A program made the translations under genes and the position numbers. From assembly GCA_029257465.1 (NCBI GenBank), contig JARIBG010000011.1:22170-86169 (forward strand): a DNA stretch of 64,000 bases, written 5' to 3'. Below the pieces are notes generated by a model. The model saw only the letters and a program-made list of their open reading frames with translations. It searched no databases and was not told the DNA's origin. Source of the DNA: Arthrobacter sp. GTDB lineage: Bacteria > Actinomycetota > Actinomycetes > Actinomycetales > Micrococcaceae. This document shows, piece by piece, positions 1-64,000 of the stretch (position 1 is its first letter; every line of letters starts with the position of its first letter).

Positions 1-211
1 ACATCGCGGAGATGCCCGCGCCTCCACCGGCGATGACGCCGATGAACGCGAACTGGGATCCGCCGCTGAACAGGAGCAGACTCAGCGCCATGGTCTGGAG
101 CACACCGAGGCCTGCGGCCACGGACAGAGCGCCGAAGGACAGCCCGTACAGTCCGGTGGCGACGGCGACGGAGAGACCGACCCGGACGGCCGGGGAGCGT
201 AGGAGCAGCAC
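1..211 (-). CDS. AzlC-family branched-chain amino acid permease, N-terminal part; gene runs off the left window edge
   Basis: Minus-strand translation VLLLRSPAVRVGLSVAVATGLYGLSFGALSVAAGLGVLQTMALSLLLFSGGSQFAFIGVIAGGG resembles AzlC N-termini; GTG start at 211 with an in-frame TGA just upstream. Not in the supplied ORF track because it is truncated. Confidence 0.75.
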   Translation of the reverse strand, partial: MLLLRSPAVRVGLSVAVATGLYGLSFGALSVAAGLGVLQTMALSLLLFSGGSQFAFIGVIAGGGAGISAM

Positions 212-303
212 GCCTCAAGGCTAGGCGACGCCCGGCTTCCCGTTCATCATGAGAGGATGAATAGTGGGTGAAGGAAAGCCTACTTACTATCCGAGGAGCA
301 CAC

Positions 304-1494
304 ATGAAGGCAGTGACCTGGCAGGGTAAGCGCAACGTCAGCGTGGACAACGTCCCGGACCCCACCATCCAGGAGCCGACCGACGCCATCATCCGCATCA
401 CCTCGACCGCCATCTGCGGCTCCGACCTGCACCTGTACGAAGTCCTGGGCCCATACATGGCCAAGGGCGATATCCTCGGCCACGAGCCCATGGGCATCGT
501 CGAGGAGGTCGGATCGGCGGTGACGAACCTCAAGGTGGGCGACCGCGTGGTGATCCCCTTCAACATCTCCTGCGGCCACTGTTTCATGTGCACGCGGGGG
601 CTCCAGTCCCAGTGCGAGACGACCCAGGTACACGAGCAGGGCTCCGGCGCCGCTCTCCTCGGCTTCTCGGCCCTCTACGGCTCCGTCCCCGGCGGCCAGG
701 CGGAGTACCTGCGCGTGCCGTTCGCCGACTACGGGCCGGTCAAGGTGGGCTCGGAGTTGCCGGACGAGCGCTACCTCTACCTCTCCGACATCCTGCCCAC
801 GGCGTGGCAGGGCGTGCAGTACGCGGATGTCCCGAAGGACGGCGTCCTCACGGTCTACGGTCTGGGTCCCGTGGGCCAGTTCGCGTCCCGGATCGGGAAG
901 TACCTGGGGCATCGTGTGATCGGCGTCGAGCCGGTCCCCGAGCGCCGGGAGATGGCGGAGCGGCACGGCATCGAAACCATCGACTTCACGGACGACACCG
1001 CCGAGGAACTGCGCAGCATGACCGGCGGTCGCGGCCCGGACGCCATCGTCGACGCCGTCGGCATGGAGGCCCACGGCTCCCCCGCAGGCTCGTTCGCCCA
1101 GCAGGCCGTCGGTGTCCTGCCGGACAAGCTGGCTCAGAAGGTGATGGAGACCGGGGGCAGCGACCGCATGGCCGTGCTGCATTCCGCGATCGACGCCGTC
1201 CGCCGCGGAGGCACCCTCTCCCTCAGCGGCGTCTATGGAGGAGCGGCCAGCCCCATGCCGCTGCTGACCATGTTCGACAAGCAGATCCAGTTCCGCATGG
1301 GCCAGTGCAATGTGCGCCGCTGGACGGACGAACTCCTGCCGATCGTCGAGGAGCCCTCGGACCCCTTGGGTGTCACCGACCTGATGACGCACGAGGTCTC
1401 GATCGACGAGGCCCCCGCGGCTTACAAGAACTTCCAGAAGAAGAAGGACGGGGCCATCAAGGTGGTCCTCAAGCCGCAGGGCGTCAGCGCCTGA
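304..1494 (+). CDS. Zinc-dependent alcohol/formaldehyde-type dehydrogenase (MDR superfamily)
   Basis: MKAVTWQGKRNVSVDNVPDP..., zinc motif GHEPMGIVEEVG, structural-zinc Cys cluster CGHCFMCTRGLQSQC, Rossmann VYGLGPVGQ; ATG at 304 after GAGGAG. Confidence 0.9.
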   Translation: MKAVTWQGKRNVSVDNVPDPTIQEPTDAIIRITSTAICGSDLHLYEVLGPYMAKGDILGHEPMGIVEEVGSAVTNLKVGDRVVIPFNISCGHCFMCTRGLQSQCETTQVHEQGSGAALLGFSALYGSVPGGQAEYLRVPFADYGPVKVGSELPDERYLYLSDILPTAWQGVQYADVPKDGVLTVYGLGPVGQFASRIGKYLGHRVIGVEPVPERREMAERHGIETIDFTDDTAEELRSMTGGRGPDAIVDAVGMEAHGSPAGSFAQQAVGVLPDKLAQKVMETGGSDRMAVLHSAIDAVRRGGTLSLSGVYGGAASPMPLLTMFDKQIQFRMGQCNVRRWTDELLPIVEEPSDPLGVTDLMTHEVSIDEAPAAYKNFQKKKDGAIKVVLKPQGVSA

Positions 1495-1511
1495 CAGGAG
1501 CGGAAACCGGT

Positions 1512-1543
1512 GAAGGCACCGGCCCCACGGGGCCGGTGCCTTC
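1512..1543. terminator. Strong hairpin between convergent genes (bidirectional terminator)
   Basis: GAAGGCACCGGCCCC-AC-GGGGCCGGTGCCTTC, 15-bp perfect inverted repeat between two stop codons. Confidence 0.75.
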
Positions 1544-1549
1544 GTCGTC

Positions 1550-3364
1550 CTACTCCCGCGCCATCACCTCGTGGACGTCGACGTCGCCGCGGGCGATCTG
1601 CAGCGCGCCGGCCGCGCGCACCAGGCCCAGATGGGAGAACGCCTGCGGGAAGTTGCCGACCATGCGGTGGTTGACGGCGTCGTACTCCTCGGAGAGAAGC
1701 CCGAGCTCGTTCGAGTAGCCCACCAGCTGGTCCATGAGCTGACGGGCCTCCTCACCGCGACCGCTGCGCGCGTACTGCTCCACGAGCCAGAACGAACAGG
1801 CGAGGAACGGGTGCTCGCCCGGAGCGAGGCCGTCGTCCGCGCCGTGTGTCCGGTAGCGCAGCAGCAGACCCTCGCTGTCGATCAGATCCTTCTCGATCCG
1901 CTCCACCGTGCCGAGCATCTTCGGGTCGTCGTAGGCGAGGAATCCGACCTGGGGTAGTTGCAGGAGGGACGCATCGACCTCCGTACCCCCGTACACCTGG
2001 GTGAACGAGTTCAGGTCGTGGTCGAACCCCCGTTCCATGATCTCCTCGTGCATCCGGTCACGGATGGCCACCCACTCCTCCACCGGCCCGTCGAGCCCGT
2101 GGTCGCGGACCGCGCGCACGGCGCAGTCGAACGTCGCCCACACCATGACGCGCGAGTGCGTGAAGAACTGCTTCTTCCCCCGCATCTCCCAGATACCGTG
2201 GTCCGGTTCGTCGAGGTGATTCCGCGCGAACTTGATCAGGGCCCGCTGCAGCGGCCAGGAGAAGGTGTCCTCCTTCACCCCGTGGCCGCGTAGCTTCTCC
2301 AGCGCCATCATGACCTCACCCACGACGTCGGCCTGGTACTGGTCCACCGCGCCGTTGCCCACCCGGACGGGAACGGAGTCGGCGTAACCGGGCAGGTGGT
2401 CGAGTTCACGCTCGGGCAGCCTGCGCTCCCCGGCCAGCCCGTACATGATCTGGAGATCCTCCGGGTCCCCCGCGACGGCGCGGAGCAGCCAGTTCCGCCA
2501 ACCCAGCGCCTCGTCGGCGAAGCCGTGCGTCATCATGGCCTCGAGCGTCAGCGCCGCATCACGTAGCCAGCAGAAGCGGTAGTCCCAGTTCCGGGCCCCG
2601 CCGAACTGCTCCGGCAGCGACGTGGTCGGCGCGGCGACGATCCCACCCGTGTCCTCGTGCGTGAGGGCACGCAGCACCAGGAGCGAGCGCCTCACGGCGG
2701 GCGAGTAGTCGCCGTCGTCCTCGGAGCTCGCCTCCCACGCACGCCAGTAGCTGATGGTCGTGTCGAGTGCCTCGTCGACGTCGAGGCCGGCAGGCATGGG
2801 GCGGTGCGAGGGATACCAGATCATCTCGAGGTCGACGACGTCGCCCTCCGACACGTCGAAGGTGCCCTGGTGCGAGGTGTTCTCCGCGTGCAGTCGCGGT
2901 CCGCGGAGCAGGAGCGCATCAGGACCGGCGATGGCCAACAGCGCCGAACCCTCGTCGTCGGGCTGCTGGGTCACCCAGGGGACCACCTCGGCATAGCCGA
3001 AGCGGATCTGCAGCTCCTGCCGGAACGTCACTGTTCCGCTCAGACCCTGCACGCGGCGGATCACGTTGGCGCGCCGGTCGGCGACAGGCATGAAGTCCGT
3101 GACGAGCGCGTCGCCCTCGGGCGTACGCCAGTGGGTCTGGAGGACGAAGGTCGCGTCGATGTAGCTCCTGTCCACCACCTCCGCCCGGGACGACGAGGGG
3201 GAGAGAAGCCAGCGGCCGTGCTCCTCGTTGCCGAGGAGCGCGGCGAACACCGAGTCGGAGTCGAAGCGGGGGAAGCACAGCCAGTCCACGCTCCCGGTGC
3301 GGGAGATCAGCGCACCCGTGTGCAGATCTGACAGGAGCGCGTAGTCCTCGATGGGTGTTTGCAT
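1550..3364 (-). CDS. Glycoside hydrolase family 15 protein (glucoamylase/trehalase-like)
   Basis: MQTPIEDYALLSDLHTGALISRTGSVDWLCFPRFDSDSVFAALLG and NWDYRFCWLRDAALTLEAM are typical of actinobacterial GH15. Confidence 0.9.
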   Translation of the reverse strand: MQTPIEDYALLSDLHTGALISRTGSVDWLCFPRFDSDSVFAALLGNEEHGRWLLSPSSSRAEVVDRSYIDATFVLQTHWRTPEGDALVTDFMPVADRRANVIRRVQGLSGTVTFRQELQIRFGYAEVVPWVTQQPDDEGSALLAIAGPDALLLRGPRLHAENTSHQGTFDVSEGDVVDLEMIWYPSHRPMPAGLDVDEALDTTISYWRAWEASSEDDGDYSPAVRRSLLVLRALTHEDTGGIVAAPTTSLPEQFGGARNWDYRFCWLRDAALTLEAMMTHGFADEALGWRNWLLRAVAGDPEDLQIMYGLAGERRLPERELDHLPGYADSVPVRVGNGAVDQYQADVVGEVMMALEKLRGHGVKEDTFSWPLQRALIKFARNHLDEPDHGIWEMRGKKQFFTHSRVMVWATFDCAVRAVRDHGLDGPVEEWVAIRDRMHEEIMERGFDHDLNSFTQVYGGTEVDASLLQLPQVGFLAYDDPKMLGTVERIEKDLIDSEGLLLRYRTHGADDGLAPGEHPFLACSFWLVEQYARSGRGEEARQLMDQLVGYSNELGLLSEEYDAVNHRMVGNFPQAFSHLGLVRAAGALQIARGDVDVHEVMARE

Positions 3365-3403
3365 CTTTCCACTCAACCACAGGGCATCGCTGCGCGGCCG
3401 ACT

Positions 3404-4270
3404 TCACCCATCGGTGCGCAGCAGCGCCTGCCGGATCAGCGCCGGGACGTCGGAGGTCAGCTCCTGGACCCCCAGACCGGTAAGGAACCGAGCGTCCTCC
3501 ACGGTGTTGACGGTCCAGACCCGCACCCGGGTCCCGTCGCTGATCCACTGCCGTACGCGGTCAGGGTGGTTGCGCACGTACTGGAGACCCGGGCCGGCCA
3601 GGCCCACCTCCTGATGCTCTATCGCAGCCTCGCTCTCCCTGAGCGCTCCCTGCAGGACATCGATCACGGCGCCCTCGGCGAGCGACCCGAGGTGCAGGGC
3701 CTGACGGACATCCTCCGGTTCGACGTCGGCCACGAGCTGGCAGAGCTGGTGGTGGGGCGCCGACTCCTGGAGCTGGCGGATCGAATCCGGATTGAAGCTC
3801 ATGAAACTCACCTCGACACCGCCGACCATGGAGGACTCCGGATCCCACCCCTCATCCATGAGGAAACCGATCAGGGCCTCCTCGAGCGCGAGCCCGAACG
3901 GGCTCGGATGCTTCAACTCGATGGCCAGCCTGACCGGTCGGCCCGCGCGGCGCAGCAGGAGCAGCAGATCGCCGAGGGAGAGGAGTTGCTCGTCCGGACC
4001 GCCGTACGCCGCCGGAATGCTGGCGCCCTTCCAGGAGGACGCGTCGAGCTCGCGCAGTTCGGCCAGGGAGTGATCCGCGACGTCGCCGGTTCCATCGGTG
4101 GTGCGTTCGAGCGTGGTGTCGTGGATGCAGACGAGGTGCCGGTCGCGGCTCAGGTGCACGTCGCACTCCACGCCGTCGGCGCCGTCCGCCAGCGCCTGCA
4201 GGTAGGCAGCCCTGGTGTGCTCGGCGAAGGCACCGCTGCTGCCGCGGTGGGCGAAGATGACAGGTGGCAC
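3404..4270 (-). CDS. Glycerophosphodiester phosphodiesterase
   Basis: MPPVIFAHRGSSGAFAEHTRAAYLQALADGADGVECDVHLSRDRHLVCIHD: GDPD HRG and E.D signature. Confidence 0.92.
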   Translation of the reverse strand: MPPVIFAHRGSSGAFAEHTRAAYLQALADGADGVECDVHLSRDRHLVCIHDTTLERTTDGTGDVADHSLAELRELDASSWKGASIPAAYGGPDEQLLSLGDLLLLLRRAGRPVRLAIELKHPSPFGLALEEALIGFLMDEGWDPESSMVGGVEVSFMSFNPDSIRQLQESAPHHQLCQLVADVEPEDVRQALHLGSLAEGAVIDVLQGALRESEAAIEHQEVGLAGPGLQYVRNHPDRVRQWISDGTRVRVWTVNTVEDARFLTGLGVQELTSDVPALIRQALLRTDG

Positions 4271-4394
4271 GGACGAGGCCCCTTACGTGGTCGACGGCGT
4301 TCGTCCCACCGTACGACAGGGCCGGATCCGCCCGCCATCGTGCTCCGGCCAGGGTGCGGAGGTCGTTCGACCGGCTCCTCGATAGACTCGGGGC

Positions 4395-5654
4395 GTGACT
4401 GTACAGCTGATCGGGGCCGATGTGGAACGGGCGGCAGCCCTGCGCCGCATGAAGACGCTGGCCACCGGCCTGCTCGGTGTCATGGCCGTCATCTTCGTGG
4501 TGGCGTTCGCCCTGCAGGATTCCTACCCCTGGCTGCAGTACGTCCGCGCCGCGGCCGAGGGCGGCATGGTGGGGGCGCTGGCCGACTGGTTCGCCGTCAC
4601 GGCGCTGTTCAAGCACCCCCTGGGCGTGAAGATCCCGCACTCGGCGATCATCCCGCGCAAGAAGGACCAGATCGGTGAGTCGCTCGGCGAGTTCGTCGAG
4701 GAGAACTTCCTGTCCGAGGAGGTGGTCGTCGCCAAGGTCGACTCGGCCCGCATCGCGCAGAAGGTGGGCGCCTGGCTGGAGAAGCCGGAGAGCGCCGATC
4801 GGGTGGCGCTGGAGGGCGCAGCGCTCATCCGCGGCCTGTTCGCCGTCCTGGACGACGACGCCGTGCAGGGCGTCATCGAGTCGATGGTCCGCAAGCACCT
4901 CCTCGACCCGCCCTGGGGTCCGCCCATCGGAGGGATAGCAGAGCGCATCTTCGCCGAAGGCCATCATCACCGACTCGTGGACCTGCTGGTGGACCGCGCC
5001 GCCGACTGGGTGGACGCGAACTACGCCGTGGTGACGAGGGTCGTGGCGCAGCGCTCCCCCACCTGGGTCCCGCGTCTCGTCGACGGCGTCGTCGGCGATC
5101 GCGTGCATGCCGAGTTCTCGAAATTCGTCCGCGCCGTCCAGAACGATCCACGGCACGATGTCCGTCTGGCCATCGACAAGTATCTGCGGGACCTCGCGCG
5201 GGATCTGCAGCACCGGCCGGAAACCATCGCGAAGGCCGAGGAGATCAAGGAACAGCTGCTCGATGATCCCCGCGTCCGGGAACTCACCGCACGCACCTGG
5301 GCCACCATCAAGAACGCCCTGCTCGAGGCGGTCAATGATCCCACGAGTGATCTGACGACCAACTTCACTGCACTTGTCCGCGACTTCGGTGCACGTCTCA
5401 CCCAGGACGCCGAGCTGTCGGGACGCATGAATCGCTGGCTGGCCGAGGGCGCCTCCTACCTCGTCCGCACGTATCGCCGCGAGATCGCCGGCGTCATCTC
5501 CGAGACGGTGGGCCGCTGGGACGCCGAGGAGACCTCGCGCAAGATCGAGCTGCAGGTGGGCAAGGATCTACAGTTCATCCGGATCAACGGTACCGTCGTA
5601 GGATCCCTCGCGGGCCTGGGGATCTTCTCCCTGGCCCACGCGGTTTTCGGTTAG
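4395..5654 (+). CDS. DUF445-family membrane protein
   Basis: AAAEGGMVGALADWFAVTALFKHPLGVKIPHSAIIPRKKDQIGESLGEFVEENFL is characteristic of DUF445. Confidence 0.9.
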   Translation: MTVQLIGADVERAAALRRMKTLATGLLGVMAVIFVVAFALQDSYPWLQYVRAAAEGGMVGALADWFAVTALFKHPLGVKIPHSAIIPRKKDQIGESLGEFVEENFLSEEVVVAKVDSARIAQKVGAWLEKPESADRVALEGAALIRGLFAVLDDDAVQGVIESMVRKHLLDPPWGPPIGGIAERIFAEGHHHRLVDLLVDRAADWVDANYAVVTRVVAQRSPTWVPRLVDGVVGDRVHAEFSKFVRAVQNDPRHDVRLAIDKYLRDLARDLQHRPETIAKAEEIKEQLLDDPRVRELTARTWATIKNALLEAVNDPTSDLTTNFTALVRDFGARLTQDAELSGRMNRWLAEGASYLVRTYRREIAGVISETVGRWDAEETSRKIELQVGKDLQFIRINGTVVGSLAGLGIFSLAHAVFG

Positions 5655-6451
5655 GCCTTCTTCCGGCCCTTGCCCCTGTGATCGCCGCCCGTCTGTGACA
5701 GCTGCAGGGCCTCCGCCAGCTCCCCCGGAACGATCTGCGGCAGCGGACCGAAGGCCTCGCGGGTGGCGCTGATGACCGACTTGCCCATGATGTGGTTACC
5801 GGCTCCGCCGATCACGGCGCCCGCACCGAACGGCAGTGCGCGTCCCAGCATGAACCCGCCCTGCCGGGCGAGGAACTTCCTGAGGAAGCGCCGCTGGATG
5901 GTCCCGGTCACCGTCTTCACGAGCGAGGTCGGCGCCGCCTTGTTCACCACTTGCCCCCAGTACTGGGGAGCGCCCTGACCGGTTGAGGCACCGAGGATCG
6001 AGCGGATGAGCGCCGTGCCCTCCTCGCCCATGAGGATGGCCATCACCATGGCGCGGGAGCGCTCGGGGTCGTCCGTCTGCACCCCGTGCAACTCGGCGAT
6101 GGACTCCGCGTACAGCGCGGTCGCCTCGAGAAAGCCCACCATCGCGGCGGCCGAGAGCCCGAGAGATGCGACGGTTCCGACGGCGGGAACCGCGGCGGTG
6201 GCACCGACAGCCGCTCCTGCCGCCGTCGTCGCGCGCAGGTAATCGCGTTCGAGGTGGCGGGCGAGTTCTGCCGGAGAGGCGTCCGGGTGGCGGCGGCGGA
6301 GCCGATTCAAATTCGAGATGATCAGCGGCCGCTGCACATCCAGGGCGCGCTCGATCCCGCGCTGGATGCCGGGCTTCGGGTGGCCATCCTTATCGAAGAG
6401 CGCCCCGTTGGCGGCCCTCACCGCCGGATTCTCCTTGTTCCTGCCGAACAT
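5651..6451 (-). CDS. Conserved hypothetical protein, possibly EcsC-like
   Basis: MFGRNKENPAVRAANGALFDKDGHPKPGIQRGIERALDVQRPLIISNLNRLRRRHPDASPAELARHLERDYL; Ala/Gly-rich hydrophobic centre; ATG with GGAAGGACC upstream. Confidence 0.6.
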   Translation of the reverse strand: MFGRNKENPAVRAANGALFDKDGHPKPGIQRGIERALDVQRPLIISNLNRLRRRHPDASPAELARHLERDYLRATTAAGAAVGATAAVPAVGTVASLGLSAAAMVGFLEATALYAESIAELHGVQTDDPERSRAMVMAILMGEEGTALIRSILGASTGQGAPQYWGQVVNKAAPTSLVKTVTGTIQRRFLRKFLARQGGFMLGRALPFGAGAVIGGAGNHIMGKSVISATREAFGPLPQIVPGELAEALQLSQTGGDHRGKGRKKA

Positions 6452-6557
6452 CGTGGTCCTTCCGCGGCTGCAGTGATGGGTCGCTTCCGAGTGTAGGGGC
6501 GAGCCGGTGTCAGCGGGAAAGCATTGTGCTGTCGGCGCAGGCCCGCCGGACACGAGA

Positions 6558-6594
6558 AACAGGGACGTCACCAGATCATGGTGGCGTCCCTGTT
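6558..6594 (-). terminator. Hairpin downstream of the GlsB-like gene
   Basis: AACAGGGACGTCACCA-GATCA-TGGTGGCGTCCCTGTT, 16-bp stem with one wobble. Confidence 0.65.
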
Positions 6595-6634
6595 CAGCAG
6601 CTGATCCCCGCAGTTCAGCTGGGTGTTGTGCGCA

Positions 6635-6904
6635 TCAGACGTTCGAGCCCCTGCGTCCCACGATCGCACCGTAGATGAGCAGGACAATCAGCGAACCGCC
6701 GATGGCCAGGAGCCAGGTGGAGAGGCTGAAGAACTGGTCGACATCGGCGTCGAAGATGGCCCGGCCGATGAAACCGCCGAGCAGCGCGCCGACGACGCCG
6801 AGGATCAGCGTGTTGATCCAGAAGACGGGCTGCTTGCCGGGGATGATGAGCTTGGCGATTGCGCCGGCGATCAGGCCCAGGATGAGCCAACCGAAGATTC
6901 CCAT
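6635..6904 (-). CDS. GlsB/YeaQ/YmgE-family stress-response membrane protein
   Basis: MGIFGWLILGLIAGAIAKLIIPGKQPVFWINTLILGVVGALLGGFIGRAIF is typical of the family. Confidence 0.93.
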   Translation of the reverse strand: MGIFGWLILGLIAGAIAKLIIPGKQPVFWINTLILGVVGALLGGFIGRAIFDADVDQFFSLSTWLLAIGGSLIVLLIYGAIVGRRGSNV

Positions 6905-7106
6905 GAGATGCTCCTTGAGTGATCGTGGTGCCCAGCCAAGAGGCTCGGGCATCCAGTGAATTGATGCAACCCGCCACTGTACTTCATCAGCATGCTTAGG
7001 GTGTAATCGTAGCATTGGGGCGTTTTTCGCCTGGACGGCGCCGTTACGTTCAGGTCCTAGCCCTCCTCACCCAGCATCCGGTCCTATTTCATCCGTGAGA
7101 AAACCC

Positions 7107-7136
7107 TTGACCCGCGTCGTGAAGCAAAGATAAAGT
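7107..7136 (+). promoter_or_regulatory. Sigma70-type promoter of the fructose operon
   Basis: TTGACC-17 nt-ATAAAG about 60 bp upstream of the regulator ATG. Confidence 0.5.
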
Positions 7137-7195
7137 CACACAAACACAGAAATACGCAGATTCGACACCTCGCAGCGTGACGACATCGGAGCCCC

Positions 7196-7963
7196 ATGTT
7201 CGCAGAAGAGCGCTACGGCCAGATCAGCAATCTGGTCTCCGCGAACGGTCGTGTCACCGTGGCCGGCCTCTCGACGCGGTTCGGCATCACCAAGGAGACG
7301 GTACGCAGGGACCTGGCCCTGCTGGAGACCGACGGCGTGCTGCGCCGGGTCCACGGGGGCGCTATTGCCGGTGCCGGAGCCACCACGAACGAACCGAGTC
7401 TCACCAGCAGATCCTCCCGGCATGCCGCAGAGAAGAAGCGCATCGCCTTGGCCGCGCTCTCCCTGGTCCCGGAGCGGGGCGCCGTCGTCCTCGACGCCGG
7501 CAGCACCACAGGAGCCCTGGCCGAACTCCTCGTGGACGAAGCCCGCACAGGGCTCGCCGTGGTCACCCACTGCGTGCCGATCGCAGGGGTCATGACCGCC
7601 GCCGGCCTCAGCGTCGAACTCCTCGGAGGCCGGGTGCGGGCGCTGACAAGCGCGGCGGTGGGAAGCAGGACGCTCGCGCAGCTCGGCCGACTCCGGGCCG
7701 ACATCGCGTTCATCGGAGCGAACGGGCTGTCCGCCGAGTTCGGCCTGAGCACCCCCGACGTCGACGAGGCAGCGGTGAAGACGGCCCTCATCCGCGCCGC
7801 GCGGCGTATAGTGCTGCTCGCGGACGCGTCGAAGTTCGACGAGGAGACACTCGTCAGTTTTGCTTTCCTGGAGGACATCGATGCTCTCGTCACCGACCGC
7901 GCACCCCACGGCTCGCTCGCGCAAGCACTGGCTGATGCCGACATCGAGGTGATCGTCGCGTGA
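7196..7963 (+). CDS. DeoR/GlpR-family transcriptional regulator of the fructose operon
   Basis: MFAEERYGQISNLVSANGRVTVAGLSTRFGITKETVRRDLALLETDGVLRRVHGGA (DeoR HTH) followed by a DeoR sensor domain; first gene of the operon. Confidence 0.93.
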   Translation: MFAEERYGQISNLVSANGRVTVAGLSTRFGITKETVRRDLALLETDGVLRRVHGGAIAGAGATTNEPSLTSRSSRHAAEKKRIALAALSLVPERGAVVLDAGSTTGALAELLVDEARTGLAVVTHCVPIAGVMTAAGLSVELLGGRVRALTSAAVGSRTLAQLGRLRADIAFIGANGLSAEFGLSTPDVDEAAVKTALIRAARRIVLLADASKFDEETLVSFAFLEDIDALVTDRAPHGSLAQALADADIEVIVA

Positions 7964-8979
7964 TCCTGACGATCACGATCAACCCGAGCATCGACCGCAC
8001 CGTCGAGCTCGACGCTTCCCTGGCGCGCGGAGCTGTCCAGCGCGCCAGGCACGGGGCCCAGGAAGCCGGCGGTAAAGGTATCAACGTCAGCCGGGCCTTG
8101 GCCGCGTCGGGCATCTCGACGCTGGCGGTCCTGCCGGGCGACGACGATGACGCCGTGATTGCGGGGCTGCGCAGCGTAGCGATCCCGTTCAGGAACGTAC
8201 CGATCGGCGCGACCCTGCGGACCAATACCGCGATCACGGAACCCGACGGCACCACGACGAAGATCAATGAGCCCGGGCCCGCGCTCTCCGCTGAGCAGCT
8301 CGACGAGCTCACCGCCGTCGTCGTGGCCGAGAGCCACGGAGCCGCGTGGCTGGTGCTGGCCGGCTCCCTTCCCCCCCAGGTTCCGCCGACCTTCTATAGG
8401 CGTGTGATCGCCGCTGTCCGCGATACCTATGGAGCGTCGGCTCCGCTCATCGCCATCGACTCCTCCGGCGAGCCCCTCATCGAGGGCGCAGCAACGGTCC
8501 CGGCGCCGGATTTGCTCAAACCCAACGGCGAGGAACTCGCGGAACTGACGGGCATCGGCACGGGGGACGAGCTCGAACAGGATCACGAATTGGCCGCGAA
8601 GGCCTGCGCAGTGCTGATCGCCGCGGGCGTCGGGGCGGTCCTGGCGACCCTCGGGTCCAAAGGCGCACTGCTCGTGACACGGGCGGGAGCGTGGCACGGC
8701 CTGCACTCGCCCGTCACGGCGCGATCGACCGTCGGGGCGGGCGACTCCGCGCTGGCCGGGTACCTGCTGGCACACAGCGCCGGTGAAGTACCGGAGAACT
8801 GCCTGCGCCAGGCGGTTGCCCACGGCTCGGCGGCCGCCGCGCTTCCCGGTTCATCAGTCCCATCGCTCGATCAGACGACACCGGCGGACGTCACCGTCAG
8901 CGCCCTCACGATCACCCTCCCCGTGATCGGATCCACTACAGGTCCCTGTACGGGACCCACAGCACAGGAGGAACTCTGA
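7960..8979 (+). CDS. fruK: 1-phosphofructokinase
   Basis: MILTITINPSIDRTVELD..., GAGDSALAGYL PfkB signature; GTGA overlap with the regulator; directly before the fructose PTS. Confidence 0.93.
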   Translation: MILTITINPSIDRTVELDASLARGAVQRARHGAQEAGGKGINVSRALAASGISTLAVLPGDDDDAVIAGLRSVAIPFRNVPIGATLRTNTAITEPDGTTTKINEPGPALSAEQLDELTAVVVAESHGAAWLVLAGSLPPQVPPTFYRRVIAAVRDTYGASAPLIAIDSSGEPLIEGAATVPAPDLLKPNGEELAELTGIGTGDELEQDHELAAKACAVLIAAGVGAVLATLGSKGALLVTRAGAWHGLHSPVTARSTVGAGDSALAGYLLAHSAGEVPENCLRQAVAHGSAAAALPGSSVPSLDQTTPADVTVSALTITLPVIGSTTGPCTGPTAQEEL

Positions 8980-11093
8980 TGACCGATCTCATCACGGCAG
9001 AGCTCGTGGCTCTGGACAAGGACCTGGGGGCGGAACGATCCGCAGTGATCCGCTCCCTGGCTGGACTTGTTGCCGCCCAGGGCCGCTCTACAGGGGTCGA
9101 GGATCTCTATGCCGACGCCCTCGCCCGGGAGGAGAAGACCGCCACGGGCGTTCCCGGCGGCATCGCCATACCGCACTGCCGCTCGAAGGCCGTTTCGACG
9201 GCCACACTGGTCATGGCCCGCCTGGCTCGACCCGTGGATTTCGGTGCCAAGGACGGCCCCGCGGATCTGGTGTTCTTCATCGCGGCTCCGGACGGAGCAG
9301 ACCAGGAACACCTGAAGCTGCTGTCCAAGCTCGCACGGTCCCTGATCAAGAAGGACTTCACGGCAGCCCTGCGGGCCGCCCGGACGCCGACCGACGTCAT
9401 CGTCCTCGTCAACGGGGCCCTCGGTCTCGGGGACGCGCCGACGAGAGGCGCCGGAGCGCACGCCGCAGGATCGGCGGAGACTGCCGTCACGACCGCGACG
9501 ACGAGCCACGCCGGAGCCAATGCGAGCGAGGCTGCTGCCACGCTCGGCACCTCGCGCGCCGGCTTCGACGCCACGGGCCCTGCTGTCGAGAGCGCTCGTG
9601 GAACGCAGACCGGCACCAGACGACTGGTCGCCGTGACCGCCTGCCCCACCGGCATAGCCCACACCTACATGGCCGCCGACTCCCTCGTCGCAGCGGCCGA
9701 GGAGCGCGGGATCGACCTGCAGGTGGAGACGCAGGGTTCCTCCGGCGCGACTCCGCTGGACCCTGCCGTGATCGCCGCCGCCGACGCCGTGATCTTCGCC
9801 GTCGACGTCGACGTGCGGGACAAGCAGCGCTTCGCCGGACTCCCCGTCGTCTCCGCGCCGGTCAAGCGCGGCATCGACGAGCCGGGTGAGATGGTCGACG
9901 AAGCGGTTGCTGCCGCACAGAACCCGAACGCCCGCACGGTCTCCGGGACTGCGGGCAGCGAGCAGCCGGACGACGGCGGGAGGGACAGCATCGGCAGCAC
10001 GCTCAAGCGGGCCCTGCTCACCGGCGTGAGCTACATGATCCCGTTCGTCGCGGGCGGCGGACTGCTGATCGCCATCGGGTTCCTGCTCGGCGGGTATCTC
10101 ATCACCGACACCGCGGACACGATCGTCCTCGAGAACAACCTGGGCAATCTGCCCGACGGCGGTCTGGGCACCTACCTCGGCGCGGTCGCGTTCAAGATCG
10201 GGCAGCTCTCGCTCGGTTTCCTCGTCCCCGCACTCGCCGGCTACATCGCCTACGCGCTGGCGGATCGTCCCGGCATCGCCCCGGGCTTCGTAGCAGGTTC
10301 AGTAGCGGGCTTCATGGGCGCAGGCTTCCTCGGCGGCATCGTGGGCGGTCTGCTGGCTGGCTATGTCGCGATGATGATCGGGCGGCTCGAGGTTCCGCGC
10401 TGGCTACGGAGCCTCATGCCCGTCGTCATCATCCCGCTCCTGGCCTCGATCGTGGCCTCAGGGCTGATGTTCCTGGTACTCGGCGGCCCGATCGCTGCGC
10501 TGACCACAGGGCTGAACGACTGGCTCTCGGGCCTGACCGGCACGGCCGCCGTCGGCCTGGGCATCATCCTCGGGCTCATGATGGCCCTGGATCTCGGCGG
10601 CCCCGTGAACAAAGTGGCCTACTCCTTCGCCGTGGCCGGTCTCAGTGCTGGTTCCATCGACAACCAGGCTCCCTGGCAGATCATGGCTGCCGTCATGGCA
10701 GCAGGCATGGTCCCGCCGCTGGCCATGGCGCTGGCCACGCTGCTCGACCGGCGTCGCTTCAGCCTCGCCGAACGGGAGAACGGCAAGGCCGCCTGGCTGC
10801 TGGGAGCTGCCTTCATCTCCGAGGGCGCCATCCCGTTCGCTGCCGCCGACCCCCTCCGTGTCATCCCGGCGTCCCTCCTCGGCTCCGCGGTAACCGGGGC
10901 GATCGTGATGGGGACCGGCGTCACCTCCCAGGCACCGCACGGAGGGATCTTCGTCTTCTTCGCGATCGGCAACGTCGCCATGTTCATCGTCGCGATCCTC
11001 GTCGGCATGGTGGTCTCCGCCCTCACCGTGATCGTCCTCAAGCGTTACGCGACGAGGAAGAACACTGCTGTCGCAGAACCGGTTGCGGCCTGA
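8979..11093 (+). CDS. fruA: PTS fructose transporter subunit IIABC
   Basis: EIIA motif GIAIPHCRS, EIIB motif VTACPTGIAHTYMAADSL, EIIC membrane domain; 1-nt overlap with fruK. Confidence 0.95.
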   Translation: MTDLITAELVALDKDLGAERSAVIRSLAGLVAAQGRSTGVEDLYADALAREEKTATGVPGGIAIPHCRSKAVSTATLVMARLARPVDFGAKDGPADLVFFIAAPDGADQEHLKLLSKLARSLIKKDFTAALRAARTPTDVIVLVNGALGLGDAPTRGAGAHAAGSAETAVTTATTSHAGANASEAAATLGTSRAGFDATGPAVESARGTQTGTRRLVAVTACPTGIAHTYMAADSLVAAAEERGIDLQVETQGSSGATPLDPAVIAAADAVIFAVDVDVRDKQRFAGLPVVSAPVKRGIDEPGEMVDEAVAAAQNPNARTVSGTAGSEQPDDGGRDSIGSTLKRALLTGVSYMIPFVAGGGLLIAIGFLLGGYLITDTADTIVLENNLGNLPDGGLGTYLGAVAFKIGQLSLGFLVPALAGYIAYALADRPGIAPGFVAGSVAGFMGAGFLGGIVGGLLAGYVAMMIGRLEVPRWLRSLMPVVIIPLLASIVASGLMFLVLGGPIAALTTGLNDWLSGLTGTAAVGLGIILGLMMALDLGGPVNKVAYSFAVAGLSAGSIDNQAPWQIMAAVMAAGMVPPLAMALATLLDRRRFSLAERENGKAAWLLGAAFISEGAIPFAAADPLRVIPASLLGSAVTGAIVMGTGVTSQAPHGGIFVFFAIGNVAMFIVAILVGMVVSALTVIVLKRYATRKNTAVAEPVAA

Positions 11094-11137
11094 CCTCCGA
11101 TCCGCTCGACCGTAGTCACCCCGAGAAAAGGAACATC

Positions 11138-11416
11138 ATGGCAGAACGCAGAGCAACCGTAGCCAGTCGCGTGGGACTTCACGCCCGTCCGGCCTCCATC
11201 TTCGCCGAGGCCGCAGGACAGATCCCCCTTGAAATCACCATCACGATGGAGGGCGAACCCGCGGATGAGGCCATGGACGCCTCGAGCATCCTGTCGCTGA
11301 TGAGTCTGGGAGCATCACACGGCGACGTCGTCGTCCTGCGAGCGGAAGGCGACGGCGCGGACAGCGCACTCGAGAGCCTGGCCCGCATCATCGAGACGGA
11401 TCACGACGCCGAGTAG
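11138..11416 (+). CDS. ptsH: Phosphocarrier protein HPr
   Basis: RATVASRVGLHARPASIFAEAAGQ: HPr active-site histidine motif GLHARPA. Confidence 0.95.
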   Translation: MAERRATVASRVGLHARPASIFAEAAGQIPLEITITMEGEPADEAMDASSILSLMSLGASHGDVVVLRAEGDGADSALESLARIIETDHDAE

Positions 11417-11429
11417 TACGCCTGACCAT

Positions 11430-11473
11430 GAAGGGCACCATCCGCCGGAACTGGTCGGCGGATGGTGCCCTTC
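11430..11473. terminator. Terminator hairpin after ptsH
   Basis: GAAGGGCACCATCCGCCG-GAACTGGT-CGGCGGATGGTGCCCTTC, 18-bp perfect stem. Confidence 0.8.
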
Positions 11474-11707
11474 TCAGTGACTTCGGCACTGAAGCACAGG
11501 AAGGTGGGTCCACCCGTTCTAATGGACACACCTTGCATGCAGTCGTAACGATCCGCTGACCCCCCACGGACTGCGGCAGTTACATAATCATAATTTTCGC
11601 ACACGATCATGAAAACGTGAATGCTTGAAGGACACGATTTGGTCTCCTTGTGTCCTGGGCAGCAATGAATTACACCAGGAGAAATGCTCCAGGCAACCCG
11701 GCAACGC

Positions 11708-12430
11708 TCAAAGTAGCCTGCGCTCCTGCACCGCGCGCCTCCGGGCTCGCCTGTGACTCAACCAGATGAGGTACAGGCCCAGCACTGTGAGCAGGATGGC
11801 CGAGAACGGCAGGATCACGTTCCACCGCATGAGATCGAGGCCCATGAGCCTCAGGAGGACGAACACCACCACGAGCAGGAATCCACCGGCAAGCAGGGCG
11901 CCTGCCACGCGATGGATCGGTCGTGCCCGCCGGTCGAGCACGGACACCACCGTCGGTACGATCAGGCACGCGGCCACATAGCCCGGATAGAGCCGCCCTA
12001 CGGCGGCGTACTCCCGGACCGTGGCCTGGTCCGAGAAGTCCGTCAAACCCACGGAGCTGCCGGGAAGTTCGCTCGCCACGAAGAAGTACAGGGTCGCCGC
12101 GATCGCAAGGCCGAGGATGGCCAGGCCGAACGGTCCGGCGATCAGACGGCGCGCGAGGGGGGAGTCGAACGCCGCAGCCACCCGGACGCCGATGAGGACG
12201 AAGACCGCATATAGCACCATTCGCAGGACGAGGTTGGTCGCGTTCACACCTCCCAGCACGGCATCGACGCCGTCGTAGAGGGGCTCGATGGACAGAGCGA
12301 CGGCGAAGGTCAGGAGCAGGAGTGCGGCACACATGGTCCGTCCTCGCCCCCGCAGTGCAGCGGGAACACGAACAGCGGCTGCGACGGCGCACAGGGCCAG
12401 TGCAACCCACTGGATGATCGAGGCGGTCAT
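11708..12430 (-). CDS. Putative seven-transmembrane protein, coupled to the upstream HTH gene
   Basis: MTASIIQWVALALCAVAAAVRVPAALRGRG...; seven hydrophobic segments by eye; ATGA overlap with the HTH gene stop (12427-12430). Confidence 0.7.
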   Translation of the reverse strand: MTASIIQWVALALCAVAAAVRVPAALRGRGRTMCAALLLLTFAVALSIEPLYDGVDAVLGGVNATNLVLRMVLYAVFVLIGVRVAAAFDSPLARRLIAGPFGLAILGLAIAATLYFFVASELPGSSVGLTDFSDQATVREYAAVGRLYPGYVAACLIVPTVVSVLDRRARPIHRVAGALLAGGFLLVVVFVLLRLMGLDLMRWNVILPFSAILLTVLGLYLIWLSHRRARRRAVQERRLL

Positions 12431-13161
12431 CCGAGGTTCTCCCACAGAGCACGGTCCCTGCCGTCGTCGAGCTCCGCCCGGCGCATCTGCTTCCCCAGGA
12501 CGTCGAGCCGGTCACGGGCGAGCAGGACGAGATCGAGATCGTCGATCGCTCGCAGCGCTCCTGCCCGCCTGTCCTCGGGCCAGCCCCCCTCCTCGGGAGT
12601 GAGCAGGCCGGTCACCACCAGGCCGCTGGCCAGGGACACACCGGCGATACGACCGGCCTGCACGGCGATCCACGGGGCGAGGCGTCCGGCCGTGAGCTGC
12701 GCCGAGAGATTCTGGCGCGCGACGCCGGTACTGGAGGCCAGCTGCTGGCGCAGGTCACCCGGATCGATCGCCTCGATCCAGGCCCTCACCGAGTTGCGAT
12801 GCGGGAAAGCAGCGAGACCGAGCCGGCTGTCGGTCCAGACGCACTCCGTGGTTCCGCTCCGGGCCACGAGGAGACGGAGGATGTCGATATGGGAGACCTG
12901 GCTCAGGAGTTCGGCCGCCGTCGGCGCGGTGATACCGGAGGGGAGATCCTCGAAGCCGTTGAATTCCGCAAGGGCGTCGACGACCGACAGTGAGTAGCCA
13001 CGCGCTATGGCGACGATGGTGGAGACCGAGACCTTACCCCTGACGAGCTGCTGGGCGAGGGTGGAGCGCTTGATACCGGCAGTCCTGCAGAGGTCGGACA
13101 CCGTGTCCTCCGGGGCGATCCGCGGTCGCCAAAGCTGGAACGCTTTGGCTGTGACGGCCAT
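12427..13161 (-). CDS. Putative DNA-binding protein with two HTH-like segments
   Basis: MAVTAKAFQLWRPRIAPEDTVSDLCRTAGIKRSTLAQQLVRGKVSVSTIVAIARGYSLSVVDALAEF plus a second similar segment DLRQQLASSTGVARQNLSAQLTAGRLAPWIAVQAGRIAGVSLASGL; start chosen by AAAGGTG upstream of ATG 13161. Confidence 0.6.
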   Translation of the reverse strand: MAVTAKAFQLWRPRIAPEDTVSDLCRTAGIKRSTLAQQLVRGKVSVSTIVAIARGYSLSVVDALAEFNGFEDLPSGITAPTAAELLSQVSHIDILRLLVARSGTTECVWTDSRLGLAAFPHRNSVRAWIEAIDPGDLRQQLASSTGVARQNLSAQLTAGRLAPWIAVQAGRIAGVSLASGLVVTGLLTPEEGGWPEDRRAGALRAIDDLDLVLLARDRLDVLGKQMRRAELDDGRDRALWENLG

Positions 13162-13212
13162 CATCACCTTTCGATTGGACTTTTCGGTGTCCTGTAGAAG
13201 TATACTGAGATT

Positions 13213-13261
13213 GCTGGCTCCGATTTCTGCGATTCCCCCATACGCAGAACGCGGAGCCAGC
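13213..13261. repeat. 19-bp inverted repeat (17/19 paired), 11-nt loop containing CCCCC
   Basis: GCTGGCTCCGATTTCTGCG - ATTCCCCCATA - CGCAGAACGCGGAGCCAGC. Confidence 0.9.
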
Positions 13262-13309
13262 TCCATTTCAGCTGGTCAGGGGCTTTTTCACCAGGGTGTC
13301 ATCCCCCCG

Positions 13310-13549
13310 CTACCACCGCACCTTCCTCTCCTGCTTGCCCTGCTTGGCGCTCTCGTGTGCCGCTTTGACGTGCCCGGCCCCGGTGGTAGCGGCAGGATTG
13401 GCCGCCTGATTCTTCCGCTCGAGGGCGAGCCGGGCGCGGGGGTCCTCCTGCACGCTACGGGCCGGGGATCGTGTCCCGGCTGCTGGTGCGTCCTGGTCCG
13501 CAGCGGGTGTGCCCGACGCCGGGGATTCGTGGTCTGGCTTGCTGGTCAT
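13310..13549 (-). CDS. Small, probably disordered hypothetical protein
   Basis: MTSKPDHESPASGTPAADQDAPAAGTRSPARSVQEDPRARLALERKNQAANPAATTGAGHVKAAHESAKQGKQERKVRW; low-complexity Ala/Pro-rich, basic C-terminus. Confidence 0.5.
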   Translation of the reverse strand: MTSKPDHESPASGTPAADQDAPAAGTRSPARSVQEDPRARLALERKNQAANPAATTGAGHVKAAHESAKQGKQERKVRW

Positions 13550-13801
13550 GGTGTGCCTCTCTGGTCTGAGCAGCCCACGGATCACGTCGGAACCCACCCA
13601 TGGCAGTACAGGGCCGCGAAGGGTGGACCGGACATCTTCTGTGGGCGCTCTTGGAGTGCTGTCATCGACAAGTGGCGCCGATCAGGGTGTGGACCGTGAT
13701 CGATTACCGGAACAGAAGTGTCTTCATGACGCTCGACGCTACACCCGCCCACCGACCGCGACAAGGGTCCGGTCCCCTGTGGGAGGGATCGACGTCCGCG
13801 A

Positions 13802-15058
13802 TCACCGTGAGCCGGGACCCCGGACCACCACGTCGGCGTATACCAGACGGTGCTCGCTCGTCGGGAAGGGAAGGATGCCCGTCAGCTCGGATCCCGGCAG
13901 GCCCGCTCGGGGCCAGAACACGCCGGAGGTGGACACGCGCAAGGTTTTCGACGGAAGGACGTAGTCCACCCGGAGATTGCCGCTTCTCTGATCCTCGAAG
14001 TCCGCGGTGTCGAAGCGCGAATCACCGGACTGGGCCGCATTCGCCCCACCCTGGAGTGCCGATGCTTCCACACCGCCCTCGGACGAGGGCAGGGGATCCT
14101 GGACCAGGCTGTTGTCCAGCAGCTGACCGATCGACGCCGGAGCCGTGCCACTGTCACGTGGGTCGCTGTTCAGATCCCCCATGATCACGAAGCGTTCACC
14201 CCGGCGCAGACCGCCTGCAGTCCCGGCGTCGTCGTAGACGTAGGAGGCCCCGGCCACGTAATCGGACCAGAGCCGGATCTCATCGCCGGTGCGCCCGTGG
14301 TCGTCCCCGCCGTCGAGCACCGGACTCTTCGGATGGCTCGCGAGTACGTGGACCGTCCGTCCGCCGACCACCACCGGAACGTCCCAGTGCGAGGTGCTCG
14401 AGAGCGGTAGTACGGCCAGTTCATCGGCCGAGTACCAGTCCTGCTCCGGGTCGGTGGGCGGGTTGTCGGGCAGGAGCGCGCCCGGCATGTCCTGCCACAG
14501 GAAGTTCCGGAAGGTACGCACCGACTCCGTCTGGATGGGATATCTCGAGTAGAGGACCATGCCGCCCTGGCCCTGGAAGGCTCCGGGTCCGAGGGTATCG
14601 TCGGCGCCGCCGATCCGGCCGTCGTTGTTCAGGTCGTACCCGCTCGCCACACCGGAGTTGGGGGCTGCCGTGTGGACGTACGGGTAGTCGAGCGGCGCCC
14701 TGCCGTTCTGGCCGACGGTGAGATAGTTCCGGTAGAACAGATCGGCCGCTGCGGCGTTCGGCTCGTGGTCGAACTGGTTGAGCAGGACGACGTCCGGCCT
14801 GACCGTCTGGATCACCTCCGCCACCGCCCTGGCCTGCGCATCGTCGGACGTGCTGAGATCGGTCATCAGCTCGCCTTCGCCCGGGCGGCTCAGTCCGACG
14901 TCGAAGGTCGCGAATCTGGCGGTCTGTCCGTTCGCCTGGGCTCTGGAGGCGATCAGCGCCCGCGTTTCCTCCCGGTGATCCGCGGAGGCGGCCGGGGCGA
15001 CGACGACGAGAAGGCAGACGGCGAGCAGCCCGGCAGTGCATCGTGCAAGAACTTGCAT
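13802..15058 (-). CDS. Secreted endonuclease/exonuclease/phosphatase-family protein
   Basis: Signal peptide MQVLARCTAGLLAVCLLVVVAPAASA; DVVLLNQFDHE, VIMGDLNSDP, VDYVLPS, SEHRLVYADV motifs; GGGGAAGG RBS before ATG 15058. Confidence 0.88.
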   Translation of the reverse strand: MQVLARCTAGLLAVCLLVVVAPAASADHREETRALIASRAQANGQTARFATFDVGLSRPGEGELMTDLSTSDDAQARAVAEVIQTVRPDVVLLNQFDHEPNAAAADLFYRNYLTVGQNGRAPLDYPYVHTAAPNSGVASGYDLNNDGRIGGADDTLGPGAFQGQGGMVLYSRYPIQTESVRTFRNFLWQDMPGALLPDNPPTDPEQDWYSADELAVLPLSSTSHWDVPVVVGGRTVHVLASHPKSPVLDGGDDHGRTGDEIRLWSDYVAGASYVYDDAGTAGGLRRGERFVIMGDLNSDPRDSGTAPASIGQLLDNSLVQDPLPSSEGGVEASALQGGANAAQSGDSRFDTADFEDQRSGNLRVDYVLPSKTLRVSTSGVFWPRAGLPGSELTGILPFPTSEHRLVYADVVVRGPGSR

Positions 15059-15188
15059 CGCATCCTTCCCCAGCATCGGCCTGCTCATGGAACATGGTCT
15101 GCCGAGACCGGAACGGTTCGACACGGAAACTTGAATCCTACTGGCGGTGACAGCCCTCGGGAGGCTGGGCACGGGTAACGATTCAGGC

Positions 15189-15794
15189 TCAGCCCGGGAG
15201 CTCCCGATGTCTCTCGGCGCGTTCGGTCCGGTGCACGCCCACCTCGTGCTCGGCCATCTCGAACGCCTCCTCAGCGTGCTGGACGGCAGTGACGTAGTTA
15301 CTCACATCATCCGGCTGGGACTGTGCGCCGATGTCACGCGCGCTCTCTGCTCTGCGCAGGGCGTTGACCATGCGTCGTGCGGCCGGATGAGAGGGGTCGT
15401 GCATCTCGGGGTGATCGATCGCCTTCGCAGGATCGAGGTCGTAGTCCGCCCAACGTTCCACCACGGCGTCGTGGCGGCTGCGCAGCTCCGACCAGGCCGT
15501 TGTCCGAGCAGCACGCTCGGCCTCCTCGCGCCGTCTGCGCTGACGTCGCGACACCCAGAGCCAGACTGCGGGGATGGACACGACGGCGGCAAGCGATGCC
15601 ACCCAGAGCCCACCGAGCGCCGCTGCGACGACGCCGGCGCCCGCCACGACGACGACCCCGCCGAACGCCACCCAGAAGTAGTCGTCCGTTCCGCCCCGGC
15701 GGCGGGAGACGACGTCGAGCCTCCACCCCGTCAGTGCGGTACCACCGACCATCACGAGGCATGCGGAAAGAATCCCGATCAGTGCGATGACATC
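15189..15794 (-). CDS. Hypothetical membrane protein with C-terminal soluble domain, TTG start
   Basis: DVIALIGILSACLVMVGGTALTGWRLDVVSRRRG..., hydrophobic N-terminal segments; AAGGAGG 6 nt before an in-frame TTG. Confidence 0.65.
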   Translation of the reverse strand, partial: DVIALIGILSACLVMVGGTALTGWRLDVVSRRRGGTDDYFWVAFGGVVVVAGAGVVAAALGGLWVASLAAVVSIPAVWLWVSRRQRRRREEAERAARTTAWSELRSRHDAVVERWADYDLDPAKAIDHPEMHDPSHPAARRMVNALRRAESARDIGAQSQPDDVSNYVTAVQHAEEAFEMAEHEVGVHRTERAERHRELPG

Positions 15795-15850
15795 CAACGC
15801 TTCCTCCTTGCCCGCCTGCGGCCCACGTGTCAGCGGGTCGCCACTGCGCA

Positions 15851-15866
15851 ACTGGTACCTACCAGT
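15851..15866. promoter_or_regulatory. Palindromic operator candidate ACTGGTA-CC-TACCAGT
   Basis: 7-bp arms, 2-nt spacer, 57-72 nt upstream of the TTG start at 15794; a minus-strand TTGACT lies at 15887-15892. Confidence 0.45.
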
Positions 15867-16045
15867 GCAAACGAGTGGGCCCGCCGAGTCAATCCCCGAT
15901 CAGGTCACCGATTCGGCGGGCTCGCTCACAGGTTCCTGTGTAGTCGGGGAGTCGGCACCGGTGGTCTACGGGTGCGATCCAGTGCACCGGAGGCACTGAG
16001 CCAGAGGACGGACAGACGGCGTCCCTTGAGTCCTCGCGTGATCGG

Positions 16046-16119
16046 TGGGCCCTGTGGGGATCGAACCCACGACCCACGGATTAAAAGTCCGTTGCTCTAA
16101 CCAACTGAGCTAAGGGCCC
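16046..16119 (-). tRNA. tRNA-Lys, anticodon UUU
   Basis: Reverse complement GGGCCCTTAGCTCAGTTGGTTAGAGCAACGGACTTTTAATCCGTGGGTCGTGGGTTCGATCCCCACAGGGCCCA folds as a cloverleaf; anticodon loop CTTTTAA; CCA not encoded. Confidence 0.97.
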
Positions 16120-16279
16120 CACACGTGCCGGGCCCGATCCGGAGCGGACTCGCGCGGCAACGACCCCATTACCTTAGCGCAATCATCGAGGCTCCCGGGC
16201 CAGCGCGGGAGCCTGCCGATCATGGTGTCCAGCGTGCCGCCTACCGGGCCCGAACAGCCCAGGAGTAGGGTTCATCCCA

Positions 16280-16926
16280 TGAACGGCGACTACACGAGCA
16301 AGAGCCCACGGCCCCACAAACCGAAGCCATTCGCCCCCGCGGACTTCGAGGTCTTCGCAGGAGGAGTCGACCCCTCACGCGTCTCCGAAGCGGCCCACAT
16401 GGCAGCGCACGCGCTGGTACATCACGGGCGCGGAGCGGATGATCCGGAAATCACCCGGCGCCTCGTCGAACTCGCCGATCAGCAGGGCCTGGAAGCCATC
16501 GCCGAGATGTGGGCGGAAAGCCCTGCGCGCTCGTTACCCGGTGCCCTGTGGCGCCTCTACGCCCTGCGCGCGGCCACCCGGCAGAGCCCGGAGCGTGTCG
16601 CCGCGTACTTCTCCTCCGGCAAGGAGATCGCGCAGGTCTCGAACGTCGTCGCGGGCGTCGCCGAGCCGCCCGGCGCCGTCGAGATGACCGCGATGGCCGA
16701 CACCATCCTCTCGGGTGCGTTCGAGGGCGAGTTCGACGTGGCCCTCGAACGATTCGCTGCCTTCTGCCGTGTCGTCGCGCTCGGTCAGGCGAACCACGCG
16801 GACGACGCCGACCCAGCGAACGCCACACATGCCTCCAAGCTGACCCGCAGCTCAAGCCAGCTCGTGAAGACGGCCGAGGATCTGGAGCACGCGGCGGCCG
16901 CATGGCGGCGGGGAGAGCTGGACTGA
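16280..16926 (+). CDS. Conserved actinobacterial hypothetical protein
   Basis: MNGDYTSKSPRPHKPKPFAPADFEVFAGGVDPSRVSEAAHMAAHALVHHGRG; consistent codon usage; ATG at 16280. Confidence 0.75.
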
Positions 16927-16946
16927 GCCAGCCAGCGATGCGTCGG

Positions 16947-16975
16947 TTGACAGTTCCGGCAGGGACGGCAAGACT
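16947..16975 (+). promoter_or_regulatory. Promoter candidate for the DUF47-pit operon
   Basis: TTGACA-17 nt-AAGACT, about 180 bp upstream of the GTG start at 17153. Confidence 0.35.
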
Positions 16976-17152
16976 TAATGCGGCGTCGAGCCGTGGAACC
17001 CCCGGGCTTCAACACCCAGCCGCTTCGAGCGGCCTTCCGCCGAGAGGCGCTCCCGGTTCGGCGCCACTTCTGTGTCCTCCGGATTCCGGTACCTATTCCA
17101 CTACGGTCAGCAGGGATTCTCCGCTGCCCGAGTACCCATCGAGGAAGAATCC

Positions 17153-17770
17153 GTGAAGCTACGCCTCTTCCCCCAGGAGAACGCCGGACCCGATCTGCTC
17201 TCCCGCATGGCACGGCAATTGGTGCTCGGGGTAGGAACCATGTCCGCCATCCTCGGCGCCTCCACCGAGGAGTACGACCGCCTCTCCGAGGAGCTCCACG
17301 AGCACGAGTCGGCCTCGACGGATCTCCACTTCGCCCTCCTGACCTCCATGCGCACCTCCTTCATCAACTCGCTGCCGCGTGAGGACCTGTACTCCCTCTC
17401 GCGCCTGCTGAACGAGGCGATCGAGAAGCTCGACGGCGCCGGCGAACTCATCGCCCTCTACCGGCTGAGCACCCTGAGCCAGCGGGCCACGGACCAGCTC
17501 GAGGTGATCAACCGGCAGGCGGAGCTGACGATGGTGGCCATGCAGCAGCTCAATTCGCTGGAGGATCTCGAGGAGTACTGGATCGAGATCCTGCGGCTGG
17601 CCAAACGCGCCGAGCGCACCCACCGCAGCTGGTGCGCCGAGCTGATCCACGACCACAAGCCCGCCGTCTACCTCCGGCACCGTCACGTGGCCGATCAGCT
17701 GGTCGACGTCACCCGGGACATCCGGCGGGTCGCGACCCAGGTGGGCAGCATCCTCGTCAAGGAATCGTAG
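17153..17770 (+). CDS. DUF47/PhoU-like Pit accessory protein
   Basis: VKLRLFPQENAGPDLLSRMARQLVLGVGTMSAILGAS...; helical PhoU-like protein immediately before pit; GAGGAA RBS. Confidence 0.85.
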   Translation: MKLRLFPQENAGPDLLSRMARQLVLGVGTMSAILGASTEEYDRLSEELHEHESASTDLHFALLTSMRTSFINSLPREDLYSLSRLLNEAIEKLDGAGELIALYRLSTLSQRATDQLEVINRQAELTMVAMQQLNSLEDLEEYWIEILRLAKRAERTHRSWCAELIHDHKPAVYLRHRHVADQLVDVTRDIRRVATQVGSILVKES

Positions 17771-18781
17771 GTGGGGCCCCTCCTCCTCGGTGCGGTGATC
17801 GCTGCTGCTGGCGGCTTCGCCTTCCTGAACGGCTTCCACGACGTCTCGAACTCGGTGGCCGCGGCCGTCCGGACCCGGGCGCTCACCCCGACCGCCGCCG
17901 TCCTGCTCGCATCGCTGTTCACGCTGGTGGGCGCACTGCTGGGCTCGTCCCTGGCGCTGTTGTTCGTCGATGTCGCCGGCGGATTGCCCTCGGGCACCAC
18001 GGGACTGGCGATCCTCCTGACCGCCCTGATCGCGGCCTGCAGCTGGGGTGTGCTCACCTGGTACCGGGGGACGCCGTCGTCGTCCACGCACGCGCTGCTG
18101 GGCGGCATCATCGGTGCCGGCGTAGCGTCCCGGTTCACGGACCATCCCCCGATGGACGGTGCGGACGAGGCATTCCTGCTGCGGATCGTCCTGCCGCTCG
18201 CGCTCGCACCGGTCGTGGCGTATCTCCTGGCCTACGCTGCGGTGTTTCCCGCGACCTGGCTGCTGCGCCACGGTTCCCCTGCCAGGGTGAACAGCGGCAA
18301 CCGCATTGCGCAGTCGGTCCTGACCGGCGTGTTCGCTCTCTCGCACGGCCTCCAGGACGGCCAGCGGACGACGGCGGTGATCCTGCTGGCACTGCTCGGA
18401 TCTGGATTCGCGGTAGGCTCCGGCGTACCCATGTGGGTGCAGGTGTTCGCGGCCCTGCTGCTCACTGCCGGGGCCCTGTTCGGCGGGTGGCGGATCACGC
18501 ATACGCTGGGCCATCGCCTGGTCCACATCGATCCGATGCGCGGCACCATGGCGCAGGGCATCAGCTCGGCGATGCTGCTCATCGGCGCGCTCATCCTGCA
18601 TGTCCCGCTGTCGAGCACGCACACCATGACCTCGGCGATCGTGGGGGCCGGAGCCAACGAGCGCTTCGTCTCGGTCCGTCGCCCACGCGTGCTCCGGATC
18701 CTGCTCGTCTGGCTCGGAACGGCACCTGCGACCGCCCTGCTCGGCGCCGTCCTCTTCCTGGCGCTGAGTCCGCTGCTGTAG
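17771..18781 (+). CDS. pit: Inorganic phosphate transporter, Pit family
   Basis: GFAFLNGFHDVSNSVAAAVRTRALTP and SSTHALLGGIIGAG: PiT signatures. Confidence 0.92.
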   Translation: MGPLLLGAVIAAAGGFAFLNGFHDVSNSVAAAVRTRALTPTAAVLLASLFTLVGALLGSSLALLFVDVAGGLPSGTTGLAILLTALIAACSWGVLTWYRGTPSSSTHALLGGIIGAGVASRFTDHPPMDGADEAFLLRIVLPLALAPVVAYLLAYAAVFPATWLLRHGSPARVNSGNRIAQSVLTGVFALSHGLQDGQRTTAVILLALLGSGFAVGSGVPMWVQVFAALLLTAGALFGGWRITHTLGHRLVHIDPMRGTMAQGISSAMLLIGALILHVPLSSTHTMTSAIVGAGANERFVSVRRPRVLRILLVWLGTAPATALLGAVLFLALSPLL

Positions 18782-18800
18782 CCACCGACCCGAACAGCTC

Positions 18801-19580
18801 CTAGCCGAAGCGTCCGGAGACGTAGTCCTCCGTCGACTTCTGCACCGGCTTGTTGAAGATAGTGGTGGTGTCGGCGTACTCGATCAGCTTTCCGGGCTTG
18901 CCCGTACCGGAGATGTTGAAGAACGCCGTCTTGTCCGAGACGCGCGCTGCCTGCTGCATGTTGTGTGTCACGATCACCACGGTGTAGTCCGCCTTGAGCT
19001 CATTGATGAGGTCCTCGATCGCGAGCGTGGAGATGGGGTCCAGCGCCGAACACGGTTCGTCCATGAGGATGACCTGGGGTGAGACCGCGATGGCCCGTGC
19101 GATGCACAGGCGCTGCTGCTGCCCGCCCGAGAGACCGGAGCCCGGCCGTCCCAGCCTGTCCTTGACCTCGTTCCACAGATTCGCACCGCTCAGGGACTTC
19201 TCGACGAGGGCATCGGCGTCGGACTTGCTGATGCGCTTGTTGTTGAGTTTTACCCCGGCGAGTACATTGTCGCGGATGGACATGGTGGGAAACGGATTGG
19301 GGCGCTGGAAGACCATGCCGACCTGGCCGCGGACGGTCACGGGATCGACGGCGGAATCGTAGAGATCGTCGCCGTCGAGCAGCACCTCGCCCTCGACCCG
19401 CGCGCCCGGGATGACCTCGTGCATCCGGTTCAGCGTGCGCAGGAACGTCGACTTGCCGCAGCCCGAGGGGCCGATGAACGCGGTGACCGAGCGGGCCTCG
19501 ATGGAGATGTTGACGTTCTCCACGGCGAGGAACTTGCTGTAGTAGACATTGAGGTCCTTGACGTCGATTCGCTTGGACAT
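18801..19580 (-). CDS. pstB: Phosphate ABC transporter ATP-binding protein
   Basis: Walker [10 protein letters not shown], signature [14 protein letters not shown], Walker [14 protein letters not shown]; PstB-type [23 protein letters not shown]. Confidence 0.96.
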
Positions 19581-19619
19581 TGCTTCCTTGTCAGTTCGGG
19601 AATGCGTGGGAGAGCGGGG

Positions 19620-20747
19620 TCAGCGGCTGGTCCTGGGGGCGAAGAACCGGGCCACCAGGCGTGCCACCACGTTGAGCAGCATGACCATGATGATCAAGAT
19701 CAGCGCCGCCGCCCAGGCGCGCTGCGTACTCGCGTCGATGTTCGTCGGGGAGGTGGGCGTGAGGATCTGGTAATAGATGAACGTCGGGAGCGTGCTCATC
19801 CATCCCCCGAACACGTTGAGGTTGATCGAGCTCGCGAACCCGGCCGTGACGAGGATAGGAGCGGTCTCCCCGACCACCCGGGCGATGGCGAGGGTGATGC
19901 CGGAGGCGATGCCGGAGATCGCCGTCGGCACCACCACCTTCACGATGGTGCGCCACTTCCGGACACCGAGGGCGTAGGAGGCCTCCCGGAGTTCGTTGGG
20001 GACGATCCTGAGCATCTCCTCGGTGGAGCGGACGACCACCGGGATCATGAGCACGGACAGGGCGACGGCGGCCACGAAGCCGGTCCGGGTGCCGGGGCCG
20101 AACAGGAGCGCGAAGAGTGCGGCCGCGAAGAGCCCCGCGACGATCGAGGGGATCCCGGTCATGACATCGACGAAGAAGGTGAAGGCGCGGTCGAGCGCAC
20201 CGCCCTTGCCGTACTCCACCAGGTACACCGCGGCCAGGAGACCGATCGGCACCGAGACCAGTGAGGCCCACAGGGTGATCTGGAGGGTCCCGACGATCGC
20301 GTGGTAGGCGCCTCCGAGCACAGGGGTCCCGTTCTCGGCGGACGCGTTGTCCGTGGCACCGGTGACCCCGTTCATCGAGGTGAAGAAGAAGTCGTAGGAC
20401 AGTCCTGGCAGACCCCGCTCCAGGACGGTCCAGATGACGGAGAGCAGCGGGAGCAGCGCGAGCACGAAGGACCCGTGGACCAGATAGGTCATCAGCGAAT
20501 CGGCGGCCTTGCGCCTGCCCTCGGTCGCGGCGGTGACTATCGTGGCCCCGAGCACGAAGAGGACGGCGGTGATGAAGGCCCACGCGAGGACGTTGAAGCC
20601 GATCAGGGCCGAGACGGCCGCGGCCAGCACGACGGCGGCCCCGAGCACCACCCAGATGGCGTAGCCGGGCAGCCTGCCCTTGGTGAGCTGCGAGCGCCGC
20701 GTCCTCAGCGTCGTACTGCTCATATCAGTTCGCCCCCGAGAAATCAC
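19620..20747 (-). CDS. pstA: Phosphate ABC transporter permease
   Basis: PstA-like permease (MTGIPSIVAGLFAAALFALLFG, EASYALGVRKWRTIVKVVVPTAISGIASG) between pstC and pstB. Confidence 0.94.
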   Translation of the reverse strand: MISRGRTDMSSTTLRTRRSQLTKGRLPGYAIWVVLGAAVVLAAAVSALIGFNVLAWAFITAVLFVLGATIVTAATEGRRKAADSLMTYLVHGSFVLALLPLLSVIWTVLERGLPGLSYDFFFTSMNGVTGATDNASAENGTPVLGGAYHAIVGTLQITLWASLVSVPIGLLAAVYLVEYGKGGALDRAFTFFVDVMTGIPSIVAGLFAAALFALLFGPGTRTGFVAAVALSVLMIPVVVRSTEEMLRIVPNELREASYALGVRKWRTIVKVVVPTAISGIASGITLAIARVVGETAPILVTAGFASSINLNVFGGWMSTLPTFIYYQILTPTSPTNIDASTQRAWAAALILIIMVMLLNVVARLVARFFAPRTSR

Positions 20748-21687
20748 GGTGACGGCTGACGATCCAGCGGGCCACGATGTTGACGACCAGGGTGATGACG
20801 AACAGCACCAGACCCGCCGCGATGAGTTCGCTGAGGCGGAGCCCGTACGCCTCGGGGAAGTTCAGGGCGATCTCCGCGGCGATGGTCTGGTTCCCGGACT
20901 GGATGAGGCTGGCATTCAGCGCGCCTCCGGAGAGGACCAGTGCCACCGCCATGGTCTCCCCCAGTGCCCTGCCGAGTCCGAGCATCGCCGCGCTGACGAT
21001 GCCCGTCCGCGCGAAGGGCAGAACCGCCATCCGGATCATCTCCAGTCTCGTGGCGCCCATCGCGAGGGCTGCTTCCTCGTGCAGTGTCGGGGTCTGCAGA
21101 AAGATCTCCCGACTCAGCGACGTGATGATCGGCAGGACCATGACGGCCAGGACGATCCCCGCCGTGAGGATCGTCTTACCGGTCTGGCTCGCGGGTCCGG
21201 CGAAGATCGGGATCCAGCCCAGATTCTGGGCCAACCACCCATAGGCGACCGCCAGTTGGGGTGCCAGGACGGCATAACCCCACGCCCCGTAGACCACCGA
21301 CGGGATGGCGGCCAGGAGATCCACCAGGTAGCCGAAGGTCATCGCCAGGCGCCGCGGCGCGTAGTGCGAGATGAACAGGGCCACGCTGATCCCGAGCGGG
21401 GTCGCGATGAGCAGTGCGATGGCGGCGGCGATGACCGTACCGATGACGATCGGGAGGATGTACGCGCCGAAGCCCTCACCGCCGGTGATGTCCGCCGGAT
21501 CGGCGCCCAGGACCGGCAGCGCCTGCACGATCTGGAAGACCGCGACCCCGAACAGGATCACCAGGATCAGCACGCCTGCACCCAGAGCGGCTGCGGAGAA
21601 GACCCTGTCGCCGGACTTGCCTCCCGCGCCGCGTCCGGTCACGCCACTATCTGTCACGCCGCTTTCGGTCAGAGCGTTGATCGCCAC
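20725..21687 (-). CDS. pstC: Phosphate ABC transporter permease
   Basis: LVDLLAAIPSVVYGAWGY, EEAALAMGATRLEMIRMAVLPFARTGIVSAAMLGLGRALGETMAV; GTG start 21687 preferred because the ATG at 21765 overlaps the PHO-box-like repeat. Confidence 0.92.
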   Translation of the reverse strand: MAINALTESGVTDSGVTGRGAGGKSGDRVFSAAALGAGVLILVILFGVAVFQIVQALPVLGADPADITGGEGFGAYILPIVIGTVIAAAIALLIATPLGISVALFISHYAPRRLAMTFGYLVDLLAAIPSVVYGAWGYAVLAPQLAVAYGWLAQNLGWIPIFAGPASQTGKTILTAGIVLAVMVLPIITSLSREIFLQTPTLHEEAALAMGATRLEMIRMAVLPFARTGIVSAAMLGLGRALGETMAVALVLSGGALNASLIQSGNQTIAAEIALNFPEAYGLRLSELIAAGLVLFVITLVVNIVARWIVSRHRDFSGAN

Positions 21688-21762
21688 GAGGAACCCTTCA
21701 GAGTGAAGAACGGTGGGTGCTGCGCGTTGGAGGAACGGGTCCAGCACAGCCTGACCACGAGA

Positions 21763-21780
21763 CATGAACGGAAGGTGAAC
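21763..21780 (-). promoter_or_regulatory. PHO-box-like direct repeat upstream of pstC
   Basis: Minus strand GTTCACCTTCCGTTCATG: two GTTCA units at 11-nt spacing, like the actinobacterial PhoP direct repeats. Confidence 0.6.
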
Positions 21781-21855
21781 AGCACAGGCCTGCCGTGCTG
21801 CCGCCCACCATCCGAGACCGAACTTACAGTCCGGCCCACCTCATACACTGGGTGA

Positions 21856-22980
21856 ATGCCACGCCGCCGAGTCTCAGCAACGCTCGGCTTCCTGCGGAAA
21901 CGCTCGCGGATCGGCTTCAGACGCAGTTCGACGTCGGTGCTCACGGCACTTCAGATGACCGTCTGCGCCGTCGGCGCCTACGCCTTCGCCGAGGAGGTCC
22001 TGGGCCACGACGGGCCGCTGTTCGCAGCGACGTCGTCCATGATCGCGCTCGGGTTCTCACGCGACCCCCGGATCCGACGTGTCCTGGAAGTCGCCGTGGG
22101 GTGCACGCTCGGGATCACGGTGGGCGATGCCCTGCTGAGCATCTTCGGTACCGGGCTGTGGCAGGCCGCCCTCGTGCTGTTCATCTCCATCCTGCTGGCT
22201 CGTTTCCTGGACAGCGGCACCATCTTCACCACGCAGCTCGGACTCCAGTCGCTGCTCGTGGTGCTGCTCCCCGCGCCGGAGGGCGGACCGTTCACGCGCA
22301 GCATCGACGCGATCGTCGGCGGGATCTTCGCCCTCGTCATCACCATGCTGCTGCCCCGGGATCCGCGCCGGGAACCCAAGACGGACGTCCGGGGGCTGCT
22401 CGCCGAACTCTCGAACGTGCTCAGGGAGAGCGCCGTCGCCCTGCGGGACAGCGATTCCACCGCAGCCTGGCACGCCCTCGTGCGGGCACGGGCCACGCAC
22501 ACCAGACTCGACACCTTGATGACCAGCATGCGCTCGGCGGAGGAGGTCGCCCGTATCTCACCTGCCTACCGACGGCATCGGGACGAGCTCGGATCCCTCC
22601 GCAGGGCTGTCGGGTTCATCGATCTCGCCGTCCGCAACAGTCGCGTCTTCTCGCGGCGGCTGACATCGGTGATCAATCACGCGGCGCTGTCCGACGAGGC
22701 GATCGAATCCCTCGTCCAGGTCCTCGAGGACGTGGCTGACAGCGTGGACGTGCTCAGCCGGGCCCTGTCCGGTCGTGATTCCGCCGAACGCAATCTGAAT
22801 CTCCGCCAGGCCCGGATAGAGCTGGCCGCCGTTGCCATCCAGCTCCACCCCGAGACGCTGCAGATCAAGCGGCTCGAGGGCGAGGGCCTGGTCCTGCTCC
22901 TGCGGCCGCTGGTCGTGGATCTGCTCGAGGCCACGGGTCTGACGCACGAGGACGCCGCCGCGTTCATGCCTCGCTTGTAG
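21856..22980 (+). CDS. FUSC-family/aromatic-acid-exporter-like membrane protein
   Basis: TALQMTVCAVGAYAFAEEVLGHDGPLFAATSSMIALGFSRDPRIRRVLEVAVGCTLGITVGDAL: FUSC-type repeat region. Confidence 0.85.
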   Translation: MPRRRVSATLGFLRKRSRIGFRRSSTSVLTALQMTVCAVGAYAFAEEVLGHDGPLFAATSSMIALGFSRDPRIRRVLEVAVGCTLGITVGDALLSIFGTGLWQAALVLFISILLARFLDSGTIFTTQLGLQSLLVVLLPAPEGGPFTRSIDAIVGGIFALVITMLLPRDPRREPKTDVRGLLAELSNVLRESAVALRDSDSTAAWHALVRARATHTRLDTLMTSMRSAEEVARISPAYRRHRDELGSLRRAVGFIDLAVRNSRVFSRRLTSVINHAALSDEAIESLVQVLEDVADSVDVLSRALSGRDSAERNLNLRQARIELAAVAIQLHPETLQIKRLEGEGLVLLLRPLVVDLLEATGLTHEDAAAFMPRL

Positions 22981-23029
22981 CTCCGCTCCGGGAAGGTCGG
23001 CTGTCGGCGAGCGCCGGTAGCCTGACACC

Positions 23030-24415
23030 ATGGCCACCAAGACCTCCCCTTCTGCCCGCGCGGCTCGCAGTACCACCCCGAACTATCGCTGTGCCGAGTG
23101 CGGCTGGACGACGGCGAAGTGGGTGGGCCGCTGCGGAGAGTGCCAGGCGTGGGGAACGGTCGAGGAGACCGGCCAGGTCACGGCGCGCACGACGGCGGCC
23201 ACCGCGGTCACGACCCCTGCCCGGAGGATCGCCGAGGTCGACGCCACGCTGTCCGGCTTCCAGCCGACGAGGATCGACGAGCTCGACCGCGTTCTCGGTG
23301 GCGGTCTCGTTCCAGGAGCGGTGATCCTCCTCGCCGGCGAGCCCGGCGTCGGGAAGTCCACACTCCTGCTCGACGTCGCCGCGCGGGTGGCGCGGCTCGG
23401 CAAGGACGTGCTCTACGTCACGGGCGAGGAGTCGGCGGCGCAGGTCAAGCTGCGTGCGGACCGGATCGACGCGGTCGCCGACTCCCTGTATCTGAGCGCC
23501 GAGACGGATCTGGGTCAGGCCCTCGGGCAGGTCGAGAAGATCGACCCGGCGCTGCTGATCGTCGATTCCGTGCAGACCTTCAGCAGCGCCGCGGTGGATG
23601 GCAGTGCCGGCGGTGTGACGCAGGTCCGCGAAGTGGCGGCCTCGCTCATCGGGGCGGCGAAGGCCCGCGGCATGACCACGCTGCTCGTGGGACACGTGAC
23701 CAAGGACGGGTCGATCGCCGGCCCGAGACTCCTGGAGCACCTCGTCGACGTCGTCTGCCAGTTCGAGGGTGAGCGCCACTCGCGGCTGCGGCTGCTGCGC
23801 GCGGTGAAGAACCGCTACGGGCCCACGGACGAGGTGGGCTGTTTCGATCTGACGGACGCCGGTATCGAGGGCCTCGCCGACCCGAGCGGCCTCTTCGTCT
23901 CCCGCACCAAGGACCCGGTCTCGGGCACGTGCATCACGGTGACCCTCGAGGGGCGGCGACCACTGCTCGCGGAGGTCCAGGCGCTGCTGGCCGAGTCGTC
24001 GAACTCCCAGCCCCGCAGGGCCACGAGCGGGCTCGACAGCTCCCGTGTGGCCATGCTGCTGGCCGTGCTGCAGAGCCGGGCCGCGGTCTCCCTCCACAAG
24101 GACGACAGCTATGTTGCCACGGTGGGCGGGGTGCGCCTCACCGAGCCGGCGACGGATCTCGCGGTGGCCCTCGCCATCTCCTCCGCCAAGACCGACCATC
24201 CACTACCGGCGCGGCTCATCGCGTTCGGTGAGGTAGGACTCGCCGGAGAGGTGCGGCCGGTCCCCGGCATCAACCGGAGGATCCTGGAGGCGGAGCGTCT
24301 CGGCTTCACCCATGCGATCGTCCCGGCGTCGCCCGGTGGTACCGGCCCTGTCCCCCGGGGCTTCTCGGTGCGGGAGGTCTCCACCCTGGCGGAAGCGCTG
24401 GCGCTCCTGTTCTAG
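23030..24415 (+). CDS. radA: DNA repair protein RadA
   Basis: Zn finger YRCAECGWTTAKWVGRCGECQAWGT, Walker A GEPGVGKST, RadA KNRYG motif. Confidence 0.97.
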   Translation: MATKTSPSARAARSTTPNYRCAECGWTTAKWVGRCGECQAWGTVEETGQVTARTTAATAVTTPARRIAEVDATLSGFQPTRIDELDRVLGGGLVPGAVILLAGEPGVGKSTLLLDVAARVARLGKDVLYVTGEESAAQVKLRADRIDAVADSLYLSAETDLGQALGQVEKIDPALLIVDSVQTFSSAAVDGSAGGVTQVREVAASLIGAAKARGMTTLLVGHVTKDGSIAGPRLLEHLVDVVCQFEGERHSRLRLLRAVKNRYGPTDEVGCFDLTDAGIEGLADPSGLFVSRTKDPVSGTCITVTLEGRRPLLAEVQALLAESSNSQPRRATSGLDSSRVAMLLAVLQSRAAVSLHKDDSYVATVGGVRLTEPATDLAVALAISSAKTDHPLPARLIAFGEVGLAGEVRPVPGINRRILEAERLGFTHAIVPASPGGTGPVPRGFSVREVSTLAEALALLF

Positions 24416-24573
24416 CGCTGCTGCTTCAGACACGGTGTGGCCGGCTGCGACAGGAGTGACAGTAGTATTGTGCTCGGCTGCGCGGTATCACGCAGCCATC
24501 GTCCGCCGGGTCCTGCCCGGCGTCGCCCGCTCGCGCCGGGCTCTCGACTGCGCGGGAGGCGAAAGGTTGGGTC

Positions 24574-25650
24574 ATGGTTCGCAGTCCGGAGGACTCGCTG
24601 AAAGCCCCGCTCACCAGAGTAGCTCCCGGCACACAGTTGCGTGATGGTCTTGAGCGAATCCTGCGGGGACGCACAGGAGCACTGATCGTGCTGGGATTCG
24701 ACAGGACCGTGGACTCCATCTCCTCCGGCGGATTCGACATCGGCATAGATTTCTCGCCGACCCGCCTGCGGGAACTGGCGAAGATGGACGGAGCGATCAT
24801 CTGCGATCGCGATGCGAGCCGGATCCTTCGCGCCGGGGTGCAGCTCGTCCCGGATCACACCATCGAGACGCAGGAGTCGGGGACGCGGCACCGTACGGCC
24901 GAGCGCGTGGCCAAGCAGACCGGGCTGCCCGTGATCAGCGTCAGTCAGTCCATGCAGATCATCGCCCTCTACATCGACGGGATCCGTTTCGTCCTGGAAG
25001 GTTCGGAGCCGGTATTGGCGCGCGCCAATCAGGCCCTGGCCACCCTGGAGCGCTATCGGGCGCGCCTGGACCAGGTGACCAACTCGCTCTCCGCCCTCGA
25101 GATCGAGGCGATGGTCACGGTGCGCGACGTGGCCGCCACACTGCAGCGGCAGGAGATGGTGCGGCGGATCTCCGAGGAGATCTCCCAGTACGTGCTGGAG
25201 CTCGGCGTCGACGGCCGCCTGCTCTCGCTCCAGGTGGAGGAGCTCACCACGGGGCTGGGCCCGGGGAGTGAGATGATTCTGCGCGACTATCTGGAGGCCG
25301 GTGCCGGTACCGCCCCCCTCGAGGAACGCGTGGCGACCCTGCAGAGCCTGAGCTCCACGGACCTGATCGATCTCGGCAGTATCGCGGGCGTGCTGGGCTT
25401 CGGCTCGTCCGTCGATTCGCTGGACACGGCCATCCAGCCCAAGGGCTACCGCCTGCTCTCGGGCATCAAGGCCGTGCCACCGACCATCGCCAATCGGCTC
25501 GTGGACCGTCTCGACGGGCTGCAGAACCTCCTGGCCGCGAACATCGAGGATCTCATGGCAGTGGACGGCATCGGTGAACAGCGGGCGCGGAGAGTCCGTG
25601 AGGGCCTGTCGAGGATCGCGGAGACGAGCCTGCTCGATCGCTTCCTGTAG
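24574..25650 (+). CDS. disA: DNA integrity scanning diadenylate cyclase DisA
   Basis: DGAIICD and GTRHRTAERVAKQTGLPVISVSQ DAC motifs intact; C-terminal HhH; adjacent to radA. Confidence 0.97.
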   Translation: MVRSPEDSLKAPLTRVAPGTQLRDGLERILRGRTGALIVLGFDRTVDSISSGGFDIGIDFSPTRLRELAKMDGAIICDRDASRILRAGVQLVPDHTIETQESGTRHRTAERVAKQTGLPVISVSQSMQIIALYIDGIRFVLEGSEPVLARANQALATLERYRARLDQVTNSLSALEIEAMVTVRDVAATLQRQEMVRRISEEISQYVLELGVDGRLLSLQVEELTTGLGPGSEMILRDYLEAGAGTAPLEERVATLQSLSSTDLIDLGSIAGVLGFGSSVDSLDTAIQPKGYRLLSGIKAVPPTIANRLVDRLDGLQNLLAANIEDLMAVDGIGEQRARRVREGLSRIAETSLLDRFL

Positions 25651-25708
25651 CCCAGCCGGCAGGTACGACGCCGGAACGCAGCAGTGAACCATCCACCCAG
25701 GAGCACCC

Positions 25709-26695
25709 ATGAACCCGGAGCACGACGGCGCTGCCACTGCCGTGCAGCTGCTGCACCGACGCGTGACCGGCTGGTTCTCGGAGGCGGCCCGGGAGCTGCC
25801 CTGGCGGGACCCGGGGTGCTCGCCGTGGGGGATTCTTCTCAGCGAGGTGATGCTGCAGCAGACGCCCGTGGTGCGCGTGCTCCCGGTCTGGCAGGAGTGG
25901 CTGGAACGCTGGCCCGCTCCGGCCGATCTCGCCGCAGCACCCGTCGGCGCGGCCGTACGCCACTGGGGCCGACTCGGCTACCCGCGCAGGGCCCTGCGCC
26001 TCCATGCGGCGGCAACCGCGATCGTGGCCCAGTACGACGGCGCGGTCCCGACGACCCGCGACGAGCTCCTGGCCCTCCCCGGCGTCGGCGCCTATACGGC
26101 CGCCGCGGTGGCCGCCTTCGCCCATGGGCGGCGCGAGACCGTGGTCGACACCAACATCAGGCGCGTCCAGGCACGCCTGATCGGAGGTACTGCCCTGCCC
26201 GCTCCTGCACTCACGGCCGCGGAGACGCGGCGCGCCGAGCACCTGCTGCCGGACGACGACGCACTGTCGGTGCGGTGGAACGCCGCCGTCATGGAACTCG
26301 GGGCCGTGATCTGTACCGCACGGGCCCCCGCCTGTGGGAGCTGCCCGGTGCTGGACGCATGCGCCTGGGTGTCCGCGGGCCGCCCCGCTCCGCACTACAC
26401 GCCGAAGGGGCAGCCCTGGGCCGGCACCGATCGGCAGGTGCGTGGGGCGATCGTCGCCGTGCTCCGGGCCGCCGAGAGTCCCGTGCCACGGACTCTCCTC
26501 ATCGAGGCACCGGTGGATCTGACCATGCGGGCACCGGCAGCGCCGGCCGAGGCAGGGATCGACGTGCTGCAGGGCGCGCTCGGGGCCCTGCACGGCCTGC
26601 GGGCACCGAGTGAACAGCACGAACGCGCCCTGGCCGGTCTCCTCGCGGACGGCCTGGCCCAGGAGATCGACGGCGGCATCCAGCTGCCCTCCTGA
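25709..26695 (+). CDS. mutY: A/G-specific adenine glycosylase
   Basis: LPWRDPGCSPWGILLSEVMLQQTPV, LPGVGAYTAAAV, 4Fe-4S cluster Cys CTARAPACGSCPVLDAC. Confidence 0.95.
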   Translation: MNPEHDGAATAVQLLHRRVTGWFSEAARELPWRDPGCSPWGILLSEVMLQQTPVVRVLPVWQEWLERWPAPADLAAAPVGAAVRHWGRLGYPRRALRLHAAATAIVAQYDGAVPTTRDELLALPGVGAYTAAAVAAFAHGRRETVVDTNIRRVQARLIGGTALPAPALTAAETRRAEHLLPDDDALSVRWNAAVMELGAVICTARAPACGSCPVLDACAWVSAGRPAPHYTPKGQPWAGTDRQVRGAIVAVLRAAESPVPRTLLIEAPVDLTMRAPAAPAEAGIDVLQGALGALHGLRAPSEQHERALAGLLADGLAQEIDGGIQLPS

Positions 26696-26725
26696 CCTGC
26701 CCTCCTGGTCCCGACCTGGTCCCGA

Positions 26726-27487
26726 TCAGGCCGACTCACCGAATCCTGACTCGACGGCTTCGCCGACGAGATCGAGTGCGACCTGCGCCTCGGGCCCATG
26801 GGCCTCCACCGACACCGTCCCACCCTGTCCGAGCCCCAGGCTCATCAGGAGCATCACGGACGTGGCGTCCACCCCGTTCACCGTCACCTCCGCGTCGAGC
26901 TCGAGGAGCCCGGAGGCCAGGACGGCTGCCGGACGGGCGTGCAGGCCCATCTTGTTCGGCAGCGTGAACGATCCGCTGACCGTGTGCCCGGAGGAGTCGG
27001 AGCCGGGAGTATCGGACCCGTCGGGCGTCCCGCGCCCCACCGCGCTCCGGCCCACTGCATCACCACTGACGAAGGGCTCGAGCTCCTCGGGCCGGATGGA
27101 CACGACGGCGCCTTCCGCTGCACGGAGGACCTCGTCGAGCGAAGCCCCACCCTGTGCCTGTACTGCCGCGGCGACCGCCCCCTCGACCAGGGCTGCCTCG
27201 GCCAGACGCACCCACTCCCGTGCACCCGCATCGAGGAACTCGAGTGCCATCTCCGCCGTCATCACGGCGCTGCCGAGATCGGTCAGCACCACGACGCCGT
27301 CCTCGCCCATGGCCTGCTCTATTCCGGAGCGGACGCGCTCGAAGCTGGTGCCGATCCGGGCCCCCTCGCCGTCGTCGGTGCCCCCTGCCGCCACGATCAC
27401 GACGTCGGGAGCCATCTGCGCTGCCAGGTCGACGACGCCGTCGGCGATCTTCTCGCTGTGGGAGACGATGACCAGCCCGACACTCAT
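26726..27487 (-). CDS. dhaM: Dihydroxyacetone kinase phosphoryl donor subunit DhaM, EIIA-HPr fusion
   Basis: MSVGLVIVSHSEKIADGVVDLAAQM (EIIA-Man-like) plus HPr domain TLPNKMGLHARPAAVLASG. Confidence 0.93.
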   Translation of the reverse strand: MSVGLVIVSHSEKIADGVVDLAAQMAPDVVIVAAGGTDDGEGARIGTSFERVRSGIEQAMGEDGVVVLTDLGSAVMTAEMALEFLDAGAREWVRLAEAALVEGAVAAAVQAQGGASLDEVLRAAEGAVVSIRPEELEPFVSGDAVGRSAVGRGTPDGSDTPGSDSSGHTVSGSFTLPNKMGLHARPAAVLASGLLELDAEVTVNGVDATSVMLLMSLGLGQGGTVSVEAHGPEAQVALDLVGEAVESGFGESA

Positions 27488-28134
27488 CCGTGGGCCTGCC
27501 GCGCGGTGTCGGCCGCGGCCCGCAGGATCATGGCACTCGAGACCGCCCCGGGGTCCTGGTGCCCGGCGCTGCGCTCGCCCAGGTAGCTCGCCCTGCCCTT
27601 GCGTGCGATCAGCGGTTCCGTCGCCACGGCCCCGGCCTGCGCAGCGTCGGCCGCAGCGGTGAGCACCCCTGCCGCGTCGGCGCCGGCCTCGGCTGCGGCG
27701 TGCGCGGCGTCGACGGCGGGGCTCCAGGCATCCACCATGGTCTTGTCGCCCACCTCCGCCTTGCCGCGGACCACGACGCCGTCCCGGGCAGCGCCGATCA
27801 TGGCCGCCACGAGCACCGCGTCGATCTCCCCCGCCTCGCCGAGCGCGGTCGCTGCCCGCAGGAACGCCGTTCCGTACAGCGGCCCGGCCGCACCGCCCAC
27901 CGTGGACATCAGGGTCATCGCCACCACTTTCAGCACGGCTGCCGGTGTCCCGGGCGCATCGGCGTCGTCGAGCTTGCCGATCACCGCGGTGAAGCCGCGG
28001 TCCAGGTTCTCGCCGTGGTCCGCATCGCCGACGGCGCGGTCCAGATCGATCAGGTGCGTGCGCTCGGCGGCGATGACGCGGGCGCTCTCCCGGATCCAGC
28101 CGAGGGCCCAGTCGGTGTCGAGGGTCCCGGCCAT
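27484..28134 (-). CDS. dhaL: Dihydroxyacetone kinase subunit DhaL
   Basis: IDLDRAVGDADHGENLDRGF: DhaL nucleotide-binding motif; operon context. Confidence 0.95.
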   Translation of the reverse strand: MAGTLDTDWALGWIRESARVIAAERTHLIDLDRAVGDADHGENLDRGFTAVIGKLDDADAPGTPAAVLKVVAMTLMSTVGGAAGPLYGTAFLRAATALGEAGEIDAVLVAAMIGAARDGVVVRGKAEVGDKTMVDAWSPAVDAAHAAAEAGADAAGVLTAAADAAQAGAVATEPLIARKGRASYLGERSAGHQDPGAVSSAMILRAAADTARQAHG

Positions 28135-28135
28135 G

Positions 28136-29137
<1,002 letters not shown>

Positions 29138-29242
29138 GACTGCTGCTCCTCGGCTGCGGACGGACAGGGGCGCCGGCGGACCGCCTGGAGATGAGCCGCC
29201 CGGGGCACTGGCCACGTTACCGCCCGCCACCACCGCCGCCTA

Positions 29243-29305
29243 GTGTCCGTTCCACTGTGTCCGGGCAAGCGCTGTGTCCGGGTAAGCACTGTGTCCGGGC
29301 ATTCA
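29243..29305. repeat. Iteron-like tandem repeats upstream of dhaK
   Basis: Three 17-bp units at 29255, 29272 and 29289 (CTGTGTCCGGGCAAGCG / CTGTGTCCGGGTAAGCA / CTGTGTCCGGGCATTCA) plus a fourth GTGTCCG core at 29243. Confidence 0.85.
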
Positions 29306-29419
29306 CTGGCGCGACTGGGGTGAGCCTGACTACGCCGGGAACGACGGAGGGAGGGTTCCCGCGATGGGTTCCCTCCCCCGGTCATGCGGGGCCGCCGGTG
29401 ACGCTGCGGCCCGGTCCGA

Positions 29420-29599
29420 TCAGCTGCCCTGCTTGAACGCATCCTTGACGTTCTCGCCGGCGTCCTTGACGCTGGAGCTCGCCTGGTCCTTGTGACCCTC
29501 GGCCTCCATGCTGTCGTTCCCGGTTGCCTTGCCGAGGCCTTCCTTCGCCTTGCCGGCCAGGTCCTCGCCCTTGTTCGAGATCTTGTCGCCCAGTCCCAT
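29420..29599 (-). CDS. CsbD-family stress protein
   Basis: MGLGDKISNKGEDLAGKAKEGLGKATGNDSMEAEGHKDQASSSVKDAGENVKDAFKQGS. Confidence 0.93.
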   Translation of the reverse strand: MGLGDKISNKGEDLAGKAKEGLGKATGNDSMEAEGHKDQASSSVKDAGENVKDAFKQGS

Positions 29600-29742
29600 G
29601 ATGCGGACCTCCTTCGCTCGGTGTACACCCATCGGATCCGGTGGGTGCAGGCACTCCCGTGGGGAATGCCCGGTAGTCCGACCTTAGCCCCGTGCCCGGA
29701 CGCAAAGCCAGCGTGCGGCCCTCCACACTCCGACCCGGTGCC

Positions 29743-30252
29743 TCAGATCATGCGGATCATGCGGGTGTTGCCGAGGGTGTTCGGTTTGACCCGGGCGAGG
29801 TCGAGGAACTCCGCCACGCCCTCGTCGTGCGAGCGCAGCAGCTCGGAGTAGGTCGCCGGGTCGACGGCGGACTGGTCCTCCATGATCGCGAACCCGTGGC
29901 GGCGGAAGAAGTCCACCTCGAAGGTGAGGCAGAAGACGCGGCTGACCCCGACGTCGCGGGCGCCGGTCAGCAGCTCCTCCACGAGCGCGTGCCCCACCCC
30001 CAGCCCACGGGCGCGGGACGACGTCGCCAGGGTCCGCACCTCCGCGAGGTCCTCCCACATGATGTGCAGCGCCCCGCAGCCGAGCATCACGCCGCCTGGA
30101 TCCTCCGCGATGCGGAACTCGGGCAGCGCCTCGTAGTAGGCCACCGTCTCCTTGGCGATCAGGATGCGCTCCTGTGCCAACGGCGCGATGATCGCCTTGA
30201 TCGCCGGGACGTCCGAGGTGCGGGCGCGACGGATGGTGAAGGGCAGGCTCAT
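29743..30252 (-). CDS. Amino-acid N-acetyltransferase (stand-alone GNAT, NAGS type)
   Basis: FTIRRARTSDVPAIKAIIAPLAQERILIAKETVAYYEALPEFRIAE, SRARGLGVGHALVEELL acetyl-CoA motif. Confidence 0.88.
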   Translation of the reverse strand: MSLPFTIRRARTSDVPAIKAIIAPLAQERILIAKETVAYYEALPEFRIAEDPGGVMLGCGALHIMWEDLAEVRTLATSSRARGLGVGHALVEELLTGARDVGVSRVFCLTFEVDFFRRHGFAIMEDQSAVDPATYSELLRSHDEGVAEFLDLARVKPNTLGNTRMIRMI

Positions 30253-30285
30253 CAGACCACTCTACAAATACCCGCGCCCCCACTC

Positions 30286-32307
30286 CTACAGGCCCAACTC
30301 CGGCGGCAGTTCGCGTTCCTCCCCGAGGAGATGCGCGGCCAGGAAGGCCTCGATCACGGAGTACCAGATCTTCGCGTGCTGCGGTTTGAGGATCCAGTGG
30401 TTCTCGTCTGGGAAGTAGAGGAAGCGGTGCGGCGTGACGCCGTCGTCGTCCGCAGGGAGCTGCGAGGACGACAGGAGCTCGTACCACAGGCGCAGCCCCT
30501 CACCGATGGGGACCCGGTAGTCCTTGTCCCCGTGGATGACGAGCATGGGGGTGCTGATGTCCGCCACATGGGTGTGCGGCGAGTTCTCCAACATGGCCGC
30601 AGGGGTCATCTCGCGTTTCCAGTAGTAGGCGGCGTCGGTCGTGGGGCCGAACTGGTCGAGTGCCCACAGGCTCGCGTGGGTCACGATCGCCGCGAACCTG
30701 TCCGTGTGACCGGCGATCCAGTTGGCCATGTACCCGCCGAAGCTGCCGCCCATCGCTGCGAGGCGGGTGCCGTCGATGTCCGCCCGTGCCACGAGATCGT
30801 CGGTCGCCCTCATCAGATCCGTGTACGGCGCCTTCCCCCACTGGCCCCAGCCACGATCGACCATGTGCTGGCCGTAGCCGGTGGACAGCGCCGGGTCCGG
30901 CAGCAGGACGGCGTACCCGCGGGCCGCCATGATCCATGGTGACCAGCGCCAGGTCCAGGCGTTCCAGGAGCCGATGGGCCCGCCGTGGACCCACAGCAGA
31001 GCCGGCGCCGGTGACTGCGCTGAGGCGCCCTCCGGCAGGACGAGCCAGGACCGCACGCTGTGGCCGTCCTCCCCGACCGATTCCACCCGCTCGATGGTGC
31101 CGGGCAGTTCCGGCCGCTCTGAAGGGTTCAGCAGACGCTCGGTGGCGCCGGAGGCGAGATCGATGCGGACGATCTCCGCCGGGAACAGGTACGAACTGCG
31201 CAGCGCGTAGGCCGTCAGGCCGTCCGGTGCCAGCAGGACGAGCGAGTACGCGGCGGCGTCCTGGGTGATCCGGCGCACCGAGCCGGTCGAGGTGTCGATC
31301 AGGAAGACCGGGGCGCAGCCGTCGTCGTCGGCTGTCACCACCAGGGCGGAGCCGTCGGGCAGCCAGGCTTGCGGGGCCGGCCAGCGGTCCCAGTCGGCGG
31401 CCAGCGGAACCGGGTCCCCGCCGTCGAGGGGAAGCAGCAGCAGATCGGTGTGCGGCGCGAGCTCGGCCGTGGTCCGTCGCTCCCTCACCACGACCAGCCG
31501 ACGTCCGTCGGGGCTCACGGGCCCGGGGACGTAGTCGTTGTCGCGGTCGTCGAGCAGGATGGTGAGCTCCCTGGTCGCGACGTCGACCCGCGCCAGAACC
31601 GTGCGCTCGGAACCGAACTCCTCCGGGACGGTGAGGGCGGTGAACAGGACGGAACCGTCCGGTGCGAGGACAGGGTGGGCGTTCCTCAGCCCTCCACGCG
31701 CTGACGGGATCAGCTCCTGGAGTTCCCCGCCGTCTCCGCCCGGATCCTGCAGACCGAAGTACCGCGGCTCCTCCGGCCCGAGATCGGCGTCCCAGTACCG
31801 CACCGGGTAGCCGGAGTGCAGGATCGCCGCGACCCCGCCGTCCTTACGCGCGGTGCGGCGCTCGACGTCGTCCTCCTCGTCCGTGGAGCCGGCGAGGACG
31901 CCCCCGGTGACGACGGCGATCTCGGCGTTCTGCGCCGTCGTCACCCCGGAGATCCCGCCTGCTCGGGAGAGCACCAGGGAGGCCTCTCCGCCCGCAGCGG
32001 GCAGTCGCCACAGTGCCGGGCGGTCCTCGGCGTCGGCGTCGTCCGGGTCGGGACGGGACGAGGTGAACAGCAGATCGCCGCCGACGAGGAACGCTGCACC
32101 GGATTCTCCGGCGGCACTGCGCGTGAGCCGCCGGGCGGGTCGGTGTCCGCCCGGGTCCACCTCCCACAGGGCGCTCCGGTAGGCGGTCCTCTTCGGGTCA
32201 AGGGTGGCCACTGTCGTCACGAGACGTGTCCCCTGCCTGTCGAGGACGAGCCCGCTCACGCGCGGGAGGGCGACGAAGTGGTCGAGGTCTGAGAAGTCGG
32301 TGGTCAT
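30286..32307 (-). CDS. S9-family peptidase (acylaminoacyl/dipeptidyl peptidase-like)
   Basis: Beta-propeller-like N-terminus; catalytic GGSFGGYMANWIAGH; C-terminal MLVIHGDKDYRVPI...DENHWI. Confidence 0.93.
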   Translation of the reverse strand: MTTDFSDLDHFVALPRVSGLVLDRQGTRLVTTVATLDPKRTAYRSALWEVDPGGHRPARRLTRSAAGESGAAFLVGGDLLFTSSRPDPDDADAEDRPALWRLPAAGGEASLVLSRAGGISGVTTAQNAEIAVVTGGVLAGSTDEEDDVERRTARKDGGVAAILHSGYPVRYWDADLGPEEPRYFGLQDPGGDGGELQELIPSARGGLRNAHPVLAPDGSVLFTALTVPEEFGSERTVLARVDVATRELTILLDDRDNDYVPGPVSPDGRRLVVVRERRTTAELAPHTDLLLLPLDGGDPVPLAADWDRWPAPQAWLPDGSALVVTADDDGCAPVFLIDTSTGSVRRITQDAAAYSLVLLAPDGLTAYALRSSYLFPAEIVRIDLASGATERLLNPSERPELPGTIERVESVGEDGHSVRSWLVLPEGASAQSPAPALLWVHGGPIGSWNAWTWRWSPWIMAARGYAVLLPDPALSTGYGQHMVDRGWGQWGKAPYTDLMRATDDLVARADIDGTRLAAMGGSFGGYMANWIAGHTDRFAAIVTHASLWALDQFGPTTDAAYYWKREMTPAAMLENSPHTHVADISTPMLVIHGDKDYRVPIGEGLRLWYELLSSSQLPADDDGVTPHRFLYFPDENHWILKPQHAKIWYSVIEAFLAAHLLGEERELPPELGL

Positions 32308-32407
32308 GACCCATCTCTATCACTGCCTGTGCCCTGGATCACACGGGTTCACCGAGGGAGGAATCAGGTTGCTGCAGGCATCGACCTCCGCGACCGCAGG
32401 AACGACG

Positions 32408-32437
32408 GAACCCGCCCTGGTGACCCAGGGCGGGTTC
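32408..32437 (-). terminator. Terminator hairpin after clpC
   Basis: GAACCCGCCCTGG-TGAC-CCAGGGCGGGTTC, 13-bp perfect stem. Confidence 0.75.
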
Positions 32438-32462
32438 TGTCGTGCGTGGAAGCACGTTGGTC

Positions 32463-34970
32463 CTACTCGGGGACCGTCGCCTCCAGTGCTGCAGGAGCAT
32501 CCTCGAGCTCCTTGGGGGCGCCGCGACCCTCGAAGGTGAACGTGGCATCCACGCCCTCACCCTCGACGTCGATGTGGATGCGCTCGCCGGCGGTGATCTC
32601 CCCGAAGAGGATCTTCTCCGAGAGCTGGTCCTCGATCTCGCGCTGGATGGTGCGCCGCAGCGGCCGAGCACCCATCGCCGGATCGTAGCCCCGCGTGGCC
32701 AGCAGTACCTTGGCGGCGGGTGTGAGCTCCATGGTCATGCCCTGGTCTCCCATGCGCTTTCCGAGCCGCTCGAGGAACAGGTCCACGATCTCGATGATCT
32801 CGTCCTGCGTGAGCTGCGGGAACACCACGGTGTCATCGACACGGTTGAGGAACTCGGGACGGAAGTGCTGCTTGAGCTCCTCCTGGACCTTGGCCTTCAT
32901 CCGGTTGTAGCTCGTCGTGGTGTCGGTGCCGGACTGGAAGCCCGTCATGACGCCCTTGGAGATGTCCCTGGTCCCGAGGTTCGTGGTCATGATGATCACG
33001 GTGTTCTTGAAGTCCACCATGCGTCCCTGGCTGTCGGTCAGGCGACCGTCCTCCAGGATCTGCAGGAGCGAGTTGAACAGGTCCGAGTGGGCCTTCTCCA
33101 CCTCGTCGAACAGGACCACGGAGAACGGCTTGCGGCGGACCTTTTCGGTCAGCTGGCCACCCTCCTCGTAGCCCACGTATCCCGGAGGGGCACCGAAGAG
33201 CCGCGAGACCGTGTGCTTCTCCGAGTACTCGGACATGTCGAGGGTGATCAGTGCGTCCTCGTCGCCGAACAGGAACTCGGCCAGTGCCTTGGCGAGCTCC
33301 GTCTTACCCACACCGGTGGGACCGGCGAAGATGAACGAACCACCCGGGCGCTTGGGATCCTTCAGACCGGCACGGGTGCGCCGGATGGCCTGCGAGATCG
33401 ACTTGATGGCCTCGTTCTGCCCGACGACGCGCTTGTGCAGCTCCGCCTCCATGTTGAGCAGACGCGAGGACTCGGCCTCGGTGAGCTTGAACACGGGGAT
33501 GCCGGTCGAATTGGCCAGCACCTCGGCGATGAGCTCCTCGTCGACCTCGGCGATGTCGTCGAGCCCGCCGGACTTCCAGCGGCGCTCCTTGTCGCTGCGC
33601 TCGTCGTGGAGCTTCTGCTCCTTGTCGCGCAATGCTGCGGCACCCTCGAAGTCCTGGGAGTCGATGGCCGACTCCTTCTCACGCCGTACCTCCGCGATGC
33701 GGTCGTCCATCTCCTTGAGCTCCGGCGGGGCGGTCATGCGGCGGATGCGCAGTCGCGCTCCGGCCTCGTCGATCAGGTCGATCGCCTTGTCCGGGAGGAA
33801 CCTGTCCGAGATGTAGCGCTCGGCCAGCGTCGCTGCACTGCTCAGGGCGCCATCGGTGATGGACACGCGGTGGTGTGCCTCGTAGCGATCACGCAGACCC
33901 TTAAGGATCTCGATAGCGTGGGCCACGGAGGGCTCGGCCACCTGGATCGGCTGGAAACGACGCTCGAGGGCGGCGTCCTTCTCGATGTGCTTGCGGTACT
34001 CGTCGAGTGTCGTGGCGCCGATCGTCTGAAGTTCACCGCGGGCGAGCATGGGCTTCAGGATTGAGGCGGCGTCGATGGCGCCCTCGGCGGCGCCGGCACC
34101 CACGAGCGTGTGGATCTCGTCGATGAACAGGATGATGTCGCCGCGCGTGCGGATCTCCTTGAGCACCTTCTTGAGGCGCTCCTCGAAGTCACCGCGGTAG
34201 CGCGAGCCGGCCACCAGTGAACCGAGATCGAGCGTGTAGAGCTGCTTGTCCTTGATGGTCTCCGGGACGTCGCCCCGGATGATCGCCTGGGCAAGGCCCT
34301 CGACGACGGCCGTCTTGCCGACGCCGGGCTCACCGATCAGGACAGGGTTGTTCTTGGTACGGCGGGAGAGGACCTGCATGACGCGTTCCATCTCCTGCTC
34401 GCGCCCGATGACCGGGTCGAGCTTGGACTCGCGAGCCGCCTGGGTGAGGTTCCGACCGAACTGGTCGAGGACCACGGACCCGGCGGGAGTTCCCTCCTGC
34501 GCAGGACCGCCCGCGGCTGCCGGCTCCTTGCCCTGGTAGCCCGACAGCAGCTGGATGACCTGCTGGCGGACACGGTTGAGATCCGCGCCGAGCTTGACGA
34601 GAACCTGTGCGGCGACGCCCTCGCCCTCGCGGATGAGTCCGAGCAGGATGTGCTCGGTACCGATGTAGTTGTGACCGAGCTGGAGGGCCTCCCGCAGCGA
34701 GAGTTCCAGCACCTTCTTGGCCCGGGGCGTGAAGGGGATGTGACCGGAAGGAGCCTGCTGCCCCTGGCCGATGATCTCCTGCACCTGTTCCCTGACGGCA
34801 CCGAGTGAGATACTCAGTGACTCGAGCGCCTTGGCGGCAACACCCTCACCCTCGTGGATCAGGCCAAGCAGGATGTGCTCGGTGCCGATGTAATTGTGGT
34901 TGAGCATGCGGGCCTCTTCTTGGGCCAGCACAACGACTCGACGGGCACGATCCGTAAATCTTTCGAACAT
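32463..34970 (-). CDS. clpC: ATP-dependent Clp protease ATP-binding subunit ClpC
   Basis: [49 protein letters not shown]; two AAA modules GEPGVGKTA and [12 protein letters not shown]-like linker. Confidence 0.97.
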
Positions 34971-35036
34971 CAGACACACACTCCTAGCTAACGTGTATTT
35001 CGATGCTACGGGCACCGCGCCTGCTTTGGGTGCGTG

Positions 35037-35050
35037 TTCGCCACAGGCGA
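35037..35050 (-). promoter_or_regulatory. ClgR-box-like site upstream of clpC
   Basis: TTCGCCACAGGCGA with CGC-N5-GCG core, about 70 bp upstream of the clpC ATG. Confidence 0.4.
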
Positions 35051-35053
35051 GAA

Positions 35054-35081
35054 ACGCCGGAGCGCCGAGGGGCTCCGGCGT
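35054..35081 (-). terminator. Hairpin downstream of lsr2
   Basis: ACGCCGGAGC-GCCGAGGG-GCTCCGGCGT, 10-bp stem. Confidence 0.6.
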
Positions 35082-35093
35082 CCGCCGGAGACG

Positions 35094-35423
35094 TCAGCGC
35101 TGTGCTGCGCGGTACGCCTCGACGATCTCGCTGTTGACCCGGCCGCGGGAGGAGACGTTGTAGCCGTTCTCCTTGGCCCACTCACGGATCTGTGCGGCTT
35201 CCTGATTGCGCGAGGGCGACGGGGCGCTGGAGCGCTGCGGCTTGCCCTGGCCGCTACGGCGGGCGGCACTCACGTACTCGGACAGTGCACTCCTCAGTTC
35301 CGAGGCGTGCTTTTCCGAGAGATCGATTTCGTACTGCACACCGTCGAGCCCGAACCGCACGGTCTCGTCGGCTTCTCCCTCATCGATGTCGTCGATCAAA
35401 ATGATCTTTACCTTCTGCGCCAT
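35094..35423 (-). CDS. lsr2: Lsr2-family nucleoid-associated protein
   Basis: MAQKVKIILIDDIDEGEADETVRFGLDGVQYEIDLSEKHASELRSAL...IREWAKENGYNVSSRGRVNSEIVEAY with AT-hook-like RGR. Confidence 0.97.
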   Translation of the reverse strand: MAQKVKIILIDDIDEGEADETVRFGLDGVQYEIDLSEKHASELRSALSEYVSAARRSGQGKPQRSSAPSPSRNQEAAQIREWAKENGYNVSSRGRVNSEIVEAYRAAQR

Positions 35424-35461
35424 AATGCTCTCCTATTGGTCCCTGAATATCAGTACCCCCG

Positions 35462-35496
35462 TGAATGAGTATGAAGTATTCATTCAGCGACGTCAA
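35462..35496 (-). promoter_or_regulatory. lsr2 promoter overlapped by an AT-rich palindrome
   Basis: Minus strand -35 TTGACG (35491-35496), 17-bp spacer, -10 CATACT (35468-35473); palindrome TGAATGA-N11-TCATTCA at 35462-35486. Confidence 0.6.
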
Positions 35497-35507
35497 AGAC
35501 GAGCAAT

Positions 35508-35699
35508 CTATTGTGGGTCTATTTCGTCGTCCCTATTTTCTGGTAGTGCACGGTCGCGGGCATCCTGCTCGTCCTGCATCCTCTCGGCGTGCGCCATCGC
35601 TTCCCGCTCGGAGCGGTCGGCATTGAAGATCGACCTGATGACGAAGTAGAAAAGAACACCCAGGACGAGGGACGGGAGCAGGACAGCGAGGTATTCCAC
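35508..35699 (-). CDS. Small single-TM hypothetical protein directly downstream of lysS
   Basis: VEYLAVLLPSLVLGVLFYFVIRSIFNADRSEREAMAHAERMQDEQDARDRALPENRDDEIDPQ; GTG start 2 nt after the lysS stop. Confidence 0.7.
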   Translation of the reverse strand: MEYLAVLLPSLVLGVLFYFVIRSIFNADRSEREAMAHAERMQDEQDARDRALPENRDDEIDPQ

Positions 35700-35701
35700 G
35701 C

Positions 35702-37213
35702 CTACTGCCCTGCCTCGGGCCGGAGAATCGGGAAGAGAATCGACTCCCGAATTCCGACGTTCGTGAAAAGCATCACAAGGCGATCTATCCCGAGGCCGAT
35801 ACCCCCCATGGGCGGGGCACCGTATTCGAGTGCGCGGAGGAAATCCTCGTCGAGTTCCATGGCTTCGTCGTCGCCCGCTGCGGCCTGTCGGGATTGCGCA
35901 GTGAGGCGCTCCCGCTGGATGACGGGGTCGATGAGTTCGGAGAATGCCGTGCCGCGTTCCATTCCACCGATGATCAGATCCCACGCCTCGATCAGGCCCG
36001 GCTCCTTCCGGTGCGGCCGGGCGAGCGGCTGGGCCGAGGGTGGGTAGTCGTAGACGAAGGTGGGCTGGATCAGAGTGGGCTCCACGATCTCCGAGAACAA
36101 CTCGAGGACGAGCTTCTCCGCACCCCAGGCCGGATCGACCGGGACCTCGTGGCGCTCGGCGATCGAGCGGAGCTCCTGGGCTCCGGTGGCAGGCGTGACC
36201 TGCTGACCGATGATCCCCGACAGCCCCGGGTACACGCCGAGCCAGGACCACTCGCCGTCGAGCTCGATGGTGCCCTGCTCCGTCTCGAGGGTGCGGGAGC
36301 CGAGCAGATCGGCGCACGCCAGGATCATCTCCTGCATCCGCTCCGCCATCACGAACTGGTCGGCGTACGCCTCGTAGCTCTCGAGCATCGTGAACTCGGG
36401 ACTGTGCGTCGAATCGACACCCTCGTTGCGGAAGATCCGGCCGATCTCGTACACCCGGTCGATTCCGCCGACGACGGCGCGCTTGAGATACAGCTCGAGG
36501 GCGATCCTCAGGGTCATCTTCTGGTCGAAGGCATTGAGATGCGTCTCGAACGGCCGCGCGGTCGCACCGCCGTGGACGAGCTGGAGCACGGGCGTCTCCA
36601 CCTCGATGTAGCCGCGCGCATCGAGCGTCTCCCGCAGTGTCCGCGTGATGGCGGCGCGCGTGCGCACCATCTGCCGGGCCTCCTGGCGCACCATGAGATC
36701 CACGTAACGCCGGCGCACGCGGGTCTCCTCGTTGACGCCGGCGTGGAGGGTGGGCAGGGGGCGCAGTGCCTTCGAGGCCATGGCCCAGGACGCGGCCATG
36801 ACGGAGAGCTCGCCCCGGCGGGAACTGATGACCTCGCCCTGGACCGCGACGTGGTCACCGAGATCCGCCAGGGACTTCCATGCCGCGAGGCTCTCGCTGC
36901 CGATCTCGGCGAGACTGAGCATCACCTGGAGTCGTGTTCCGTCGCCCTCCTGGAGGGTGGCGAAGCAGAGCTTGCCCGAATTGCGGATGAAGACGACCCG
37001 CCCGACGACGGCGACGTGCTCCCCGCTCGACTCCCCGGGTTCGAGCGCCCCGAACTGCTCTCTGACCCGGCCGAGGGAGTGGGTTCGCTCCGGTCTCACC
37101 GGGTAGGGCTCCATCCCGGCTTCCAGCAGCGCCTTGCGCTTCTGCAGCCGGAAGCGCATCTGTTCGTTGAGGTCGTCCACGGGGAGGGTTTCGTCGCTGG
37201 TCACGGTAGACAA
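35702..37213 (-). CDS. lysS: Lysyl-tRNA synthetase (class II)
   Basis: [60 protein letters not shown] class II motifs. Confidence 0.97.
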
Positions 37214-37261
37214 GTTTACGACGCCGCTCCGGTCACGGATTCTCCCCGGGGCAGGCGCAGC

Positions 37262-38299
37262 TCACTCCGGTCGAGGCAGGGTGATGTTGTCGATGAGCCG
37301 GACGGCGCCCACCCGCGCGGCGACGACGGCGAGCGTCGGATCGGGCCCGTCGGCGTGGTGCCCGGCGTCGACCCGGGCACCATCCCCGGCGGCGTCCCCG
37401 GCGGCGTCCCCCGCGACGGCGAAGGAGAGCGGTTCGACGACGTCGAGGTAGTCCAGGCGTACGCCGTCCTCGGCCCCGATCTTCGCCCGCGCTCCCGAAA
37501 GGTCCAAGGGCTGCCCGTGCAGCGCGCGGTCGTGCAGCTCCTGGAGCACCCTGGACAGGACCAGGGCGGACCGGCGCTCCGCGTCGCCCAGGAACCGGTT
37601 GCGGCTGGACAGTGCCAGGCCGTCCTGGTCGCGCACGGTCGGAACTCCCTCGATGCCGGCGGGGATGTTCAGATCGAGCACCATGCGCCGGATCAGGGCG
37701 AGCTGCTGGGCGTCCTTCTGCCCGAAGTACGCCCGGTAGCCCGCCGTGGTGCTGGGCCGCGCGAGATTGAGCAGCTTGGCCACCACGGTCAGCACGCCGT
37801 CGAAATGCCCGGGCCTGGACGCGCCTTCGAGCACCTCGCCCATACTCCCGGCGCGCACGCGGACCAGGGGCTCACCCCCCGGATACATCTCCTCGAGGGT
37901 CGGGGCGAAGACGATGTCCACCCCGCACTCCCCGAGCAATCGCAGATCGGCCTCGAGCGTGCGCGGGTAGCGCTCCAGATCCGCCTCGTCGCCGAACTGC
38001 AGCGGGTTCACGAAGATCGAGGCGACGACGACGTCGTCCTTCCCACGCGCTGTGCGGGCGAGCGCCGCGTGGCCCTCGTGCAGGCCGCCCATGGTGGGTA
38101 CGAGGCCGAGCGAGAGGCTCTCATCCGCCGGCCGCCGCGAGCGGGCGGCCTCGAGCAGCGACGTCGAGGCCCGCCGGAGCTCCGCGGCGGTGGAGACGAG
38201 CAGCGGCGTGGCCGAACGGGGAGTATCCGGGCTGTGAGGATCGGGGCCGGTGGTAGTCGGGCCGGCGGTAGTCGGGCCGGGAGTGCCGGTCGTGGTCAC
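37262..38299 (-). CDS. panC: Pantoate-beta-alanine ligase
   Basis: [43 protein letters not shown]; low-complexity N-terminus. Confidence 0.95.
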
Positions 38300-38380
38300 G
38301 GGAGATCCTTCGGGTCGGGGCGCGGGAAACGCCGCAGTGGCTGAGGCAGGAGCAATGGTGCAGGAGCAGAGGCGGGAGAC

Positions 38381-39334
38381 TCAGGAGGGCGGTTCGGAGG
38401 GGTGGCCCTCCTGCTGAGCTGCCGTCCCTCCGGCGCCTGGTCCGTCGGCGAGTGCTGCGAGGATCGCTGCGCCCAGCGCCGCCGGGAGGACACCGCGCTC
38501 GAGCGCCCGCTCGGCGGTGGCCCGGGCCATCCCCAGATACGCCTGCAGCGTGTCGGGTGCGTCATGTCCTTCGAGGGCTTCCCGGTGCGCGACGACGGTG
38601 CCGGCGTCACCCCGTGCGACCGGGCCGGTGAGGGCTCCCTCACCGGCGGCCAGGGCGTTCTCGAGCGACGCCTTCATGAGGGGTGAGAGCATGCGGTCCG
38701 GGTGCTGCACGCCGAGATCGGAGAGCAACTGCGCCGACTGGGCGGCGATCGTGACGAGATGGTTCGAGGCATGGGCGAGCGCCGCATGGTAGAGGGGGCG
38801 CGACTCCTCCTCGATCACCACCGGCTCGGCCCCCATCTCGACCACCAGCGCCTGGGCGATCGGCAGCACGGCGGACGGGGCGGTGACGCCGAACGTGCTG
38901 TCCGGGAGACGTCCGAGGTCCAGACTCAGCCCGGTGAAGGTCATGACCGGGTGGATGGCCAGCGGAATGGCTCCGGCAGCGCGGGCAGGGCCGAGGACGC
39001 CGATGCCGTAGCGACCGGAGCTGTGGACCACGAGCTGCCCCGCCTGCCAGGACTTCAGCTGGGCCAACCCCTCGACCAGTGCGGGCAGGGCGTCGTCGGG
39101 CACGGTGAGCAGCACCAGTTCGGCGCGTTCGATGATGTCGGGGATCTCGAGGACCGGTACGCCGGGCAGCAGGGTCTCGGCGCGTTCCCGGCTGGCCTCG
39201 GACACCGCAGAGACACCGATGACGGCGTGCCCCGCCGACCGGAGGGCGGCGCCCAGCACCGAGCCGACCCTGCCCGCCCCGATGACGCCCACCCCGAGAC
39301 GTCCGGGGCGCTGTCTGGGGTCAGCGGGGCTCAT
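38381..39334 (-). CDS. DUF2520/Rossmann-like oxidoreductase
   Basis: LGVGVIGAGRVGSVLGAALRSAGHAVIGVSA, IHPVMTFTG; adjacent to panC. Confidence 0.88.
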   Translation of the reverse strand: MSPADPRQRPGRLGVGVIGAGRVGSVLGAALRSAGHAVIGVSAVSEASRERAETLLPGVPVLEIPDIIERAELVLLTVPDDALPALVEGLAQLKSWQAGQLVVHSSGRYGIGVLGPARAAGAIPLAIHPVMTFTGLSLDLGRLPDSTFGVTAPSAVLPIAQALVVEMGAEPVVIEEESRPLYHAALAHASNHLVTIAAQSAQLLSDLGVQHPDRMLSPLMKASLENALAAGEGALTGPVARGDAGTVVAHREALEGHDAPDTLQAYLGMARATAERALERGVLPAALGAAILAALADGPGAGGTAAQQEGHPSEPPS

Positions 39335-41003
39335 CGGAGACCTCCCCGGGCAGGGCGGGCCGAGGAGCAGGATCCGCGGCCGGTCGTGGAGTGGGGTCAG
39401 GACCGGGCTGCTGGGCCGCATACGCGGCGCGGTGTGAGGCCGGGGTGTAGCTCGGTACCTCGGGCATGATCTCCTGCTCGCCCGGACCGTCCTGCTGGGG
39501 CGGCAGGGCCACGGGCTTCATCCACTGCTCCGGGCCGCTGCGGCGTCGTGCCTCGGCGGCGCGCGCCGCCTGACCGTGGAACAGCTTCTGCGCCGTACCG
39601 GAATCCACCTGGTGTACCTGGGGATTCACAGGTCCCGGTGTGGTCTGGAACTGCAGATTGGACACCCGGAAGCGCCGATCGAGCGGCCCCTGCTCGATCG
39701 ACAGGGACTGGGTGCGCTCGTGCGGGACGACGACGAGCCGGCGCCACAGCACCCCGGAGCGCATCAGGACGGCGGAGGAGGTGACGGCGAACCCGTTGCG
39801 CCGCCACGCGAGGGGTGCGAGCCACCGCGCCCGGCGCGGGGTGGTGACGAAACCCTCGACGTCGTCCCTGCCCGCCATGCCGGCGGTGAACAGCTCGATG
39901 GGGCGCTCGGTCCCGGGATCGGGCAGGACCAGGGCGAGGATCTGCAGCACCTCCTCGCGCGTACCGACGGGCAGCAGGGTCGCGCGGGCCTGCCCCTCGT
40001 TCGACGCCGCGGCGCCGTACCCGGCCACGTTGACGCTGACGCGGTACCAGCCCTTGATCCGCCACAGCGGCGACTGCACGATCCCGAGCGCCTGCACGCG
40101 CCCCGGCGGCACGGTCTGCGACCGCGTGTCGAGCAGGCCGTAGCGAATCCTGATGCCGTCCGGTGACGTGGCGGCCCGGAAGTTGTAGCCCGTGCTCAGG
40201 GCCGACCAGTAGGCGCCGCCCACCCCGAGGAGGATCGGGATGAAGGAGGTCACCACGAACCCCGTGTCGAGGACGACGCCGAGGACGATCACCCCGGCCG
40301 CCGCCACGACGAGCGTGATGGTCGAGCCGGACAGCATGGCCGCACCGATGACGCGGCCCGGCTTCAGGGCCACGACCTCGCGCTCGGGGGCCTCGATGAT
40401 GCTCTCGGGGTGCTCCGGATCGGTCTCCACGCCTGCCGCCCCGGCCAGGATGGTGGCACGGAGCCTCGTGGCGTCGTCGAGCCGGAGGAAGGACAGGCGC
40501 ACCGCGGATTCACCGGCGTCGGCCACCTCGAACTTCAGCTCCGCGAGGCCGAAGACCCGGGCGAGGAGCGGCTGGATGATGTCGATGGCCTGGACCCTGT
40601 CCAGCCGGGCCTGCCGTTGCTGCCGGAAGAGGACACCGGAGTGGACGCGCACGTGCTCGTTCGTCACCTGGTAGCGGGTGAAGTACCAGGAGACGAAGAA
40701 GGCGGCCGCGATGAGGACCACGATGCCGAGCAGCACGCCCACGGCGAGCAGTATCCCTACACCTTCGGGCAGCGGGCCGCGCGTCCTCGTCCCGGCGTCG
40801 AAGAGTCCCTCGAACCAGTCACGGCCGACGAAGAACAGGATCGCGGCGAGCGCAATCCAGCCGCGGACCAGCGGGGAGATGAAGTGCACGCGCCGCCAGG
40901 AGTCCGGGCCGCCCGGTTCCGGGCCGTCGGCGACGACTGCTCCTGGACCCGGGAGACCCGGGAGACCCGGGCTCTCGGGTCGGGATCCTGGAGTGTCCGT
41001 CAT
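39321..41003 (-). CDS. PH (bPH2/YdbT-like) domain membrane protein
   Basis: YFTRYQVTNEHVRVHSGVLFRQQRQARLDRVQAIDIIQPLLARVFGLAELKFEVA; repeated PH domains. Confidence 0.9.
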   Translation of the reverse strand: MTDTPGSRPESPGLPGLPGPGAVVADGPEPGGPDSWRRVHFISPLVRGWIALAAILFFVGRDWFEGLFDAGTRTRGPLPEGVGILLAVGVLLGIVVLIAAAFFVSWYFTRYQVTNEHVRVHSGVLFRQQRQARLDRVQAIDIIQPLLARVFGLAELKFEVADAGESAVRLSFLRLDDATRLRATILAGAAGVETDPEHPESIIEAPEREVVALKPGRVIGAAMLSGSTITLVVAAAGVIVLGVVLDTGFVVTSFIPILLGVGGAYWSALSTGYNFRAATSPDGIRIRYGLLDTRSQTVPPGRVQALGIVQSPLWRIKGWYRVSVNVAGYGAAASNEGQARATLLPVGTREEVLQILALVLPDPGTERPIELFTAGMAGRDDVEGFVTTPRRARWLAPLAWRRNGFAVTSSAVLMRSGVLWRRLVVVPHERTQSLSIEQGPLDRRFRVSNLQFQTTPGPVNPQVHQVDSGTAQKLFHGQAARAAEARRRSGPEQWMKPVALPPQQDGPGEQEIMPEVPSYTPASHRAAYAAQQPGPDPTPRPAADPAPRPALPGEVSDEPR

Positions 41004-41515
41004 AGCCCTGCCAGCCTGGATTCTCCCCGTGCGGACAGTTGTTCACGCAAGCGCGTGCCCTCCTCGGTGGGGAGGCCGGGAATGAGGGCATCGGTGGCAG
41101 GGGAAGCCGTGTGGAGCTTGAGCGTGCAGATCCCGAAGGCGCGCTGCAGGGGTCCGACGGCGATGTCCACGTACTGCATGCGGCCGTAGGGCACCACCAT
41201 GATGCGCTGGAAGAACACGCCCTGGCGGACGAGGAGATCGTCGTCGCGCTCGGCATAGCCGATCGCCGCAACCTGGCGCGGGAGCAGCAGGCCCCGCCAG
41301 AGCGCGCTCACGAGCACGAGCGCGGGCAGCGCCCAGGCGACCCACTCCGGCGGGAACGACTCCCAGACCCCGGTCAGGCGCAGGGCCAGGGGCACGGTTG
41401 CGATGACCAGCCAGATCAACGATCCCACCAGCAACCCGAGGATCCTGACCCGCAGGTACTTCGGGGACACCCTGGACCACTCGAGCCCGGACGGGTCGAT
41501 CGGTTCGCTACGCAT
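41000..41515 (-). CDS. PH-domain (YdbS-like) membrane protein
   Basis: AIGYAERDDDLLVRQGVFFQRIMVVPYGRMQYVDIAVGPLQRAFGICTLKLHTA. Confidence 0.9.
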   Translation of the reverse strand: MRSEPIDPSGLEWSRVSPKYLRVRILGLLVGSLIWLVIATVPLALRLTGVWESFPPEWVAWALPALVLVSALWRGLLLPRQVAAIGYAERDDDLLVRQGVFFQRIMVVPYGRMQYVDIAVGPLQRAFGICTLKLHTASPATDALIPGLPTEEGTRLREQLSARGESRLAGL

Positions 41516-41993
41516 ACTCCCCCTCGTCGCGGCTCGGGGCGACTGTGCCGTCGTCGTCGGGCGGGAGCCTGCAGAAGTTCTCGACGACAAGTCCCACCGC
41601 AATCATCACCATGCCGCCCACCATCAGCGCAACCGAGCCCCAGAGCGGTGCGGTGGTGGAGCGGACCGTCAGGAGCATCAGCTGGTCCACGAAGATGCCC
41701 GCGTGCCAACCGAGGCTCACCGACCCGGCGTAGGCACAAGCCTGCGCCAGGACCAGCGTCCGGGTGGCCAGGATCGGATCGAGTGGACGGTCGCGGCTGC
41801 CGTTCTTCCAGCGCAGGACCCGGCGGCCGAACACCAGGGTGATGCCGATGATGATCGCGGTCGTCACGAGTGAGGTCAGGGGCAGGGTGGGCGTGCCGTA
41901 GCCGTTGCGTGTGGTCAGCCAGTTGGCCAGCCAGCCCAGGAGTCCGGACACCAGACCGACGAGGGCCAGCCAGCGGAAGCGAAGAGTGCTCAC
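41508..41993 (-). CDS. DUF3180-family membrane protein
   Basis: VSTLRFRWLALVGLVSGLLGWLANWLTTRNGYGTPTLPLTSLVTTAIIIG...; GTGA overlap with folK stop. Confidence 0.88.
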   Translation of the reverse strand: MSTLRFRWLALVGLVSGLLGWLANWLTTRNGYGTPTLPLTSLVTTAIIIGITLVFGRRVLRWKNGSRDRPLDPILATRTLVLAQACAYAGSVSLGWHAGIFVDQLMLLTVRSTTAPLWGSVALMVGGMVMIAVGLVVENFCRLPPDDDGTVAPSRDEGEYA

Positions 41994-42493
41994 CCGCCCT
42001 GGTCCTCCTCGAAGGGCACCAGGCCCGGGAGATCGGGCGCCTCGGCGGCCAGTTCGCTCACCAGGCGTCCGTTCAGGCGCGCCCCGGGATCCATCCACGC
42101 CCAGGGCTGCAGGACGAAGGCGCGGGTGGCGGCGCGCGGGTGCGGGATGGTCAGGGTCGGGTCGTCCGAGGTCCAGGAACCGTACGTGATGATGTCGACG
42201 TCGAGTGTCCTCGGCCCCCAGCGGACCGTGCGCGTGCGCTGGTGCTTCTCCTCGACCTCCTGGCAGTGGGCCAGCAGCTCGAGCGGAGCCAGGGAGGACT
42301 CCACCTCGATGACCATGTTCAGGAAGTCCGGCTGCTCGGGCCCACCCACCGGCTTGGTCCGCGCGACCGGTGAGAGGGCGTACAGGCTGACGCCGTCGGG
42401 CTCCACGAGATCGGCGACGGCGCGTACCAGGGTGTCCCTGCTGGCCCCGAGATTGCTGCCGAGGGCCAGCACGGACCGTACCCGCTCGCTCAT
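41990..42493 (-). CDS. folK: 6-hydroxymethyl-7,8-dihydropterin pyrophosphokinase
   Basis: ALGSNLGASRDTLVRAV, RWGPRTLDVDIITYG, IPHPRAATRAFVLQPWA. Confidence 0.97.
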   Translation of the reverse strand: MSERVRSVLALGSNLGASRDTLVRAVADLVEPDGVSLYALSPVARTKPVGGPEQPDFLNMVIEVESSLAPLELLAHCQEVEEKHQRTRTVRWGPRTLDVDIITYGSWTSDDPTLTIPHPRAATRAFVLQPWAWMDPGARLNGRLVSELAAEAPDLPGLVPFEEDQGG

Positions 42494-42906
42494 GGACGAC
42501 TCCTGCGCAGGGTGACGGCGACGTCGTCGAACGGGACCGTGATCGGCGCCTGCGGCTTGTGGACCGTGACATCGACGGCGGCGACGCGGAAGGCGCCGAG
42601 CACCGCAGTGGCGATGGTCTCCGCCAGAGCCTCGATCAGCTCGAAGGGCTCGCCGCCGATGATCCCGTGGACGAGCTCGGCGACCTCACCGTAGTGGGCG
42701 GTGCGCGAGAGATCATCACTGGTGCCGGCGGGCTGCAGCTCGAGGTGGAGCACCAGGTCCACCGTGAACGATTGTCCGTCGCGGCGCTCGTCGGCGAGGA
42801 CCCCGTGGTGGCCCGTCGCGGTGATGCCGCGCAGGAGCACCGAGTCGAGCCGGCCGGACGGCGAGCCGGGAACTCCTGGAGTACCCGGGGCTTTCCTGCC
42901 GGTCAC
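42490..42906 (-). CDS. folB: Dihydroneopterin aldolase
   Basis: LRGITATGHHGVLADERRDGQSFTVDLVLHLEL. Confidence 0.95.
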   Translation of the reverse strand: MTGRKAPGTPGVPGSPSGRLDSVLLRGITATGHHGVLADERRDGQSFTVDLVLHLELQPAGTSDDLSRTAHYGEVAELVHGIIGGEPFELIEALAETIATAVLGAFRVAAVDVTVHKPQAPITVPFDDVAVTLRRSRP

Positions 42907-43811
42907 CGCGGGCTCATGGCAGCGGCGACCTTCACGGCGTCGAGCGTTGCTCCCGGGTCATGTACCCGCACACCCCAGGCGCCCGAGACCGCCGCGAGGG
43001 TGGCGACGGCGAGGGAGGCCTGGTCGCGTTCGGCGGGTGCTGCGGTCTTGCCCGCACTGGTCAGGAGGGTACCGAGGAACCGCTTGCGGGATGCGCCGAC
43101 GAGGAGGCGGTGCCCGAGGCCGAGGAACTCGTCGAGCCGGCGCAGGATGGTCCAGTTGTGCTCGTCGGTCTTGGCGAAACCGATGCCCGGGTCGAGGATG
43201 ATCTGCGCGGCATCCACCCCGTCCGCCACGAACCGGTCGCGGAGTTCGGTGAGTTCCGCGGCGACCTCCGCCACCACGTCGGCGTACTCGGCCAGAGCAT
43301 CCATGGTCTCCGCGGTACCCCTGCGGTGCGTCAGGATGTAGGGGACGCCGCGCTCGGCGATGAGCGCGGGCATGTCCGGGTCGTACTCGGCGCCCGAGAT
43401 GTCGTTGACGATCCCCGCCCCGGCGTCCAGGGCCTGCCTGGCCGTCTCCGCGTGCCGGGTGTCGATGCTGACGAGCGCTCCGGCCTTCACCAGTGCCTTC
43501 ACCACGGGCAGGACACGCGTCAGTTCCTCCTCGACCGGCACCTCCACGGCGTGGGGCCGCGTCGATTCCCCGCCGACGTCGATGATGTCGGCTCCCGCGT
43601 ACAACAGGCGCAACCCGTGGGCGACGGCGTCATCGGTCGTGGCATGGCTACCGCCGTCGCTGAAGGAGTCCGGGGTGACATTGAGGATCCCGAGGACCAG
43701 GGCACGGTCTGTGGGCAGATCCGCCATGGTCCTGGGGTCGCGGACGGCGCGTACCACCGGCAGGGGTGAGGTGGCCGGTCCGGTGCCGGGTACTGCGGCC
43801 AGAGAATCCAT
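42903..43811 (-). CDS. folP: Dihydropteroate synthase
   Basis: LVLGILNVTPDSFSDGG, DIIDVGGESTRPHA, DPGIGFAKT. Confidence 0.97.
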   Translation of the reverse strand: MDSLAAVPGTGPATSPLPVVRAVRDPRTMADLPTDRALVLGILNVTPDSFSDGGSHATTDDAVAHGLRLLYAGADIIDVGGESTRPHAVEVPVEEELTRVLPVVKALVKAGALVSIDTRHAETARQALDAGAGIVNDISGAEYDPDMPALIAERGVPYILTHRRGTAETMDALAEYADVVAEVAAELTELRDRFVADGVDAAQIILDPGIGFAKTDEHNWTILRRLDEFLGLGHRLLVGASRKRFLGTLLTSAGKTAAPAERDQASLAVATLAAVSGAWGVRVHDPGATLDAVKVAAAMSPR

Positions 43812-43823
43812 GCTGGGTAGGTC

Positions 43824-44441
43824 CTATCTTCCGAGGATGAGGCTCATGGCCTCGGCGCGCGTCGCCGTGTCGCGGATCTGACCGCGCACGGCCGAGGTGA
43901 CGGTCTTCGCGCCGGGCTTGCGTACCCCGCGCATGGACATGCACAGGTGTTCGCACTCCACGACGACGATCGCGCCCTTGGGCGTGAGGTGTTCCATCAT
44001 CGCATCGACGATCTGCGTGGTCAGCCGTTCCTGGACCTGGGGACGGCGCGCGAAGACCTCGACGAGCCGCGCGAGCTTGCTCAGACCGGTCACGCGCCCC
44101 TCCTCCGAGGGGATGTAGCCGAGGTGGGCCGTGCCGTGAAAAGGTACCAGGTGATGTTCGCAGGTCGAGTAGAACGGGATGTCCTTGACCAGCACGAGCT
44201 CCTGGTGATTCAGGTCGAACGAGGTGGACAGGACCTCGCCGGCGTCCTGGTGGAGCCCGGCGAAGATCTCGGTGTACGCCTTCGCCACCCGGCTTGGGGT
44301 CTCCAGCAGGCCGTCGCGGTCCGGATCCTCCCCGATGGCCACGAGGATCTCGCGGACGGCCCGGCGGATCCGGTCCTGATCCACGGGCTGGCCGCCTGCG
44401 GCCAGTTCTGCTTCCATCATGTCGTCGTCGAAGTCTGTCAC
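43824..44441 (-). CDS. folE: GTP cyclohydrolase I
   Basis: [54 protein letters not shown]. Confidence 0.97.
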
Positions 44442-44501
44442 GGGCGCTCTCCCCCTTCAGTGCACACGGCAACGCTGGTGCCGCGGATGATCGCCTGGTA
44501 G

Positions 44502-46559
44502 CTAGCTGTCGCGGGGCTCCGAGGTGTTCGCGGACGATTCGTCGGACGGTAGCTCGGAGCCATGGACGTCGAAGTCGCCGGGGATGTTGGCGGCGGCGAT
44601 CTGGTCCTGTGGGGCTACTGTACCGGGTGCGGGTCGGCCGCTCTCGAGTGCTTCCGCCCGCTCCTTGCGGGACGTGACCGGCGGCAGCGAGTGCACGGGC
44701 CGGGTGCCCTTGGACAGCCACACCTCACGCAGGCTCCGCTTGCGGACGTCGGAGAAGACCTCTGCGATCTCCGCCTGGTTGAGGGTCTCGCGCTCGAGGA
44801 GCTCGAGCGCGAGACGATCGAGGACATCCCGGTTCTCGGTGAGGATCTGGTAGGCCTCGTCGTGGGCGTTGTCGATCAGTCGGCGCACCTCCTCGTCGAC
44901 CACGAGGGCGATCTGGTCGGAGTAGTCCCGGTCGCTGCCCATGTCGCGGCCCAGGAAGGGCTCGCCCGCGCCCTGTCCCAGCTTGACGGCGCCGATGCGC
45001 GCACTCATGCCGTACTGCGTGACCATCTTGCGTGCGGTGCCGGTGGCCTTCTCGATGTCGTTCGAGGCACCCGTCGAGGGGTCGTGGAACACGATCTCCT
45101 CGGCGACCCTGCCGCCCATGGCGTAGGCGAGCTGATCGAGCAGTTCGTTCCTGCTCACGGAGTACTTGTCGTCGTTGGGCATGACCATCGTGTAGCCCAG
45201 CGCGCGTCCGCGCGGCAGGATGGTGACCTTGGTCACCGGATCGGTGTTGCGCAGTGCGGCGGCGACCAGCGCGTGGCCGCCCTCGTGGTAGGCGGTGATC
45301 TTCCGCTCGAGTTCCTTCATGACACGGCTGCGCTTCTGCGGACCCGCGATGACGCGGTCGATGGCCTCGTCGAGGGCGCGATCATCGATGAGCTGCGCGT
45401 TGGAGCGGGCGGTGAGCAGCGCACCCTCGTTGAGGACGTTCGCCAGATCCGCGCCGGTGAAGCCCGGCGTCTTCTTCGCCACGGCCTTCAGGTCCACACC
45501 GGCCGCCATCGGCTTACCCTGGGCGTGGACTGACAGGATCTGGGCGCGGCCCTTCATGTCGGGGGCCTCCACCCCGATCTGACGATCGAAGCGCCCCGGG
45601 CGCAGCAGCGCCGGGTCGAGGACGTCGGGACGGTTGGTCGCCGCGATGAGGATCACGTTGGTCGTGGAGTCGAAACCGTCCATCTCCACCAGCAGCTGGT
45701 TCAGGGTCTGCTCGCGCTCGTCGTTGCCGCCACCCACGCCGGCACCGCGGTGGCGGCCGACGGCGTCGATCTCGTCCACGAAGATGATGGCCGGTGAGTT
45801 GTTCTTGGCCTGCTCGAACAGATCCCTGACCCGGGACGCCCCGACGCCGACGAACATCTCGACGAAGTCCGAGCCGGAGATGGAGTAGAAGGGCACACCG
45901 GCCTCGCCTGCGACGGCCCGGGCCAGGAGGGTCTTGCCGGTCCCCGGAGGTCCGTACAGGAGCACACCCTTGGGGATCTTGGCGCCGAGGGCCTGGAATT
46001 TCGCCGGCTCCTGCAGGAACTCCTTGATCTCGAGGAGCTCCTCCACGGCCTCGTCCACGCCGGCGACGTCGTCGAAGGTCACCTGCGGCATGTCCTTGGA
46101 GATCAGCTTGGCCTTGGACTTGCCGAACTGCATCACCTTCGACCCGCCGCCCTGCATGCGGCTGAGCAGGAACCAGAAGATCACACCGAGGATCAGGATG
46201 GGGAAGATCAGGCCGGCGAGGCTGAGGAACCAGTTGCTCTCGGCAGGCTGATCGTCGAAGCCGTCGGCCCCGGAATCATTGATGGCCTCCACCACGGACT
46301 CGGCGCGGGCGGCGCTGAAGAAGAACTGGACGCTCTTGCCCAGGTCCTCGTAATCGTTGCGCAGGGTGAGATCCACACGCTGTTCGCCGTCGTAGATCTT
46401 GGCCTGCTCGACATCTTGGCTTCGCAGGAGCTGGAGACCGACGTTGGTGTCCACGCGGGAACTGCCCGATCCGAAGAGCGTCGGCAGGATGAGCAGGAGC
46501 GCCGCCACCGCGAGGACGATCCAGACGATGGGCCCCTTGAAGATGTTCTTGAATTTCAT
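44502..46559 (-). CDS. ftsH: ATP-dependent zinc metalloprotease FtsH
   Basis: [25 protein letters not shown] region, HEGGH zinc motif. Confidence 0.98.
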
Positions 46560-46745
46560 TCGTCTCAGGGCAGCAAGCCCTGTCCCTCCTGCTGATGCAA
46601 GTCAAAGTGTGCGGGCGCACTGCCGGTGGGGGCGACCGCTAGGTTTTTCAAGATATACACCGTCCGTGCTGCACCACGCATGAATGGTGCCGATAGTTCC
46701 CTCTGGGCGTACTACCCCACGCGCGCGCTGCCGGGCAGGACGGGA

Positions 46746-47297
46746 CTATTCGTAGATGTGCGGCGCCAGCGTGCCGATGAAATCGAGATTGCGGTACTTC
46801 TCGGCGAAATCGAGTCCGTAGCCGACGACGAATTCGCTGGGGATCTCGTAGCCCACGTACTTGACGTCGATCTCCACCTTCGCGGCATCGGGCTTGCGCA
46901 GCAGTGTGCAGATCTCCACGGAGGCAGGTCCCCGGGAGAGGAGATTGGCCTTGAGCCAGGAGAGGGTGAGCCCGGAATCGATGATGTCCTCGGCGATCAG
47001 CACGTGCTTGCCCATGAGATCGGTCTCCAGGTCCTTCAGGATCCTCACCACCCCGGAGGACTGCGTCCCGGATCCGTAGGAGGAGACGGCCATCCAGTCC
47101 ATGGTGACGTGCGAGTGCAGTGCACGGGAGAGATCGGCCATGACCATCACGGCGCCCTTGAGCACGCCCACGAGGAGGATGTCTCGGCCCTGGTAATCGG
47201 CGTCGATCTGCTGGGCGAGCTCGGTGATCCGCTGCTGGATCTCTTCCCTGGTGTAGAGGACGTGCTTGAGATCTGACCGGACGTCGTTGGAATCCAC
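46746..47297 (-). CDS. hpt: Hypoxanthine phosphoribosyltransferase
   Basis: DILLVGVLKGAVMVMADLSR, VLIAEDIIDSGLTL PRPP motif. Confidence 0.96.
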   Translation of the reverse strand: MDSNDVRSDLKHVLYTREEIQQRITELAQQIDADYQGRDILLVGVLKGAVMVMADLSRALHSHVTMDWMAVSSYGSGTQSSGVVRILKDLETDLMGKHVLIAEDIIDSGLTLSWLKANLLSRGPASVEICTLLRKPDAAKVEIDVKYVGYEIPSEFVVGYGLDFAEKYRNLDFIGTLAPHIYE

Positions 47298-47300
47298 CGA

Positions 47301-48392
47301 TTACTCCTGGTTCGGCCGACGCGACTTCTTCACGCCGGCACCGTTGTTGCCAAGAACAAGATTGCCATAGCTTGGTTCTCCCCGGAGAACCGACCTCCCC
47401 CGGACCTGCCGGTTGACACTCACCTTCCCGCCGAGCTGCACCGGCCCGGCGGAACCCTTGCGCTCCAGCAGGGACTCGGCGGCGCGGAGGCGCTCGGAGC
47501 TCGGCTGGAACGCCCCGAGCTCGAGGGCCGCCCGCGCCAGGACCCGCCGGCGCAGCGCGGCAGGAAGGGCACGCAGACCGTCCTCCGGGAGGAGCACCTC
47601 GCCGTTCTCGCCCTCGATCCGCAGTTCCGTGTACGCCTCGAGACTGAGCTCGGCGAGGAGATCGGCGTCCTGCCCGAGGATCCGCGCGGATCGTGCCAGC
47701 GCCGGGGCTATGCCCGGGCCGAGCCGGTCCTCGAGGAACGGCAGGACCTCGCCGCGCACCCGTGACCGGGCGAAGGCCGGATCGAGATTGGCAGGATCAT
47801 GCCAGGGCTGAAGATCGTAGAAGTCGCAGATCGCTTCCGTGTCGGCGCGGCGCAGCTCGAGGAAGGGGCGGAGATAGCGGCCGCGGCGCGGCGGCATGCC
47901 CGCGAGGGAGCGGGTGCCCGAGCCACGGGCCAGACCCAGCAGCACCTGCTCCGCCTGGTCGTCGAGCGTATGTCCGAGCAGCACGGCGGAGGCATCGAGC
48001 GTGGCCGCGGCGTCGTCGAGCGCGCCGTAGCGGGCACGGCGGGCTGCGGCCTCCGGCCCCGTCCCGTCTCGGCCCACGTGGACGCGGTCCACACGGACGG
48101 GATCGAGGCCCAGGGCTCGCGCGGTGTCCGCGGCACGTCCGGCGATCGTCGAGCTGGCGGGATGGAGGCCGTGATCGACGACGACGGCGCCCACCCGCGC
48201 CCGGCCGGTGCGCGCGAGGTGTGCTGCCACGGCGGCGAGCGCCAGGGAATCGGGGCCACCACTGCAGGCGACGAGGACGAGCGGCAGAGGCGCACCGGTG
48301 TCCGGGGGTTCCGGCAGGATCCCCTCGAGGCTCCCGAGGAGCAGATTACGCGCGGTCCCGACGACGGGCAGCAGTCGCGGCCGCCTAGCCAT
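47301..48392 (-). CDS. tilS: tRNA(Ile)-lysidine synthase
   Basis: LVACSGGPDSLALAAVA PP-loop; LLGHTLDDQAEQVLLGLARGSGTRSLAGM. Confidence 0.95.
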   Translation of the reverse strand: MARRPRLLPVVGTARNLLLGSLEGILPEPPDTGAPLPLVLVACSGGPDSLALAAVAAHLARTGRARVGAVVVDHGLHPASSTIAGRAADTARALGLDPVRVDRVHVGRDGTGPEAAARRARYGALDDAAATLDASAVLLGHTLDDQAEQVLLGLARGSGTRSLAGMPPRRGRYLRPFLELRRADTEAICDFYDLQPWHDPANLDPAFARSRVRGEVLPFLEDRLGPGIAPALARSARILGQDADLLAELSLEAYTELRIEGENGEVLLPEDGLRALPAALRRRVLARAALELGAFQPSSERLRAAESLLERKGSAGPVQLGGKVSVNRQVRGRSVLRGEPSYGNLVLGNNGAGVKKSRRPNQE

Positions 48393-49518
48393 GACGCCGC
48401 AGGCTCATCCTGTCGATCCACTCGTCGGGGGCGTGGATCTCCTGCTCGGTGGGCAGGTGGGCCGCCGAGTCCCAGACCACGTTGAAACCGTCCATGCCCG
48501 TCTGGCTCACCGCGCGGCGGACGAATCGGGCGCCGTCACTGTACTGGCGCATCTTGGCGTCCAGGCCCATGACCTGCCGGATGAGCTTCTCGAGCGGACC
48601 GCGGGCCTTGCCGCGGGCATTGAAGCGCCGCCGGATGGTCTTGACCGAGGGGACGATGCTCCCGTCCACGCCGTCCATCACCACGTTCGCGTGCCCCTCG
48701 AGCAGGCTCATCACGGCGGTGAGGTGGGAGAGCCTGGCCTTGTCCTCGGGCCCCTGCAGGATCGACAGCACACCGGTGTCCCGGGCCGTCCCCTGGGTCT
48801 GGACCGCCTGCCCGGGACGCGGAGTGCTGCTGGTCAGCTGCTTCGCCACGGTACCGAGCCGCTCGGAGAGGGACTCGGCCCTGTCCATCAGGCCGGACGT
48901 CAGCTCGCCGATGTGGACGGTCATGTGGTCCCTGAGCCAAGGGGCTGCTGCGAACTGCACGCGGTGGGTCTGCTCGTGCAGGCACACCCAGAGCCGGAAG
49001 TCCGAGGGATCCACGTTCAGTTCGCGCTCCACCGAGATGATGTTCGGGGCCACGAGCATGAGCCTGCCGCCCTGACCGTGGGACGAGGGCACGAACGGAT
49101 CGTACTGCCCCAGCACCTTGCTCGAGAGGAACGCCAAGATGGTACCGAGCTGCACGCCGGTCAGGGTGCCGCTCAGAGCCAGCGACGCCGATCTCATCAC
49201 GTCCGGACGCGACGCCGCGAGCTGGTCCAGGGCAGGCTCCAGCAGGGTGCGGAAGCTCTGCGCGTTGGCTCTGGACCACGAGGCGCGGTCGATGACCAGG
49301 ACTTCGGAGTCGCGGAGGTCGCGTGCCGCGTCGAGCCGGGAGATGGCGTGGACGTGGGCCACCGACTCATCGGCCAGCCGGCGGATGTTCTGCACGGACC
49401 GTGCTATCTCGGCCGGCTTCATGGTGGGCCCGGCGGGGGTCAGGGACGCCGCGGTGGAGGCAGCCGTGTCCCAGTTGACCAGCTGCGGACGGGGTGCTGC
49501 GGACTCGTTGCTGGACAT
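48385..49518 (-). CDS. Zinc-dependent metalloprotease (actinobacterial HExxH family)
   Basis: LWVCLHEQTHRVQFAAAPWLRDHM; conserved position next to tilS. Confidence 0.9.
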   Translation of the reverse strand: MSSNESAAPRPQLVNWDTAASTAASLTPAGPTMKPAEIARSVQNIRRLADESVAHVHAISRLDAARDLRDSEVLVIDRASWSRANAQSFRTLLEPALDQLAASRPDVMRSASLALSGTLTGVQLGTILAFLSSKVLGQYDPFVPSSHGQGGRLMLVAPNIISVERELNVDPSDFRLWVCLHEQTHRVQFAAAPWLRDHMTVHIGELTSGLMDRAESLSERLGTVAKQLTSSTPRPGQAVQTQGTARDTGVLSILQGPEDKARLSHLTAVMSLLEGHANVVMDGVDGSIVPSVKTIRRRFNARGKARGPLEKLIRQVMGLDAKMRQYSDGARFVRRAVSQTGMDGFNVVWDSAAHLPTEQEIHAPDEWIDRMSLRRHG

Positions 49519-49570
49519 GCGCCTATTCGATCACATCCCGCGGACAGGGACGCCCTGAACAGCTATTGCG

Positions 49571-50986
49571 CTAGCGGCAGCCGCACCCGGCCAGGATCGC
49601 CGCTGCGTGATCCGCAGCAGCCCGGGCCTGGGCGGTGTTACCGTCGAGCCCGGCGGCGAGGAAGGAGAACACGAGCAGCCTGCCGTCATCGGTCACGGTG
49701 TGCCCCGAGAGCGCAGTGACGGCGTTGAGCGTACCGGTCTTGGCCCGCACCACTCCGGCACCCGCGCCGGAACCGGCGTCCTCCGGGGTGAACCTGCCCG
49801 CCAGCGTCCCCGTGGCTCCGGCGATCGGCAGTGAGCGCGCGACGACGGCGAGCCCTGGATCGGCCGACGTGGTCGTTGCGCGGATCAGCGCTGCCAGCTG
49901 GTCCGGGGAGACGGCGTTCCGCACGGAGAGTCCTGCCGCATCGCCGATCACCAGGCCCTCGCCGGGTACCCCGAGATCGGCCGCGGCACGCGTGAGGGCC
50001 GCCGTCGCGCCGTCGAACGACGCCGGGCTGCCACTGCGGAGCGCCGCGGTACGCGCCAGGGCCTCGGCCAGATAGTTGTCCGAGACCTCCAGCATGTGCC
50101 GCACCTGGTCCTGAAGCGGCGCCGACTCCACCGTGGCGACGGACGCGGCGTCCTCGGGTGCGCGCTCGCGCCGGACCCCGGCAGTCACGGTGATGCCGCG
50201 CGCGGCCGCGGCGGGGACGAGTGCGCCGACGAAGGTGTCGGCGGCGTCGAGGGCGGCGTCCTGCGAGCGCGGCCCGCGGGTCCGCCCCTCCTCGGACCAC
50301 GCCGAGTTGACGGCGAGCGCGTGCACCGGCGCGATCTGCCCCGCCTCGACGTCCCCCTGCGCCCAGCTGGGATTCAGCGTCGCACCGGTGAACAGGGTGT
50401 CGTCGAGGTGCACGACGTACGGCCCGGATCCGGGGGCCAGGGCGTCCGCCGTCCTGGTGGCGAGGGTGCCGAGGCCGGCACGCCCCACGACGGCGCCGGG
50501 GTCGGAGGCGCCGGTGCCGAGGAGGACGTCACCTCCACCGTGCAGATAGAGGGATCCGGGGTGGGCGCCGGAGGTGAGGACCGACGTCGTCAGGTGGTCC
50601 CCGGGCTCCGCGTACGCCATGACGGCCGCAGCGGTGAACACCTTGATGTTCGAGGCCGGTGCCTGCACGCGCCCGCCCTCGCGTGCGTAGAGGACACTGC
50701 CGTCACCGGCGTCGAGGACCGTACCGGCGAAACTGCCGGGGCCCTCGAGCCGGAGGGCGGCCTCGAGCCGGGCGGCGAGCAACGCCGGATCGGGGACCGG
50801 CGCCGAGGGGGACAGTGGCGTCACGACGTCGGGCACCGGGCCCGCGGGCGGCGGGATCTGCGGTGCCGGGGTCACGGCGGCCGGATCCGGCTGCTCGCCC
50901 GACGATGCATCGAGAACGGCCGGTACACCGATCACGACGAGCAGGAGCAGCACGAGCCCGGCCAGCAGACGGAGCGGGCGCGTCAT
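49571..50986 (-). CDS. dacB: D-alanyl-D-alanine carboxypeptidase/endopeptidase (PBP4 type)
   Basis: APASNIKVFTAAAVM (SxxK), VSDNYLAEAL (SxN), RAKTGTLN (KTG); N-terminal membrane segment. Confidence 0.93.
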   Translation of the reverse strand: MTRPLRLLAGLVLLLLVVIGVPAVLDASSGEQPDPAAVTPAPQIPPPAGPVPDVVTPLSPSAPVPDPALLAARLEAALRLEGPGSFAGTVLDAGDGSVLYAREGGRVQAPASNIKVFTAAAVMAYAEPGDHLTTSVLTSGAHPGSLYLHGGGDVLLGTGASDPGAVVGRAGLGTLATRTADALAPGSGPYVVHLDDTLFTGATLNPSWAQGDVEAGQIAPVHALAVNSAWSEEGRTRGPRSQDAALDAADTFVGALVPAAAARGITVTAGVRRERAPEDAASVATVESAPLQDQVRHMLEVSDNYLAEALARTAALRSGSPASFDGATAALTRAAADLGVPGEGLVIGDAAGLSVRNAVSPDQLAALIRATTTSADPGLAVVARSLPIAGATGTLAGRFTPEDAGSGAGAGVVRAKTGTLNAVTALSGHTVTDDGRLLVFSFLAAGLDGNTAQARAAADHAAAILAGCGCR

Positions 50987-51141
50987 GGTGTCCTTTCGCG
51001 AAGGTGCCGCGGATCGGCGCCGCATCGGTGCCCAGATACCCCGGTACCGGCGGGCGACCGATATGTTGGGAGCTGACGATTACACACTAGACCGGCAGGG
51101 CGCGGCCGCCGCCCGCCACCGACCCATCCCCAGGAGTTGCC

Positions 51142-51714
51142 ATGAAGCTCGACGTCACCATCGAGATCCCCAAGGGTTCACGCGTCAAGTACGAGATAGA
51201 CCACGAGACCCACCGGCTGCGCCTCGACCGCGTCCTGTTCACCTCCATGCAGTACCCCACGCACTACGGCTACTTCGAGAACACGCTCGGCGAGGACGGG
51301 GATCCGCTGGACGCTCTCGTGATGCTGCAGGACTTCGACCTGATCCCGGGCGTCCTCGTGGAGTCACGCCCCATCGGCGTGTTCAACATGACCGACGACG
51401 GCGGCGGGGACGCCAAGGTCCTCTGCGTGCCGGTCGATCCACGGTTCGAGCACATCGAGGAACTCTCGGATGTGCCCGACTTCCTGCTCGACGAGATCAA
51501 GCACTTCTTCGAGCGGTACAAGGATCTCGAACCGGGCAAGTGGGTGAAGGCCGCCGGCTGGGCGGGCCGCGCCGAGGCCGAGGCCGAGGTCGAGGCCTCG
51601 CTCAGGCGCTTCCAGGAGCTGGGAGAGGGCAGCGCGGAGGACCAGCCGCAGGGTCGCGACATCGACATCGAGGCGAGGAACGCACTCGACACGCCGGTCC
51701 CCGAGGGCCGCTGA
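51142..51714 (+). CDS. ppa: Inorganic diphosphatase
   Basis: [61 protein letters not shown]. Confidence 0.97.
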
Positions 51715-51747
51715 CCGAGGTGCCCCTGCACCCGGTGTCCTGATGCC

Positions 51748-52377
51748 ATGCACTTCGTCCTGACCATCAACCAGCGCGACTCCCGCGAGGTCGGCGATCT
51801 CGTCGACGAGCTCCTGAAGGCGCTGCGCCACCAGCCTGCGCTGGTGCCTTTCCAGCGGTCCGTCGGGGACGAGGTGCAGGGCGTCGTGGAGTCCGCGACC
51901 TCGGCGGTGGACGCCGCACTGTGCGCCCTGCGGTCCCGCCGGTGGTACGTGGGGATCGGCGTCGGCGGGCTCACCCCGCCGGTACCCGAGCGGATCGTGG
52001 ACGCGCACGGGTACGGGCTCGTCTACGCCCGGCGCGCCGTGGACCGCGTGCGGAAGACCGGCGAGCGGATCCCGCTCGCCGTCGAGGGACCCGACGAACA
52101 GATCGCGGCGGAGGCCGAGGCCGTCCTGCGTCTGATCGGGCAGATCGTCCACACCCGCACGGAGGCGGAGTGGGCCGTGCTGGATCTCATGACGCCCGGT
52201 GCCAGGGGTCAGCAGAAGTACGTCGCCGAGGAACTGGGCATCACCGCGCAGGCCGTGAGCCGCGCCGTCGTCCGCTCCCACTGGACCGAGGAGTGGGCCA
52301 CGCGGCCGGCCGCCGCCCGTCTGCTGGATCTCGCGTACGGACCGCAGTCGCTTCCCGCGGCGACCCCGGCCCCCTGA
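51748..52377 (+). CDS. SatD-like domain protein with C-terminal HTH
   Basis: MHFVLTINQRDSREVGDLVDELLKAL...FQRSVGDEVQGVV plus C-terminal QQKYVAEELGITAQAVSRAVVRSHW. Confidence 0.6.
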   Translation: MHFVLTINQRDSREVGDLVDELLKALRHQPALVPFQRSVGDEVQGVVESATSAVDAALCALRSRRWYVGIGVGGLTPPVPERIVDAHGYGLVYARRAVDRVRKTGERIPLAVEGPDEQIAAEAEAVLRLIGQIVHTRTEAEWAVLDLMTPGARGQQKYVAEELGITAQAVSRAVVRSHWTEEWATRPAAARLLDLAYGPQSLPAATPAP

Positions 52378-52405
52378 CGCACCCGGACCTGCGAGGCGGC
52401 CGGCC

Positions 52406-53788
<1,383 letters not shown>

Positions 53789-53837
53789 TTACGTCGCAGC
53801 CGGACCGAATCAGAAGAAGATGAAGCAGCACCGACAT

Positions 53838-55046
53838 CTACGCCGGCAGACAGAGCGCCAGCTGCACCGCGAGCTGTTCCACCAGGGTGGCAGCCTGGCT
53901 CATGCTCCGGGCGGGGTCGGGCTCGAGATCCGTGAGGGCGAGGACGCGCAAGAAACCGGCCCGGCGCTGCTCGGCGGGCGAGAGCTCGTTCCTGCCGCAC
54001 ACCGCCACGACGGGGACACCGTGGGCGGCAGCCAGCCCCGCCACACCGACGGGCGTCTTGCCGAGCAGACTCTGCGCGTCCAGGCTCCCCTCACCGGTGA
54101 CGACGAGCTCGGCGCCGTCGAGCCGGCCTGCGAGACCGACGAACTCCAGGACCACCTCCACCCCGGGGCGGCGGACGGCGTCGAGGACCGCGAGCGCCGC
54201 GTAGCCCGTACCCCCGGCGGCGCCGGCGCCGGCGGCGAGGGACTGCTCGACGGCGCGCGGCCCGATCTCCGCCGCCAGCACGGAGACGAAGCGTGCGAGA
54301 CCTGCTTCGAGGACCAGGACGTCCTCCGGCGTGGCACCCTTCTGCGGGCCGAAGACCGCGGCAGCCCCCGCCGCACCGAGCAGCGCGTTGTCCACGTCAC
54401 TGGCGAGCACGATGGTCGCGGCACCCAGGCGCGCATCGAGACCACTCAGGTCGATCCGGGCCAGCGCACGCAGGGCAGCTCCTCCCGGGGCGAGCTCCTC
54501 GCCGCGGTCATCGAGCAGGCGTGCCCCCAGCCCCCGCAGCAGACCGGCTCCGCCGTCCGTGCACGCACTGCCGCCGACGCCCAGCACGATCTGGGTGCAC
54601 CCGGCGTCCAGGGCGTACCGGAGAAGCTGCCCGGTCCCCTCACTGCTCGAGTCCCGCGCTCGGAGGGTCCCTCCGGGGAGCATGTCCAGCCCGGAAGCCG
54701 CCGCCAGCTCGACGACCGCCTGGACCCCGTGCACACCGATCATCGCGCGGACCGGTTCCCCCGTGGGACCGCTCACCTCGACCTGATAGGGCGAGTATCC
54801 CGCGGCGAACGCCGCGTCGAGCGTGCCCTCACCGCCGTCGGCGACCGGCACCTCGACGACCTCGTGTGCCGGCAGCGCCCTTCGCAGTCCGATCCCCACA
54901 TGACGGGCCACCTCAGGTGCCGACAGCGAACCCCTGAACTTGTCGGGGGCGACGACCACCCGCCTCGGCCCGCGCGCGGTGGCTGCAGGGGCCGGGGCCG
55001 GAACGTAGGCCACAGCATCGGCAGGATCGTGCGCCGCGGCGACCAT
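53838..55046 (-). CDS. Glycerate kinase
   Basis: VVVAPDKFRGSLSAPEVA, VVTGEGSLDAQSLLGKTPVGVA; ATG at 55046 overlapping the upstream HAD stop. Confidence 0.93.
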   Translation of the reverse strand: MVAAAHDPADAVAYVPAPAPAATARGPRRVVVAPDKFRGSLSAPEVARHVGIGLRRALPAHEVVEVPVADGGEGTLDAAFAAGYSPYQVEVSGPTGEPVRAMIGVHGVQAVVELAAASGLDMLPGGTLRARDSSSEGTGQLLRYALDAGCTQIVLGVGGSACTDGGAGLLRGLGARLLDDRGEELAPGGAALRALARIDLSGLDARLGAATIVLASDVDNALLGAAGAAAVFGPQKGATPEDVLVLEAGLARFVSVLAAEIGPRAVEQSLAAGAGAAGGTGYAALAVLDAVRRPGVEVVLEFVGLAGRLDGAELVVTGEGSLDAQSLLGKTPVGVAGLAAAHGVPVVAVCGRNELSPAEQRRAGFLRVLALTDLEPDPARSMSQAATLVEQLAVQLALCLPA

Positions 55047-55882
55047 CAGACCAGGGAGCGCAGCACCTTGGCGGCACCGTCGTCGTACACGCTGCCCGTC
55101 ACCTCGGACGCGACGGCCCGCACCTCCTCGGGCGCCTGCCCCATCGCCACGCCGCGACCGGCCCATTGGAGCATCTCGATGTCGTTGCGGCCGTCGCCCA
55201 CGGCGACGGTGTGCTCGGGGCGCGTTCCGAGCCGCTGCCGGAGGACCTCCAGGGCGCTGGCCTTCGTGACGCCGGATGCAGCGATGTCCAGCCACGCCGT
55301 CCAGCCCACGGAGTAGGTGACGCCGTGCAACCCGATCGAGGCCACGGCGTCGCCGAACTCCTCGGCGGAGGAGTCGGTGCTGAAGACCACCACGCGCACC
55401 GCGCGGCTCCCGAGCAGGTCCTCGAACCGTACGCTTTGCGTCTCGGCGCCGAAGCTGGCGTCCTGGAAGCTCTCGGTCGCAAGGAATCTGCCCCGATCGT
55501 CCTCGAGAGCGTACTTTGCGGTCGGCATTCTCTCGCGCAGCGCGGTGAGGGCGGGCTCGGGGTCGAACGTAATGCGCTCGAGGACCTCGAACCCGTCGGG
55601 GAGGGCTGCGTCCATCCTCAGCGTGACCCCGCCGTTGGAGCACACGGCGTAGCCGCGGGTCACACCGAGCAGGCGGATCACCGGAAGCGTGGCACCGAGG
55701 GATCTGCCGGTGGCGATGATGACGTCGTGCCCGGCCTCGACGACGGCCTGAGCGGCGTCACGCACTTCCTCGGTCATGGAGCCGTCATGGTCCACGAGGG
55801 TGCCGTCGACGTCGAGCGCCACGAGATACTGTCTGGTGTTCTCCTGCTGGTCATCGTTGCCGGCACCGATAGAAAAGCTCAT
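55046..55882 (-). CDS. HAD-family hydrolase, Cof type
   Basis: LVALDVDGTLVDHDG, IIATGRSL, AVGDGRNDIEMLQWAGRGVAMGQAP. Confidence 0.94.
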   Translation of the reverse strand: MSFSIGAGNDDQQENTRQYLVALDVDGTLVDHDGSMTEEVRDAAQAVVEAGHDVIIATGRSLGATLPVIRLLGVTRGYAVCSNGGVTLRMDAALPDGFEVLERITFDPEPALTALRERMPTAKYALEDDRGRFLATESFQDASFGAETQSVRFEDLLGSRAVRVVVFSTDSSAEEFGDAVASIGLHGVTYSVGWTAWLDIAASGVTKASALEVLRQRLGTRPEHTVAVGDGRNDIEMLQWAGRGVAMGQAPEEVRAVASEVTGSVYDDGAAKVLRSLV

Positions 55883-55932
55883 ACTCCAGTGAACCAGACC
55901 CCACTGACGCCTGCATCCGGGCGCGCGGAGCC

Positions 55933-57213
55933 TCAGAGGACCGGGAGGACCTCCAGTCCGTTCAGGTAGGGGCGCAGCGCGGCGGGCACCGTGACCGAGC
56001 CGTCGGCTCTCTGGTGGTGTTCCAGGATCGCAACGATCCACCGCGTGGTCGCGAGCGTGCCGTTGAGGGTCGCGACGGCACGCGTACCCTTCTGTCCCGC
56101 GCCCTCCTGGCGTTCGCGGATGTTCAGTCGCCGGGCCTGGAACGTGGTGCAGTTCGAGGTGGAGGTCAGCTCGCGGTAGTCGCCCTGGGTGGGGACCCAC
56201 GCCTCGCAGTCGAACTTGCGGGCAGCGGACATCCCCAGGTCGCCCGCAGCCGTATCGATGACGCGGTAGGGCAGCTCCACCTTCGCGAGCATTTCCTCCT
56301 CCCAGGCAAGCATGCGCTCGTGCTCGTCGGCGGCGTCCTCCACGGTGGTGTACGTGAACATCTCCACCTTGTTGAACTGGTGGACCCGGATGATCCCGCG
56401 GGTGTCCTTGCCATGGGATCCGGCCTCCCGGCGATAGCAGGAGGACCAGCCCGCGTAGCGGACGGGGCCGTGGGTGAGGTCGATGATCTCGTCCGAGTGG
56501 TACCCGGCCAGCGCGACCTCGGAGGTGCCCACGAGATACAGGTCGTCCTCTGCCAGACGGTAGATCTCGGCATCGTGTGCCACGTCGAAGCCCGTGCCCT
56601 GCATGATCTCCGGGCGCACGAGTGTGGGGGTGATCATCGGCGTGAAACCGGCCTCCATCGCCTGGTCGAGCGCCATACGCAGCAGCGCCAGTTCGAGCCG
56701 TGCACCGACACCTTTCAGGAAGTAGAAGCGTGAACCCGACACCTTCGCTCCGCGTTCCATGTCGATGGCGCCGATGAGCTCACCGATCTCCAGGTGGTCG
56801 CGCGGCTCGAAACCCTCGGCGACGAAATCGCGCGGCGTCCCCACGGTCTTGAGGACCACGTAGTCCTCCTCCCGGCCCTCGGGAGCGCCCTCCTGCACCA
56901 GATTCGGCAGGGCGCGCAGCAGCGCCTCCTGCTCCGTCGAGGCGTCCTCGGCGTCCGCCACTGCCGTCTTCACGGTTGCAGCCAGCTCCTTGACCTCGGC
57001 CAGGAGCGCCTGCTTCGCCTCTCCCGTTGCCTGCGCCACGCGCTTGCCGAACGCATTCTGCTCGGCCCGGAGTCTCTCGGAGGAGGTCACGGCATCGCGG
57101 CGGCGCGTGTCCGCGGCGAGAACGGCGTCGACGATCGACGCGTCCGCCCGGCGGGCGCGCTGGGAGGCTCGGTACTGCTCGGGATGCTGGCGGAGGTCGT
57201 TGACGTCGATCAC
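55933..57213 (-). CDS. serS: Seryl-tRNA synthetase
   Basis: [52 protein letters not shown] start. Confidence 0.97.
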
Positions 57214-57277
57214 ATCGACAAGCGTACCCAAGACCCAGCGCCGACCAGCGTACGTGCACTGCCGCTAGGGTGGGACC

Positions 57278-58414
57278 ATGGGCCGTAAACTGCTTGCCGG
57301 GACGGCCGCCGCGTCTGCCGCCGCCGCCTCCATCCAGTCCTACTGGTCCGTTCGACGACTGCGGCAGACACGCGCAGCCACCGCCTCGGTGAACCAGCCG
57401 ATGCCGGTCACGGCGGAACCCACCCGTGTGGCCCTGGTGATCAATCCGTCGAAGCTGCACGCCGGCACCACGCGCGGGCTCGTGATCGAAGCCTGCGCGG
57501 CGGCAGGCTGGGAGCCTCCCCTGATCCTCGAGACCACCATCGAGGACCCCGGCACCGGACAGGCCGAGCATGCCCTGGCGGAGGGGGCCGACGTCGTCCT
57601 CGCCGCCGGCGGAGACGGAACCGTGCGCGCCGTGGCGCAGGCCCTGGTGCACGCACCGGCCGCCCTCGGCCTACTGCCGCTGGGCACGGGCAATCTGCTG
57701 GTCCGGAATCTGGGTCTTCCCTACAACGACATCGCCGGGTGCCTCCACGTCGCCCTGCACGGGTCCGAGCGGCGTATCGACCTGGGGCTGATCACGCTCC
57801 GCAACGATCGCACGGAGTCCGGCTCCGAGCATCTCTTCCTGGTCATGGGCGGCGCGGGCTTCGACGCGAGTGTGGTGACCGACGCGAAGCAGGAGCTCAA
57901 GGAGAAGTTCGGGTGGCTAGCCTACAGCGAAGCCGGTGTGCGGCACCTGCCGGGCCGGCGGCGGCGCATCTCGATCAGCCTCGACGGCGGGGCCCCGCAG
58001 ACCCGCAAGGTGCGGAGCCTGCTCGTGGCGAACTGCGGGAAACTCCCGGCGGGCGTCGACTTCGTGCCCGACGCCGTGATCGACGACGGCTACCTCGACG
58101 TGGTGGTCCTCAGCCCCCGCAGTCTGCTCGGCTGGACCTGGATGGCCGCGAAGATCCTGCTGCGGCACCGCGGCGGAATCCCCGTGATCAGCTACTACCG
58201 CGTCAGGGAGATCACCGTGTGGTCGGCCGAGCCGATCGCCACCCAGCTCGACGGCGACCCTTCCGGAGCCATGACCTCGCTCACCGCCCGGGTCGATCCG
58301 GACGCACTGATGGTCCGGGTGCCGTCGCCGACGCCCGGACGATCAGGCTCCTCCGTGGTGCAGCCGCGACGCGTGTCGCGGCAGGACCGCGCGGGGATGC
58401 TGCATCGATCCTAG
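57278..58414 (+). CDS. Diacylglycerol kinase-family lipid kinase
   Basis: VALVINPSKLHAG, VLAAGGDGTVRAVAQAL, GLLPLGTGNLLVRNLGLP. Confidence 0.93.
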   Translation: MGRKLLAGTAAASAAAASIQSYWSVRRLRQTRAATASVNQPMPVTAEPTRVALVINPSKLHAGTTRGLVIEACAAAGWEPPLILETTIEDPGTGQAEHALAEGADVVLAAGGDGTVRAVAQALVHAPAALGLLPLGTGNLLVRNLGLPYNDIAGCLHVALHGSERRIDLGLITLRNDRTESGSEHLFLVMGGAGFDASVVTDAKQELKEKFGWLAYSEAGVRHLPGRRRRISISLDGGAPQTRKVRSLLVANCGKLPAGVDFVPDAVIDDGYLDVVVLSPRSLLGWTWMAAKILLRHRGGIPVISYYRVREITVWSAEPIATQLDGDPSGAMTSLTARVDPDALMVRVPSPTPGRSGSSVVQPRRVSRQDRAGMLHRS

Positions 58415-58728
58415 CGGTCGTGGTCCGTGTACTCGCCCTGTCCCTCGGGCTCGTCGATGCGGGCGGTGTCCTTGTCGGTGTACTCGCCCTCCTCGGCCGG
58501 GTCCTGCGCTGAGGTGTAGCCGCCGGAGTGACCCTCGGGTTCGGCGCTGGTGTAGCTGCCTGCCTCCTCCTCGACGGGGTCGGCCTGCTCGTTGATGAGC
58601 CGCTGCTCCTCCGCGAAACGGAGGTCGTTGCCCTGGTCGCCGGCGTCGCCGGGCCGGTTCGGGTCCGACGTCGAGGCGCGCCCCGCGTCGGGGTTCACGA
58701 TGTGTCCGTCGTGATTGTTCTCGGTCAT
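58411..58728 (-). CDS. Small acidic disordered protein with GxYT repeats
   Basis: MTENNHDGHIVNPDAGRASTSDPNRPGDAGDQGNDLRF...GSYTSAEPEGHSGGYTSAQDPAEEGEYTDKDTARIDEPEGQGEYTDHDR. Confidence 0.65.
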   Translation of the reverse strand: MTENNHDGHIVNPDAGRASTSDPNRPGDAGDQGNDLRFAEEQRLINEQADPVEEEAGSYTSAEPEGHSGGYTSAQDPAEEGEYTDKDTARIDEPEGQGEYTDHDR

Positions 58729-58837
58729 GATGCTGCCTTTCATCGGTGGATTCGCTCCTCGAGCGCCCGCAGCAAGCGTACTGACGATCCGGGTGGTGAC
58801 CAATGCGCGGATCCTTCGAGGAATCAGCGGCGGAGCA

Positions 58838-59812
58838 TCAGTGGCGCAGCAGTTCCTGCACCGCTTTCTCCGAGGCGGAGTACGTGGCGATCGAAATGAC
58901 CTCCCCGCTCATGAAGCGGTCCACGAGGCGCGGGTCCACGTAGGAGCTCCGGGCCACCGTGGGTGTGTTGCCCAGATGATCCGCCACGGCCTTCATGGTG
59001 CTGGTGACGGCCTTCTGGCGGGCGGTGCGGCTCGTCGCCTTGAGATCCTGCTTCGCGAGCGACATGGCGGCGACGACGGTGGCCTGCCACGTCCGGAAGT
59101 CCTTGGCGGTGAACGGCCCCCCGGTCACCTGGCGCAGGAACTCGTTGAGCTGGGACCCGTCCACGTGGTGCCACCCGAGATCCTCCGACTGCCATGCGAG
59201 CACCGTATCGGCGTCCTCGCGCTCCAGCATGGGGCGCAGTGCCATCGCGAGGTCATCGTCCTCGAGCCGGGTGTCCCAGTGCTGGCCACTTTTGCCGGGG
59301 AAGTCGAACGTGATCACGTTCGCCTCCACGGTGCAGTGCTCCACGAGCAGCGTGGTGACGCCGAAGGAGCCGTTGGCCTCCGCGTACTGCGCCGAACCGA
59401 TCCTCAGGGCGCCGGAGTCGACGATCCTCAGTGCCGCCGCGAACGCCCTCTCCCTGCCCACGCCGTCGCTGCGCAGGTGCTGCGTGATGATCCGGCGGGC
59501 ACTGGTCAGCTTCGCCCCGAAATCGAGTGCGCGATCGAACTTCTCGCGGTCCTTCTGCTCCCGCCAGGACGGGTGGTAGAGATACTGACGCCGGCCGGCC
59601 TCGTCCGTACCGATCGCCTGGACATGCCCGTTCGGGTAGGGGGCTATCCACACCCCCTGCCATGCCGGCGGGATCACGAGATCCTTGATGCGCTCGACCT
59701 CGTCCCGGTCCTGCAGGAGGCCCCCGTCCGGGGTGCGATAGCTGAAACCCTTCCCGTGACGACGACGGGTGATACCGGGTTTGCGCGTGTTGCTCCGGCG
59801 CAGTCGAACCAT
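58838..59812 (-). CDS. DNA topoisomerase IB (poxvirus-like)
   Basis: GFSYRTPDGGLLQDRDEVERIKDLVIPPAWQGVWI, ALRIVDSGALRIGSAQYAEANGSFGVTTL, FTAKDFRTWQATV, C-terminal SSYVDPRLVDRF with catalytic Tyr. Confidence 0.93.
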   Translation of the reverse strand: MVRLRRSNTRKPGITRRRHGKGFSYRTPDGGLLQDRDEVERIKDLVIPPAWQGVWIAPYPNGHVQAIGTDEAGRRQYLYHPSWREQKDREKFDRALDFGAKLTSARRIITQHLRSDGVGRERAFAAALRIVDSGALRIGSAQYAEANGSFGVTTLLVEHCTVEANVITFDFPGKSGQHWDTRLEDDDLAMALRPMLEREDADTVLAWQSEDLGWHHVDGSQLNEFLRQVTGGPFTAKDFRTWQATVVAAMSLAKQDLKATSRTARQKAVTSTMKAVADHLGNTPTVARSSYVDPRLVDRFMSGEVISIATYSASEKAVQELLRH

Positions 59813-59857
59813 CGGGAACCGGCCTTAAGGGTAGGGGTGGAGGTCTCGCCGCCCAGC

Positions 59858-60829
59858 CTACGTGGCTCCGGTGCCGTCCGACCGGCCGATTCCGGTGCTT
59901 CCGAGGATCGCGTCCAACCAGGCATCGGCGGCGCCGAAGGCGGCGTCGGAGGTGTGGCGTTCGACGGCGGGTGAGCGCCGGTCCGCCCGGGCGTAGGACC
60001 CCAGGAAGCGCAGGCTCGGGCTGATCCGGTGCAGGCCCTTGAGCGCATCGGCGACGCGGGAGTCCTCCACGTGACCATCGGCGTCCACACTGAAGAAGTA
60101 GTCGCCCAGGAACTGGCCCGTGGGCCGGGACTCGATGCGACTGAGATTGACCCCGCGCGCTGCGAACTGGTCGAGGATCTGCATCAGTGCGCCCGGGTGA
60201 TCCACGGGCAGGGGAATCTCGAGCGTGGTCTTGTCAGCCCCGGTACGCGGCGAGAGCGCATCCGGTCCGCCCACCAGGATGAAGCGCGTCACGGCGTCGG
60301 AGACGTCACCGATGTCCTCCGCCAGAACGACGAGTCCGAGTCCGGCTGCCAGCAGCGGCGAGCAGATGGCGGCGTCGAAACTTCCGTCGCCGTTGCAGAG
60401 GTCCTTCGCCGCGGCAGCGGTCGACGACGACGGAACGTATTCCGCAGCGCGTACATGAGTGTCCGCCCAGGCCCGGCACTGCGCCCAGGCATGGCCATGC
60501 GTCGCGATACGGCGGACGTCCGCGAGCGCGGTACCGGCGCGGGCAGCGAGCACGAAGGTGATGTTCACGAGTTCCTCGCGCACGATCCGCAGCGGCTCAC
60601 CGACGGCGATGGCGTCGAGGGTGGCACTCACGCCGCCCTCGACGGAGTTCTCGATGGGCACCATGGCGGCGTCCACCGCACCCGAGCGGACGGCGTCGAG
60701 CGCCGAACCGACGGTGGACGCCGGGACGCGGCGAGCGGCGTCGGCCCCCGGTACCTGCAGCAGGGCCGCTTCGGTGAAGGTGCCCTCGGGTCCCAGATAG
60801 GCGTAGGAGGTGCTGCCTGCACCCGTCAC
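59858..60829 (-). CDS. pheA: Prephenate dehydratase with ACT domain
   Basis: SYAYLGPEGTFTEAALLQV, PIENSVEGGVSATLDAI, ACT-type GALMQILDQFAARGVNLSRIESRPTG; GTG start overlapping the rhodanese stop. Confidence 0.95.
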   Translation of the reverse strand: MTGAGSTSYAYLGPEGTFTEAALLQVPGADAARRVPASTVGSALDAVRSGAVDAAMVPIENSVEGGVSATLDAIAVGEPLRIVREELVNITFVLAARAGTALADVRRIATHGHAWAQCRAWADTHVRAAEYVPSSSTAAAAKDLCNGDGSFDAAICSPLLAAGLGLVVLAEDIGDVSDAVTRFILVGGPDALSPRTGADKTTLEIPLPVDHPGALMQILDQFAARGVNLSRIESRPTGQFLGDYFFSVDADGHVEDSRVADALKGLHRISPSLRFLGSYARADRRSPAVERHTSDAAFGAADAWLDAILGSTGIGRSDGTGAT

Positions 60830-61152
60830 AGGACGGTCGGCTCGCCGTCCGTCTCGGACACCAGGGGCCTGCCCGCCTCCAGCCAGTCGTTCATCCCGCC
60901 GGTGACGTTGATGGCGGTGTAGCCGTTGCCCTCGAGCCACTCGGCCGCCCGCTTGGAGCGGCCACCGAGACGGCAGATCACATGCAGATCCTCGTCCGGA
61001 TCCAGCTCGTCCACGCGGGAGGGGAGCTCGTCGAGCGGGATGTGCAGGGCGCCGTCGATATGGCCGGCCTCCCACTCGTGGTCCTCGCGGACGTCGAGGA
61101 TGCGCGCATCCTGGGGAACAGCGGTCACCGGTACATTCTGGAGTTCACTCAT
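60826..61152 (-). CDS. Rhodanese-like domain protein
   Basis: RILDVREDHEWEAGHIDGALHIPLDELPSRVDEL, active-site loop CRLGGRS. Confidence 0.93.
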   Translation of the reverse strand: MSELQNVPVTAVPQDARILDVREDHEWEAGHIDGALHIPLDELPSRVDELDPDEDLHVICRLGGRSKRAAEWLEGNGYTAINVTGGMNDWLEAGRPLVSETDGEPTVL

Positions 61153-61328
61153 GAACCCACCTTTTCACGTCCCGCAGCAGCTCCGCCATGGCCGTTACCC
61201 GCACGAGTCCGCACGTGACTGCACCGGCACGGCCCGTGCGCACCGGCTCCTATAGTGGTCCTTGTTCTCTCCTCGCGTGGCCCGCAGCACAGCGGACCCG
61301 GCGAGCGCCCGCGTCCGACTGGAGCCCC

Positions 61329-62723
61329 ATGAGCGATCCGCACGACCTCTCCGCCCTGGCACTCCAGGACGCCCTGGCCCGCGGGGCGCTCAGCGCCCGC
61401 GAGGTGACCGAACACTTCCTCCGGCGCATCGACGCGCTGAACCCGGACCTCGGCTCGTTCATCACCGTCACGCACGATCACGCGCTGCGCGCGGCCGACC
61501 ACGCCGATCGACTGCGCTCCTCCGGGGCCGCTCTCGGCCCCCTGCACGGCATGCCCCTGGCGCATAAGGATCTCACCGACGTCGCCGGGGTGCGGACCAC
61601 CCTCGGCACGGCGGCCCTCGATCCCTCGATCGCGGCGAAGGACGCACCCCTCACGGCGGTCCTGCGACGCGCCGGAGCCATCAGCCTCGGTAAGACGCAG
61701 GTGCCCGAGTTCGGCCTGAGCTGCTACAGCGAGAACCGCCTGGCCCCGCCGGCCCGCAACCCGCTCGACCGACGGCTCAGCCCGGCCGGGTCCTCGGGGG
61801 GCAGCGCCGCCGCGGTGGCCGCCGCGATGCTCCCGTTCGCCCCGGGCACCGACGGCGGCGGATCGGTCCGTATCCCGGCGGCCGCGACCGGCCTGGTGGG
61901 GCTCAAACCCAATCGGGGCCGGGTGCCGTCCGGCGCGGGGCAGGCGGATCTCGGGCAGTTCGTCGTCGCCGGGCCCCTCGCGCACTCCGCCGTGGACGCC
62001 GGGCTGCTCCTCGACGCCATGGTGGCCGAGCCGAGCTACCGGCCCACGAGCGCCGCCTCCCGGTATCCGGGCTCCTTCACCGACGCCGCCCTGCGCGCGG
62101 AAGGACGATTCCGCATCGGCGTCAGCACGGCCTCGCCGTTCTCCTCCGCGATGGACATCGGCCTCGACAGTGCCGCGGTGGCGGCCCTCCGCTCCGGGAT
62201 CGGGCTGCTGCAGAAGGCCGGGCACGACGTCGTCGACACCGAGCTCACGTACGACTCCCGGTACCACGAGGCTTTCCAGCTCGTGTGGACGGCAGGGCTG
62301 GCAACTCTGCCGATCCCCGCCGAACGGGAGAACCGCCTGACGGACATCACGCGCGTCCTGCGCCGACGCGCACTCGGACGCAGTGCCGCGGAGCTGGCCG
62401 GCGCCATCGAGGTGCTGCGCGCGTTCGAGCAGGAGACCATCCGGCAGTACTCGGCGTACGACATGATCCTGACGCCGGCGCTCGCCATGACGCCCCGCCC
62501 TATCGGGTGGTACACGGACGACGACGGCGATACCGACTACGTACGGCAGTGCCAGTACTCGCCGTACACCTCGATGGTCAATGTCTGCGGGCTGCCCGCC
62601 GTGACGGTACCCACACTGACCCTCCCCGACGGGCTCTCGATGAGCGTGCAGCTCATCGGCCGCCCGGGCGAGGAGGCGTACCTGCTCGCCGTGACCGCCC
62701 AGCTCGAGGCGCTGCGCGGATAG
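61329..62723 (+). CDS. Amidase (amidase-signature family)
   Basis: Catalytic Lys HGMPLAHKDL; SPAGSSGGSAAAVAAAMLPFAPGTDGGGSVRIPAAATGLVGLKP. Confidence 0.95.
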   Translation: MSDPHDLSALALQDALARGALSAREVTEHFLRRIDALNPDLGSFITVTHDHALRAADHADRLRSSGAALGPLHGMPLAHKDLTDVAGVRTTLGTAALDPSIAAKDAPLTAVLRRAGAISLGKTQVPEFGLSCYSENRLAPPARNPLDRRLSPAGSSGGSAAAVAAAMLPFAPGTDGGGSVRIPAAATGLVGLKPNRGRVPSGAGQADLGQFVVAGPLAHSAVDAGLLLDAMVAEPSYRPTSAASRYPGSFTDAALRAEGRFRIGVSTASPFSSAMDIGLDSAAVAALRSGIGLLQKAGHDVVDTELTYDSRYHEAFQLVWTAGLATLPIPAERENRLTDITRVLRRRALGRSAAELAGAIEVLRAFEQETIRQYSAYDMILTPALAMTPRPIGWYTDDDGDTDYVRQCQYSPYTSMVNVCGLPAVTVPTLTLPDGLSMSVQLIGRPGEEAYLLAVTAQLEALRG

Positions 62724-62768
62724 CCGGTACGCTTCCTTCGCCTCCCGCCGGGCCGGGACCATGGACGG

Positions 62769-64000
62769 ATGAGTACCTCCCAGAAGACCGCAGTCGGCGA
62801 CGGCAGGACATTCTTCGGCCACCCGCGGATGCTCGCAAATCTCTTCGGCGTGGAGCTCTGGGAGCGATTCTCCTTCTACGGCATGCAGGCCCTGCTGCTG
62901 TACTACATGACGTACTCCCTCGCCGACGGCGGACTGGCCTTCGCCCCGGGAACTGCGGCCGGGCTGGTCGGCGCCTACGGTGGCGGGGTCTATCTGTCCA
63001 CCATCCTGGGCGCCTGGGTTGCCGACCGCGTCCTCGGGTCCGAGCGCGTGCTGTTCTTCTCGGCGATCATCATCATGTTCGGACACATCGCGCTCGCGCT
63101 ACTGCCCGGCGTCGTGGGTCTGTCGATCGGCCTGGTCCTGGTAGGCGTGGGCTCGGGCGGACTCAAGGCCAACGCGTCCTCGCTCGTCGGCACGCTCTAC
63201 GAGCCCGGCGACACGCGCCGCGACGCCGGATTCTCCATTTTCTACATGGGCATCAACATCGGAGCCCTCGTGGGGCCGCTGCTGACCAATCTGGCGTGGG
63301 ACGCGTACGGCTTCCACGTGGGCTTCGGTCTCGCCGCCATCGGCATGGCCGCCGGGCTCATCCAGTACTCTGCAGGGCGCAGGAAGCTACCTGCCGCCGC
63401 ACAGAGATCGAGGATCCCCTGCCCCGCGCCGCCTACCCGCGCTGGGTCGGCATCGCCGCCGTCGTCCTGGTACTCCTCGGCGTCGTCCTGGCCACCGGGC
63501 TCCTGAACGCCGGCAACCTGGCGAGCGTCATGGCGTACACGGCAATCGCGGCGACCATCGCCTACTTCGCGGTGATCCTCTCGAGCCGCAAGGTGAGCGC
63601 CGTCGAACGACGCCGCGTGTACTCTTTCATGCCGTTGTTCCTGGCCAGTGCCGCATTCTGGTCCCTGTTCCAGCAGCAGTTCACCGTGGTGGCGCTGTAC
63701 TCGCAGAGTCGCCTCGACCGGACCATTTTCGGGTGGGAGATGCCCCCGGGCATGGTGCAGTCCATCAACCCGATCTTCATCATCGTCTTCGCGGGCATCT
63801 TCGCGGCGGTGTGGACGCGCCTGGGCAACCGGCAGCCGTCGTCGCCCGTGAAGTTCTCCCTCGGTCTGATGGTCATGGGTCTGGCGTTCCTCGCCTTCAT
63901 CCCCTTCGCCGGCGGCGGACCGAACAGCACACCGCTCATAGCCCTCGCCGCCATCCTGCTCCTGTTCACGTTCGCCGAGCTCTTCATCTCCCCGATCGGC
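62769..64000 (+). pseudogene. POT/PTR-family peptide MFS transporter, frameshifted near 63402; 3' end beyond the window
   Basis: Frame 1 MSTSQKTAVGDGRTFFGHPRMLANLFGVELWERFSFYGMQALLLYYMTY...LIQYSAGRRKLPAAA; homologous-looking sequence resumes in another frame EIEDPLPRAAYPRWVGIAAVVLVLLG...FAELFISPIG, open to the window end. Confidence 0.85.

What the first reader, a model, noticed from the sequence alone, without database searches (positions are those of the whole stretch)
13195..13294. 19-bp inverted repeat with C5 loop beside a TATACT box: operator or structured small RNA
Seen: GCTGGCTCCGATTTCTGCG-ATTCCCCCATA-CGCAGAACGCGGAGCCAGC pairs 17/19. The palindromic AGTATACT (13199-13206) gives a -10-like hexamer on both strands. 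On plus, the hairpin begins 7 nt after TATACT and a TTTTT run occurs at about 13284, which would give an RNA of roughly 75-80 nt. On minus, the repeat covers the -35 region of the HTH gene. Established: actinobacterial 6C RNAs have C-rich hairpin loops. This has one C5 loop and no clear second C-loop, so it is not a confident 6C RNA.
Basis: partly seen in the sequence, partly recalled or inferred. Interest (0 to 1): 0.6.

Follow-up and report, generated by a model that had tools for sequence, protein, structure and literature searches.

The report
C-loop small RNA beside regulator gene
The inverted repeat is the gene of a short, unannotated hairpin RNA with a run of cytosines in its loop; it is kept in at least seven genera of Arthrobacter relatives, always back-to-back with the same DNA-binding-protein gene, and probably silences messenger RNAs by pairing with G-rich ribosome-binding sites.

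Summary
The repeat is real (13213-13231 / 13243-13261, 17/19 pairs). It is conserved in 38 of 39 genomes of the window's genus (Arthrobacter echini/agilis group). A covariance model finds it, with a C5-C6 loop, in about 90 of 298 family genomes, in seven genera, once per genome. Between genera 17 of 19 stem pairs show compensatory changes. G·U pairs accumulate on the plus strand (15 columns, against 4 if the minus strand were the RNA), so the structured molecule is the plus-strand RNA. A TATACT/TATGCT/TATAGT box ends 6 nt before the hairpin in 59 of 71 loci, and a -35-like TTGGAC/TTTTAC box usually sits 18-20 nt further up. All 71 loci examined carry the same two-domain HTH gene divergently, 46-117 nt away. 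Rfam has no credible match, and RF01066 (6C) is not met: one hairpin, not two. The TTTTT at 13284 is not conserved, so the proposed 75-80-nt end is unsupported. Best explanation: a new actinobacterial C-rich-loop sRNA whose promoter abuts the hairpin, divergent from a dedicated XRE-like regulator. Targeting of G-rich Shine-Dalgarno sequences is inferred by analogy with 6C/B11; my target searches showed no enrichment. Expression was not tested.

The parts
13213..13261 (+). sRNA hairpin (19-bp stem with a 2-nt internal mismatch, 11-nt loop); most likely the body of the RNA, 5' end at or within 1-2 nt of 13213
13232..13242 (+). loop AUUCCCCCAUA; C5 at 13235-13239; invariant in the genus except one G (C6) variant; C5-C6 then A in all seven genera
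13201..13206 (+). -10 box TATACT of the sRNA promoter, ending 6 nt before the hairpin; TATACT/TATGCT/TATAGT in 67 of 71 loci
13175..13180 (+). -35-like box TTGGAC; 20 nt from the -10 in this genus, 18 nt in most others (TTGGAT, TTTTAC); inferred, not consensus
13199..13204 (-). overlapping TATACT on the opposite strand, possible -10 of the HTH gene (AGTATACT is palindromic); conserved within the genus only
13262..13273 (+). tail TCCATTTCAGCT; weakly U-rich; the equivalent place is TTTTT-TTTTTTT in some genera; probable 3' end region of the RNA
12427..13164 (-). divergent partner gene, 245 aa, two XRE-like HTH domains (AlphaFold pLDDT 91); present at all 71 loci examined

Best explanation
The repeat is the gene of a small regulatory RNA read from the plus strand. 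A promoter (TTGGAC at 13175, TATACT at 13201) starts transcription at the foot of the hairpin, and the RNA is essentially one long, very stable stem that shows a C5 (elsewhere C6) loop; in several genera the same stem followed by a U-run also serves as terminator. Shown: conservation, compensatory changes, strand bias, fixed box-hairpin distance, constant divergent HTH neighbour. Inferred: it is expressed, it acts in trans by loop pairing with G-rich Shine-Dalgarno sequences (as 6C/B11 does), and the divergent XRE-like protein controls the shared promoter region.
For: 38 of 39 genus genomes keep the 25-mer with at most one mismatch while the HTH protein falls to about 60% identity. The covariance model gives 47-76 bits once per genome in about 90 of 298 family genomes (my count of the listing). 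Stem: 17 of 19 pairs with changes on both sides, 89.9% of cells paired against 73.4% in shuffles, covariation 0.577 against 0.271, none of 500 shuffles as high; slid structures pair 33-45%. G.U on the plus strand against A-C: 44 to 10 cells outside the three basal pairs, 15 columns against 4. -10 box ends 6 nt before the stem in 59 of 71 loci; -35-like box at 18 or 20 nt in 55. Divergent HTH in 71 of 71, including 23 loci found by DNA pattern or model alone. U5-U7 run after the stem in some genera. B11 (6C) C-loops repress by pairing with a G6 tract in a 5' UTR, with compensatory mutants (PMC10470900).
Against: No transcript was seen. The window's own tail is a poor U-tract and the scanner finds neither consensus promoter nor terminator. 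The -35-like spacing of 20 nt is long. Target searches gave no enrichment, and the full 11-nt loop complement occurs nowhere else in the own, 84% complete, genome.
Confidence: 0.62

Rival explanations
1. DNA operator: the repeat is a binding site of the divergent HTH protein, which represses its own gene.
For: The repeat lies 48 nt upstream of the HTH start and would overlap the -35 region of a minus-strand promoter; partner and repeat always occur together. HTH protein is XRE-like.
Against: Stem letters change in both arms between genera with pairing kept, and G.U is tolerated on one strand only: a duplex operator has no strand preference. The 11-nt loop is as conserved as the arms. Between genera the repeat has little common sequence beyond the C-run, although the proteins stay 44-60% identical.
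Confidence: 0.1
2. The structured RNA is in the minus strand: a leader hairpin with a G5-G6 loop in the mRNA of the HTH gene.
For: Same strand as the HTH gene and always upstream of it.
Against: G.U pairs sit on the other strand; the model scores 72 bits on plus and 33 on minus in the window (the model was built on plus). The TATACT box lies between hairpin and gene, so the hairpin would be upstream of the start site unless a further promoter exists.
Confidence: 0.06
3. Terminator or attenuator: the hairpin ends or attenuates transcription of a neighbouring gene rather than making a trans-acting RNA.
For: Strong GC stem; U-run in some genera; in two genera an ABC-protein gene starts downstream in the same direction (L111, L115). 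The hairpin also follows the 95-aa minus-strand ORF in the window.
Against: Downstream genes differ: convergent 95-aa ORF, endonuclease, acetyltransferase, or codirectional ABC genes, while box, hairpin, loop and HTH stay. A terminator needs no conserved C5-C6 loop. Weak model hits that look like ordinary terminators lack the C-loop.
Confidence: 0.12
4. Antisense pair with the HTH mRNA: the sRNA mainly controls its divergent neighbour by pairing with its G-rich Shine-Dalgarno.
For: In some clades the HTH SD is complementary to the loop (L097 GGGGGAG; L115-L118 GGGGGG; L049 GGGGGA; L099 TATGGGGG).
Against: Only 11 of 71 leaders have 6 or more pairs, against a mean of 5.1 and a maximum of 11 in shuffled leaders; the window's SD is AAAGG.
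Confidence: 0.1

Closest known systems
6C RNA (Rfam RF01066; B11/ncRv13660c in mycobacteria)
   Same: Actinobacterial sRNA; stable GC stem with a C-run in the loop; C-loops pair with G-rich 5' UTRs in M. abscessus (PMC10470900)
   Different: One hairpin instead of two; C5 in this genus; different neighbours (6C lies near Ms1 RNA in mycobacteria, PMC9569102); no Rfam match
Streptomyces sRNA family scr5583/sar2652/svr5279 and scr1434 family (PMC3765725)
   Same: Very stable stem-loop with a C-rich terminal loop, seen on Northern blots
   Different: Described in Streptomyces only; homology was not tested here because their sequences were not at hand
RNAIII and other C-rich-loop sRNAs of Firmicutes
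   Same: C-rich loop aimed at Shine-Dalgarno sequences (recalled; also cited in PMC3765725)
   Different: Unrelated sequence, architecture and host
Symmetric (bidirectional) bacterial promoters
   Same: Palindromic AGTATACT gives a -10 in both directions (own knowledge; seen in this genus)
   Different: In most other genera of the set only the sRNA direction keeps the -10 (27 of 71 do not read as -10 on the HTH strand)

Membership tests
6C RNA (RF01066) | Covariance model score at or above the gathering cut-off (47 bits) | tested here: not met
   no RF01066 hit at this locus or in 25 related loci even at E<=1 (E<=10 in the window); best hit of the own genome is elsewhere at 18.5 bits
6C RNA (RF01066) | Two hairpins, each with a C-rich loop | tested here: not met
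   a single hairpin; no second C-loop downstream
6C RNA (RF01066) | Six or more C in the loop | tested here: not met
   C5 in the window and nearly all of its genus; C6 in most other genera
6C RNA (RF01066) | Pairing with G-rich 5' UTR of target mRNAs | tested here: inconclusive
   G-rich-SD patterns not enriched over genomes without the RNA (ratio 4.3 against 4.9 in comparable genera)
Structured trans-acting sRNA (general) | Conserved structure with compensatory changes on one strand | tested here: met
Structured trans-acting sRNA (general) | Own promoter | tested here: inconclusive
   Conserved -10 box and -35-like box at near-fixed distance, but no consensus match in the window
Structured trans-acting sRNA (general) | Discrete transcript | not testable with these tools
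   needs RNA-seq or Northern
Intrinsic terminator | GC stem followed directly by a U-run | tested here: not met
   window tail TCCATTTCAG; met in some other genera (L098, L102, L109, L114)
Operator of the divergent HTH regulator | Duplex site with conserved half-sites and no strand preference | tested here: not met
   half-sites change with pairing kept; G.U bias to one strand

The most novel reading that the evidence does not exclude
A two-part regulatory module confined to Arthrobacter and relatives: a single-hairpin C-loop sRNA and a dedicated two-HTH-domain regulator share a divergent promoter, the protein setting sRNA level and the sRNA globally damping translation of G-rich-SD genes, in some clades including the regulator itself (feedback loop).
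Probability: 0.3. Interest if true: 0.7.

Novelty: new variant of a known kind. Interest (0 to 1): 0.55.

Why it matters
C-rich-loop sRNAs are a main class of post-transcriptional regulators known in actinobacteria, yet they are studied in mycobacteria, corynebacteria and Streptomyces. The only Arthrobacter sRNA report I found (PMC6696678) names four transcripts without a conserved family. This locus gives a candidate with near-universal presence in seven genera, a single short hairpin that is easy to mutate, and a fixed protein partner. It allows a direct test of whether a lone C-loop hairpin suffices for SD targeting, and of whether an sRNA and a transcription factor can co-evolve as one divergent module.

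Tried and rejected
Rfam at gathering and relaxed thresholds: only chance hits. 6C in own genome and relatives: none above the cut-off in the genus. Mobile element or phage origin: the core 25-mer is absent from 2.9 million viral contigs, and the 86-base region has no match in phage and plasmid records; single copy in own genome. TTTTT at 13284 as the 3' end: not conserved. Target search: TATGGGGG upstream of ATG in 13 genus genomes gave 43 hits (6 of them the hairpin itself) against 43 in the reversed control; recovered ORFs showed no shared target gene; TTGGGGGG pattern across 121 genomes no more enriched in genera with the matching loop than in comparable genera without it. HTH mRNA as a general target: not supported. 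Model hits below about 45 bits, and hits outside the family, were rejected as ordinary GC hairpins: the best inspected lack the C-loop. HTH family naming: no Pfam or NCBIfam model reaches its cut-off and Foldseek gives only the generic XRE domain. The NAR 2019 6C target paper is not held.

Full report
Observation. The plus strand folds at -32.4 kcal/mol, z -7.7. Repeats of this quality occur 0.03 times per random window of this composition. It is single copy in the own genome.

Conservation. A 131-base query finds the place in 35 of 36 genomes of the genus, own genome included, and in none of 22 genomes of other families. The named relatives are Arthrobacter species: A. echini, A. agilis, A. 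ruber, A. bussei, A. crusticola. The 25-mer TTCTGCGTATGGGGGAATCGCAGAA is found in 38 of 39 genus genomes, with one mismatch in one of them; the missing genome is 68% complete. In the alignment the stem, the loop, the TATACT box and GTCCA (plus TTGGAC) stand out as conserved while the flanks drift. The distance from TATACT to TTGGAC is constant, but the distance from TTGGAC to the HTH start codon varies by insertions of up to 26 nt (L051, L052, L056, L057), which ties TTGGAC to TATACT rather than to the HTH start.

Beyond the genus. Homologues of the divergent HTH protein occur in 14 of 32 family genera. Upstream of many of them lies a hairpin whose stem letters differ but whose loop again carries C5-C6 on the strand opposite to the gene. 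An alignment of 23 diverse hairpins shows 17 of 19 pairs with changes on both sides, a covariation score of 0.577 against 0.271 in shuffles, and collapse when one arm is slid. RNAalifold finds the same stem independently.

Which strand. If a duplex or the HTH-strand RNA were under selection, A-C mismatches (G.U on the other strand) would be as frequent as G.U. In 39 distinct sequences there are 44 G.U against 10 A-C cells outside the basal three pairs, at 15 against 4 columns overall (cells are related, so the binomial value is only indicative). The A-C cells are at the base and at the internal mismatch. The functional RNA is therefore the plus strand, opposite to the HTH gene.

Promoter and end. 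In 71 distinct upstream regions a TATACT (37), TATGCT (20) or TATAGT (10) box precedes the stem, and 59 have exactly 6 nt between box and stem, the usual start-site distance. A TTGGAC/TTGGAT/TTTTAC box lies 18 or 20 nt upstream in 55. These are inferred promoter elements: the window itself has no consensus sigma-70 match. The 3' side holds U5-U7 runs in some genera (L098, L102, L109, L114) but only TCCATTTCAG in the window. The TTTTT at 13284 is not conserved, so the RNA's 3' end is unknown.

Partner gene. All 71 loci have the HTH gene divergently, 46-117 nt away; 23 of these loci were found by DNA pattern or model without using the protein. The reverse does not hold: several HTH homologues lack the hairpin (L105-L108, L112). 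The protein has no family model above its cut-off; AlphaFold predicts two helix-turn-helix domains at pLDDT 91, and the best solved neighbours are generic XRE domains such as DdrO and SinR. Downstream neighbours of the hairpin differ between clades, so it is not a fixed leader.

Distribution. The covariance model gives 47-76 bits once per genome in about 90 of 298 family genomes in seven genera (g1, g28, g31, g40, g47, g50, g53), by my count of the listing. Weaker hits are ordinary hairpins without a C-loop. Across the class nothing credible appears outside the family: the best hit, 43.7 bits, lacks the C-loop.

Mechanism. A stable stem presenting a C-run is what 6C/B11 uses: its C-loops pair with a G6 tract in the eccB4 5' UTR, and compensatory mutants restore repression (PMC10470900). 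I infer the same mode here. Attempts to find targets were negative: no enrichment of loop-complementary SDs, no recurring target gene, and no second full loop complement in the own genome. The HTH mRNA itself has a complementary SD in some clades only. The targeting step is therefore an inference by analogy.

Known or new. Rfam 15 has no match. 6C membership fails on model score, hairpin number and, here, C count. Streptomyces has single C-rich-loop sRNAs (PMC3765725), whose homology I could not test. I file this as a new family of a known kind, a variant in architecture: one hairpin and an obligate divergent regulator.

Noticed in passing
13310-13597 (-): 95-aa ORF ending KVRW* is conserved with the same C-terminus in most of the genus but matches no Pfam or NCBIfam model.
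   Followed up: partly
13301-13318 / 13381-13398: Second inverted repeat (18 nt, 89%) with arms 62 nt apart, spanning the 3' end of the 95-aa ORF.
   Followed up: no
centres 11451 and 32422: The two other 19-nt inverted repeats of the same quality in the window; 11451 lies just after the HPr gene and is likely a terminator.
   Followed up: no
L029 (WNZI01000005.1): Record titled Vibrio cholerae strain 35D carries an Arthrobacter locus with 81% identical HTH protein: mislabelled or contaminated assembly.
   Followed up: no
L111, L227 and L115, L220: In two genera the sRNA hairpin lies just upstream of, and codirectional with, an ABC-protein gene (ABC-F-like in one, ABC-exporter-like in the other), so it may have gained a leader role there.
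   Followed up: partly
11708-12445 (-): Predicted membrane protein of unknown family whose start overlaps the end of the HTH gene; probably one operon with it.
   Followed up: no
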